From the NCBI GenBank assembly GCA_031262035.1, contig JAISIL010000128.1, positions 1 to 37,825 on the forward strand: a stretch of 37,825 bases of DNA, given 5' to 3'. The notes below the pieces were generated by a model. That model saw only the letters and a program-made list of their open reading frames with translations, had not been told where the DNA came from and did no database searches. Positions 1 through 37,825 of the stretch are shown in pieces. The DNA comes from Spirochaetaceae bacterium (GTDB lineage Bacteria; Spirochaetota; Spirochaetia; Treponematales; Breznakiellaceae). The position numbers were made by a program, and so were the translations under genes. The stretch's first letter is position 1. Each line of letters opens with the position of its first letter.

Positions 1-261
1 TTCTACGGCTACATCTTGGGGCTCATTATGATGAAACCCGCCGCATTGGCAAATCCGGAAAACGGCCTTTTGTATCTGGCAATCGGTATCTTTTCGGCAA
101 TTGCCATCTGTTTTAGCGCCATTGCGCAGGGACAGGCAGGCGCTGCGGGCGCCGATGCGCTGGGTGAAACAGGAAAGGGCTTTGCCAACTATGTCTCAAT
201 CGTCGGTATCTGCGAAACCGTCGCCCTTTTCACCATGGTTCTGTCGATGATTAGTCTCTAA
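1..261 (+). CDS. atpK: V-type ATP synthase subunit K (proteolipid ring), 5'-truncated by window edge
   Basis: The frame is open from base 1, so the start lies outside the window; the TTG at base 16 is internal. The visible part is the end of one transmembrane helix followed by two long hydrophobic helices rich in Gly and Ala, as in the membrane ring subunit of V/A-type ATPases. The second helix carries ICETVALF; its Glu (codon at 214-216) sits where the ion-binding carboxylate of the ring is expected. The protein would rotate with the ring and carry H+ or Na+ through the membrane. In spirochaetes this gene usually closes a V-ATPase operon, so the rest of that operon should lie just upstream. 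A CACGAAT repeat element follows 42 bases after the stop and may end the transcript. Confidence 0.9.
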   Translation, partial: FYGYILGLIMMKPAALANPENGLLYLAIGIFSAIAICFSAIAQGQAGAAGADALGETGKGFANYVSIVGICETVALFTMVLSMISL

Positions 262-303
262 TCATTGATTTATTCATTCATGCCTTGGCGTGAGCTTGTA
301 TAC

Positions 304-401
304 AACCACGAATAGCACGAATCGGCTAAGCCGACACGAATAATCTACGATAAGTAAGTAAGAATTCGTGTCCGAGAAGCGGATTTGTGTTATTTGTGGT
401 T
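304..401 (+). repeat. CACGAAT cloverleaf element 1 (full length)
   Basis: Inverted-repeat element: AACCACGAAT...CACGAAT on the left and ATTTGTG...ATTTGTGGTT on the right form the outer stem. Left tip CGGC-taa-GCCG and right tip TCCG-agaag-CGGA are small hairpins. ACACGAAT and ATTCGTGT close the central arm. It lies between the V-ATPase K stop and the feoAB promoter, and a T-rich run follows its right end, so it could act as a terminator. Confidence 0.85.
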
Positions 402-417
402 TATTTTTTTTCCCTAC

Positions 418-446
418 TTGACACAAAAGATGAAAAATAGTAGACT
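418..446 (+). promoter_or_regulatory. feoAB promoter
   Basis: A consensus -35 box TTGACA (418-423) and a -10 box TAGACT (441-446) are separated by 17 bp. The predicted start is near 453, giving a leader of about 28 nt with the Shine-Dalgarno AAGGAG before the ATG at 481. Confidence 0.7.
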
Positions 447-469
447 TTTGTTAGATGAGACTAACAAAA
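446..469. promoter_or_regulatory. Palindromic operator over the feoAB transcription start
   Basis: A perfect 9-bp inverted repeat, TTTTGTTAG (446-454) and CTAACAAAA (461-469), with a 6-bp centre. It overlaps the last base of the -10 box and the predicted start, and abuts the Shine-Dalgarno. A bound repressor would block RNA polymerase. The TTAG...CTAA half-sites recall DtxR/MntR/TroR-family operators, so a metal-sensing repressor is the natural candidate (inference). As RNA it could also form a hairpin beside the ribosome site. Confidence 0.6.
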
Positions 470-480
470 GGAGTAATGCT

Positions 481-2865
481 ATGTTTCTTTCAGATTTAAA
501 GGTTGGGGACCGGTTTCGGGTGGTGTCGGTTACGCTGGGGCATGAGGTAGGCCGAAGGCTTGCTGATATGGGCTTTATCAGGGGGGCCGGTGGGACCATC
601 CTCCGGCGCGAGGTGCTGAATGGTCCGATTGATGTCAATATTATCGGTTATGAGGTTCTTTTACGCTATTCCGAAGCGAAAGGTATTGTGATAGAGAAAG
701 TTGGTGCGGCTGCGCCAATTGTTCCCCCGAAAAAGGCAGACAGTAAAGAGGGGCGCTCAGGGCAGACAATGCCCAAAATGCCGGAGGCAGGGAAGGCATC
801 AAAGGATAAATCCCCGGCGGCCCAACACACAATCCGCATCGGTTTGGCGGGCAATCCCAATAGCGGCAAGACGACGCTGTTTAATGCCCTTACCGGCAGC
901 CACATACAGGTGGGGAATTATCCCGGTGTGACCGTTGAACGGACTGAAGGCACTGTCCGCCGGGGAAACAGTGATTTTGTATTTACCGATTTACCCGGCA
1001 TATACAGCCTTACTGCCTATAGCGAGGACGAGGTGGTAAGCCGCGATTTTCTGCTTGGTTTAAAGGGCGAAAAGCCCGACTTTATTATTGATGTTATAGA
1101 CATGACCAACCTTGCCCGGCATTTAAACCTGACAATGCAATTGGCAGAGCTGCAAATTCCGGTGATTGCGGCGCTTAATATGGTAGAAGAAGCGGCACGG
1201 AAGGGCATTACGGTCGATGAAAATATCCTGGCAAGGGATTTGCATATTCCCTTTATCAAGATAAATGCGAAAAACTCTAAAGGTGTGGACTCACTCTTTG
1301 ACTGCATGCTGAATTACCAGAAATACCTGCCGAAGATTGATGAGGAAAAGCATCCCTTCGTCGATTATGGCGAGGAGGTAGAACAGTGCCTGGCACGATT
1401 GGAGCCATTGATTGTTTCTGATACCTTGCCTGTTCCGGCGAGGTGGCTTGCGGTGAAGCTGCTGGAAAAGGATAAACACGCCGGGGCCCTTTTAAAAGAG
1501 CATACGAACCTGTCTGCAATAAAAAGCGAAACGGAAAATGCAGTCCGATGGCTGGAAGGGCATTACGGTAAAACAAGCGAGATTGTTATTGCAGAACAGC
1601 GCTATGGTTATATTGGCGGTGCGGTTCGTGAAGCGCTTACCCGAACAAAACAGGAGAATGAAACACTCAGCCAAAAGATAGACAATATTATTATGCACAG
1701 GGTTTTTGCGCTGCCCCTTTTTCTTGTCGTCTTGTATTGTATCTTTCAACTAACTTTTAGCATTGGGGCCTACCCCCAGGGCTGGCTTGAAAGCTTTTTT
1801 ACCTGGCTATCGGATATAACAGTGCAACATTTACCCGACACCTGGTTCCGTAGCATGCTGGTCAATGGCGTTATTGCCGGTGTTGGCGGGGTTTTAAGCT
1901 TTGTGCCGCTGATTGTGATTCTCTTTTTCTTTTTGTCAATACTGGAAGACCTTGGCTACATGAGCCGTGCGGCTTTTGCAACAGACAAACTGCTCCATGC
2001 GGTGGGCCTCCACGGTCAGTCTATATTCCCGATGATGCTGGGGTTTGGCTGTTCGGTGCCTGCCATTATGGCAAGCCGGACCTTAAAAAATAAACGGGAT
2101 AGAATTATCACCGTGCTGGTTACTCCGATGATGAGCTGCGGTGCAAAACTGCCTATTCATGTGCTGATTGCCGGGGCTTTTTTCGGAGAATATGCAGGGA
2201 ATTATGTCATGCTGATTTATGCCTGCGGTGTAGTCACCTCTCTTATCTGTGCATGGATTTTGCAACACACTGCTCTGCGGGGTAAGCCTACACCATTTGT
2301 GCTGGAGCTGCCTCCTTACCGTCTGCCTACCTGGCGTGGCATTGGCTACCATGTGTGGGAGAAAACCAGCGATTACCTTCGCCGTGCCGGGATGATTATT
2401 CTTGCTTCATCAATTATTGTTTGGGCTCTGGGCTTCTTTCCTCTGTCCAGTCAGGAGAAGGGTGCAGAACAGATGGAGTATTCGTATATAGGCAGGGCGG
2501 GGAAGTTTATTGAACCGGTCTTTAGGCCGCTACACTTTAACTGGAAACTCAGTGTTGCTACACTCACCGGGTTTGCGGCAAAAGAAGTAGTGGTGTCGAC
2601 ACTGAATGTGCTCTATTCCGGGGAAGATGACGATACCAATATTTCTGCTACCGAGGAGGCAATACGCAATGATACCGGCATGACGCCGCTTGTCGGTTTT
2701 GCCTTTATGCTTTTTATGCTGCTTATTCCGCCTTGTATATCGGCACTGGCTACCATAAAAAACGAACTAGGTTGGAAGTGGCTTATCTTTGAATTTATAT
2801 TCCTCTTTGCATTAGGCTGGCTTATGGCCTTTTTGCTGGTTCAGATTGGAAATTTAATCGTATAG
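481..2865 (+). CDS. feoB: Fused FeoA-FeoB ferrous iron transporter
   Basis: A 794-aa protein that imports Fe2+ across the inner membrane. Residues 1-75 are a FeoA-type SH3-like domain, followed by a low-complexity linker to about residue 115. The G domain then shows G1 GNPNSGKT (about residue 125), the GNYPGVTVE switch region and DLPG (G3). The C-terminal membrane part carries the paired FeoB signatures GCSVPA and MMSCGAKLP and about 8-10 hydrophobic helices. The G4 motif reads NMVE instead of the usual NxxD. The start at 481 is preferred over an in-frame ATG at 385 because MFLSDLK matches FeoA N-termini, AAGGAG lies just upstream, and the longer version would run through the promoter. No FeoC follows; the next gene has its own promoter. 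Regulation is probably by a metal-dependent repressor at 446-469. Confidence 0.96.
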   Translation: MFLSDLKVGDRFRVVSVTLGHEVGRRLADMGFIRGAGGTILRREVLNGPIDVNIIGYEVLLRYSEAKGIVIEKVGAAAPIVPPKKADSKEGRSGQTMPKMPEAGKASKDKSPAAQHTIRIGLAGNPNSGKTTLFNALTGSHIQVGNYPGVTVERTEGTVRRGNSDFVFTDLPGIYSLTAYSEDEVVSRDFLLGLKGEKPDFIIDVIDMTNLARHLNLTMQLAELQIPVIAALNMVEEAARKGITVDENILARDLHIPFIKINAKNSKGVDSLFDCMLNYQKYLPKIDEEKHPFVDYGEEVEQCLARLEPLIVSDTLPVPARWLAVKLLEKDKHAGALLKEHTNLSAIKSETENAVRWLEGHYGKTSEIVIAEQRYGYIGGAVREALTRTKQENETLSQKIDNIIMHRVFALPLFLVVLYCIFQLTFSIGAYPQGWLESFFTWLSDITVQHLPDTWFRSMLVNGVIAGVGGVLSFVPLIVILFFFLSILEDLGYMSRAAFATDKLLHAVGLHGQSIFPMMLGFGCSVPAIMASRTLKNKRDRIITVLVTPMMSCGAKLPIHVLIAGAFFGEYAGNYVMLIYACGVVTSLICAWILQHTALRGKPTPFVLELPPYRLPTWRGIGYHVWEKTSDYLRRAGMIILASSIIVWALGFFPLSSQEKGAEQMEYSYIGRAGKFIEPVFRPLHFNWKLSVATLTGFAAKEVVVSTLNVLYSGEDDDTNISATEEAIRNDTGMTPLVGFAFMLFMLLIPPCISALATIKNELGWKWLIFEFIFLFALGWLMAFLLVQIGNLIV

Positions 2866-2920
2866 AACAAAAAAATGGTCAAGAAAGCAGGAGAAAGTAG
2901 AAAAAAATAGAAAAAAAAAC

Positions 2921-2949
2921 TTGACTTTTTCTCCGGAATTTACTATATC
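2921..2949 (+). promoter_or_regulatory. Promoter of the lipoprotein cluster, predicted leaderless
   Basis: TTGACT (2921-2926), 17 bp, TATATC (2944-2949). The ATG at 2956 follows after only 6 bp and no Shine-Dalgarno fits, so the transcript should start at the initiation codon. Upstream (2866-2920) is only a purine-rich, A-rich stretch. Confidence 0.65.
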
Positions 2950-2955
2950 TGAAAT

Positions 2956-4821
2956 ATGAGTAGATTAAAGCACTTGCCCATTGTAATGAGTTCTCTTTTG
3001 GTTCTTGTCCTTATTGTGTGTTTTAATTCCTGTAGTCTTCTTGACGGGATAGGAGTAATGCCACAACTAACAGGTTCTGTATCACTAAGCCCCTCGCCTG
3101 CAATTGCTGCAGGCAGTATAGCAAAGATAGATATTTCACACATAGATTATAATATTAAACCAAACTTGTATAGCTGGTATTATTCGGATACAGACACTGG
3201 GGATATTACAGATGGTTCATGGAACTTAATTCCTGAAGCAAAAGAGCAGGCCTATGAAGTGCCCTATAGCTATATCGGAAAATATATTAGCGCTCAAGTA
3301 AGCGATTCTGAATTTAACGGTTCTCTGAGCACCGAGGCGATTGTTGTGCAGGATGGTATTGTCAGGATACTGAGCGGGTATCTGACTATACTCTATAGAG
3401 ATTCAGAGAATTATAGCAATATGCTCGCAGGCGAGAAATTGACGCTTGATACATCGGGGCTGAATGCCGACAGCGACAGTCCTCCGCCTGAATACACTTA
3501 TGAATGGACACAGTCTACAGATGATATCACTTTTGGGGCGACGCCAATAAGCACAACAAATGAATATACCCTTGCCGAAACTGATTATAAAACCTACATA
3601 CAGGTGAAGATAAGCGCAGACGGCTATGCAGGATATGTGTCGGCAAAGCTGTATATATCACCTGTAACTAAGATAAACCTTACCGGGAATGCTATTATTC
3701 TCTATGATGGTTCTCCTACCTATTCAATAATGGAAATCGGTAAGGCCCTTTCTGCTGATACCGGCGATTTAAACAGTGATGATGCTGTGCCTCCTCCTCG
3801 TTATACCTTTGAATGGACCAGGGCTTCGGGGGGTGGCCGTGATTTTGATACTCCCTTAAAGGCAAATGCCGATAATTCCTATACACTGGTTGAAGACGAT
3901 AAAGCCTGCTACATACAACTAAAAGTGACTGCTGCAGGCTATACCGGTGCAATATACGCAGAAACCTTTGTGCTTACCGGTGATATTGCCGGAAACTATA
4001 TTTCAGGCCTGGTGAGTATTGACCAATTGGGTGATACCTTTGCAGCAGACACAAGCGCTGTTCTATACGGCACTGCAGGAGCCAGCTATACCCCCAGCTA
4101 TACCTGGTCGGTAGATAATGCAGGTGACAGAAACTTTACCCAAGTGCAAGGGCCTTTAGACGCAGCCCACAATGGCGATGTATTAAACCTTCAGTCTAAA
4201 TGGAATGGCTGTAATATTCAGGTGATGATAACCGCTTCTCCTCTTAGTGGTGCTGTCTATGCCGATAAATTATACGACCGCAGCAGCGGAGGCGGCACAA
4301 TCAATAGTATGAACCTCAATTGGGTTATGATAAATGAACCTGCCGCAAATGCAATGCCTGTTCCTGCTCTTTCGCAGGTTGATATTATATCCTGGTATAC
4401 GACAAACTATGGCAGGCTTCCTGCTGATTGGTCGCCGACGCCAAATGTTGAACCGGATGCACTCAGTATTGAAGATACGGTTTCAAGCGAACAGTATAAC
4501 ATGAAAATGACTTGGTCTGCTGTTGATCATACCTTCCCCAGTAATTTCAATTTTCTGGTGGATACCGGCAAGGTCTGTTTTGATATTAAAACACGCTATA
4601 AAGCGGTCATTACCATAAAGCCAAAAGCTAAATGGGTCTTACCCGAGATGAAGGCCGATACATTCAGTTATACCGGTGTGGTCAGCACCTATACACAGGT
4701 CTCTGGGCTTTCAGATCTTGATACACTGCCTGATACTACAGGCGGTATTTACACAACACCGGCACAGGCAGGTGCAGCAAGTGCTACCATAACGATTATC
4801 TTCCCCAGAACGGGAGCATAA
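2956..4821 (+). CDS. Surface lipoprotein with tandem Ig-like repeats
   Basis: A 621-aa protein. The N-terminus has a short basic stretch, a hydrophobic segment and a relaxed lipobox ending FNSC, with Cys26 as likely lipidation site. From about residue 130 there are at least two repeats of roughly 100 residues. Each carries the same scheme: a hydrophobic strand, a PPP[ER]YT[YF]EWT core, a Y-T-L-x-E-x-D segment, then YIQ[VL]K and GY[AT]G. A weaker related repeat precedes them and another follows near residue 350. The pattern of paired strands with a central Trp suggests Ig-like beta-sandwiches exposed outside the cell. It is first in a three-gene lipoprotein unit; the next gene starts 29 bp on. 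The specific ligand or role is unknown. Start chosen from promoter spacing and signal peptide. Confidence 0.7.
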   Translation: MSRLKHLPIVMSSLLVLVLIVCFNSCSLLDGIGVMPQLTGSVSLSPSPAIAAGSIAKIDISHIDYNIKPNLYSWYYSDTDTGDITDGSWNLIPEAKEQAYEVPYSYIGKYISAQVSDSEFNGSLSTEAIVVQDGIVRILSGYLTILYRDSENYSNMLAGEKLTLDTSGLNADSDSPPPEYTYEWTQSTDDITFGATPISTTNEYTLAETDYKTYIQVKISADGYAGYVSAKLYISPVTKINLTGNAIILYDGSPTYSIMEIGKALSADTGDLNSDDAVPPPRYTFEWTRASGGGRDFDTPLKANADNSYTLVEDDKACYIQLKVTAAGYTGAIYAETFVLTGDIAGNYISGLVSIDQLGDTFAADTSAVLYGTAGASYTPSYTWSVDNAGDRNFTQVQGPLDAAHNGDVLNLQSKWNGCNIQVMITASPLSGAVYADKLYDRSSGGGTINSMNLNWVMINEPAANAMPVPALSQVDIISWYTTNYGRLPADWSPTPNVEPDALSIEDTVSSEQYNMKMTWSAVDHTFPSNFNFLVDTGKVCFDIKTRYKAVITIKPKAKWVLPEMKADTFSYTGVVSTYTQVSGLSDLDTLPDTTGGIYTTPAQAGAASATITIIFPRTGA

Positions 4822-4850
4822 GCCGCTCAGGACTAGTATAGGATATATAT

Positions 4851-7205
4851 ATGAAGAACAAAATTACTGCTATAGTAGTATTTATAACACTCTCTCTATT
4901 TGTAATAACACTCTGCTGCTGCAATATGCTTAGTGTTTCTGGGACATCGGTAGTGCAGAATACGGTCAGGGAAGGCTGTGCGGGCACTATTGATTTACCC
5001 GATGGTTCGGATGTAGGCACACTTACTATACAGGTGGGCAGTAGTGCAGGGAATGCAAACTCTGTAAATCGCACTATTACAGGGATTCTTGCCGAGAACC
5101 TTCCTGTAGACCTTGTAGAGTCTCCTTTGCGTAACTACTATCAATTAATTACTGTTGATGCAAGTTCAGGGTATGCAATCGCGGACGCCTGCATTGCAAG
5201 CGGCAATACCAGTCCGACACTCTCCGTACCGGTGCGCCGTGGTGTTGATACAAAGGTTCTTTTGCTGGCAGGTTTTCAAAACAGCACGGAAACACCAACC
5301 CTGCTTGGTTCTGCCTATGCCTCATTCCGGCCGCTTAATTCCGGTGATATGGTAGAGTTTGTGATTAGTCCTGTTGTAAGCGGCATTGAGTTTTATGTAG
5401 AGGGAAACCGCGATGCAACACTTGCAGAAACAGGCCGTATAGCAAGAAGAATAATGCTCAGCCCTAATACTAATTATACCATGAAGGTAAATATTGGTTG
5501 GGCAAGTAATGCGGCGGTAGGCGATACCGGTGATGTATTCAGGCCGGTAACAGGCGATGGTTTAAGCCCTTTGCAAGAGGCTTCAGAAGCTTTAGGAATA
5601 GGCTTTAGCAGTAATACTGCTTCCAATGCACATGCCTGGTATGACCTGCAGGGAAGCTTTAACCCCGATGACGGCGGAGGAATTCCTGCAAACAAGGTGG
5701 AGCATCCTGAAAACGGCGACCGGGCATACTATTTTACTATTCCCTCAGGCTCTGTTACTACAGGGCCTACCCTAAAGATGGCGGTCTTTAGGCTCTCCTA
5801 TAATCCTTTTGACTTACCGGAAAGCAGTTGGAAAAAGGACGGAGACCCAAACGGCGTCTGGCGAAGTTTTATGATAAATGGGGTGCTCACTCAATTGCAG
5901 AGTATTCCTACCTGGTTTATCCGCAATGGTTTAAATGATGTTTTGCAAACGGTAATGGCGGTAAATACAACAAGCTATCCGGGCACCGACAGGGCCGACC
6001 AGGCAAATAGCCTTCTTGATTACGGAACGGATTTCCAGGCCTTTGCCGCAATGGATGCAAATAGCCGGGTAGGCACTACTGCAAAAAAGGACGGCATTCC
6101 CGTTAATGCCAATGGGGGTATTGCCATAGCGGTTATGAGCGATACCAGTTCTTTAAGCTATGGCCTTTTCGAAGGAAGCAATAGATATCCTATTATTCAT
6201 GGCGGCGAAGCTTCATCTTCCTCAAATCTTCTTGACCACTGTGTTGAATATCTGAATACAGCACTGCTTAATCGCGATGGGGCAAAATTTGGCACTTATC
6301 GTATTGAGATAGAGGAAAGGGCTGATCGCGCCCAAAGGCCGATTAATCTTGGGAATTCACTTGCCTTCGATAGCCAAAGTATCTATCCGCCTTATTCTCA
6401 TGAGGGTATTGGAGGACTGGTAAAAGAATCCGGTTTAACGATAAATCTTAAGGGGAACGCTCATCCAACCCTCTATCTTTCCGAAGAGGGGCCTCTCTTT
6501 GCCTTACCCTCCTCTCTTGTGACTCTTAATCTGAAAGATATTACCCTGCATGGCCTTTATGCCGGCTCTAATGGGAGTTCCGGGGTAAGTTTTAATGTGC
6601 TTCCCACGCAGAATAGCGCTCAATATCAAGCGGCTAAAATCAACAATGATAATACGGATTTCCCCCTGCTTTATATTGGAGGCATTGTTACTCTTGATAA
6701 TACTGTTGTCGAATGTAACTTTCGTAATGGAAACAATGGAAGCAGTAATGCAGCAGGTATTCAAACAATCCATACCGGTATTGTGAGCCTTAAAGGAAAC
6801 AGCAAGGTATGGAAAAATTATAATTATGCAACTACGGGTAATGGCTGGGGAGGCGGTGTATCCGGTGCGGGTAAATTCATTATGGAAGATTCGAGCAGCG
6901 TCACAGAAAATGTGGTGTATTCATATTATTTTTATGCTTATGGCGGCGGCGTTTGCTGTGTAGGAAGCGGTGTTTTGAAGATGCAGGGGGGAACAATAGC
7001 AGGGAATATCTCATACGACCCTGGTAAGAATCTTGCCTATTCCCAGGACTCAAAAAAGGGTGCCTATTGGCCTTCCGGAACCAAAGGTTTTATAGGCGGC
7101 ATTGAGAGAACACCGGTGCTTCATTCATTGTTCTACCAGATGTCGGGTGCAACAGTGGACAACTTTATTGTTATTGATGATACTATAGAGGCGGTGATAC
7201 TATGA
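4851..7205 (+). CDS. Lipoprotein with C-terminal parallel beta-helix region (paralogue A)
   Basis: A 784-aa protein beginning with a long hydrophobic signal segment that runs into Cys-Cys-Cys at residues 22-24, one of which should be lipidated. The first half is shared with the next gene: both have SPLRNY[YF][EQ]LIT[VL]DA-S-G, a TSPTL-V-VR+GV block and a NREATL-like stretch. The last 250 residues contain short repeated turns with Gly-Gly-Gly and Asn (GNGWGGGVSG, YGGGVCC, MQGGTIAGN), as in right-handed beta-helix surface proteins. AGGA lies 7 nt before the ATG. The stop overlaps the next start as ATGA, so the two are translationally coupled. Probably a surface or secreted adhesin-like protein; exact function unknown. 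Confidence 0.7.
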   Translation: MKNKITAIVVFITLSLFVITLCCCNMLSVSGTSVVQNTVREGCAGTIDLPDGSDVGTLTIQVGSSAGNANSVNRTITGILAENLPVDLVESPLRNYYQLITVDASSGYAIADACIASGNTSPTLSVPVRRGVDTKVLLLAGFQNSTETPTLLGSAYASFRPLNSGDMVEFVISPVVSGIEFYVEGNRDATLAETGRIARRIMLSPNTNYTMKVNIGWASNAAVGDTGDVFRPVTGDGLSPLQEASEALGIGFSSNTASNAHAWYDLQGSFNPDDGGGIPANKVEHPENGDRAYYFTIPSGSVTTGPTLKMAVFRLSYNPFDLPESSWKKDGDPNGVWRSFMINGVLTQLQSIPTWFIRNGLNDVLQTVMAVNTTSYPGTDRADQANSLLDYGTDFQAFAAMDANSRVGTTAKKDGIPVNANGGIAIAVMSDTSSLSYGLFEGSNRYPIIHGGEASSSSNLLDHCVEYLNTALLNRDGAKFGTYRIEIEERADRAQRPINLGNSLAFDSQSIYPPYSHEGIGGLVKESGLTINLKGNAHPTLYLSEEGPLFALPSSLVTLNLKDITLHGLYAGSNGSSGVSFNVLPTQNSAQYQAAKINNDNTDFPLLYIGGIVTLDNTVVECNFRNGNNGSSNAAGIQTIHTGIVSLKGNSKVWKNYNYATTGNGWGGGVSGAGKFIMEDSSSVTENVVYSYYFYAYGGGVCCVGSGVLKMQGGTIAGNISYDPGKNLAYSQDSKKGAYWPSGTKGFIGGIERTPVLHSLFYQMSGATVDNFIVIDDTIEAVIL

Positions 7206-9826
7206 TAGGTAAATTTTATACACAATTCATACATCTCTGCATTTTATTTATTCTGCTCTTGAGCTTTTCTGCCTGCAGGAATGTAATTATCGATGATGGA
7301 GGCGATGGTTCAGATAGTATAAAAAATGGTGCAGTTTCCGATGGCCCTGCAGCATATAAAGGCAGTATTCAATTGTCCGAGGGCGCTACAGAGGGAACAC
7401 TGAGCATTATTATTGAGGATAAGACAGAGAGGCGTTCGGTTTCGGGCTTTAGCGGCACGAGCAGTGATTTAAATACCCCAAGTCCCTTACGCAATTACTT
7501 TGAATTAATTACCCTTGATGCAAATTCAGGGACAAAGATAATGGATTTTTGCCGGGTTCAACAAACGACAAGTCCGACATTAAAGGTCCGCGTGCGTAAA
7601 GGGGTGCGCACCCATGCGCTCTTACTGGTAGGGAATCAGTATGGTTCAAATTATCCTACCCTGCTTGGTTCTTCTTTTGTTACCTTCTACCCCGATGCTT
7701 CCAATGATATGGTTACTTTTACTATCACCCCGCTTGTTATTGGTGTAGAATCTTACGAGGCAAATAACCGGGAAGCAACACTACAGCAGCCGGGGCGCTT
7801 AAGCCCGGGAATAACTATACCGGAAAGCTATGTAACACAGGTAAATATTGGAAACCGGGCAACAGCACTTTCGGCAGGGGATTCCCGGCAGATTGTTTCA
7901 GGCGATGGCCTTGCCCCCTTGGTAGATGCGGCACGGGCTGTAGGCTCTTCGACAAATCTTAATACGGCAGACCCAGGTAATACTGTTTGGAATGAGGGCT
8001 ATCCCCGATACGGCTATGCAATGGCCTATTTATCTGTTCCCGACCCGACTCCTGTCGAAGCGGATATTTTTGCAGATTATTATTCTAATCCGGATTGGAA
8101 TGACACAGGTGATTGCAATCCTGATACTGTTCCCTTTGCCAATCTTGTTGAACAGGGAATTGGTATTAACCGCAATTATCAGTTTACTCTGTATAATAAC
8201 CCGGGGGATATTTCATGGGATGATAAAACCCTGTGGGATAAGATTGCTACCTGGACCTACCGCTTTGTGTTTCGCATTGATTATCGGCCTTTTGAACTGG
8301 ATGAAACAGCCTGGCAGGATGCAAATGGTGATTTTCGAAAGTTTATAATAGACAGCACTAATACTCCCAAAGCTCTTGACGAAGTGCCTCATTGGATTAT
8401 CCGTCCTGGTTTAAATGACGATGTAAAAACCCCTCTGGTGGTTGACGGTATTAGTGCTACCGGCTATGCGGTAGGTGATTATGGCACAGACTATGCAAAA
8501 TTTAACGATGCCGATACGGGAAGCATCAGTGGTGCAAAGGCCTCTTACAAGGGGCTTCCGGTGAATGCAAACGGTGGAATTCCTGTTCCAATCAACTCCG
8601 GTGCGAGGACTCATATGAGTAATTCGCCTCATACCATAGGTATTTATGAGGAGGATAATCTGTATCCGGCTTATAGCGCAGGTAATACAGATGCACTCTA
8701 TGAATGTTTAAAATATTTGGAAGTAGGCCTTAGCCAAAATCCCAGTGCGCGAAAGAGTTCTTATTATGTAGGGGTAACGACTTATGAGAACCCTCAAGGA
8801 ACCACCGCCACCAATAATCCAATAAACTGTGCAGGAGTAGACTTTGATACCGACCGGACCGGTTTTCCTAATCTGCTTGGAAGCAATAAAGCGGATTATT
8901 TGCAGGGAACCGGGGGGAAAATTATTGTCCGGGGTATGAGTGTCGCCAACTGGGGAGCGGCAGTAAATCTGAGCTCAGAAGGTTATCTGCTTTCTCTTCC
9001 CGATGGGGCCGGTATCGATGTTGTTTTGGAAGGTGATTTAACCATAAACGGAAAGAACGACAATACCTCCCCCTTAATTTATGTCGGAGAGGGCAATACA
9101 CTGACCATTGGGGAATATGCAGATTGGTCGGGCCTTATTACTAATGATGAAGGGGTAATTATCCGGGGAAACACTTACCAGGGAAACGGCGCCGGTATAC
9201 TTGTAGCCGGTAGCAATGCAATTTTTACCATGGACGGAGGGGCCATTCAGGACTGCCATTCAACAAATGGGAAGGGCGGGGCGGTATTTGTGAGTAATGG
9301 GGCTTCTTTTGTATTCAACAATGGTATTATCGGGGGAACTTATGCTGTTACCGCCAATAATGCAACCACCACTACCTACAATGGCAGCAATTCCGCAGTA
9401 AACGGCGGCGCTGTAGCCATTGATGCACAGAGCAGCCTTGCTATGAACAATGGAATTATCTCTTATAATACGGCATCGGCAAATGGGGGCGCTGTGTATC
9501 TTGCTGCATCAGCGAAGTTTAAGCTGAATGGCGGCGAGATATATAACAATACGGCGAGCGCCGGTGCAGGCGGTGGTGTCTACCTTGATACAGGGGCAGA
9601 TTTTAGTATTACAGGCGGCATCATCTATGGAAAAGCAGGAACAACATTCGGAACGAGCGCTACCTACACGGTGGAGGCTGCCCCGGTAGTTACCTGGCCG
9701 CAGGGGAAAATTGAGCAAAAACGCTATGGCAATGCTGCTTCTACGGCCAACACTGCCGCCATCTCCGGCTGGACAAATGCCACCTACACCAACGGCGACC
9801 AAAGCCTGTATGCCGGCAGCCTCTGA
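7202..9826 (+). CDS. Lipoprotein with Pmp-like GGA[IV]/NNG repeats (paralogue B)
   Basis: An 874-aa protein with a lipobox ending FSAC (Cys25). It is a paralogue of the preceding gene over the N-terminal half but has an extra Asp- and Asn-rich insert around residues 275-340. From about residue 660 to 830 there are repeated turns containing GGAI, GGAV and GGGV alternating with FNNG, MNNG and LNGG. This resembles the GGAI/FxxN repeats of chlamydial polymorphic membrane proteins and other beta-helix adhesins, though no autotransporter barrel follows: the protein stops soon after the repeats. The start overlaps the previous stop by 4 bases. The likely role is at the cell surface, with lipid anchoring at the N-terminus. 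Substrate or receptor unknown. Confidence 0.72.
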   Translation: MIGKFYTQFIHLCILFILLLSFSACRNVIIDDGGDGSDSIKNGAVSDGPAAYKGSIQLSEGATEGTLSIIIEDKTERRSVSGFSGTSSDLNTPSPLRNYFELITLDANSGTKIMDFCRVQQTTSPTLKVRVRKGVRTHALLLVGNQYGSNYPTLLGSSFVTFYPDASNDMVTFTITPLVIGVESYEANNREATLQQPGRLSPGITIPESYVTQVNIGNRATALSAGDSRQIVSGDGLAPLVDAARAVGSSTNLNTADPGNTVWNEGYPRYGYAMAYLSVPDPTPVEADIFADYYSNPDWNDTGDCNPDTVPFANLVEQGIGINRNYQFTLYNNPGDISWDDKTLWDKIATWTYRFVFRIDYRPFELDETAWQDANGDFRKFIIDSTNTPKALDEVPHWIIRPGLNDDVKTPLVVDGISATGYAVGDYGTDYAKFNDADTGSISGAKASYKGLPVNANGGIPVPINSGARTHMSNSPHTIGIYEEDNLYPAYSAGNTDALYECLKYLEVGLSQNPSARKSSYYVGVTTYENPQGTTATNNPINCAGVDFDTDRTGFPNLLGSNKADYLQGTGGKIIVRGMSVANWGAAVNLSSEGYLLSLPDGAGIDVVLEGDLTINGKNDNTSPLIYVGEGNTLTIGEYADWSGLITNDEGVIIRGNTYQGNGAGILVAGSNAIFTMDGGAIQDCHSTNGKGGAVFVSNGASFVFNNGIIGGTYAVTANNATTTTYNGSNSAVNGGAVAIDAQSSLAMNNGIISYNTASANGGAVYLAASAKFKLNGGEIYNNTASAGAGGGVYLDTGADFSITGGIIYGKAGTTFGTSATYTVEAAPVVTWPQGKIEQKRYGNAASTANTAAISGWTNATYTNGDQSLYAGSL

Positions 9827-9848
9827 GAACTATTCAATTTTTTCATAC

Positions 9849-9877
9849 TTGAAAAAAAGATTTAAATATGTTATAAT
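9849..9877 (+). promoter_or_regulatory. Promoter, predicted leaderless (gene at 9884)
   Basis: TTGAAA (9849-9854), 17 bp, perfect TATAAT (9872-9877), then 6 bp to the ATG at 9884. No Shine-Dalgarno is present. Confidence 0.75.
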
Positions 9878-9883
9878 AGAAAT

Positions 9884-11410
9884 ATGGCAGAAGATATTTT
9901 TGGAAAAGTTATTGATTTTATTTCAGGAACGGAAGGCGAGGCAGGTGACCGGCGTCTTTTATTACAAAAATTGCAGCGGGATATAGCCCAAAACAAGTAT
10001 GGAAAGTTCTACCGGGTCAGGCAGGAAGAGCTTGATGTTCCCTTTGCAGAAACCATCTATTCCCTGTATCGTATTATTCGGCCGATACAGGCAATTACCG
10101 GCAACCCCCGGCTCCTGGAAAGGCTGAAGCTTCTTTCGGTGGAGACCTTTCTTGACCGGCCGATGGTGGAGGCCATTGAAAGGCTTAACCCCGATTCAAT
10201 TGAAAAAAGCGCTACCGACCGGAGTCATCCGGAGGTGGCAATGGAGCTAAAAGAAGATGTGAGCAAGCTGGAAGCACAGTTTACCACTTCTTTTACCGCA
10301 ACGGTAGACCATCTTTTTATAATGAATCAGGCTCTTTTAAACCTTGCATCCTTTAATTATACGGCCTTTTTAAGCAAGTTTGACGAAAAGTTTCTTCCCC
10401 AGCCGGATTACCGGCCTGCTTTCCGTCCGATAAAGGCAGTGCCTCTTGTGAGTGATATTGCCCATTTTGGCCATGCAATAACCCAATTGAACCTTTCTGG
10501 TGACTGGAAACTGGTATTAAATAATGCCAATGCCCTTGTTCAGATGCAAATTCCCCTGGATGATGCGGTAAAAATGCTGAATGACCTGCAGGATATTCGT
10601 TCGTCGGGCATTATCGACCTGATAATTCAGTATACCTTAAAGAACCCTTCCTGGGTGAATGTGCTGAAGTCAGGCCCGCAGGGTCAATTGGCATCCGATT
10701 GGCTCATTGCCAAAAAAGATGCATCATTGCGGCTTATCGACCGTATTATTTCTGTGCAAAGGGATGAAAGAATGGCAGCCCTTGCCGACTCGGTCTTTGG
10801 CACCTACGATATTAACCGCTTACAGAATTATACTACCCGTGCCTCAGACGACCTTGCATCCAAGGGATTAAATACCTTTAAGTATGCAGCGGTTTTTAAT
10901 TATCTTTTTGCTTTTATCGAAGACTTTGCAAAGCGGGAATTGCAGGAACTCTATGACATTGTGCTTGTTCGCGGGCAGTGGACCAATCAGAACCAATCAA
11001 AAGAAATGTCCGAGGCCTTTTATGAACTGATTAAACTTACCGAGGGCGTCCGGGCCCTGGATGATTCTCTTTCCGAAGACGGTAAAGAAGGCCAGCGTTT
11101 AAATGCAGCCCTTTCCCGTGTGGAACATGATAATAGCCAGGTCTACTATGTGAACAATATGGTAGGGAGCATTAACGATGACGCACAGGAAATAGTAGAA
11201 TCGGCAAGCCGTTCTATGGAAATCCTTACCCGCCGCTTAAAGGAACTGGTGGAAGACAGTCAGAAAAAACCCGGCGATATTATTATCAACTGGCGGCAAC
11301 TGAATATGGTTTCCCGCACGCCGATAGCGCAAAGGCTGGTAGAAGATTACGAAAAGGTCTCAACCTTTTATCAGTTACTGCAACTCTATGTAGAAAGCGC
11401 CGACGAATAG
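9884..11410 (+). CDS. Spirochaete protein of unknown function (helical, cytoplasmic)
   Basis: A 508-aa protein without signal peptide or membrane helices, rich in charged helical segments. It opens with MAEDIFGKVIDFISG and ends with a coiled-coil-prone region (residues about 400-500). From memory the N-terminus resembles a treponemal family sometimes labelled DUF5312, but I cannot confirm this and assign no function. It is read from a strong promoter whose -10 box lies 6 bp before the ATG. It runs convergent to mazG; the two stop codons are only 6 bp apart, so the transcripts probably overlap. Coding is convincing from length, start context and clean codon structure. Confidence 0.75.
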   Translation: MAEDIFGKVIDFISGTEGEAGDRRLLLQKLQRDIAQNKYGKFYRVRQEELDVPFAETIYSLYRIIRPIQAITGNPRLLERLKLLSVETFLDRPMVEAIERLNPDSIEKSATDRSHPEVAMELKEDVSKLEAQFTTSFTATVDHLFIMNQALLNLASFNYTAFLSKFDEKFLPQPDYRPAFRPIKAVPLVSDIAHFGHAITQLNLSGDWKLVLNNANALVQMQIPLDDAVKMLNDLQDIRSSGIIDLIIQYTLKNPSWVNVLKSGPQGQLASDWLIAKKDASLRLIDRIISVQRDERMAALADSVFGTYDINRLQNYTTRASDDLASKGLNTFKYAAVFNYLFAFIEDFAKRELQELYDIVLVRGQWTNQNQSKEMSEAFYELIKLTEGVRALDDSLSEDGKEGQRLNAALSRVEHDNSQVYYVNNMVGSINDDAQEIVESASRSMEILTRRLKELVEDSQKKPGDIIINWRQLNMVSRTPIAQRLVEDYEKVSTFYQLLQLYVESADE

Positions 11411-11416
11411 GAAGGT

Positions 11417-11830
11417 TTAAGCGGTTTGCTTTGGCGGACGGCCTTCGACCTCTACTTTTATACGCTCCCAGTTGCGTAATACCTCTGCGGTATCCTTCAC
11501 CTGGACATCGCCAAAGACATGGGGGTGCCGGCGAATGAATTTATCAATGGCGCCCTGGAGCACATCCTCTACGGTAAAAGAACCTTCCTGTTCGTGCATG
11601 TAGGAAACCATGACACACATGAATAAAAGATCGCCCAATTCTTCTTTTATATGGTCCTTGTATGCCGTTTTTTCGGCGCCGGTATCCTGTATAGCCTCGA
11701 CTACTTCCCCGGCTTCTTCCAAAAGGTCATCGCATAGTGTTTCAGGCGTCTGCTCCTTATCCCAAGGACAGCCATCCGGGGCACGCAAACGGCGAACTAC
11801 TTCGTAGAGTTCATCAAATTTTAGTGACAT
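11417..11830 (-). CDS. mazG: MazG-type nucleotide pyrophosphohydrolase
   Basis: A 137-aa single-domain all-alpha NTP pyrophosphatase. The metal-binding signature EEAGEVVEAI (about residues 36-45) is followed by EELGDLLF (about 62-69), the paired acidic helices that hold Mg2+ in MazG enzymes. GCPWDKEQT and RRHPHVFGD are typical MazG blocks. It hydrolyses NTPs to NMPs and pyrophosphate, cleansing the nucleotide pool or lowering alarmone levels. E. coli MazG is about twice as long with two domains; this is a single-domain version. GGGAG lies 7 nt before the ATG. It follows argF on the same strand after a CACGAAT element, so it may be cotranscribed with argF. Confidence 0.92.
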   Translation of the reverse strand: MSLKFDELYEVVRRLRAPDGCPWDKEQTPETLCDDLLEEAGEVVEAIQDTGAEKTAYKDHIKEELGDLLFMCVMVSYMHEQEGSFTVEDVLQGAIDKFIRRHPHVFGDVQVKDTAEVLRNWERIKVEVEGRPPKQTA

Positions 11831-11848
11831 TACATATCTCCCATTTTA

Positions 11849-11939
11849 AACCACGAATTTACACGAATGAAACACGAATTTTAATTTAGTAATCATAGAT
11901 TATTCGTGTCGGCAAAGCCGATTCGTGTTATTCGTGGTT
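11849..11939 (-). repeat. CACGAAT cloverleaf element 2 (minus orientation, one tip missing)
   Basis: Outer stem AACCACGAAT / ATTCGTGGTT is present. Read on the minus strand, the left tip is CGGC-ttt-GCCG and the central spacer ATAATCTATGATTA matches elements 1, 6 and 13, fixing the orientation. The right tip has collapsed to TTC. It lies between the argF stop and the mazG Shine-Dalgarno. Confidence 0.85.
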
Positions 11940-11955
11940 AATTATTAAATAATTA

Positions 11956-12906
11956 TTATATCATAGCCAGCATGATAGCCTTTATCGTATACTTCCGATT
12001 CTCGGCCTGGTCGAAGACGTGGCTTGCCGGGCCGTCGATTATTTCGGCTGTTACTTCTTCGCCACGGACTGCGGGAAGGCAGTGGAGGAAGATTGTATCG
12101 CTCTTGCCGGTTTTGGCCATAAGGCTGCTGTTTACCTGGTAGGGTTTAAGCAGGCGGACCCGTTCATCATGTTTTGCTTCCTCGCCCATGCTTGTCCAGA
12201 CATCGGTATACAGGGCATCGGCGCCCTCTGCTGCATTAAGGTCGCTTGTGACCGTAATACTTGCACCGGATTCTGCTGCAAGCCTTGTGCAGGTATCTAC
12301 AATTTTGCTATCGGGGGCAAGTTCCGAGGGGCTGATTACCGTAAAATGAGCCCCGAGTTTTGCAGAAATAACCATTAAGGAATTGGCCACATTGTTTCTG
12401 CCGTCGCCTGAATAGACGAGCTTCTTGCCCTTGCAGGTTTCCCCGCCCTTGCAGCAAAATTCCTCCAGGGTCATTATATCGCAGAGGGCCTGTGTGGGGT
12501 GGTAATCGTCGGTAAGGCCGTTAAAGACCGGCACGCCGGAATATTTTGCAAGGGTTTCTACCGTTGACTGCTTGAAACCACGGAATTCAATAGCGCTGAA
12601 CATACGCCCCAGCACCCGGGCGGTATCCTCTATTGTTTCCTTGCCGCCCAGTTGTATGTCCTGCATCGACAGAAAGACCGGATGCCCGCCCTCCTCGCCA
12701 AAAGAGGTCTCGAAGGAACAGCGGGTTCGGGTAGAACGCTTTTCAAAAAGCAGGGCAAGGGTCTTTCCTACCCAGCGCTGATAGATTTTTCCACCCTGCT
12801 TTTCAAGCTTCAGTTGCTTGGCAAGGTCCAGAAGAAGGCGAATCTCTTCGGCCGAAAAATCAAGCCAGGTTAAAAGAGAACGCCCTTTAAGAGATTCAAT
12901 ATTCAT
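11956..12906 (-). CDS. argF: Ornithine carbamoyltransferase
   Basis: A 316-aa enzyme that condenses carbamoyl phosphate with ornithine to citrulline, or runs the reverse reaction in arginine catabolism. The carbamoyl-phosphate motif STRTR is at residues 58-62. HPTQALCD (about 136-143), the ornithine loop DVWTSMG (about 235) and HCLPA (about 275) are intact. The length is normal for the family. No other arginine gene is next to it, so the sequence does not say whether it is biosynthetic or part of an arginine deiminase pathway. The -10 box TATATT ends 6 bp before the ATG, predicting a leaderless mRNA. The gene is divergent from the TPR-like gene, whose GTG start abuts the -35 box of argF. Confidence 0.95.
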   Translation of the reverse strand: MNIESLKGRSLLTWLDFSAEEIRLLLDLAKQLKLEKQGGKIYQRWVGKTLALLFEKRSTRTRCSFETSFGEEGGHPVFLSMQDIQLGGKETIEDTARVLGRMFSAIEFRGFKQSTVETLAKYSGVPVFNGLTDDYHPTQALCDIMTLEEFCCKGGETCKGKKLVYSGDGRNNVANSLMVISAKLGAHFTVISPSELAPDSKIVDTCTRLAAESGASITVTSDLNAAEGADALYTDVWTSMGEEAKHDERVRLLKPYQVNSSLMAKTGKSDTIFLHCLPAVRGEEVTAEIIDGPASHVFDQAENRKYTIKAIMLAMI

Positions 12907-12912
12907 GCCGAT

Positions 12913-12941
12913 AATATAACATAAAAGAGGAATTTGCTCAA
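12913..12941 (-). promoter_or_regulatory. argF promoter, predicted leaderless
   Basis: On the minus strand: TTGAGC (12936-12941), 17 bp, TATATT (12913-12918), then 6 bp to the ATG ending at 12904. The region is only 35 bp wide and must also hold control signals for the divergent gene. Confidence 0.65.
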
Positions 12942-15017
12942 GTGCTAAAAATTAATTTCTTTCTTCGTTACCAGTCCCAGCTCAGGCTTACCAGGGAATC
13001 GGTGTTCAAAAAAATTGAAATGGGGATAATCAATGCAATGGAGGTTTCAGGCGGCGTCGTTCGTTCTGAAAAAAAGATAATTCAGGCAGTTTTTGATGAA
13101 AGCAAACTCGGCTTTGACCTTGCTGTTTTAATCTTCCTCGAAAAAGCAATTGCCCTTATGGAGGAGCTGGCCCGCGATACCTTTGGCTATTGTATTGTAA
13201 TACGGCAAAATTCTGATGATGAGGACACCATGCGCCTTTGCACCAGCTTGCACAGCGGTATCTGGTTTGATGCAGACTATGCAGAACAATTTCAGGCATT
13301 TGCTGTTTTTGGTGCAGATGCGGCCGGTTTAAAAAAGCTTATTAGCTTAAAGTCAAACGATTGGCCTTGGAGCGCGGAGACCTTTCCGGGGAGCCTTTGG
13401 GAACTCTTTTATTGTTTTGAGCTTATGAAAAAGTTCTATCCTGAACGCTCTTTTCAAAGCCTTTTTACTTCTGCCGGAATGAACAGCGAAATTGTCAGCC
13501 GAAGCAGAAACTTCTTTATGGCAAGGGCTCTTTCTTTTAGCGAAGAAGAATGCATCAATGCGCTGGGGAAGCGTGCCTCGCCTGTGCGGACATTTGTAGC
13601 TTCTCTTATTCTTGCCTCTCTTAATAAAAAAGAGGTAAAACCAAGTTACCATATTATAGCAGCCTTGCACCGGCTGGAATGCGATGCCGGCGACGAATTG
13701 ATACTGAACGCAGTCCTGAACGATGCACGAAGCGGAAATTGTGAAGAAATGCAAATGGCAATTAACGACCGGAATTTATTTTCAAAAGAAAATTTTGCCT
13801 CGGTTGTCGGGAAAGAAAGGGCAAAGGACCTTGCCTATATTTTTTATACCAACAAGGCCTTATACCATGGCAGTGAATCAGAGATTCGTGCCGCATTCCT
13901 GGAGCCGCCGCCTGAATCGAATACCAATTTACTCTACAGAACACAGATACTGGCCGATATTGCAAGTTATCATATTTCTACCGGCAATAACGAAGAAGCA
14001 GGCAAGAGCCTTAAAGAAGCAATGCTTATTGCGCAGGAACCTGCCTACGAAAAAGAAATGCCACAGGCGCAAAGGCTTTATGCACTGGTAAACATCAGAA
14101 ACTTCCGTTTGCGCGACGCTATTGATTATCTTAATTTTGCTATTGAAAAGGCCGAAAAACTAAACAATTCTCATGAAATAGGCCTTATTTCTTATTATTC
14201 TGCTGCAACCAATTATCTCTATGGTAATATTTCGGGGGCAAAACGCTCTATAACAACGGCAATTGAAGCGGCACGGCTTGCAGGTAAGGACGATTGGGCG
14301 ACCCGTTTTAAATTTTTCGAAGCCCGCCTTCTTTTTGAAACCGGTTTTTATGCAGAAAGTTACGATGGCTTTCAGGCATTAAAAGACACAGATGCTGTGC
14401 AGAGTGATTTAATCGATAGCTGGTCTTACCGTTCAGAAATTTACATGGGAAAGATTTATCCCCGTGTGCCTGGTACACTACACAACGACGGCTATCTTTT
14501 TCAGATAGAGGACGCCTACTTTCATAAAAGTTATGAAGAAGCATTTAACTATTCAGAGAATCTGATACATAATATTACCGGCAGTGAATTCTCGCTTATT
14601 GAACAGCCCGATTGGCGAAGCGGTTTTGCCCAGTGCGAACTTCTGGTGCAGCCTTATAATCGTTTTATCTATAACATGGTGTCTGCATACCGTGCCCTTT
14701 CCCTTGCAAAAATTGGCAAGGCCAACAACGATGCAGCCTACTTCGAAAAAGCCAACGACAGCATTCGTCCCTGCCTTAAAAACAATGTGCAAACAAGCGA
14801 TGTGCTTGACGCCTTTTTCTATTTTGCAAACTACTGCATCTTAAAAGATTCCGGCGCCCCGGAAGTAGATGCAAACACGGCAATCAGCATAGCCTTTAAA
14901 CGCCTCCAAGGCCGCTCGAGCCGCATCGACGACAGCGAAACCAAACGCCGCTTCTCCAACCAAAACTACTGGAATAAACAAATATGGGAAGCTGCGCGAA
15001 AGCATAAATTGGTATAA
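12942..15017 (+). CDS. TPR-like helical repeat protein of unknown function
   Basis: A 691-aa protein with no signal peptide. The C-terminal half (about residues 310-640) is built of paired amphipathic helices of TPR type, with recurring Ala/Gly/Tyr positions (YHISTGNNEEAGKSLKEA, LRDAIDYLNFAIEKAE, YLYGNISGAKRSITTAIEA). Such arrays bind other proteins. The N-terminal 300 residues are not recognised. The start is a GTG at 12942 with AGAGGA about 10 nt upstream; an ATG at 13020 is the main alternative. It is divergent from argF with a shared 35-bp gap. A CACGAAT element begins three bases after the stop. Coding is secure; function is not. Confidence 0.72.
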   Translation: MLKINFFLRYQSQLRLTRESVFKKIEMGIINAMEVSGGVVRSEKKIIQAVFDESKLGFDLAVLIFLEKAIALMEELARDTFGYCIVIRQNSDDEDTMRLCTSLHSGIWFDADYAEQFQAFAVFGADAAGLKKLISLKSNDWPWSAETFPGSLWELFYCFELMKKFYPERSFQSLFTSAGMNSEIVSRSRNFFMARALSFSEEECINALGKRASPVRTFVASLILASLNKKEVKPSYHIIAALHRLECDAGDELILNAVLNDARSGNCEEMQMAINDRNLFSKENFASVVGKERAKDLAYIFYTNKALYHGSESEIRAAFLEPPPESNTNLLYRTQILADIASYHISTGNNEEAGKSLKEAMLIAQEPAYEKEMPQAQRLYALVNIRNFRLRDAIDYLNFAIEKAEKLNNSHEIGLISYYSAATNYLYGNISGAKRSITTAIEAARLAGKDDWATRFKFFEARLLFETGFYAESYDGFQALKDTDAVQSDLIDSWSYRSEIYMGKIYPRVPGTLHNDGYLFQIEDAYFHKSYEEAFNYSENLIHNITGSEFSLIEQPDWRSGFAQCELLVQPYNRFIYNMVSAYRALSLAKIGKANNDAAYFEKANDSIRPCLKNNVQTSDVLDAFFYFANYCILKDSGAPEVDANTAISIAFKRLQGRSSRIDDSETKRRFSNQNYWNKQIWEAARKHKLV

Positions 15018-15020
15018 TAC

Positions 15021-15121
15021 AACCACGAATAACACGAATCGGCTTCGCCGACACGAATAATCAATAATTGGTAACTACAAATTTGTGTGCGCCCTCAGGC
15101 GCATTCGTATTATTCGTGGTT
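15021..15121 (+). repeat. CACGAAT cloverleaf element 3 (full length)
   Basis: Outer stem AACCACGAATAACACGAAT / ATTCGTATTATTCGTGGTT. Left tip CGGC-ttc-GCCG, right tip GCGCC-ctca-GGCGC. The inner arm ACACGAAT pairs with ATTTGTGT. It begins 3 bases after the TPR-gene stop and ends 16 bp before the -35 box of ftsH. Confidence 0.88.
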
Positions 15122-15137
15122 AAATTTTATCCGGCCC

Positions 15138-15166
15138 TTCACTTTTCTCTAAGAATGTATTATACT
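15138..15166 (+). promoter_or_regulatory. ftsH promoter, predicted leaderless
   Basis: TTCACT (15138-15143), 17 bp, TATACT (15161-15166), then 6 bp to the ATG at 15173. No Shine-Dalgarno precedes this ATG. Confidence 0.65.
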
Positions 15167-15172
15167 ATATAT

Positions 15173-17206
15173 ATGGAAGAAACGAATCAGCATAGTCAGC
15201 AGACTGGGGCGTCCTCTTCGGGGGATGCCGGTGGTAAGCGGCCCAGTTTGTGGAGCGCTATCATTATTGGTCTTTTATTGACCTTTGGCCTTAATTATTT
15301 AATGGTAAGTATGACAGCCCAGGCGAAAACACAGGTGCAATATGACCAGTTTGTAAAGCTCCTTGAAGCGGGTAATGTCAAACAGGTGGAAATTGGCGTC
15401 GATGAACTTTCCTTTACCCTAAAGGATACTGTGCGTGTCGATGATGTCCGGGGTATTCTTGCCCTGCCTGTGCCGGCAAGCGATGCTTCAAAGGGGAAGA
15501 ATTTAAGCCCTGCAGCCCAGAAAAGGGAAGAAAAATTGATTCAAAGGGAGCAGCAGGCCGAACAAAACCTGGTGCAAAGGGGCATTTTTTACACAGGCCT
15601 GGTGAACGACCCCGATTTAACCAATAGATTAATTCAATATGATGTTGATTTTTACAAGCCGATAACACGGAGTAACCCGCTTTTACAATTTATTTCCTCG
15701 TGGATACTGCCTTTTGTTATTATTTATGGCCTTTACTTCCTTTTTATGCGGAGTATGGCCAAACGAATGGGCGGCGAAGGGGCCATGGGAGGCCTCGGCG
15801 GCATAATGAATATCGGAAAAAGCCGTGCCAAGCAGTATGATATGCAAAAACGCACGGGAATTACCTTTGCCGATGTTGCAGGCGAGGAAGAGGCCAAGGA
15901 AAGTTTACAGGAACTGGTTGATTTTCTGCATCATCCGGAAAAATACCGGGAAATTGGGGCAAAACAGCCAAAAGGCGCTCTGCTGGTAGGCCCGCCGGGA
16001 ACCGGTAAGACCCTTCTTGCAAAAGCCGTTGCAGGCGAGGCCAATGTGCCCTTCTTTAGCCTCAGTGGTTCTGAATTTGTCGAAATGTTTGTTGGTGTAG
16101 GGGCCAGCCGTGTGCGCGACCTCTTTTCCGAAGCCCAAAAGCACGCGCCCTGCATCATCTTTATTGATGAAATTGACGCAATCGGTAAGAGCCGTGACAA
16201 TGCCATGATGAGTAATGACGAACGCGAGCAGACTTTGAACCAACTCCTTTCCGAAATGGACGGTTTTGATTCATCCAAGGCCATTTTGGTGCTGGCTGCA
16301 ACAAACCGCCCCGAAGTGCTCGATAAGGCCCTCCTTCGCCCCGGCCGCTTTGACCGTCGGGTTATTGTGGAGCGTCCTGACCTTCCCGGGCGCGAGGCAA
16401 TCCTTAAAGTCCATGCAAAAAAGGTCCGCCTGGATACCGATGTTGATTTACACGAGATTGCATTGGCAACAAGCGGCGCTGCAGGGGCCGATTTGGCAAA
16501 TATGGTAAACGAAGCGGCTCTACGGGCAGTCCGTATGGGGCGCGACAAGGTAAAACAGGAAGATTTAATGGACGCCGTCGAGGTTGTTATTGCCGGCAAG
16601 GAGAAAAAAGACCGTATTTTAAGCCCCAAAGAAAAAAAGATGGTTGCCTACCACGAGGTTGGCCATGCTCTGGCCTCCGCATTGCAGAAAAACGAAGCAG
16701 GCGAGCCTCTTGCTGCTCCGGTTCAAAAGATAACGATTGTGCCGCGAACAATGGGTGCCCTGGGTTATACAATGAACATGCCGGAAGAAGAACGCTATCT
16801 ATTAACAAAGTCGGAACTTTTGGCGCAAATTGTTACCCTTTTGGCCGGCCGTTGTGCCGAAGAAATTGAATTTAACGAAGCAAGCACCGGGGCAAGCAAT
16901 GACTTTGAAAGAGCCACAAAACTTGCCCGCCAAATGGTTACCCAATACGGCATGAGCGATAAGTTTGGCGTTATGGTTTTGGAAAATCAGCAGAACCAGT
17001 ATCTGGATGGCCGCAATGTCTTTACCGGCAGCGAACAGAGCAGCGCCGGTGTAGACGCCGAAGTAGAACACATCCTTACAGGCTGCCACGAAAAGGCAAT
17101 TGCTATCCTGAAAGACAAAAAAGATAAACTAGCCGAAATAGCCAACTACCTTTTTGAAAAAGAAACAATCACCGGGGCTAAATTCTTGGAATTGTTAGAA
17201 GCTTAA
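15173..17206 (+). CDS. ftsH: ATP-dependent zinc metalloprotease FtsH
   Basis: A 677-aa membrane-bound AAA+ protease that removes misassembled membrane proteins and short-lived regulators. TM1 is at about residues 25-47 and TM2 at about 170-190. The periplasmic part between them carries a charged Lys/Glu/Gln stretch (about 100-125). Walker A GPPGTGKT (about 272-279), Walker B FIDEID (about 328), SRH with RPGRFDRR, and the zinc site HEVGH (about 492) are all intact. The in-frame ATG at 15068 lies inside repeat element 3 and would add 35 unlikely residues, so 15173 is preferred. It stands alone, convergent to the fucose isomerase-like gene, with a short repeat element between the two stops. Confidence 0.97.
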
Positions 17207-17208
17207 AC

Positions 17209-17272
17209 AACCACGAATAACACGAATTTTCACTATTCGTGTCGGCGAAGCCGATTCGTGCCATTCGTGGTT
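17209..17272. repeat. CACGAAT element 4 (short form)
   Basis: Outer stem AACCACGAATAACACGAAT / ATTCGTGCCATTCGTGGTT with only one tip, CGGC-gaa-GCCG. The central spacer and the other tip are missing. It sits between the converging stops of ftsH and the fucose isomerase-like gene and is a good candidate bidirectional terminator. Confidence 0.85.
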
Positions 17273-17278
17273 TTAAAA

Positions 17279-18793
17279 TTACGCGAATGGATTCTCTGTC
17301 TTATACAGCACACCCGCAGGCTGGTTGTATGCTACATCACAGACGCCCAGATACTTGAACACGGTGTAGAAGGCCTTGCCCCAATGGCCAAAGGCGACGC
17401 CGCCGTGGTGGGGGTAGTGCTTGGCAATAAGGACATGCCGGTAGAACCTGCCCATTTCGGGGATGGCAAAAATACCGATGCCGCCAAAGCTGTGTGTTGC
17501 CGCAGGAAGAACCTCGCCCTGTGCAATGTAGGCCTGCAATTGACCGTCTGCATTCCCATGGAGGCGGAAGAAGGTGATAGGCCCGGCTGCAATGTCCCCT
17601 TCCAGGGTGCCGCGGGTAAAGTCCGGGTCGCTGCCCTTCGGTTCGAGCAAGCGGTGCTGAATAAGCTGATACTTTACCGCAGTGTTTTTCTCTTTGCGGA
17701 GCTTGCAGAAAGGTGTATTCCCGCAATGGAAGCCCATGAAAGTATCGCTGAGCTTATACTTTGTGCTGCCCTTAATGTCCTTTTCGTAAAGGTCACGGGG
17801 AACAGAATTGTTAATGTCCAAAAGGGTTACTGCGTCTCCGGTGATACATGCACCAATATATTCACTTAAGGCGCCATAAATATCTACTTCGCAGGAGACG
17901 GGCATTCCGCGGCTTGCAAGGCGGCTATTTACATAGCAGGGTTCAAAACCAAATTCGCCGGGGAAGGCAGGCCAGCACTTGTTGGCAAAGGCCACATACT
18001 TCCGGGCTCCCTTGTGTTTTTCCGCCCAATCGAGCAGGGTAATTTCATGCTGAGCCATGCGGGGGAGGAAGTCGGGATACTGATTGGCGTCTGCGCCCAG
18101 TTCGGCTGCCATATCTTTGACGACATCGGCAATACGCGGGTCGTTTGCATGGGCCTTGTAGCTGACCAGCAAATCGAGCTCGCTGTTTTCTTCTATTTCT
18201 ACACCGATATCGTAAAGCCCTTTAATGGGGGCATTGCAGGCGAAGAAATCCTGAGGGCGAGGCCCGAAGGTAATCAGTTTCAACTGAGAAAGACCGATAA
18301 GGGCGCGGGCAACGGGGATAAAGTCTGCCACCATGCCGGCCAGGTCTTCTGCTGTGCCAACCGGATACTCGGGGATAATTGCCGGGATTTTCCGGAGCCC
18401 AAGGTTGTAAGAGCAGTTCAGCATGCCGCAGTAGGCGTCGCCACGTCCGTCAATAAGGTCGCAGCCCCCCGCTCCATAGGCGCTTTCCTCTGCTGCTGCG
18501 GCAAACATAACCGGGCCGCAGAAGTTTTTCGCGATAAGTGTCTCAGGGGTTTCAGGGCCGAAGTTTCCAAGGAAGACAAAGAGGGCATTACAGCCTGCAG
18601 CCTTCACTTCTTCGACCGACTTGAGCATATCGGCCTCGTTTTCGACAGTCGTTTTTGCTTCGAAAACATCGATTCCCTTTGCCTTACAGGCAGCCACCAC
18701 AGCGGAGCGCCTTTTTTCCGAAAGGGACAACACAAAACAGTCGCGGCTTACCGCCACGATACCCAATTTTACATCGGGAATGTTTTTTACCAT
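17279..18793 (-). CDS. L-fucose/L-arabinose isomerase family protein
   Basis: A 504-aa protein of the fucose/arabinose isomerase fold, which interconverts aldoses and ketoses (for example L-fucose and L-fuculose) with a divalent metal. The N-terminal half has the Rossmann-like VKLGIVAVSRD start and the LFVFLGNFGPETPE block. The C-terminal part shows CEVDIYGALSEYIG, HCGNTPF and a late HHGGVAFGHWGKAF segment typical of this family, with acidic and His residues available for the metal. It is shorter than classical FucI (about 590 aa), so substrate is uncertain. The ATG at 18793 has AAGGAG upstream; an upstream in-frame extension runs through the promoter and is rejected. No fuculokinase or aldolase lies nearby. 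Confidence 0.85.
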   Translation of the reverse strand: MVKNIPDVKLGIVAVSRDCFVLSLSEKRRSAVVAACKAKGIDVFEAKTTVENEADMLKSVEEVKAAGCNALFVFLGNFGPETPETLIAKNFCGPVMFAAAAEESAYGAGGCDLIDGRGDAYCGMLNCSYNLGLRKIPAIIPEYPVGTAEDLAGMVADFIPVARALIGLSQLKLITFGPRPQDFFACNAPIKGLYDIGVEIEENSELDLLVSYKAHANDPRIADVVKDMAAELGADANQYPDFLPRMAQHEITLLDWAEKHKGARKYVAFANKCWPAFPGEFGFEPCYVNSRLASRGMPVSCEVDIYGALSEYIGACITGDAVTLLDINNSVPRDLYEKDIKGSTKYKLSDTFMGFHCGNTPFCKLRKEKNTAVKYQLIQHRLLEPKGSDPDFTRGTLEGDIAAGPITFFRLHGNADGQLQAYIAQGEVLPAATHSFGGIGIFAIPEMGRFYRHVLIAKHYPHHGGVAFGHWGKAFYTVFKYLGVCDVAYNQPAGVLYKTENPFA

Positions 18794-18827
18794 AATAGTC
18801 TCCTTGTTAGAGAAATAATTAATCCCC

Positions 18828-18856
18828 ATCATATCATAAAAGAAAGAACTTGTCAA
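18828..18856 (-). promoter_or_regulatory. Promoter of the fucose isomerase-like gene
   Basis: On the minus strand: perfect TTGACA (18851-18856), 17 bp, TATGAT (18828-18833). A leader of about 28 nt with AAGGAG precedes the ATG. It starts just downstream of the map stop, so the gene need not be read from the map operon. Confidence 0.8.
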
Positions 18857-18861
18857 GGGCT

Positions 18862-19614
18862 TTACACGGTAAGCACCTCGGTGTGGTCGGCGAAGATGGC
18901 TACGGTGTTTTCCCAATGGGCGGAAAGTTTGCGGTCGGCAGTTATTACGGTCCAGCCGTCATCAAGGAGGTCTACATCGCCGGTGCCAAGGTTTATCATT
19001 GGTTCTATGGCAAGGACCATTCCCCGCATCATTTTTGGGTTGGGGCCTTTTGGGGTGTTAGGCACCTGGGGGTCTTCATGGACATCAAGGCCAACCCCAT
19101 GGCCGCAATACGATGACACTATTCCGTAACCGAATTCCTTTGCATAGCCCTGCACCGCCCGTGCTATTTGCAAAAGCCGCTGCCCGGCAACTGCAGCCGC
19201 TATGCCCCGTGCCAGGCACTCTTTGGTAACGGCGTTTAGTTTTGCCGCCTCGGGGCTTACCTTGCCGGCCTCAAAGGTCATGCTTTTATCGCTAATATAA
19301 CCCCCCAGGTTTATTCCCGAATCAATAGACACCAGGTCGCCTTCTTTTATCTTTCGCCGGCTGGGTATACCGTGTATCACCTCTTCGTTTACAGAAATAC
19401 ATAGGGCTCCGGGAAAGGGGTTGTCCTTGTCGCCATAGCCCATAAAGGCCGGGGTGCCGCCTATTTTCTTTATCCAGGCTTGCGCCCAGCGGTCCAGTTC
19501 AATAGTTTCAGTGCCCACCTGCACCAAGGGTTCCATTTCCCTATACATCTGTGCAAGGGCCTTGCAGGATTGCCGTATACCGTCAATCTGTTTCTCATTT
19601 TTTAAGCGTATCAT
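18862..19614 (-). CDS. map: Type I methionine aminopeptidase
   Basis: A 250-aa enzyme that removes the initiator Met from nascent proteins. The pita-bread fold signatures are complete: VIHGIPS, the metal ligands in SIDSGI and ISDKSMTF, the His in GHGVG, AIEPM, and the last Glu in HWENTVA. The length is standard. AAGGAC lies 7 nt before the ATG. It starts 11 bp after the stop of the J-domain gene and is the last member of the minus-strand operon that begins with the V-ATPase D gene. Confidence 0.95.
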   Translation of the reverse strand: MIRLKNEKQIDGIRQSCKALAQMYREMEPLVQVGTETIELDRWAQAWIKKIGGTPAFMGYGDKDNPFPGALCISVNEEVIHGIPSRRKIKEGDLVSIDSGINLGGYISDKSMTFEAGKVSPEAAKLNAVTKECLARGIAAAVAGQRLLQIARAVQGYAKEFGYGIVSSYCGHGVGLDVHEDPQVPNTPKGPNPKMMRGMVLAIEPMINLGTGDVDLLDDGWTVITADRKLSAHWENTVAIFADHTEVLTV

Positions 19615-19625
19615 GTATCTTGTCC

Positions 19626-20318
19626 TTATTGCCTTATCTTTTTCAAAGTTTTTTCCCAGCGTTTTTCGTCGGTGCTGGGGAAGCCGAGTTGCAGCATTAT
19701 TAAAAGGCAGTCTGCATAACGGGCCTCGCCGACACTGCGCCTTAGGTTTACACGAACGAGCTCTTTTATAAGGGCTTCTACATCCTCGGTAAAGTGCTTA
19801 AAGTAGGGCTTTTTTCGTTCTTCGCGAAGGATTTCGGCAAGAAGAATGAAGGCATTGTAATAATCCTTCTGTTTGATTAATTCTTCGGCCAGCATAAAGG
19901 CACCGTCCATAAAGTCTTCCCGGTCTAGGTAATGTTCCCAGTGATAATCCAGGCCTCCGCCTTCCCTCCAATAGCGCACCGCCTCGGCCTCTTCCAGATG
20001 AAGGAGCTCGAAAAAGATTAATTTAGCGCGGGCCTCGGCTGCAACATCGCTTTCTTCGTCATGTAATAAATCCCTCAGATAACTGCGATAGTCAAAACCA
20101 CCGGCATTGAGGTAGCGGTTTAAGGCACGGTCATAACGCTCGCGCCGGCCGCTGTCTATCAGGACTTCGTATGCGGCAAGCAGATGGCGCATAGAATCCT
20201 GGGCCTCAGAACCTGCAATATCAGGGTGAAGTTTTTTCGCTTTTTCGCGAAAGGCCTTTTTTATTTCACTCTGCTCTGCCTCTTGCGTAATCCCCAGCAG
20301 ACTGTAGTAGTTTTCCAT
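19626..20318 (-). CDS. J-domain (DnaJ-like) co-chaperone
   Basis: A 230-aa protein. Residues 1-65 form a J domain: YYSLLGI, KKAFREKAKKLHPD with the essential HPD, and YEVLIDSGRRERYD. J domains stimulate the ATPase of DnaK-type Hsp70. The remaining 165 residues have no DnaJ zinc-finger or Gly/Phe region and are mainly charged helices (acidic with Trp and Tyr), so this is a class III J protein whose client is unknown. It lies 11 bp before map and 111 bp after the flavodoxin-like gene, that gap being filled by a GC-rich structured repeat. No clear Shine-Dalgarno precedes the ATG (aaactaaataa). Confidence 0.85.
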   Translation of the reverse strand: MENYYSLLGITQEAEQSEIKKAFREKAKKLHPDIAGSEAQDSMRHLLAAYEVLIDSGRRERYDRALNRYLNAGGFDYRSYLRDLLHDEESDVAAEARAKLIFFELLHLEEAEAVRYWREGGGLDYHWEHYLDREDFMDGAFMLAEELIKQKDYYNAFILLAEILREERKKPYFKHFTEDVEALIKELVRVNLRRSVGEARYADCLLIMLQLGFPSTDEKRWEKTLKKIRQ

Positions 20319-20340
20319 TTATTTAGTTTAACTATAAGTA

Positions 20341-20407
20341 CTCCTCCCCCTCTGGGGGAGGTTGGGTGGGGGCCCTCCCCCAACCCCTCCCGCAAGCGGG
20401 CGGGGAG
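20341..20407. repeat. GC-rich three-arm structured element
   Basis: Contains three nested inverted repeats: CCCCC-tct-GGGGG, GGTTGGG...GGGGG against CCCCC..CAACC, and CCCGC-aa-GCGGG. CTCC and GGGGAG at the outside can pair. The plan (two tips, a central arm and an outer stem) resembles the CACGAAT elements, though the sequence is unrelated. It lies between the stop of the flavodoxin-like gene and the J-domain gene. Confidence 0.75.
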
Positions 20408-20429
20408 TTTTAGAACTGCCCCAACTAGC

Positions 20430-20834
20430 TCAACTTCCTATTCTCTTTCCTATAGCTTCCGCTTGTGTCGGGCTCAGGAGGATTTCGCTCCAGTTGACGA
20501 ACATGCCCTGTTTTTCCATCAGGCGCATCAGGTTTGCCATGGCTTTTCCGCTAAAGGGGCTGTTCTTTTTCAGGAATGCGGCGCCTTTTTTACCTTCCAA
20601 GGTAACGGTTCCCAGCATATTTCCCAGGCATTCGGGCAGTTTTCCGCCAAAAATGCCTGTTTGCCCGGAACAACAGACAATATATTCAAAGCCGGGCAGC
20701 CTATGGCCATCGTCCGTCCAGGCGTCAAGAACTTCAACAGAGTGGCCCATCGACTCTATCCCCTTTGCCAAGGATTGAACATAATCCGGCGGCGCTTGCC
20801 GCGAAGCCGGGGCGCTTATTACTGCAACTCTCAT
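20430..20834 (-). CDS. Flavodoxin-like fold protein
   Basis: A 134-aa protein starting MRVAVISAPASRQAPP, a first strand and phosphate-loop-like turn as in flavodoxin or NADPH-dependent FMN reductase folds. It then has YIVCCSGQTGIFGGKLPE and KKGAAFLKKN, which match the later strands of that fold. At 134 residues it is shorter than typical FMN reductases, and a flavin site is not certain. AGGAGG lies 5 nt before the ATG. It is third in the atpD-usp operon. A redox role is inference only. Confidence 0.65.
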   Translation of the reverse strand: MRVAVISAPASRQAPPDYVQSLAKGIESMGHSVEVLDAWTDDGHRLPGFEYIVCCSGQTGIFGGKLPECLGNMLGTVTLEGKKGAAFLKKNSPFSGKAMANLMRLMEKQGMFVNWSEILLSPTQAEAIGKRIGS

Positions 20835-20850
20835 TTATCCTCCTACCTTC

Positions 20851-20873
20851 GTGGTCTCGACAAGCTCGACCAC
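20851..20873. repeat. Small intercistronic hairpin
   Basis: GTGGTC and GACCAC enclose TCGACAAGCTC, giving a stem of about 8 bp with one bulge and a short loop. It begins two bases after the stop of the universal stress gene (minus strand) and ends 7 nt before the next Shine-Dalgarno, the same placement as the larger repeat elements. Confidence 0.65.
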
Positions 20874-20875
20874 CG

Positions 20876-21358
20876 TTACGCCTGTTTGTATAAAACATCT
20901 ACATTTTGTTCTTTTACCAGGAGCACTGAACACTTGGAATTTATCATTATTTCTTTGTGGGAATGCCCGATGGTGTCGCGGGGGTTACGGTTTTTTTCCC
21001 AACCGCCAAGAACGATAAGGTCGGCCTTGCATTCGTCCGCGGTATTGAGGATTTCCGTGTAGACGGCGCCTTTCCGGATCTGCTTTTCCAGCTTAATCCC
21101 CTTTGCATGGGCCAATTCTTCTACAAAATTGAGGTAGCGGGTGCCGTTTGCCTCAAGGCTTTCTTCGTATTCCTGACTTTCTTCCTTTATAAAGATCTTG
21201 CTTAAGGTTAATTGCCTGATTGTAGCAATATCGACAACATACACGGCAGTAAGCCTTGAATGATACTGTTTTGCCATTACAATCGCATACTTTGCAGCAG
21301 AAATTGAGGCGTCTGAACCGGTAACGGCAACCAAAATATGAGTATGAAGCGGTTTCAT
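20876..21358 (-). CDS. Universal stress protein (UspA family)
   Basis: A 160-aa protein of the UspA alpha/beta fold. The N-terminal HILVAVTGSDAS strand and Asp, the AKYAIVMAKQYHSRLTAVYVVD pair, and the C-terminal LGG-x(9)-G-H-S nucleotide loop ending SVLLVK are as in ATP-binding Usp proteins. They are cytoplasmic and linked to survival under starvation or stress. The start overlaps the stop of the V-ATPase D gene as ATGA, with GGAGG upstream inside that gene, so translation is coupled. This ties the protein to V-ATPase D expression. Confidence 0.9.
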   Translation of the reverse strand: MKPLHTHILVAVTGSDASISAAKYAIVMAKQYHSRLTAVYVVDIATIRQLTLSKIFIKEESQEYEESLEANGTRYLNFVEELAHAKGIKLEKQIRKGAVYTEILNTADECKADLIVLGGWEKNRNPRDTIGHSHKEIMINSKCSVLLVKEQNVDVLYKQA

Positions 21359-21978
21359 TGCGATTGTAACCTCCGTTTAAGCAATTTACTCGAGAAAAAG
21401 GCGTCGCGGTCCTTTTCTTCCAAAGCGCTATCGATATATTTCATCGTTTCCCGTGCTTCCGGGATAACCATTTTCTCCAAAGCATTGACCCGCCTCTGTG
21501 TTTTCCGCAGCTCCCGGGCAAGCCGCCAGGCAATTGTCCGAATCGAGGCCAGCTCGGTGGCCACCTTGAGCACATCAAAAAAGAGCGCCGCCGTCTCGTC
21601 TACCTCGGCAAAAGAGGCGGCCGGCGAATATTTCAGCTCAAGCTGAGGAAGCTGAACCTCGAGGCTCGGCAGGTTCATCCCCGCCGCAAAAACCCGCTGC
21701 TCCCGAATATCAAAAGAATAGCTGATATTTTCCGAAAGCTTTCCTGCCTTTTCCATGCCGGCAACAATCAGCATACGCCGCATTGCCGGGTAGGCCTTGC
21801 TAATTTTTTCGTCCAGTTCCTTTTCCAGTAGCTTTACCTGCTCAATCTTGTGCATTATCTCCATAACAAGGATTTCCCGCTTCTGCTCCAAAAGGTCGTA
21901 ACCCTCCGTTGCTGTGGCAAGCCGCTCCTTGACCCTTATGAGATTGCTTTTTGTAGGCGCTATCTGTTCCCTGGGCAT
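21355..21978 (-). CDS. atpD: V-type ATP synthase subunit D
   Basis: A 207-aa central-stalk subunit of the V/A-type ATPase. The N-terminus APTKSNLIRVKERLATATEGYDLLEQKREIL is the classic subunit D opening, and long helices near both ends form the coiled-coil rotor shaft (RRVNALEKMVIPEARETMKYI near the C-terminus). The ATG at 21978 is chosen because MPREQIAPTK aligns with family starts; the longer frame would cross the promoter. No A, B or I subunit adjoins it: it is followed by a stress gene. It is the first gene of a minus-strand operon ending with map. Its promoter is divergent from araC. Confidence 0.92.
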   Translation of the reverse strand: MPREQIAPTKSNLIRVKERLATATEGYDLLEQKREILVMEIMHKIEQVKLLEKELDEKISKAYPAMRRMLIVAGMEKAGKLSENISYSFDIREQRVFAAGMNLPSLEVQLPQLELKYSPAASFAEVDETAALFFDVLKVATELASIRTIAWRLARELRKTQRRVNALEKMVIPEARETMKYIDSALEEKDRDAFFSSKLLKRRLQSQ

Positions 21979-21997
21979 TACTTTAGCTAACCTTAAT

Positions 21998-22026
21998 ATG
22001 ATAGCACACTTTTTCGAAAATGTCAA
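21998..22026 (-). promoter_or_regulatory. Promoter of the V-ATPase D/stress operon
   Basis: On the minus strand: perfect TTGACA (22021-22026), 17 bp, TATCAT (21998-22003). The predicted transcript begins near AAGG, leaving a very short leader before the ATG at 21978. Confidence 0.75.
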
Positions 22027-22060
22027 GCGTTTTTTAGTATTTTTTCAAGAATTCGCCGTC

Positions 22061-22089
22061 TAGACAAAATGCTGTCGCTGTGCTATAGT
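22061..22089 (+). promoter_or_regulatory. araC-type gene promoter, predicted leaderless
   Basis: TAGACA (22061-22066), 17 bp, TATAGT (22084-22089), then 5 bp to the ATG at 22095. The divergent operon promoter lies 35 bp away. Confidence 0.7.
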
Positions 22090-22094
22090 ATTCT

Positions 22095-23060
22095 ATGCCA
22101 AAAATTGAACCGACGCCAAAAATTGAAGCGACGCCGAAAATTGAACCGACAGTTCGCGAAAAGAAACGGCTCGGCTATGATTTTCCTTTTTTATTAACCG
22201 ATGTGCCCCAGTATTCAGGTTTTCCTCCCCATTGGCATGATTGTTTTGAAATCCTCTATATTCTGAAGGGGCGGCTCCTTACTTCGATAAACGAGGGCAT
22301 GCATGAAGTTGAGCCGGGCGATATAGTGCTGATTAATGCAGGGACCACGCATGGTTTTTTTCAACCGAGTCCCGGCGCTGTAATAAGGATTGTGCAGTTT
22401 GATATGTCTTTTTTTGATAATTCTTTTATGGAACTCCGGGGCGCAATTTTTGACCAGGAACATATCAGCAGGCGGGCCCTTGAAGCAAAACAGGAAAATG
22501 TAAAGATATACATTCATTTACAGACGGTTTTTAATGATATGGCACGGGAATTCAGGCTGCAGAAGGCAGGCTGGCAGATAGCTGTGCGGGCAAGAATGGA
22601 TGAACTGATGCTGGTTCTGCTGCGCGATACTCCGGTAATAAGCCCCGAAGACCGGCACAATGCCGCTCTTGACGCCGCTACGGTGAACCCCTACATGAAG
22701 CAATTGCAAGCCTTTTTGTTCGGCAATTATTCGAACCCCGATTTAAGCCTTGATGATGCGGCAGAGCGGGTGCAGTTAAGCAAGTTTTATTTTACACGCT
22801 TCTTTAGAAAGCAGGCCGGGATGCCTTTTCATGTCTATTTAACGGCAATGCGGGTAAACTTTGCCAAACATTACCTTGCAGAAAGCGAGATGCCCATTAT
22901 CGATGTGGCCTTTGATTGCGGCTTTGGGAGCCTGCAAACCTTTAACCGGGTGTTCAAGGAGCAGACAGAGATGACCCCATCGCAGTATCGGAATCAGACA
23001 AAGATGCCTTACGGCAGCGCCCTTGTGCAGCAGCACTTTGGAAAAAAAGGGCGGCTTTAA
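22095..23060 (+). CDS. AraC-family transcriptional regulator of the sugar operon
   Basis: A 321-aa DNA-binding protein. The first 18 residues are three copies of a PKIE[PA]T hexapeptide. Residues about 30-130 form a cupin sensor (HWHDCFEILYILKGRL, VEPGDIVLINAGTTH). The C-terminal 100 residues carry two helix-turn-helix motifs (LSLDDAAERVQLSKFYFTRFF; IIDVAFDCGFGSLQTFNRVFKE). It lies 110 bp upstream of the sugar-binding protein gene in the same direction, so it most likely senses the imported sugar and activates that operon (inference). The SBP promoter has a poor -35 box, as expected for an activated promoter. Confidence 0.93.
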   Translation: MPKIEPTPKIEATPKIEPTVREKKRLGYDFPFLLTDVPQYSGFPPHWHDCFEILYILKGRLLTSINEGMHEVEPGDIVLINAGTTHGFFQPSPGAVIRIVQFDMSFFDNSFMELRGAIFDQEHISRRALEAKQENVKIYIHLQTVFNDMAREFRLQKAGWQIAVRARMDELMLVLLRDTPVISPEDRHNAALDAATVNPYMKQLQAFLFGNYSNPDLSLDDAAERVQLSKFYFTRFFRKQAGMPFHVYLTAMRVNFAKHYLAESEMPIIDVAFDCGFGSLQTFNRVFKEQTEMTPSQYRNQTKMPYGSALVQQHFGKKGRL

Positions 23061-23074
23061 AATTTTTTTCCAAA
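23037..23074 (+). other. AT-rich perfect hairpin across the araC stop
   Basis: TTTGGAAAAAAA (23037-23048) and TTTTTTTCCAAA (23063-23074) form a 12-bp perfect stem with a 14-nt loop containing the araC stop codon. It may reduce read-through into the transporter genes; it lacks the GC-rich stem of a standard terminator. Confidence 0.45.
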
Positions 23075-23109
23075 AAGGGCAATTTTTGAGTAGTTTAGGC
23101 AACAATCGG

Positions 23110-23138
23110 TAAGCAATAAATTTTTTCTCTGTTACAAT
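23110..23138 (+). promoter_or_regulatory. Possible activated promoter of the sugar operon
   Basis: A -10-like TACAAT (23133-23138) is preceded at 17 bp only by TAAGCA, a poor -35 box. The leader would be about 26 nt with AGGAGG before the ATG at 23171. The weak -35 fits AraC activation. Confidence 0.4.
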
Positions 23139-23170
23139 GCACCTATCTAAAATCATATTAGGAGGATAAT

Positions 23171-24541
23171 ATGAAGAAATTAAGTTTAGTGTTACTCGGC
23201 CTGCTTTTGGTTGCAGCGCTGGTAGTAACAGGTTGTCAGAAAAAGGCTGAAACAGCAGCAGCTCCGGCAGCAGAAGTTACCGCTCAGAACATAAATGAGC
23301 TCTCGGGAACTTTGTATTACTGGTCATGCTTCACAGGCGATTCCAAGACCTGGGATGAATGGCGTGTCGGCGAATTCCGCAAGCAGTATCCGAACATCAC
23401 AGTCAACATGCAGTCGGTCCCTGAAAGCGCCGGCGTTACCAATGGCCAGCTCGCAGCGGCAATTGCCTCGGGCAATCCCCCGGATGTTATCTCCGCAGAT
23501 AACTATGTCCCCACCTACGGTATGGCAGGGCAGGGCGCATTCGAATCATGGGCACCGTATCTGGATGCTATCGACCTTAAGATTAGCGACTTCCTTCCCG
23601 GTTTCCAGAACCTGATTAACTTCAAGGGCGTTCCCTATCTTCTTCCCCAGGATTCCAACATCTATATGTTGTTCATCAACACTGACATGGCAGATGCGGC
23701 AGGGCTTGACTATAAAAACAACCCGCCCAAAACCATGGAAGACCTCGAGAAATGGGCAGCAGCACTCACCAAGAAAGATGCCGCAGGCACAACAACCACT
23801 TACGGCTTCCTTCCCTGGATTGACCGCGGTAACGATGACGGCACCCTCTGGCCCTTCATGTTCGGCGCAGACATGGTCGATGCAGATAAAGGTATCCTTG
23901 AACTGACAGACCCCAAATGCGTTGCAGCATTCCAGTGGCTTAAGGACTATCCCAAGAAGCTCGGTATCGATGTAAATGTGGCAAACGGCTTCACCAAGTC
24001 GGCAGGCGGCTTCTTCAGCCCCGACCACCCCTTCTTCCAGGGCAAACTGGCCATGACCGTTTCCGGTAACTGGACCACCAAACCCTTGCGCGACTATGCA
24101 CCGAATGTAAAATACATCTGCGTTCCTATTCCGGCACCGGCAGGCGGACGCTACGGCGGAACAACACTCGGCTCGAATGTCTTCGCAATTCCGAAGGGCT
24201 CGAAGCGCCCCGACCTTGCGGCAACATTCTTCAAGTTCACCCAGAATGCGGCAATCAATGCTGATAACTTTGACCAGTGGCGTTCAATTCCCTGCACCGA
24301 TGCAGAGTTTGATGATGTTTCCTGGACAAAGGCCGGCGACCCCACCTACCTTCTTGAAAGGCAGATTGCAAATTCGCCGAATTCCGGCCACCCCGCTTTG
24401 TGCGCAGTATCAGCAGAGCTCGATACCCGCCTGAAGCAGGTTCGTGACGCTATGATTTATGACGGCGGCGACCCGCTTGCACAACTTACCAAAGTGCAGA
24501 ACGACCTGCAGCCGGCATTGACCAAGGCTACGAATAATTAA
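23171..24541 (+). CDS. ABC sugar transporter substrate-binding lipoprotein (CUT1 type)
   Basis: A 456-aa extracytoplasmic solute-binding protein. The signal peptide ends in the lipobox VTGC (Cys22), followed by an Ala-rich tether. The body shows family 1 features: LYYWSCFTGDS, the Asn-Gly/Ala-Ile-Ala-Ser-Gly-Asn-x-PDV block (AAAIASGNPPDVISADNYVP), Trp-rich sugar-stacking regions and a GGRYGGTTLGSNVFAIPKGSK hinge segment. It captures an oligosaccharide or glycoside and delivers it to the two permeases downstream. AGGAGG lies 6 nt before the ATG. GC content and codon use look somewhat richer than the lipoprotein cluster, in line with high expression. Confidence 0.94.
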   Translation: MKKLSLVLLGLLLVAALVVTGCQKKAETAAAPAAEVTAQNINELSGTLYYWSCFTGDSKTWDEWRVGEFRKQYPNITVNMQSVPESAGVTNGQLAAAIASGNPPDVISADNYVPTYGMAGQGAFESWAPYLDAIDLKISDFLPGFQNLINFKGVPYLLPQDSNIYMLFINTDMADAAGLDYKNNPPKTMEDLEKWAAALTKKDAAGTTTTYGFLPWIDRGNDDGTLWPFMFGADMVDADKGILELTDPKCVAAFQWLKDYPKKLGIDVNVANGFTKSAGGFFSPDHPFFQGKLAMTVSGNWTTKPLRDYAPNVKYICVPIPAPAGGRYGGTTLGSNVFAIPKGSKRPDLAATFFKFTQNAAINADNFDQWRSIPCTDAEFDDVSWTKAGDPTYLLERQIANSPNSGHPALCAVSAELDTRLKQVRDAMIYDGGDPLAQLTKVQNDLQPALTKATNN

Positions 24542-24560
24542 AATTATAGGAGGAGCAGCC

Positions 24561-25427
24561 ATGATGAATGGACAAGTTAGTGTAACTAACAAACGAAATA
24601 TTGTAATGGAGAAAGTCGGATTTGCAGCGATGTTGTTGGTGCTTATTTTATTGACCTTCGTGTTCGTTGTGCCTCTTTTTTGGCTGCTCTCCTGTAGTTT
24701 TAAGGAACCGGCAGAATTATTTGCATCGCCGGTTAAATGGATTCCCAGCCATCTATACTGGGAAAACTATGTAAAAATGTTTAATTACTTCCCGTTTATG
24801 CGTTATTTACGGAACACTTTAATAATTGTATTTTTTAATATCGTCGGTTCAACGGCATCAAGCGCATTTATCGCTTACGGTTTTTCGCGAATGAACTGGA
24901 AGGGACGGGAAAAGGTGTTCACCATTGTTATTATAACAATGATACTGCCATTCCAGGTAGTAATGGTGCCGCTCTTTATGATTTTTCAGCAGATGGGCTG
25001 GATTGGCACCTTCCTGCCGCTTACCTTAACCTGCTTCTTTGGAAATGCATTCTATATCTTTTTGATGCGGCAGTTCTTAATGGCTCTGCCTATGGAATTA
25101 AGCGAGGCGGCAAAAATTGACGGGGCAGGGGAGTTCAGAATCTTTGCACAGATTACTATTCCGCTCTCTACTCCGGTTCTGGCAACAGTGTCCATATTCG
25201 CGTTTATGAAAACATGGAACGACTTTATCGGCCCGCTTATCTTCTTGTCGAACGAGAAATTATACACACTTGCAATCGGTGCACAAATGATACGCAGCCG
25301 TTTGCAGCCTAACTGGGAAATTCTGATGCCATTGGGCGTCGTTATGGTTCTGCCGGTGTTGATTATATTCTTCCTCTTGCAGAAATACTTTATACAGGGT
25401 GTCGCTATGAGCGGCATCAAAGGTTAA
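24561..25427 (+). CDS. Carbohydrate ABC transporter permease (MalG/LacG type)
   Basis: A 288-aa inner-membrane permease with six predicted helices. The cytoplasmic EAA loop reads ELSEAAKIDGAGEFRIFAQI (about residues 178-197), which docks on the ABC ATPase. The ending IQGVAMSGIKG is characteristic of MalG-like subunits. AGGAGG precedes the ATG, 19 bp after the SBP stop. Unlike many CUT1 operons, the MalG-like gene comes before the MalF-like gene. Confidence 0.93.
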   Translation: MMNGQVSVTNKRNIVMEKVGFAAMLLVLILLTFVFVVPLFWLLSCSFKEPAELFASPVKWIPSHLYWENYVKMFNYFPFMRYLRNTLIIVFFNIVGSTASSAFIAYGFSRMNWKGREKVFTIVIITMILPFQVVMVPLFMIFQQMGWIGTFLPLTLTCFFGNAFYIFLMRQFLMALPMELSEAAKIDGAGEFRIFAQITIPLSTPVLATVSIFAFMKTWNDFIGPLIFLSNEKLYTLAIGAQMIRSRLQPNWEILMPLGVVMVLPVLIIFFLLQKYFIQGVAMSGIKG

Positions 25428-25443
25428 GGAGGAGGTAACTATT

Positions 25444-26343
25444 ATGGTAGGAAGTTCACCCTTTGCAAAATCAAAAGGAGTCCGAAAGGATTTCTGGATA
25501 GCGATGATATTTATCGCCCCCTGGATTATCGGCACACTGTGGTTCACCGTCGGCCCGATTATCTATTCATTTTACTACTCACTGACTGAATACAAGATTT
25601 TTTCAGCCCCTGAATTTATCGGCTTTAGAAATTACAAAAACTTGTTCGAGGATGCTTTGTTTTGGAGGTCGCTGCAAAACACCTTGTTTATGGTTGCTGT
25701 TGGCGTGCCATTAACATTGATTACCGCCCTTGTTATATCACTCTTACTGAACAGTAAACAATTGCGTAATTTTTCTTTCTTCCGTGTTGCATACTTTTTG
25801 CCGACCCTGGTGCCGCTTATTATCAATTGTATCTTGTGGGTTTGGCTTTTAAACTATGACAATGGTATGATAAATGCTCTGCTCCGCCTCATTGGTATAC
25901 AAGGTCCTTCGTGGTTAGGCGACCCTGGTTGGTCAAAACCCGGCCTCATTTTAATGACCGTCTGGGGCTGCGGTAATGTTATTATCATATTCCTTGCAGG
26001 CTTGCAGGATATACCGGAATCACTTTACGAATCGGCAGACATAGAAGGTGCAAACTTTGTGCAGAAATCACTGCACATCACCATTCCGATGTTATCGCCG
26101 GTTATTCTTTACAATGCAGTAACACTGGTCATCGCAGCATTCCAGCAATTTGCAGAACCCTTTACCATGACCGAAGGCGGCCCGAACCGTTCAACATTGC
26201 TCTACTCACTGTATCTCTACCAAAACGCCTTCCAGTTTATGAAAATGGGCTACGCATCAGCCATGGCATGGATACTCTTAGTAATAGCGCTGGCAGTTAT
26301 TTTCTTACTGTTTAAAGGACAGAAAAAATTAGGGAATGATTAA
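25444..26343 (+). CDS. Carbohydrate ABC transporter permease (MalF/LacF type)
   Basis: A 299-aa permease with six predicted helices and the EAA-type loop ESLYESADIEGANFVQKSLH. The N-terminus FWIAMIFIAPWIIGTLWFTVGPIIYSFYYSLTEY is typical of MalF/UgpA-like partners. GGAGG lies 9 nt before the ATG, 16 bp after the first permease. No ATPase gene follows, so the system probably uses a shared MsmK/UgpC-type ATPase encoded elsewhere (known for CUT1 systems; inferred here). A CACGAAT element begins one base after the stop. Confidence 0.93.
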   Translation: MVGSSPFAKSKGVRKDFWIAMIFIAPWIIGTLWFTVGPIIYSFYYSLTEYKIFSAPEFIGFRNYKNLFEDALFWRSLQNTLFMVAVGVPLTLITALVISLLLNSKQLRNFSFFRVAYFLPTLVPLIINCILWVWLLNYDNGMINALLRLIGIQGPSWLGDPGWSKPGLILMTVWGCGNVIIIFLAGLQDIPESLYESADIEGANFVQKSLHITIPMLSPVILYNAVTLVIAAFQQFAEPFTMTEGGPNRSTLLYSLYLYQNAFQFMKMGYASAMAWILLVIALAVIFLLFKGQKKLGND

Positions 26344-26344
26344 G

Positions 26345-26440
26345 AACCACGAATGGCACGAATCGGCTTCGCCGACACGAATAAGCTGATTGGTAATCAA
26401 AAATTCGTGTGGCCGAAGGCCATTCGTGTTATTCGTGGTT
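26345..26440 (+). repeat. CACGAAT cloverleaf element 5 (full length)
   Basis: Outer arms AACCACGAATGGCACGAAT / ATTCGTGTTATTCGTGGTT, 17 of 19 positions complementary. Left tip CGGC-ttc-GCCG, right tip GGCC-gaa-GGCC. The inner arm ACACGAAT / ATTCGTGT is perfect and contains a further TGATT-ggt-AATCA hairpin. It lies one base after the permease stop and 5 nt before the next Shine-Dalgarno. Confidence 0.9.
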
Positions 26441-26456
26441 AATTATAGGAGACATT

Positions 26457-26918
26457 ATGGACAAACCGATTTTAGGTAACAACATCGTCGTGCAGATTGG
26501 TATACTCTGCCACGATATTGAGCAGACCAAGAAAGATTGGGCGGAATTTCTGGGGGTGGAAGTTCCACCTACCGGAATGACAGGCGAGGCAAAAGACGCC
26601 AAGACTGAGTATTTAGGCAAGCCATCGGCAGCACGGACAAAGCAGGCATTCTTCAGTGTCGGCCCCAATGTGGACATTGAATTGCTTGAGCCGGATAAGG
26701 ATATGAATTCAACCTGGCGGCAAGACCTTGAGAAACAAGGCGAAGGTTTTCACCACATTGCATTCAATGTGAAAAGCATGAAGGATGGCATTGAGGCCAG
26801 CGAAAAAATGGGCTACAAGCTCCTGCAACGCGGCCAATGGGACACCGGCTGTTATGCATATCTGGATGCAAAGAAGCAGTTAAAACTGGTGCTGGAATTG
26901 TTGGAACACTGGGAGTAA
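26457..26918 (+). CDS. VOC-superfamily metalloenzyme 1
   Basis: A 153-aa protein with two beta-alpha-beta-beta-beta repeats. Candidate metal ligands are Gln in VVQIGIL, Glu in IELLEP, His in FHHIAF and Glu in LVLELLE, the order seen in glyoxalase I and methylmalonyl-CoA epimerase (Gln replaces the first His). It is related to VOC 3 below (shared DIE+T-K-W, W-R-D/K-L, GEG-HI-F). VOC enzymes isomerise, epimerise or cleave small metabolites; the substrate here is unknown. The ATG at 26457 follows AGGAGA. The in-frame start at 26409 lies inside repeat element 5 and is rejected. Confidence 0.88.
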   Translation: MDKPILGNNIVVQIGILCHDIEQTKKDWAEFLGVEVPPTGMTGEAKDAKTEYLGKPSAARTKQAFFSVGPNVDIELLEPDKDMNSTWRQDLEKQGEGFHHIAFNVKSMKDGIEASEKMGYKLLQRGQWDTGCYAYLDAKKQLKLVLELLEHWE

Positions 26919-27020
26919 CCACGAATGACACGAATAGGCCTGACGGCCTACACGAATAATCTATGATTAGTAAGTGAAAATTCGTGTGCGCCTTTAGGCG
27001 CATTCGTGATATTCGTGGTT
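26917..27020 (+). repeat. CACGAAT cloverleaf element 6 (full length)
   Basis: The first A of the element is the second base of the VOC 1 stop codon (TAACCACGAA). Left tip AGGCC-tgac-GGCCT, right tip GCGCC-ttta-GGCGC, inner arm ACACGAAT / ATTCGTGT with spacer AATCTATGATTAGTAAGTG. It ends 6 nt before the next Shine-Dalgarno. Confidence 0.9.
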
Positions 27021-27039
27021 AAATTATAGGAGAGATTAT

Positions 27040-27471
27040 ATGGCAAAGATTACAGGTATTGCACACCTTGCGGTTACCGCTAAGGATATGGATAAGTCGC
27101 TTGACTTTTATACAAGGGTTTTGGGTTTCAAAAAAGTGTTTGAAATTCCCAACCCCAAAGACGGTTCCCCCTGGATTGTGTATATCTATGTTGGCGGAAA
27201 TCAATTTATAGAACTGTTTTACGGCGGCGTCAAGCCCTACAGTTTTGATGATGCCGACCGCGGCTGGAACCACATCTGTTTATGTGTTGATGATATTTTT
27301 GCAGTGTGCAAAGACATCGAAGCCCGCGGCTGGACACTCGATGTGCAGCCTAATCAGGGTGTAGACTACAACTACCAGGCATGGCTCAAAGACCCCGACG
27401 GCATCCGCATCGAGTTGATGCAGATAGACCCGAAAAGCCCGCACGCGAAAGCAATAAAGGATAATAATTAA
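27040..27471 (+). CDS. VOC-superfamily metalloenzyme 2
   Basis: A 143-aa glyoxalase-fold protein with a full ligand set: His in IAHLAVT, Glu in FIELFY, His in WNHICLCV and Glu in IRIELMQ. The ending DPDGIRIELMQIDP is the hallmark of lactoylglutathione lyase/glyoxalase-like proteins. It is not a close copy of VOC 1 or VOC 3, so it probably acts on a different step. AGGAGA precedes the ATG. Confidence 0.92.
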   Translation: MAKITGIAHLAVTAKDMDKSLDFYTRVLGFKKVFEIPNPKDGSPWIVYIYVGGNQFIELFYGGVKPYSFDDADRGWNHICLCVDDIFAVCKDIEARGWTLDVQPNQGVDYNYQAWLKDPDGIRIELMQIDPKSPHAKAIKDNN

Positions 27472-27554
27472 CCACGAATGAACACGAATCGGCTTTGCCG
27501 ACACGAATTAAAAATTCGTGTGCGCCTTTAGGCGCATTCGTGATATTCGTGGTT
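27470..27554 (+). repeat. CACGAAT cloverleaf element 7 (shortened centre)
   Basis: It begins within the VOC 2 stop codon (TAACCACGAA). Left tip CGGC-ttt-GCCG, right tip GCGCC-ttta-GGCGC. The inner arm ACACGAAT / ATTCGTGT has a spacer of only a few A/T bases, so the centre is a short hairpin. Confidence 0.9.
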
Positions 27555-27571
27555 GAATGAGGAGTAAGATT

Positions 27572-28081
27572 ATGACTATAGGAACAACAAAATTATGTCA
27601 CATAGCAATATTGGTGAACGACATTGAAAAGACAATCAAGAACTGGGAGCAGGTGTTGGGTATCAAGATTGATGAACCGCGCTATATTCCCCCCAAGGAT
27701 GAGGTGCCCTGTTTTACCGACGGGAAACTCGGTGATTATTCTGATGTTCGTTTAACAAACATCATACTGGATAATGTGCAAATTGAACTTGCAGAACCCG
27801 GCAAAAACCCCGGCCCCTGGCGCGACAAACTCGACCGTGACGGCGAGGGTGTGCAGCACATCAGCTTCATCGTCCCCGACAGGAAAAAGGCAATGCAGGC
27901 CCTGGATGAAGTTGGGGCGCCAAAGCCCTACCACATCGGCTACTGGCCCGGCGGCACCTATTCCTTCACCGATGCAGTGAAACAGCTTGGCGTCGAAATA
28001 AACATCAAAACCGACGATGACAACACGGGTAAGCGGGCACGATTACTGAGCGATCCTGAGTATCATAAAGAAGATTTATAA
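27572..28081 (+). CDS. VOC-superfamily metalloenzyme 3
   Basis: A 169-aa glyoxalase-fold protein. Metal ligands: His in LCHIAIL, Glu in QIELAEP, His in VQHISFIV and Glu in GVEINIK. It resembles VOC 1 in layout (DIEKTIKNWEQVLG, PWRDKLDRDGEG), so these two may be ancient duplicates or a heteromeric pair (inference). The C-terminal Lys/Asp-rich tail is extra. GAGG-AG lies 8 nt before the ATG at 27572; an upstream ATG at 27557 begins in the Shine-Dalgarno region and is rejected. Confidence 0.9.
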   Translation: MTIGTTKLCHIAILVNDIEKTIKNWEQVLGIKIDEPRYIPPKDEVPCFTDGKLGDYSDVRLTNIILDNVQIELAEPGKNPGPWRDKLDRDGEGVQHISFIVPDRKKAMQALDEVGAPKPYHIGYWPGGTYSFTDAVKQLGVEINIKTDDDNTGKRARLLSDPEYHKEDL

Positions 28082-28182
28082 ACCACAGATAACGCAGATG
28101 CACCTTCGGTGCACGCGGATAAAAATAAAAATTATAATATTATCCGCGTAGGGCTTTAGCCCTATCTGTGTTATCCGTGGTT
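28081..28182 (+). repeat. CGCAGAT-type cloverleaf element 8 (same plan, other sequence)
   Basis: Outer arms AACCACAGATAACGCAGAT / ATCTGTGTTATCCGTGGTT. Left tip GCACC-ttc-GGTGC, right tip AGGGC-ttta-GCCCT. The inner arm ACGCGGATAA / TTATCCGCGT is a perfect 10-bp stem around an A/T spacer. The design equals that of the CACGAAT elements, but the repeated unit is CGCAGAT/CGCGGAT. It begins at the VOC 3 stop. Confidence 0.9.
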
Positions 28183-28202
28183 GTATTAGAAGGAATAACG
28201 CA

Positions 28203-29048
28203 ATGCTATTAGGTGGAAATGTATTTATAGACGGCCACGACCCCGATGCCTATGTTGCGGCCCATGTGAAAAAGGGCTACAAGGCTGCTTATTGCCCGGA
28301 CTGGCTCAACACTGATACGGACAAGGTTGCATGTAAGGCCTTTACCGATGCCTTAAACAAAAACAACATCGTCCTTGCCGAGGTAGGCATTTGGCGGAAT
28401 GTGCTGTCGAAAGACAGTGCCGAAGCAAAGGCGGCCATTGATTATTCAATTCGCCGTTTAACTACAGCAGAAGAACTCGGTGCCAGGTGTGCAGTAAATG
28501 TAATAGGCTCATGGTCTGAAGAATCCTGGGATGGGGCAAGTGCATTAAACTATACACAAGACTTTTTCGATGCGGCTGTTGTTGCAGCACGGCAGGTGAT
28601 TGATGCAGTGAAGCCGGTGCGCACAAAAATGACCTTTGAACTTATGCCCAATGCCTTTATCGACAGTGCCGAGGAGTATATGCGCCTTTTGAAGGCCATT
28701 GACCGACCTGCAGCCGGTATTCATTTGGACCCGACAAACTGTATCGCAAGCCCTCGTTTGCTCTACAATAATGCCGAATTCTTCAAAAAAGAGTTTGCCA
28801 TTTTAGGCGATGCCATTTGTTCAATCCACATCAAGGACATAGATTTAGACAATGACACATTTACTGTGCATTTAACTGAACGCATCATCGGCGAAGGTGC
28901 AATAGATTACATCAATTTACTGCACTTAATTGACAAACTGCCACAGGATACACCGGTTATGCTGGAACACCTGGCAACAGAAGCGGAGTATGACAAGGCA
29001 GCAGAAAATTTCAGAAGCCTGGCAAAACAGGCAGGAATAAATATGTAA
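28203..29048 (+). CDS. Sugar phosphate isomerase/epimerase-like TIM barrel
   Basis: A 281-aa AP-endonuclease-2/xylose-isomerase-like TIM barrel. Expected metal ligands are in strand ends: Glu in TFELMP, Asp in HLDPTN, His in SIHIKDI and Glu in MLEHLA. Such enzymes epimerise, isomerise or dehydrate keto-sugars, and frequently partner with Gfo/Idh/MocA oxidoreductases as here. The N-terminus starts directly with MLLGGNVFIDG. AGAAGGA lies 9 nt before the ATG. The neighbouring VOC enzymes and dehydrogenases indicate a step in degrading the imported sugar; the substrate cannot be stated. Confidence 0.9.
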   Translation: MLLGGNVFIDGHDPDAYVAAHVKKGYKAAYCPDWLNTDTDKVACKAFTDALNKNNIVLAEVGIWRNVLSKDSAEAKAAIDYSIRRLTTAEELGARCAVNVIGSWSEESWDGASALNYTQDFFDAAVVAARQVIDAVKPVRTKMTFELMPNAFIDSAEEYMRLLKAIDRPAAGIHLDPTNCIASPRLLYNNAEFFKKEFAILGDAICSIHIKDIDLDNDTFTVHLTERIIGEGAIDYINLLHLIDKLPQDTPVMLEHLATEAEYDKAAENFRSLAKQAGINM

Positions 29049-29115
29049 CCATTGCAGATACGGCCTACAGGCCGTAGGGGCGGGGCGTGCCCCGCCCTTG
29101 CATATTTGCATGGTT
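29047..29115 (+). repeat. Structured element 9, GGGGCGGGGC type
   Basis: It starts inside the stop codon (TAACCATTGCA). Outer arms AACCAT-GCA / TGCATGGTT, left tip CGGCCT-ac-AGGCCG, right tip GGGCGGGGC-gt-GCCCCGCCC (perfect 9-bp stem). There is no separate central arm, so it folds as a three-way junction. Sequence unrelated to the CACGAAT family. Confidence 0.85.
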
Positions 29116-29145
29116 ATAAGGTTAATAAATAGAGGAGAAATATTT

Positions 29146-29823
29146 ATGCGTATATTAGTAGTAGGCGCAGCGCAGGGACTAGGCTTAATCTTTGCAAAAC
29201 ATTGCGCACAAAAAGGCAACACCGTGTATGCAGGCTATGTAGGTAGTTTTCCTGCACAGGATACAAACATTATCCCCATCGAAATGGATGTTACAAACGA
29301 AGATATGATAAAAAAAGTTGCAGCAGAGATTGCCAAAGACGGTGAACTCGATGCAATATTGGTAACTGCCGGTGTGCTTACAAACAGTGATAGGGAACTT
29401 TCCATTACCGAATGCAGCATAGCGGATTTACGAAAAGCGCTGGATGTAAATGTAGCGGGTGTCGCCATTGTGATTAAGCACTTTGAAAAGTCGGTAAAAA
29501 AAGGAGGTTTTTTTATCATTCTTACTTCAGAAGCAGGCAGCATGACAAACATCGGCACCCGCTACCCGGCCTATTCGATAACAAAAGCAGGCGAGAACAA
29601 ACTCGTAGCCATCTTCCGTGCAACCATGGAAGAAAAAGGCTACCCCTACAACATCTACGCCATGCACCCCGGCCGCATGAACACCGAAATGGGTAGAAAC
29701 GATGCACAGATAGAACCAACCGTAACAGCGGAAAGTATTTACCAGATATTCACTGGCGAAAAAAAGATACCGCCAGAAAATGGCTGGTTCGTCAATTATT
29801 TGGGCGATAAGATGGAGATTTGA
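29146..29823 (+). CDS. Short-chain dehydrogenase/reductase
   Basis: A 225-aa NAD(P)-dependent oxidoreductase. The Rossmann motif GAAQGLG is at residues 7-13 and the catalytic triad is visible as Ser in ILTSEAG and Tyr-Lys in YSITKAG; NVAG (about residue 105) is the conserved Asn region. The C-terminus, with MHPGRMNTEMG, shapes the substrate pocket. It probably oxidises or reduces a sugar intermediate of the operon. The ATG at 29146 follows GAGGAG; the ATG at 29098 overlaps element 9 and is rejected. Confidence 0.92.
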   Translation: MRILVVGAAQGLGLIFAKHCAQKGNTVYAGYVGSFPAQDTNIIPIEMDVTNEDMIKKVAAEIAKDGELDAILVTAGVLTNSDRELSITECSIADLRKALDVNVAGVAIVIKHFEKSVKKGGFFIILTSEAGSMTNIGTRYPAYSITKAGENKLVAIFRATMEEKGYPYNIYAMHPGRMNTEMGRNDAQIEPTVTAESIYQIFTGEKKIPPENGWFVNYLGDKMEI

Positions 29824-29825
29824 AT

Positions 29826-29879
29826 CTCACGCAAAGCCGCAAAGAACCTTATCTTGGCGTCTTTGCGCCTTTGCGTGAG
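29826..29879 (+). repeat. CGCAAAG-type inverted repeat element 10
   Basis: CTCACGCAAAGCCGCAAAG on the left pairs with CTTTGCGCCTTTGCGTGAG on the right (18 of 19 positions) around a 16-nt loop. Like the other families it is made of a short unit (GCAAAG) repeated every 8 bp in each arm. It starts two bases after the SDR stop and ends shortly before the next Shine-Dalgarno. Confidence 0.88.
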
Positions 29880-29897
29880 CTATTAATAGGAGTAATC

Positions 29898-30941
29898 ATG
29901 AACATAGGTGTAGTAGGCGCGGGAAATATTTCCGGCATATATCTAAAGAACCTGAGCGGCATGTTTGCCGACAAAATCACATTAAAGGCCATTGCCGACG
30001 GTTTCCCCGAGAAGGCAAAAGAGGCGGCGGAAAAGTATCGCATCGACTTTGAACCGAGTGTAGAATCTCTGCTCGCCCGTAAGGATATAGACATCGTGCT
30101 TAATATCACCAATCCTGCATCCCATTACCCGGTTGCCCGTGCTGCATTAGAGGCCGGTAAGCATGTCTACAATGAAAAGCCTCTATGCACCACCCTGGAA
30201 GACGGCAAGGCTCTGATGAAGCTGGCAAACGAAAAGGGCCTCCGGGTCGGTTCTGCAACAGACACCTTCCTTGGCGCCGGTGTGCAAACGGCAAAGAAGC
30301 TGCTTCAGGAAGGGGCAATCGGCAAACCCGTAGCCGCTGTGTTTTTTATGATGAACCACGGCCCGGAAAGCTGGCACCCAAACCCGGACTTTTACTACGA
30401 TATTGGCGGCGGCCCGGTCCTTGATATGGCCCCCTACTATTTAAACACCTTGTTTGAGTTGCTGGGAAAAGTTACCTCAGTAAAAAGTGAAGCATCAAAG
30501 AGTTTTGATACACGAACAGCAAAAGACGGTCATAGCATCAGTGTTAAAACTCCTACACATATACAATCTGTGCTGGATTTTAATGATGGCACAAATGCTG
30601 TTAAGGCAACTGCAATCTTCAGTTTTGATATATGGACGCATTCACTGCCTCATATTGAAATTTACGGCAGCGAAGGTTCCCTGCAAATAGGCGACCCCAA
30701 TTGGTTCACCTCGCCGGTTAAAATCTGCAAAAAAGAAGACATAAAAGACGGCAGTGCATCATGGCATGATGTAGTGCTCACCGCCCCCGCCTATGCAAAA
30801 CCCGAATGGCTTACCAACGACAACTGGCGCGGAATCGGCCTCACCGACATGGCATTGTCGATAGAGCAGGACAAGCCCCATCGCGCCAGCGGCGACCGCG
30901 GCCTGCATGCATTAGATGTGATGACAAAGATGTTGAATTAA
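29898..30941 (+). CDS. Gfo/Idh/MocA-family oxidoreductase
   Basis: A 347-aa NAD(P)-dependent sugar dehydrogenase. The N-terminal Rossmann domain has GVVGAGNIS (residues 3-11), then the EKP cofactor motif in NEKPLCTT (about residue 95). The C-terminal beta-sheet domain has GGGPVLDMAPYYLNTLFELLG, including the conserved DxxxYY/H region used in catalysis. Members often oxidise sugars at C3 or C2 to feed isomerases or lyases such as the TIM barrel upstream. The ATG at 29898 follows AGGAG; the longer frame from 29820 runs through element 10. It is last in the operon, and element 11 begins at its stop codon. Confidence 0.94.
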   Translation: MNIGVVGAGNISGIYLKNLSGMFADKITLKAIADGFPEKAKEAAEKYRIDFEPSVESLLARKDIDIVLNITNPASHYPVARAALEAGKHVYNEKPLCTTLEDGKALMKLANEKGLRVGSATDTFLGAGVQTAKKLLQEGAIGKPVAAVFFMMNHGPESWHPNPDFYYDIGGGPVLDMAPYYLNTLFELLGKVTSVKSEASKSFDTRTAKDGHSISVKTPTHIQSVLDFNDGTNAVKATAIFSFDIWTHSLPHIEIYGSEGSLQIGDPNWFTSPVKICKKEDIKDGSASWHDVVLTAPAYAKPEWLTNDNWRGIGLTDMALSIEQDKPHRASGDRGLHALDVMTKMLN

Positions 30942-30995
30942 CCACGAATAGATTATTCGTGTCCGCCGTAGGCGGATTCGTGTGTATTCGTGGTT
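30940..30995. repeat. CACGAAT element 11 (short form)
   Basis: It begins at the TAACCACGAA stop of the oxidoreductase gene. Outer stem AACCACGAAT / ATTCGTGGTT and one tip, TCCGCC-gta-GGCGGA. It lies between converging genes (oxidoreductase and MATE exporter), a likely terminator for both. Confidence 0.85.
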
Positions 30996-31002
30996 GTTAT
31001 TC

Positions 31003-32351
31003 TTATATCACCTTCTTCCGAATTGACGCCCCCGAAGCCCAGCGAATCGTGAAGCAAGCTCCCCGCACCGCCCATTCGCAGACCATCGAAATCCACACAC
31101 AGACGGCGCCGACACCAAAGGCATAGGCTAGGAGGTAGGCCACACCGACACGAATAAGCCACATGGCAAAGGCCGCCACCCACATGGTGAATGCCGCATC
31201 GCCTGCAGCCCGAAGCGCATTGGGAAGGCCGTAAGCGGGAATCCAGACTACCATTGCCGCTGTGCAAAAGATTGTTCCAAAAAGCCGCCCGTAATCAAGG
31301 GCCTCTTGCGACATGGGGAATAAACGAAATATCAGCGGCATCGATGCAATGATAATGCTGTTAAACACAATCATTATCGCATAGCTCCAGCCGACAAGCT
31401 TTTTGGTATATGCCTTTGCAAGGCCCGTATCTCCGGCTCCCAGACACTGGCCGACGACAACAAGCATGGCATTCCCCACCGCCACACCGGGGAGGTTGCC
31501 GATAGTCATAAAAATATTCCCCAGTGCATTTCCGGCAATAGCCGTTGTGCCAAAAAGAGTGACAAGACGTGCCAGGGCGATCTTTCCAAATTGAAACATC
31601 GCCCCTTCAACACCCGAAGGAACGGCAATTTTTAAGATGCTTCGGATAATACCAAAAGAAAACTGCGGCCGGAAAATGCCACGCAACGAAAGCATTCCTT
31701 TTTTTTGTGCATACAAAAGGCCGATGATGACGACACCGGAAATAAAACGGCTGAGCAGAGTGGCAATAGCGGCCCCGGCAACACCAAGTTGACAGCCGAA
31801 TATCAGAAAAGCGTCCCCGGCAAAATTCAAGACATTGACCAAAAGAGAAATCCACATACCCACCCGGCTGTTTCCCATGCAGCGGAACAGCGCCGAGCCT
31901 GCGGTATTCAGCGCCAGAAAAGGATAGGTAAAGGCCGTCCAGAAAAAGTAGGTTTCCGCTTCCTGCATAACATCGGGGGCAAGGTTTCCGTATATCAAAT
32001 GCAGCAGGGCATTCCGGGTAAAGAACATAACAAGCGAGAGGGCAAGAGCAAAAAGAGCGCTTGCATAAATCAAGTGCTTGGCGCTCTCTGATGCATTCGC
32101 CGTATCGCGCCGCCCCAGATACTGGCTTGTCACCACAGCGCCGCCTGTTGTCAGCGAGGAAAGAAGAATAGTGATGAGCACATTGATAGAATCAACCAGC
32201 GAGACCCCGCTTACCGCAGCCTCTCCCAAGCGCCCCACCATCACCGTATCGACAATACCGATAAGCACGAGGAGTATCTGGTCTATAATCAAAGGCCATA
32301 TCAGCCCGACAAGAGATTTGTTTGTCCAGTTAATTTTACCGCACCTTCCAT
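31003..32351 (-). CDS. MATE-family multidrug/metabolite exporter, apparent frameshift near the start
   Basis: A protein of about 449 aa with 12 predicted helices and MATE features (LIIDQILLVLIGIVDTVMVGRLGEAAVSGVSLVDS; second half SGVEGAMFQFGKIALARLV). It exports cationic or other small molecules using H+ or Na+. The clean frame from a TTG at 32292 lacks the first half of helix 1. Upstream the same frame reads KINWTNKSLVGLIWPLIIDQ, normal for a MATE start, but has no ATG, GTG or TTG. An ATG at 32349-32351 is one base out of frame; one extra A in the run at 32334-32337 would join them as MEGAVKINWTNK. It is therefore either a frameshift mutation, a sequence error or a slippage site. The promoter has TATACT and TATAGT boxes just upstream of that ATG. 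Confidence 0.82.
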
Positions 32352-32365
32352 AAGCGACTATATAC

Positions 32366-32394
32366 AGTATAACGAAAAGATAGGCGTTTGGTAA
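32366..32394 (-). promoter_or_regulatory. MATE gene promoter
   Basis: On the minus strand: TTACCA (32389-32394), 17 bp, TATACT (32366-32371). An alternative -10, TATAGT (32357-32362), ends 5 bp before the ATG at 32351 but has no -35 match. Confidence 0.5.
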
Positions 32395-32417
32395 GATGGG
32401 GGATTATACTTTTATCT

Positions 32418-32440
32418 ACTACATCAGACTATGATGTAGT
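32418..32440. promoter_or_regulatory. Palindromic operator between MATE and WYL genes
   Basis: Perfect 9-bp inverted repeat ACTACATCA (32418-32426) and TGATGTAGT (32432-32440) with a 5-bp centre. It ends 3 bp before the -35 box of the WYL gene and lies 23 bp upstream of the MATE -35 box. The WYL protein itself is the likeliest binder. Confidence 0.6.
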
Positions 32441-32443
32441 GAC

Positions 32444-32472
32444 TTGCTTTTCTTGTAAACATGCACTATACT
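32444..32472 (+). promoter_or_regulatory. WYL regulator promoter, predicted leaderless
   Basis: TTGCTT (32444-32449), 17 bp, TATACT (32467-32472), then 6 bp to the ATG at 32479. An in-frame ATG at 32461 lies in the spacer upstream of the -10 box and would not be transcribed. Confidence 0.7.
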
Positions 32473-32478
32473 TATAGT

Positions 32479-33459
32479 ATGAACGAAAAAAACAAAAACC
32501 CTCCCATTTCCCGTTCGGCCTGGGACCGCTTTCATTTTATTGATTCGCAGATTCAACAGGGCGGCTATCCGAATACGGTCGATTTAGCCCATGCTTACGG
32601 TTGCAGCACGGCGACGATCGGCCGGGACATTGAGTTCATGCGCCACAATCTGCATGCCCCAATTATATACGACTTTGACCACAAGGGCTTTTACTACGAG
32701 AAAAATTTTCGCCTCAGTCCGGTTTTTGCCAAAAAAGAAGATATTCTTGCCCTGAGTTTTGCCAAGAATCTTCTTGCCGTGTATTCCGGCTCGCCGCTTT
32801 ATGATATTGCGCACAGCGCTATGGATATCATTCTCTCGCCTTTCGGGAAGTTCCCCCTCGCCGAAGACCGGATTGTCGCTCCGCTCCCCGCCTCCTATCC
32901 TGTTGATGATGATATATGGAACACGATAATCCGGGCGATGAGCGAAAACCGCTCGCTCTCCTTCAAGTATCAGAGCGTCTGGAACAAGCCTTTCGAGAAA
33001 CGCGCCGTCAAGCCCTTTCAACTTCTTTTTGATGTCGGCGCTTGGTATCTGTATGGATACTCCGCCGAGCGTGGCGGAAGGCGGATGTTCTCGCTCTCGC
33101 GTATAAAAGACATCAAGATTCTTCCCGTGCGCTTTACCCTTCCTGCCGATTATGATTACCGCATCATGCAGGGCGGTAGTTACTTCGGCGTCTATGCGGG
33201 CGACAAGAAATATAACTTTAGCGTGAAGTTCACAGGCGACTTTGTCCTCTGGGCAAAAGAACGCAAGTGGGCCGACGACCAAACAAACGAAGACACCCCG
33301 GACGGCGTCATCGTAAGTTTTTCCTCAACCCAATACGCCAAAGTCCTCGAATGGACCCTCTCCAAAGGCGCCTTCGCCAACCCCCTAAAACCCGCCAAAC
33401 TCGTCACCGACTGGAAGGCCCAAATAGCGGCGATGCGGAAGAATGCAGGCGCTACTTGA
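32479..33459 (+). CDS. HTH-WYL transcriptional regulator
   Basis: A 326-aa regulator. Residues about 10-55 are a DeoR-like winged helix (FIDSQIQQGGYPNTVDLAHAYGCSTATIGRDIEFMR). Residues about 140-230 are the WYL ligand-sensing domain, with WYLYGYSAERGGRRMFSLSRI as the signature. A C-terminal WCX-like extension follows. WYL domains bind nucleotides, RNA ends or small molecules and control stress, defence or efflux genes. It is divergent from the MATE exporter with a palindromic operator between, so it probably controls that exporter and itself. Its stop codon lies inside the -35 box of the next gene. Confidence 0.92.
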   Translation: MNEKNKNPPISRSAWDRFHFIDSQIQQGGYPNTVDLAHAYGCSTATIGRDIEFMRHNLHAPIIYDFDHKGFYYEKNFRLSPVFAKKEDILALSFAKNLLAVYSGSPLYDIAHSAMDIILSPFGKFPLAEDRIVAPLPASYPVDDDIWNTIIRAMSENRSLSFKYQSVWNKPFEKRAVKPFQLLFDVGAWYLYGYSAERGGRRMFSLSRIKDIKILPVRFTLPADYDYRIMQGGSYFGVYAGDKKYNFSVKFTGDFVLWAKERKWADDQTNEDTPDGVIVSFSSTQYAKVLEWTLSKGAFANPLKPAKLVTDWKAQIAAMRKNAGAT

Positions 33460-33484
33460 TAAAAAGGGGAATATAGTCTATAGT
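33456..33484 (+). promoter_or_regulatory. Promoter of the MNT gene, predicted leaderless
   Basis: TTGATA (33456-33461, overlapping the WYL stop), 17 bp, TATAGT (33479-33484), then 6 bp to the ATG at 33491. Confidence 0.65.
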
Positions 33485-33490
33485 ACTGAT

Positions 33491-33787
33491 ATGGATTTAC
33501 AGAGGCTTCCTGTAAAATACAGAAATGATATTAAAAAAGCGGTAAAACTCCTCAAAAACGAAGGCTGCAAGGCCGTTTACCTCTTTGGTTCGCTTGCTAA
33601 TGGAAACTACCGTGATAATTCTGATATCGACCTCGGTATCCGCGGGCTTCCCCCAAACCGTTTTATTCATGCCTACGGCGAACTTGACAGCAATATCCGC
33701 ACCCCAACCGACCTGGTAGATTTCGATTACGACAGTGATTTCTACAGTATGCTTGATTCAATACACGAGGTTGTCCAGATTGGATAA
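33491..33787 (+). CDS. MNT-type nucleotidyltransferase (minimal)
   Basis: A 98-aa minimal nucleotidyltransferase of the MntA/KNTase type. The active-site signature GSLANGNYRDNSDIDLGI (about residues 33-50) has the GS motif and the paired Asp of DxD. VDFDYD (about residue 80) can supply the third carboxylate. Such proteins are antitoxins that AMPylate a partner HEPN toxin, but no HEPN gene follows; the next gene converges from the other strand 62 bp away. It could act on a partner elsewhere or be a relic. The start at 33491 is supported by promoter spacing; an ATG at 33443 lies in the WYL gene. Confidence 0.82.
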   Translation: MDLQRLPVKYRNDIKKAVKLLKNEGCKAVYLFGSLANGNYRDNSDIDLGIRGLPPNRFIHAYGELDSNIRTPTDLVDFDYDSDFYSMLDSIHEVVQIG

Positions 33788-33849
33788 TTCGCTAAAGACA
33801 AGTAAGCACACAAGAGTTAGTAGACATTATCCGTGAAGGAAGTTCCCTG

Positions 33850-34332
33850 TCATATAGTTTCACCGGCAAGTAAAAGAACCGTATCGTAAAATTCCTTTGT
33901 GATATAAACCTCTGAATTATACATCATATCCATATACGGTTTTACTGCCGGTATAAGGCCTTGTTCTTTTGCCAAAAGCAAAATACCGCTTGAACCTGTG
34001 ATTTTTATTCCATTTTGTTTTGCTACTTCTCGTGCCAAACCGTCATCAATCAGAAGCCGGTCTGCCGATTTATCCCAGTAAAGGGCAATTGCTTCCGTTT
34101 CGCCAGGGTCAAGCCCTAATTTATTTGCCTTGCTAAGATTATCAATGGTAGCTTTTGCTACTTTACTGCTTGCCCATTGCTTTATTTTGGTAGATTCAGG
34201 CTTACCGGGCACTTGAATTTCTTCATAGACCTTCTGGGGAATAAGAACTTCCTCATAAAGGTCTTCAAGTAGATGTAATATGTCACAAACGGCCAATGCG
34301 ATAAGTGCCGATGAATCACATATGATGAGCAT
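33850..34332 (-). CDS. PIN-domain ribonuclease toxin (DUF3368-like)
   Basis: A 160-aa protein with the PIN fold. It begins MLIICDSSALIALAV with the first catalytic Asp at residue 6. A Glu in GETEAIAL (about residue 98) and an Asp pair in LLIDDGLAREVAKQ (about 114-119) complete the acidic cluster, and GSSGILLLAKEQGLI is typical of the DUF3368 group. Such proteins cleave RNA. Its ATG overlaps the end of the UPF0175 gene by 17 bp, the usual arrangement of a toxin coupled to its antitoxin. Confidence 0.88.
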   Translation of the reverse strand: MLIICDSSALIALAVCDILHLLEDLYEEVLIPQKVYEEIQVPGKPESTKIKQWASSKVAKATIDNLSKANKLGLDPGETEAIALYWDKSADRLLIDDGLAREVAKQNGIKITGSSGILLLAKEQGLIPAVKPYMDMMYNSEVYITKEFYDTVLLLAGETI

Positions 34333-34591
34333 GCTCTTCCTTCAAATCTAACAATTCTTTTGCCAGTTCCTTGGGGGAATAATTGATTACCGGTATATCG
34401 TGTTGTTTTAAGTATGCCATAAAGTCATAAATATTCATCTTACACAGATGGGCGGACTGTACCAGGGTAAGTTGTCGGGCTTTAAAGAGCAAGGCAGCAA
34501 AAGTGGCAAGCATGCTGTTTCCCAGTTCTTTTATGCTCATTTTTGTGGCGCTTAGGACATCATCATCAACCTGAATTGTCAATGTCTGCAT
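34316..34591 (-). CDS. UPF0175-family antitoxin
   Basis: A 91-aa protein. The N-terminus MQTLTIQVDDDVL is a ribbon-helix-helix-like strand and helix. LFKARQLTLVQSAHLCKMNIYDFMAYLKQHDIPVINYSPKEL matches the UPF0175 pattern (LYKEGKISLGKAAELAGMSRWEF...). These proteins pair with PIN toxins of the following gene's type, neutralise them and probably repress their own promoter. GGAGG precedes the ATG. Its promoter is strong, and a 24-bp block shared with the hydrolase gene at 37603 lies 17 bp upstream of the -35 box. Confidence 0.87.
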   Translation of the reverse strand: MQTLTIQVDDDVLSATKMSIKELGNSMLATFAALLFKARQLTLVQSAHLCKMNIYDFMAYLKQHDIPVINYSPKELAKELLDLKEEHAHHM

Positions 34592-34611
34592 ATTTTGCCT
34601 CCGTACTTATT

Positions 34612-34640
34612 AATATAGCAGATTTTTAGCTTTTTGTCAA
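34612..34640 (-). promoter_or_regulatory. Toxin-antitoxin promoter
   Basis: On the minus strand: perfect TTGACA (34635-34640), 17 bp, TATATT (34612-34617). A leader of about 14 nt with GGAGG precedes the ATG. Confidence 0.8.
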
Positions 34641-34657
34641 GCATGCAATGAGGAATA

Positions 34658-34681
34658 TGCAGGGTAAAATCGTTTAACTTT
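34658..34681 (-). promoter_or_regulatory. Shared 24-bp upstream block, copy 1
   Basis: On the minus strand it reads AAAGTTAAACGATTTTACCC then TGCA. It matches the block at 37656-37679 at 22 of 24 positions, both differences being transitions. In both cases it ends exactly 17 bp before the -35 box. Confidence 0.6.
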
Positions 34682-34686
34682 ATAGT

Positions 34687-34785
34687 AACCACGAATAACA
34701 CGAATGGCCTTCGGCCACACGAATTTTTGCTTACTTATCATAGAATATTCGTGTCGGCGAAGCCGATTCGTGTATATTCGTGGTA
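34687..34785 (-). repeat. CACGAAT cloverleaf element 12 (minus orientation)
   Basis: Read on the minus strand: left tip CGGC-ttc-GCCG, right tip GGCC-gaa-GGCC, inner arm ACACGAAT / ATTCGTGT and a spacer close to that of element 13. It follows the alpha-L-fucosidase stop by 8 bp and lies upstream of the toxin-antitoxin promoter. Confidence 0.88.
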
Positions 34786-34792
34786 GTTATTC

Positions 34793-36463
34793 CTAAATCA
34801 TCTTCGCCATGTAGTGAACCTGGACCTCAATTCCCCAATAAATCATGTTCACTCCCTTGCCTGCAAGGCTGAATTGTAGTTGCAAAGCGGTGGACATGTT
34901 GACATTTGAATCAACACCGGCAGCACGGGTTATGCGGTATTTGTTTGTTCCCATTGTCTCAATAAAAGTGTCGGTGGTTTGCCCTTCAAGTATCAATTTG
35001 ATTTGCTTTATTTCCATTTCTACATTGGGAGGCAGATTAAATTCAATGGTATATTGCCCGGCTTTTAACACACAGGACGAAATATCCACTGTTTGTTCTA
35101 CTGTTTTTCCAGATTTTGCTTCATCGCTTATGTGTAAATTAGCCTGGTGAATACCATTGAAAACTCCTGTAGGCCGGTTTAGTTTTTCGCAAAGGTTTTC
35201 TATGTCGATGCCGCTAACATTGTAAGCTGCAAAGAAACGAATTTCTGCGTCCTCTTCGGCTGTTTCAATGACGTTTAAGCGAACAGTTTTTGTTTTGATT
35301 GCAGGAAATGGGAAAATAACTTTATGACCTATCATGCTGCCCTCGTGGACAATAGTTTTCCATTCATTTCCACATTTTGCTTCAACGGTAAAACGCCGCA
35401 CATTTTCACCATTCTGATATTCTTCCATAATGAGCACATGGTTTATCTCGCATTCATTTTCCATGTCAAGGAGAAAAACACTGCCTCTTCCTTTTGTTGA
35501 AGCAAGTTCCCGGCCTTTGCCAAAACGTCTTTCAATTTCATTACCGAATTCTGCATATCTTTGAACATCGCCTTCCGGAACAGCTCCGGTGTTATCAGGA
35601 TTTATATTTAATAAAAAGTTTCCTCCACGCCCTACGCTGGTATAATACAAATACATCAAGTCTTCAAGGCTGCGCCGTTTCTTTTCATTTTCTTTACTCC
35701 AAAACCAATTGTGATTATACAAGGTAGTATTCACTTCGATTGGTGCATAGGCATTTCCCTCTTTGTCGCTATTTGCTGCTGTGGCAATGCCGGTATGCAG
35801 CACCTGTGCATCAAGAGAAGCCCAGCTTGGATAGGGAATAAGCCCATCTTCATTTCCGGCCCACCTGATAGACGATAATTCTTTCCCCTGAAAAACAATC
35901 GCATGAGGCGTGTATTTGTTGACAATATCCTGAAACGGAGCCACAATTCCGCCGTCGAACCAGATTTCTGCTGTATCGGGATAGGAAGAAAGCAGTTCTT
36001 CCAATTGAATACGAAAAATACTGTTGTAAGCGTCCTGCTTTGAAGGGTCTGAGGTGCGCCCGCCGCCTCCATTAAAAGCGCCAAAATTAAGGTCGCAAGG
36101 GGAAATATAAAGGCCGAATGCCAAGCCGTGTTTTATACAGGCGTCGTGAACTTCCCGAACCACATCCCCCTTTCCGTTTTTGTATGGCGTAGCTGCCACA
36201 TTGTAATCCGTTGTTTTAGTCGGCCACCAGCAGAAACCCCCTGCATGTTTTGCCACAAAGATTATTTCCTTTGCACCCCAGGATATGGCAGCCTCGCACC
36301 ACTGTGAGGGATTAAAAGCAGACATTTCCATCTGAGAAGGCGGAAACTGCATGTCGTCATATTCCTTGCCGCACCAGGTGTTTGGACCAAAGTGAATAAA
36401 AGCAAGACGCTCCCGTTCCTGCCATTGATATTGGATTTTTGTTGGTTTGGGTACTGTAGGCAT
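34793..36463 (-). CDS. Intracellular alpha-L-fucosidase (GH29)
   Basis: A 556-aa glycoside hydrolase of family 29 that releases L-fucose from glycans. The N-terminal barrel has FIHFGPNTW, FVAKHAGGFCWWPTKTTDY and FGLYISP. The nucleophile Asp is in AEIWFDGG (about residue 168). The C-terminal portion has an F5/8-type (discoidin-like) beta-sandwich at about residues 325-430. There is no signal peptide, so it works in the cytoplasm on imported fucosides. AAGGAG lies 7 nt before the ATG, 45 bp after the hydrolase gene, so the two form an operon. The L-fucose isomerase-like gene in this window would be a logical next step. Confidence 0.9.
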   Translation of the reverse strand: MPTVPKPTKIQYQWQERERLAFIHFGPNTWCGKEYDDMQFPPSQMEMSAFNPSQWCEAAISWGAKEIIFVAKHAGGFCWWPTKTTDYNVAATPYKNGKGDVVREVHDACIKHGLAFGLYISPCDLNFGAFNGGGGRTSDPSKQDAYNSIFRIQLEELLSSYPDTAEIWFDGGIVAPFQDIVNKYTPHAIVFQGKELSSIRWAGNEDGLIPYPSWASLDAQVLHTGIATAANSDKEGNAYAPIEVNTTLYNHNWFWSKENEKKRRSLEDLMYLYYTSVGRGGNFLLNINPDNTGAVPEGDVQRYAEFGNEIERRFGKGRELASTKGRGSVFLLDMENECEINHVLIMEEYQNGENVRRFTVEAKCGNEWKTIVHEGSMIGHKVIFPFPAIKTKTVRLNVIETAEEDAEIRFFAAYNVSGIDIENLCEKLNRPTGVFNGIHQANLHISDEAKSGKTVEQTVDISSCVLKAGQYTIEFNLPPNVEMEIKQIKLILEGQTTDTFIETMGTNKYRITRAAGVDSNVNMSTALQLQFSLAGKGVNMIYWGIEVQVHYMAKMI

Positions 36464-36508
36464 ATGTTATCTCCTTATTGCCGATTGCCTTATTGTCGTT
36501 CTGTTTAC

Positions 36509-37603
36509 CTAGCCCCGCATTCCCCGATACACCCGGTCCCTTATATTGGGATGAATGACAGTAAATTGGTCGCCGTAGTTTAGAACATGCTGTGCATAGA
36601 AGATAGCTAGCTTGTTTTCCGTGTCGACAAGGAAATAGGCGCCTGCGGCGCCGTCCCAGCCGAATTCGCCGAGGGGGCTTTCGGATGCAGCCTTGTTGAT
36701 TAAGGTCCGCACACCGAGGCCGTAACCGTAGCCGTATTTTGCCATGCGCCTGAAATCCAGAAGGCGCGCGGCATCAAGATGATTTTTCTTCATCAGGCTG
36801 ATTGTTTCTTCTTTTAATATACACTTACCGTTTGCTCCAACGTCGCCATTGGCAAGGGCATCTGCAAGGAGCACATAATCGCTGACTGTGGTAACACCGC
36901 CGCCGCCACCGCTCTCGTATTCAGAGGTAAATTCTGCATCAAACTTCATCTGTAAATCTTTAAACTCGCCGGTTGCTGGAATGTATTCATAAATTGAAGC
37001 AAAATCGCTCTTGTCCTTATCGGCCAGGTGATAATCAAAATGCTGCATACCCAAAGGCCCGGTTACCTGTTCCTTTACATAGTCGCCGAACTTCTGCCCG
37101 CTCACAATCTCGATTATTGCACCTAGGACATCATGGCACATGCTGTATTGATAATGGGTATGCGGTTCAAAATCGAGCTTCTGCCCTTTCAGGAAGGCCT
37201 TAATTACCGGCACTGTTCCCGAAGCGGCCCCGCCTTTTGCATAAAGCGCATTGAGTTCCAGTGTATCGCGGTCGTAGTTAAGGCCGGCGCTCATGGTAAA
37301 AAGGTCTTCGATAGTCCCTTTTGGCGAACGGTATTCGGGAAGATACTTTTGAATAGGCTCATCAAGTTTGAGTTTCCCCTGTTCGACCAACTGCAAGGCT
37401 GCCACACAGGTAGAAACCTTTGTAGCAGAATAAATCCGGTAAAGGTCAGACTCCCGCACCGCCTCGCCCTTACTGCTATCCCGCACCCCGGCGCTATGAC
37501 GAAACACTTCCTTATGATTAAAGTAAACGCTGCAATCACAACCCGGCACGCCAAACACTGTAGGAATGGCATCAATATAATTTTTTAATTCAGTAAAATT
37601 CAT
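36509..37603 (-). CDS. Beta-lactamase-fold serine hydrolase (class C/EstB-like)
   Basis: A 364-aa serine hydrolase. The nucleophile motif SATK is at residues 59-62 and the second motif is Y153-S-M (family usually Y-x-N). A Gly-rich GWDGAAG near residue 315 replaces the KTG/HxG motif. There is no signal peptide, so a true periplasmic beta-lactamase is unlikely; such proteins are commonly esterases or peptidases. Being upstream of alpha-L-fucosidase suggests removal of an acyl group from the imported fucoside (inference). The -10 box TATACT ends 6 bp before the ATG, predicting a leaderless mRNA. Confidence 0.88.
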   Translation of the reverse strand: MNFTELKNYIDAIPTVFGVPGCDCSVYFNHKEVFRHSAGVRDSSKGEAVRESDLYRIYSATKVSTCVAALQLVEQGKLKLDEPIQKYLPEYRSPKGTIEDLFTMSAGLNYDRDTLELNALYAKGGAASGTVPVIKAFLKGQKLDFEPHTHYQYSMCHDVLGAIIEIVSGQKFGDYVKEQVTGPLGMQHFDYHLADKDKSDFASIYEYIPATGEFKDLQMKFDAEFTSEYESGGGGGVTTVSDYVLLADALANGDVGANGKCILKEETISLMKKNHLDAARLLDFRRMAKYGYGYGLGVRTLINKAASESPLGEFGWDGAAGAYFLVDTENKLAIFYAQHVLNYGDQFTVIHPNIRDRVYRGMRG

Positions 37604-37609
37604 GTGGGT

Positions 37610-37638
37610 AGTATAACATGTTTACGAAATTACTTCAA
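37610..37638 (-). promoter_or_regulatory. Hydrolase/fucosidase operon promoter, predicted leaderless
   Basis: On the minus strand: TTGAAG (37633-37638), 17 bp, TATACT (37610-37615), then 6 bp to the ATG ending at 37601. Confidence 0.7.
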
Positions 37639-37655
37639 GGGGGCCATTGGTAAAT

Positions 37656-37679
37656 TGCAGGGCAAAATCATTTAACTTT
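37656..37679 (-). promoter_or_regulatory. Shared 24-bp upstream block, copy 2
   Basis: On the minus strand AAAGTTAAATGATTTTGCCC then TGCA. It lies exactly 17 bp upstream of the -35 box, like the copy at 34658-34681. Confidence 0.6.
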
Positions 37680-37694
37680 GAAATCATAAAAAAC

Positions 37695-37785
37695 AACCAC
37701 GAATATACACGAATCGGCTTCGCCGACACGAATAATCTATGTTAAGTAAGCAAAAATTCGTGTGGCCAAAGGCCATTCGTGTTAT
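37695..37785 (+). repeat. CACGAAT cloverleaf element 13 (right end broken)
   Basis: Left tip CGGC-ttc-GCCG, right tip GGCC-aaa-GGCC, inner arm ACACGAAT / ATTCGTGT. The right outer arm stops after ATTCGTGTTAT and continues as CCTATG instead of TCGTGGTT, so the outer stem is incomplete. The last 40 bases of the window hold nothing else I can identify. Confidence 0.8.
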
Positions 37786-37825
37786 CCTATGTTTTTTGTC
37801 AAGCAGTTTAGCGATATTTTTTTAA

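Follow-up and report, generated by a model that had tools for sequence, protein, structure and literature searches.

Tandem paralogous lipoproteins of a Breznakiellaceae spirochaete belong to a modular family with putative roles in adhesion and phase variation

The Pmp proteins of chlamydiae are described as a multi-copy family, some members of which mediate adhesion (PMC2997323), and the coils of their beta-helix are reported to carry GGA[ILV] and FxxN motifs (PMC11166332, PMC10715098). The TvpA/Treponema denticola DGR lipoproteins are reported to end in an FGE-sulfatase domain, which has a C-type lectin fold (PMC4891356). For T. pallidum tprL, the length of a poly-G tract in the promoter is reported to affect promoter activity (PMC7864442). 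For an ectosymbiotic spirochaete of termite flagellates, a part in adhesion has been proposed for LRR, FnIII and ankyrin proteins (PMC12483993). Breznakiellaceae, the family to which the genome studied here belongs, are reported to make up a large share of termite gut communities and to occur on wood particles (PMC10281810, PMC11481507). Among the matches listed from the open literature, titles, abstracts and passages name no lipoprotein adhesin family for the Breznakiellaceae, and the titles and abstract openings listed (subscription papers lie mostly outside) contain no description of a lipoprotein family with the N-terminal domain (N-domain) described below. Beta-helix heads, poly-G switches and modular adhesins are each known singly; the N-domain, by sequence family and not by fold, and the combination are new.

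The window, that is, the whole stretch of 37,825 nucleotides that was analysed, is an entire single contig (C75) of a 3.07 Mb genome in 215 contigs. On its forward strand, gene A (4851..7205) encodes a lipoprotein of 784 aa and gene B (7202..9826) one of 874 aa, and the start of B overlaps the stop of A in an ATGA at 7202-7205, so that the coupling of two open reading frames read from the sequence by the first-pass annotation is present. By a lipobox pattern, a lipoprotein signal is predicted for A at 4851..4922 (+), where three terminal cysteines leave the lipidated one unsure, and for B at 7202..7276 (+; MIGKFYTQFIHLCILFILLLSFSAC). The N-domain covers 4914..6137 (+) in A and 7265..8593 (+) in B (profile A3, E 2.4e-100 and 7e-110, both proteins being rows of that profile themselves). 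Only 29 bases before A ends a lipoprotein-like gene with Ig/A9-like repeats (2956..4821, +), a member of another multi-copy family. The lipoprotein genes are flanked by a FeoA-FeoB fusion before and a DUF5312 gene after. Between B and the latter lies a promoter-like site, TTGAAA-17-TATAAT (9849..9877, +; 11 of 12 positions match), which stands out by quality alone, since 13 such sites were found against 14.7 expected; it suggests that the DUF5312 gene could be transcribed separately.

A and B are paralogues, as the earlier reading of a shared N-terminal part had held. BLASTP aligns them over 821 columns at 31% identity (E 3e-70), and a tree built from 38 N-domains groups them as sisters (support 100/100), which makes a tandem duplication likely. 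Smith-Waterman comparison by segment, with 300 shuffles each and the observed score reached by none, gave 567 for the N-domain (shuffles 42 +/- 6), 60 for the middle segment (29 +/- 5) and 104 for the C-terminus (53 +/- 9). The C-terminal pieces alone, with SEG masking, reached a best E of 0.068, which is not significant. By the shuffles, the C-termini are probably related, weakly, and far more diverged than the N-domains. In the repeat region of B (9002..9823, +; residues 601-874), GGA[ILVM] occurs four times and [FLIV]x[LMIF][NDTQ][GN]Gx[IV] five times, counts reached in 0 of 2000 shuffles each; N[NDG]G (five times; 28/2000) and FxxN (three times; 54/2000) are closer to expectation, and the GGA[IV]/NNG repeats previously noticed in B are thereby borne out. 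The C-terminus of A (6486..7202, +; residues 546-784) contains neither GGA[ILVM] nor FxxN and the longer motif once (21/2000 shuffles). It looks like a degenerate form of the repeat region of B, and the head of A may even have been lost; the initial view that the two C-termini are of different kinds finds no clear support.

The N-domain is about 400 aa long. At E up to 1, Pfam lists no family for either protein, and none recurs across the 16 N-domain rows of the A3 alignment, where three families each matched a single row (E up to 0.1). A search with the whole of B had indicated a very wide family; this was discarded, as matches outside the window were confined to B after residue 530, chiefly the repeat, and the N-domain was for that reason analysed separately. 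The B-type C-terminal repeat is present in 28 of 58 genomes searched, its own included, the N-domain being the rarer part. An earlier profile (A2), which matched 39 of 195 genomes mostly through its last 90 positions, was replaced by the N-domain profile A3. A3 detects the domain in 20 of the 195 genomes searched from the taxonomic family of the window, in 13 of 56 genera, and many of these genomes have more than one copy. Five of these (G000, the genome of the window, and G077, G090, G162 and G163) supplied rows and match by construction, eight outside the rows (G078, G079, G091, G092, G094, G142, G019 and G089) have E values of 2e-66 to 4e-18, and seven (G069, G023, G033, G155, G158, G160 and G025) of 5e-10 to 1e-4 only. 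Of 198 genomes sampled across the phylum, the genome of the window alone matched; among the genomes searched, the N-domain family is restricted to one taxonomic family. A scan of named genomes found no relative with A2 and, with a further profile (A4), 20 loci in metagenome-assembled bins labelled 'Treponema sp.' or 'Spirochaetaceae bacterium'. Of the sample codes, Gsp477 stands for the termite Glyptotermes and Roe453 for the termite Roisinitermes ebogoensis (PMC11707648), and the remaining codes and the genome of the window presumably also represent termite-gut genomes.

Further copies of the shared domain, which the first-pass annotation had proposed to look for, exist in the same genome. 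Among the 10 candidates scored of 19 there are at least 8 or 9, namely two in the window, three in a row on contig C91, and others on C88, C61, C139 and C68; the last two, an N-terminal and a C-terminal part, are each cut off by a contig end and could be pieces of a single gene, which explains the two figures. Copy numbers per genome are lower bounds, as 10 candidates were scored in each. Many members sit at contig ends of fragmented genomes, so the joins of N-domain and head are not beyond doubt.

What follows the N-domain differs greatly between members. In a Pfam scan of 30 family proteins or pieces, 15 carried a module over the cut-off (Gly_rich_2, ALK_LTK_GRD, Sortilin/BNR, FGE-sulfatase, Big_2, TSP3_bac, LRR_5, Flg_new or DUF6273), the best stretch always lying beyond the N-domain. 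Ten of the other 15 have beta-helix-like repeats by eye; the last five comprise three with sub-threshold BNR/sortilin or Big_2 and two lacking any named match. The C-terminal modules seen in relatives are thus beta-helix, BNR/sortilin, FGE-sulfatase, TSP3, BspA LRR, Listeria-Bacteroides and glycine-rich, and A and B would represent the beta-helix type (degenerate in A). Heads were compared by aligning the C-termini after omission of the 110-130 residues behind the N-domain. Paralogues of G163 on contigs C67, C98 and C6 are 60-71% identical in the N-domain, with best C-terminal E values of 0.73, 2.2 and 5.3; for C160 and C155 of the same genome the figures are 75% and 0.24, just 75 residues of C160 being left. 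In G077, the BNR-bearing C295 is 59, 56 and 49% identical in the N-domain to the helix-bearing C321, C46 and C308, with C-terminal E values of 0.056, 0.008 and 1.9. Pairs with the same head, used as positive controls, do align in the C-terminus (C321/C46, E 1.7e-60; C192/C223, E 5e-39). A further candidate swap, C120 against C132 in G090, was dropped because the alignment continues past the N-domain. Divergent C-termini on a shared N-terminus, first read from A and B, are accordingly a family-wide pattern, with unrelated modules on N-domains 50-71% identical. The 'antigenic' role once attached to this divergence is unproven; since termites have no adaptive immune system, diversification of ligands or niches is the more natural reading.

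Both A and B pass a lipoprotein test: each opens with a hydrophobic signal closed by a lipobox-like cysteine. Of the 37 family members whose 5' end is present, 25 pass when a strict lipobox pattern is applied and 12 fail; 8 of 132 other open frames of at least 250 codons at the same loci also pass, a rough contrast, as these frames include non-genes. In B some 70 residues follow the last repeat, a Pfam scan at E up to 1 shows no family at all, barrel or other, in either A or B, and the helix of the modelled relative L197 runs to residue 811, in agreement with the idea of a lipid anchor in place of a barrel. Surface exposure of the family is putative, as many lipoproteins remain periplasmic.

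An AlphaFold model was obtained for L197, which has the N-domain, a linker and Pmp-like repeats (mean pLDDT 81.5, pTM 0.55). Its alignment comprised 21 rows, all from the window or the named loci, one of which (L210, a split gene) opens with a few residues of another frame. By VIA-align 2 on Foldseek candidates, residues 470-811 match the rhamnogalacturonan lyase 5olq (Z 20.0, 3.8 A, 277 aligned, 16% identity), followed by a GH87 glucanase (Z 13.5) and the pectate lyase PelI (Z 12.2). The match reaches the last residue, 811, where model confidence drops. In the model, the repeats of L197 wind into a pectin-lyase-type parallel beta-helix. Residues 346-456 match an FN3 domain (Z 8.7, 3.2 A, 93 aligned), Foldseek's own matches being weak and mostly FN3 chains, and the N-domain shows Ig/FN3-like resemblances with poor rmsd only. 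Where L197 has its FN3-like linker, the alignment, read by eye, shows a shorter segment of another kind in A and B, and AlphaFold of A from a two-row alignment was unusable (pLDDT 30.4). Searched by sequence, the solved structures gave no match for B at E up to 1, and the best E values for the N-domain profile (0.38) and for the helix of a relative (0.26) are unconvincing. The beta-helix display first suggested for B is thus supported by the confidently modelled fold of a relative whose repeats are of the same type, not through a model of B itself; from the repeats shared with L197, we infer that the head of B is a parallel beta-helix as well. A known enzyme family, which had been named as grounds against the proposal, was not found by sequence in Pfam; the nearest solved folds, on the other hand, are polysaccharide lyases.

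Poly-G/C tracts of 14-22 bases accompany eight family genes in three genomes (G000, G090 and G142). In the genome of the window, G14 (C88) and G19 (C139) occupy an equivalent spot inside the N-domain, and the C88 gene is out of frame. Four of the six genes of G090 are preceded by poly-C runs of 19, 21, 21 and 19 that end 115-121 bases before the start codon, and in G142 runs of 19 and 22 adjoin the start of both genes (the gene start on its contig C120 is uncertain). C6 of G163 has G10 and G9 at 144-159 bases upstream, and the rest of the members have at most 9. The chance of as many tracts is 3e-5 in G090, 0.005 in G142 and 0.04 in G000, for windows chosen after the tracts had been seen and with each overlapping 12-base match taken as one tract, which overstates their density. 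The genome of the window contains 39 matches to a non-G base followed by 10 G, several of them at contig ends (30 of 39 looked at). Such long runs also lie near genes outside the family, so the tracts are not special to it. The window itself, A and B included, has no G/C run of 7 or more. As in Tpr/TP0126 of T. pallidum, paralogous genes of the envelope have long poly-G (C) tracts close to their 5' ends; in contrast to that system, the genes encode lipoproteins with modular heads, the tracts of 14-22 bases lie 115-121 bases upstream, at the start codon or within the N-domain, and A and B have none.

The surroundings of the pair are not conserved. Around the best DUF5312 match of 29 relatives (29 of 49 other genomes having one; up to 1.5 kb of flank, some contigs ending earlier, as in L231 after 389 bases) neither A, B, the upstream lipoprotein nor FeoB was found, and MazG stands beside DUF5312 in 5 of the 29. 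The upstream gene has 26 matching stretches in its own genome, itself included, with sub-cutoff matches to IG_AIR9 (E 0.0019) and a SinI partner. On C91 a gene resembling it (E 6.5e-7) is again upstream of three N-domain genes, and parts of it occur in open frames of C5, C134, C205 and C194 that also carry Pmp-like repeats; modules thus seem to be exchanged between both lipoprotein families. Phage records did not contain the N-domain of B, plasmid records did not contain B, and a scan of viral contigs with a relative's N-domain returned nothing. Like the TvpA/T. denticola DGR lipoproteins, these are spirochaete lipoproteins, and two members (L139 and L144) have an FGE-sulfatase end. Unlike in TvpA, this head is one type among many and absent from A and B (Pfam at E up to 1), and no second copy of the terminal 201 bases of L204, the candidate variable region of a DGR-type head, was found in the incomplete genomes G078 and G090.

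The reading preferred here, with a probability of about 0.58, is that A and B are a tandem-duplicated pair within a modular, partly phase-variable family of lipoproteins of termite-gut spirochaetes that are probably surface adhesins. After export, the proteins would receive a lipid at the lipobox cysteine and stay attached to the outer membrane, where the N-domain would act as a stalk or platform presenting an interchangeable C-terminal head. The head would be a parallel beta-helix in A and B (degenerate in A) and, in relatives, a BNR/sortilin, FGE-sulfatase (C-lectin-like), LRR, TSP3 or other repeat module. Such heads may bind targets in the gut, for example the polysaccharide of wood fibres, the surfaces of protists or other bacteria; binding would be diversified both by how many paralogues there are and by the exchange of heads. 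In some relatives, poly-G/C tracts upstream of the gene or inside the N-domain may switch single members on and off. The window pair itself gives no sign of variation: neither gene has a homopolymer tract, and none of the 29 relatives looked at shares their surroundings. Counting against this reading in general are the degenerate or lost head of A, the nearest head folds, which are enzymes, and the 12 of 37 members that fail the lipobox pattern.

Several other explanations were weighed. The repeats of B resemble those of Pmp, and true Pmp autotransporter relatives that lost their barrel and were re-anchored by lipidation would account for GGA[IV] repeats above shuffles and for 18 stretches in the same genome that match Chlam_PMP (PF02415) at E up to 1, the best at 20.3 bits. 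The curated cut-off is 20.6, though, and nothing exceeds it in any of the four genomes searched; the best single repeat of B (9455..9499, +) scores 15.0 bits, and two of the 14 control genomes, those of Escherichia coli and Thermotoga maritima, give PF02415 matches as well. Neither Pfam nor NCBIfam lists a Pmp-type family for B at E up to 1: TIGR01376 has no match listed for B and reaches L197 at E 0.75 only, and the match of TIGR03804 to residues 647-672 of B is sub-cutoff. The repeats, lying below curated cut-offs, are therefore better named Pmp-like than Pmp. With Pmp (PF02415, TIGR01376) the family shares the multi-copy state and may share a beta-helix with GGA[ILV]/FxxN-bearing coils, and it differs in its lipid anchor without an autotransporter barrel, its own N-domain, which has no Pfam match, and its many kinds of head; descent from Pmp is accordingly very improbable.

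An enzymatic role has more in its favour, without becoming likely: the beta-helix could be a polysaccharide lyase or hydrolase, anchored at the surface or in the periplasm, that cuts pectin or hemicellulose, with the N-domain as an anchor or carbohydrate-binding part. The best folds for the helix of L197 (Z 20.0, 13.5 and 12.2) and the presumed habitat, a wood-digesting gut, would fit. The parallel beta-helix, as modelled for L197, is indeed shared with pectin-lyase-fold lyases (5olq, PelI, Pel3), but no sequence family matches, and the helix is lipid-anchored behind an N-domain. Besides A and B, eight helix-bearing relatives (L131, L132, L133, L149, L152, L155, L156 and L161) have no Pfam match, here at E up to 0.01; identity of L197 to 5olq is low, B matches no solved structure by sequence, and the TSP3, LRR and Listeria-Bacteroides modules that other members carry behind this N-domain have no known enzymatic function. 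It also seems improbable that the proteins are periplasmic, with a structural or stress role and never displayed, their C-terminal variety being neutral drift of repeats. A lipoprotein signal alone does not separate inner from outer leaflet, and the degenerate end of A would suit such drift; unrelated heads on close N-domains, however, look like replacement, and tracts at eight family genes fit the contingency loci of surface structures.

Within the adhesin reading, a more specific proposal can be made only tentatively: with the N-domain as a display platform, heads recombined and members switched by poly-G/C tracts, the family would constitute contingency-locus adhesins in non-pathogenic gut symbionts, the operon of the window being an unswitched one. 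The N-domain offers a handle for finding such proteins, marking 54 open frames, some of them halves of one gene, and the tracts make switching testable in existing metagenome reads. If the proposal is true, machinery resembling that of antigenic variation would serve symbiosis or attachment to a niche in these spirochaetes, with no adaptive immunity to evade.

Poly-G runs lie inside the N-domain, the N-terminal domain of about 400 residues shared by the two lipoproteins and their relatives, in two paralogues of the window's own genome (G000). A run of 14 on contig C88 (L072:2923-2936) and a run of 19 close to the start of contig C139 (L130) occupy the same position of the domain, and the C88 gene is split at its run into two frames. 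An interrupted N-domain gene, also in two frames, occurs in the related genome G077 (contig C158; L136/L210); no homopolymer was present near this break, which reflects either sequencing error or decay. Elsewhere in G000, contig C81 carries a further putative lipoprotein frame, LLISVFLLAGSMLIFTAC, with a G/C run of 16 bases at its start (L177, C81:6826), and, directly past the end of an open frame, a perfect homopolymer palindrome of 15 C immediately followed by 15 G (L178, about 40091-40110).

Upstream of the pair, a single reading frame (385-2865) fuses a FeoA domain to the N-terminus of FeoB, and the gene at 2956-4821 belongs to a second multi-copy lipoprotein family with other members on G000 contigs C134, C205, C194, C5 and C91; frames on the first four of these contigs also bear Pmp-like repeats. 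The DUF5312 gene downstream (9884-11410), matched in 50 of 58 genomes including G000 (E up to 0.001), is immediately preceded by a promoter-like site (11/12).

The ALK/LTK glycine-rich domain, named after animal receptors, is strongly matched (250 bits) in one N-domain protein (L127:4423-8529). FGE-sulfatase domains form the C-terminal end of two others (L139:1439-3592 and L144:2364-5036). A second copy of the candidate variable region of the L139 gene was sought in the incomplete genomes G078 and G090 and was not found. The FGE-sulfatase fold is also that of the DGR proteins of T. denticola (PMC4891356).

Follow-up and report, generated by a model that had tools for sequence, protein, structure and literature searches.

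Repetitive extragenic palindromes (REPs) are found no more than about 20 bp from the 3' end of a gene, where neighbouring genes are co-directional or convergent, and those of the GTAG type supply TAG stop codons (PMC3733652). When located near stop codons, the REPs of E. coli lower translation, according to work by Liang et al. 2015 that is cited in PMC12306157. The TAACTGA repeats of Beggiatoaceae have a patchy distribution in Gammaproteobacteria, Cyanobacteria and Bacteroidetes, for which horizontal spread is suspected, with no mechanism known (PMC4679880).

The stretch of DNA analysed here (the window, 37,825 nucleotides from a Spirochaetaceae bacterium) contains an operon in which six consecutive gaps between genes are filled by inverted repeats. 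We consider it likely that these six gaps were filled by insertion of REP-like iteron palindromes, dispersed non-coding repeats that have multiplied in this lineage. The genes concerned, all on the + strand, are perm2, an ABC transporter permease (25444..26343, PF00528), three genes for glyoxalase-fold proteins, namely VOC1 (26457..26918, PF13669), VOC2 (27040..27471, PF00903) and VOC3 (27572..28081, PF13669), a xylose-isomerase-like TIM barrel (28203..29048, PF01261), a short-chain dehydrogenase (SDR; 29146..29823, PF00106) and a Gfo/Idh/MocA oxidoreductase (29898..30941, PF01408). The gaps from perm2 to the Gfo/Idh/MocA gene measure 113, 121, 100, 121, 97 and 74 bp, exactly the lengths given in the original prediction, and its statement that every one of them holds one inverted repeat was confirmed by coordinates, folding energies and shuffles. 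A Shine-Dalgarno sequence follows just 3' of each gap element, between co-directional genes. No filler element was present in the upstream gaps of the same operon, SBP-perm1 (19 bp) and perm1-perm2 (16 bp).

The elements, whose coordinates carry no strand, are of four kinds. Gaps 1 to 3 hold CACGAAT iteron palindromes: element 1 (26345..26440, z -9.0), between perm2 and VOC1, has the tips CGGCTTCGCCG and GGCCGAAGGCC, while element 2 (26917..27020, z -9.5), between VOC1 and VOC2, and element 3 (27470..27554, z -7.8), between VOC2 and VOC3, provide the AA that completes the TAA stop codons of VOC1 and VOC2, respectively; the right 44 nt of element 2 are identical in element 3. Element 4 (28081..28182, z -10.3), in the gap between VOC3 and the TIM barrel, is an iteron palindrome built of CACAGAT/CGCAGAT/CGCGGAT and belongs to a low-copy family with a clear relative at C45:6503 of genome G000. 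In gap 5, between the TIM barrel and SDR, the AACCAT..ATGGTT arms of element 5 (29047..29115, z -6.1) enclose the GGGGCGGGGC hairpin; besides its arms, the element has a small hairpin and a GGGCGGGGC/GCCCCGCCC hairpin preceded by GTAG. Element 6 (29826..29879, z -7.9), in the gap between SDR and the Gfo/Idh/MocA gene, is an iteron palindrome of the CGCAAAG kind, as predicted. A seventh element, absent from the original count, is a short CACGAAT palindrome (30940..30995, z -6.3) located 3' of the Gfo gene, where the genes are convergent, and its AA completes the TAA stop codon.

The six gap elements fold strongly (z -6.0 to -10.3; RNA energies -31 to -52 kcal/mol), and for each of them none of 200 shuffles folded as well. 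The four-way design proposed for the first four elements was recovered as the fold of elements 3 and 4, whereas elements 1 and 2 favour a single long hairpin with the two tips paired together, the four-way form being only an alternative; the three-way junction proposed for element 5 was obtained by folding. A scan of the window against Rfam 15 yielded no match above the gathering score, and a terminator consensus scan of the region returned 13 sites against 10.4 expected, with two weak matches inside elements 1 and 4.

The original prediction suggested that these hairpins may be a device of the operon, kept because they divide a single mRNA into cistrons each with its own stability or translation, a reading favored by the location of the elements between co-directional genes with a Shine-Dalgarno sequence just after, and by their strong folds. 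It had proposed a comparison with the same operon in relatives, and this comparison spoke against it. In genomes G013, G072, G044, G059 and G079, the VOC genes adjoin the TIM-barrel gene, and the gaps there, of -4 to 37 bp, contain no element, the empty sites being inferred from gap length, not base by base, at about 60-75% protein identity; the VOC3-TIM gap of G062 is 27 bp. Because relatives keep the VOC-TIM order with such short, element-free gaps, the operon elements are best seen as lineage-specific insertions. In relatives, too, the gap between perm2 and VOC1 is long (130-197 bp), and in some of them it contains inverted repeats of their own. No syntenic relative was found for comparison of gaps 5 and 6, and the relatives of a second operon (C85, thiolase/acetyl-CoA hydrolase) were not syntenic.

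All four kinds of element belong to repeat families that are dispersed in the genome, which is of a termite-gut Treponema type. The sequences of gaps 1 and 2 had 87 matches across the genome, the main family, CACGAAT, accounted for 140 half-sites (64+76) against 0 in the control, the kind of element 5 gave 17 strand matches genome-wide against 0 in the control, and 61 arms of the CGCAAAG kind were detected. The same elements are found at more than 100 other, unrelated places in the genome, which also argues against a device specific to this operon.

The statistics of placement and runs rest on 721 kb from contigs chosen as element carriers, in which 89 CACGAAT cores were identified, mostly with 56-119 bp per element; among the cores placeable between called genes, 1 of 74 lay inside a gene. 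Core copies without the terminal inverted repeats (TIRs) of a MITE are here called naked, and all operon copies are of this type. Naked cores were located in tandem (34), convergent (6) or divergent (6) gaps, with 3'-facing ends at 15 nt or less from a stop codon in 41 of 46. Residual gaps of 9-36 bp were left by 21 of 34 tandem copies, compared with 60 of 346 element-free gaps (P 8e-8). Clustering at the stop codon within a given gap was not significant alone (P 0.17), and follows from the elements sitting in short gaps. No other run of tandem gaps filled by hairpins in the 721-kb sample is as long as these six (the next longest is 3), and a run of at least six had P 0.004-0.016 by permutation of gap labels with a folding-based hairpin test, in line with an operon device. 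However, rare tips were shared by 9 of 32 near pairs, against 1.1 expected. Copying from one gap to the next, probably through recombination or local transposition, explains the shared half-elements, such as the 44 nt common to elements 2 and 3; it homogenises neighbour copies and can alone produce runs. An operon device is in our view unlikely.

The elements had been taken as unrelated sequences in which shape, not sequence, was kept, but the kinds of elements 1, 4 and 6 each consist of repeated copies of a heptamer that resembles C-R-C-R-R-A-K. Each arm carries two or three heptamer copies spaced 8-10 bp, with inverted copies in the other arm and, in this genome, small tip hairpins often inserted between iterons 2 and 3. 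In pairwise comparison of copies, the heptamers differed by 2%, the spacers by about 40% and the loops by 48%, and left and right spacers were not complementary (14/77 matching, against 16.7 expected by chance). Sequence is therefore what is kept in the arms. Only the small tip hairpins are kept as shape, as the earlier claim would have it: among 57 variants, pairing was maintained through compensatory changes and exchanges of whole stems. The conserved heptamers could also reflect a selected function.

It is about as improbable as an operon device that the heptamer iterons are DNA-level sites at which a nucleoid or replication protein recognises the duplex, with the palindrome as binding architecture. 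Conservation of the heptamer sequence does extend far past the needs of pairing, the iterons recur about once per helical turn, at a spacing of 9-10 bp, between non-complementary spacers, and three-iteron arrays without a second arm occur in other genomes. The covariation of the tips nevertheless preserves hairpins, which would not be required for duplex binding, the elements lie beside stop codons and not at promoters or origins, and no binding protein is known.

A subset of CACGAAT copies lies inside a MITE having TIRs of 18-22 bp and an intact unit of about 161-168 bp. Both TIRs were present in 12 copies, 7 of which were flanked by matching 9-10 bp TSDs (up to one mismatch), and one TIR in 21 copies. 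These copies would suit an origin of all elements from the TIR-bearing MITE, the naked ones having lost their TIRs by decay. The operon copies had no TIR within 60 bp. In the naked cores the heptamers were almost free of mismatches (0.43 per element; MITE copies, 0.27), yet these cores showed no trace of a TIR, more diverse tips and a median residual gap of 24.5 bp, against 130 bp for MITE copies, so that such an origin appears quite doubtful. Naked cores showed no TSD enrichment, a long target duplication was not supported (permutation P 0.06), and the search for an enzyme mobilising naked copies gave none. Two candidates for the autonomous partner of the MITE were rejected: L084 9851, which is not followed by a transposase, and the sole, degenerate DDE_Tnp_1 match (C209), which is interrupted by an in-frame stop and is not flanked by a MITE-like TIR.

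No Y1_Tnp (RAYT) match was obtained in G000, a 99%-complete genome. The congeners G027, G068 and G119 have 33-97 Y1 genes each and no CACGAAT elements, and most of six Y1 copies examined in G097 were flanked by GGTCTGTCCCC / GGGGACAGACC, none by CACGAAT. GTAG/CTAC occurred near 8 of 178 CACGAAT ends and CGTC/GACG near 0 of 178, hence without enrichment of these tags; in the operon, GTAG precedes the hairpin of gap 5 only. Mobilisation as classical REPs by a RAYT (Y1 tyrosine transposase), despite similar palindromy and gene-end placement (PMC3733652), is thereby largely refuted and highly improbable.

Across genera, CACGAAT elements were patchily distributed, with 140 and 112 matches in two genera, 0-18 in the other sampled genera and 0 in the sampled congeners of G097. 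BLAST of full elements against plasmid and phage collections gave no match; only consensus arms without tips retrieved relatives. The same heptamer families were found in spirochaetes of another class, on one plasmid each from Chromatiaceae, cyanobacteria and Bacteroidota, and in metagenomic viral contigs, in which three-iteron arrays were few. Literature searches with the element sequences returned only chance matches in unrelated papers. We tentatively suggest, with somewhat less than even confidence, that heptamer-iteron palindromes may form a cross-phylum superfamily that spreads without RAYT, passes from one distant lineage to another and has repeatedly settled in operon gaps as a default intercistronic element.

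If the gap fillers are inserted REP-like palindromes, insertion would occur just 3' of stop codons, the element often supplying TAA and leaving the next Shine-Dalgarno sequence intact, and persistence in short operon gaps may reflect the least harmful placement. A subset of copies would travel inside the MITE. A strong hairpin within about 15 nt of the stop codon probably acts on mRNA in the manner of E. coli REPs and, judging from the REP literature, would shield the cistron upstream of it against 3' decay, slow the last ribosomes on that cistron, or both. By this analogy, the 3' hairpins likely protect or dampen the upstream cistron, and effects of each inserted copy on mRNA stability or translation are possible. 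A seemingly designed operon feature can thus arise by repeated insertion of a repeat, and the same operon with and without hairpins offers a natural test set for the effects of intercistronic hairpins on expression. The elements define a class of REP-like repeats in which the heptamers are conserved, the tips covary and are exchangeable, and no RAYT is detectable. The mobiliser of RAYT-less REPs becomes approachable by comparing species rich in elements with others of the same family that lack them, such as G097 and its congeners.

Compared with known systems, the genomic subset with TIRs and TSDs corresponds to a MITE, unlike most copies, those of the operon included, which lack such ends; no intact partner transposase was found. 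Like the TAACTGA repeats of Beggiatoaceae, the elements are intergenic arrays of one heptamer with patchy taxonomic spread (PMC4679880). TAACTGA repeats, however, are direct, mostly a few nt upstream of start codons and without palindrome or hairpin (PMC4679880), whereas the present heptamers (CACGAAT, CGCAAAG and others) are inverted and located at stop codons. Like the E. coli REPs described in PMC12306157, the elements place a strong hairpin fewer than 16 nt past the stop codon, although the sequence is unrelated and the translation effect is known from E. coli. Repeated heptamers, non-complementary spacers and exchangeable tip hairpins set the elements apart from REPs, as do a GTAG/CGTC tag that is not characteristic (the gap-5 hairpin excepted) and the lack of a RAYT detected in the genome. 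As with REP/BIME/REPIN sequences (PMC3733652), they are dispersed, intergenic, high-copy palindromes with several families per genome and pairs in opposite orientation, their termini supply stop codons and they mark the ends of co-directional or convergent genes. In the broad sense of REP, the CACGAAT elements are many-copied, intergenic, palindromic and near stop codons.

The operon encodes, in order, an ABC solute-binding protein, two permeases, three VOC (glyoxalase-fold) proteins, a xylose-isomerase-like TIM barrel, a short-chain dehydrogenase and a Gfo/Idh/MocA oxidoreductase. Between the second permease gene (perm2) and the Gfo/Idh/MocA gene lie six gaps with exact lengths of 113, 121, 100, 121, 97 and 74 bp, each containing an inverted repeat (elements 1 to 6), as the original prediction had stated, and a seventh element lies 3' of the Gfo/Idh/MocA gene (30940-30995). 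All gap elements folded with z-scores of -6.0 to -10.3, unequalled by any of 200 shuffles. The four-way junction proposed for elements 1 to 4 was the predicted fold of elements 3 and 4, but elements 1 and 2 favored one long hairpin with their two tips (small hairpins between heptamers 2 and 3) paired to each other; folding agreed with the three-way junction proposed for element 5. The run of six hairpin-filled gaps was the longest in a 721-kb sample of element-carrying contigs from the same genome, with genes called by a simple codon-usage caller written for this analysis (runner-up, three; P 0.004-0.016, gap-label permutation).

The gap elements are members of dispersed repeat families. Because many contigs of this draft genome (G000; 215 contigs) end within repeats, all counts are lower bounds, and contig breaks make the non-redundant number of elements uncertain: DNA of gaps 1-2 gave 87 matches, the CACGAAT double heptamer 64+76 (none for the reversed-pattern control), the triple CGCAAAG array 61 (none in its control) and the gap-5 hairpin 17. 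The gap-4 family was rare; a clear relative lies at C45:6503.

Presence of the elements is lineage-specific. The window's assembly groups with a family of small genomes, presumably termite-gut treponemes. Among 150 family genomes the CACGAAT pattern was abundant only in G000 (140) and G097 (112), two others having 12 and 18 and the remainder 0-6; none occurred in the sampled congeners of G097. The triple CGCAAAG array was missing from nearly all sampled spirochaetes, yet present in family f33 of another class. The order perm2-VOC1-VOC2-VOC3-TIM was kept in G013, G072 and G044, VOC2-VOC3-TIM in G059 and G079, and VOC3-TIM in G062. In these distant relatives the VOC1-VOC2 (26, 37 and 11 bp), VOC2-VOC3 (3, -1, 17, -4 and 7 bp) and VOC3-TIM gaps (1, -4, 1, 1, 7 and 27 bp) were all element-free, so the same-operon comparison proposed with the original prediction found shared gene order without the elements. 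The relatives' perm2-VOC1 gap was longer (130-197 bp), of its own differing sequence with inverted repeats in some, and no syntenic counterpart of gaps 5 and 6 was found among the relatives compared.

The 89 parsed CACGAAT palindromes (cores) follow the plan AACCACGAAT-nn-CACGAAT-tip-ACACGAAT-loop-ATTCGTGT-tip-ATTCGTG-nn-ATTCGTGGTT. Divergence between copies was 2% for the heptamers (a somewhat low figure, since the parse tolerates no more than one mismatch in each), about 40% for the spacers and 48% for the loop; left and right spacers were complementary at chance level (14/77, expected 16.7). Tips occurred in 57 variants and covaried: a stem of at least 4 pairs was present in 86% of tips of at least 9 nt (13% of shuffles), and 12-nt tips were Watson-Crick at 94% of pair positions (67% with halves permuted). 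With heptamers near-invariant, spacers non-complementary and pairing retained across tip variants, the arms are thus conserved as sequence and the tips as shape; the claim that shape rather than sequence is kept holds for the tips only. Other kinds in G000 (CGCAAAG, CGCGAAT, CGCGAAC, CGCGGAG, CACAGAT and others) follow the same iterated plan, and the gap-4 family has its tips at the same position. Their heptamers appear close to C-R-C-R-R-A-K, a consensus read off the listed heptamers with no statistical test; given the common plan, the kinds are therefore variants of one theme, not the unrelated sequences originally supposed. An operon-specific shape code is likewise not borne out, in view of the dispersed families, the element-free relatives and arms kept as sequence.

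Other palindromes were also observed. AAGTAGG arrays (CTTCCTACTTCC on the opposite arm), also heptamer-based, lie at L059 10288, L073 474 and L090 6499, and a further dispersed family of GTGGTCTCGACAAGCTCGACCACCG type at L064 18040-18092, L065 2865-2923, L069 4567-4658, L074 4558-4605, L080 19155-19245, L084 17168-17211 and L089 14875-14938. G097 carries tip-less CACGAAT units in multi-unit rows (L096, L098, L101, L105; up to 642 bp in L098), and some of its arrays are one-armed three-iteron direct repeats. IMG/VR viral contigs (L193-L207, e.g. L194, L202, L204) carry several such one-armed arrays, some directly adjoining genes, 5' or 3'. It is possible that the half-element stands as an independent unit and that phages serve as a vehicle.

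A subset of the cores is MITE-borne: 12 had both terminal inverted repeats (TIR, CAGGGCAAAATCATTTAA), 21 had one and 56 were naked. The two-ended copies, with target duplications of 9-10 bp in 7/12, constitute a MITE of 161-168 bp if intact with the core in its middle, present in the window (34660-34785, 37658-37784) and at many loci (e.g. L056 10103-10265, L060 2333-2494). G000 contains 146 TIR-like sites; no intact partner transposase was found in it. Also present in the sample, in nine near-identical copies, is a repeat unrelated to this MITE, ~120-140 bp long and ending in CAGGACAATCTTTTGT..ACAAAAGATTGTCCTG, which looks like another MITE (L056 9039-9165; L058 14318-14448 and 19286-19416; L070 5674-5811; L072 16334-16451; L078 17987-18123; L080 272-389; L088 11228-11358; L090 8282-8419).

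Naked cores were placed at gene ends, 34 between tandem genes, 6 between convergent and 6 between divergent ones, with 3'-facing ends at most 15 nt from a stop codon in 41/46; the element often contributes the TAA stop itself. Tandem copies were concentrated in residual gaps of 9-36 bp (21/34 versus 60/346 element-free gaps, P 8e-8), which is just the Shine-Dalgarno region; clustering at the stop codon inside a given gap was not significant beyond this short-gap preference. Neighbors resemble each other: 9/32 element pairs less than 5 kb apart had rare tips in common (1.1 expected), and the right halves of elements 2 and 3 are identical over 44 nt, so neighboring elements appear to have been copied from one another. 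Such local copying would be a simple source of element runs. Its clearest apparent case is a thiolase/acetyl-CoA hydrolase gene pair (L059 15208-19025; contig C85 of G000, 35208-39025), around which four CACGAAT elements within 4 kb have in common one 24-nt tip absent elsewhere in the parsed sample.

A RAYT as mobilizer of the CACGAAT elements was rejected, none being detected in G000 and RAYTs being abundant in G097 congeners without these elements. G097, G027, G068 and G119 (genus g28) carry 33-97 copies per genome of a Y1 (IS200-like) transposase gene, an unusually large RAYT-like expansion; in G097 most are flanked by GGTCTGTCCCC / GGGGACAGACC repeats.

The gap elements are best read as REP-like repeats of a RAYT-less variety built from heptamers, which would have filled the operon gaps through insertion and local copying. 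By analogy with E. coli REPs, for which an effect is reported when they lie <16 nt from a stop codon (Liang et al. 2015, cited in PMC12306157), each transcribed hairpin would hinder degradation of the upstream cistron by 3' exonucleases, slow terminating ribosomes, or do both. REPs of other bacteria lie mostly 3' of genes, <20 bp from their 3' ends, and GTAG REPs contribute TAG stops (PMC3733652), a behavior matched by the naked cores.
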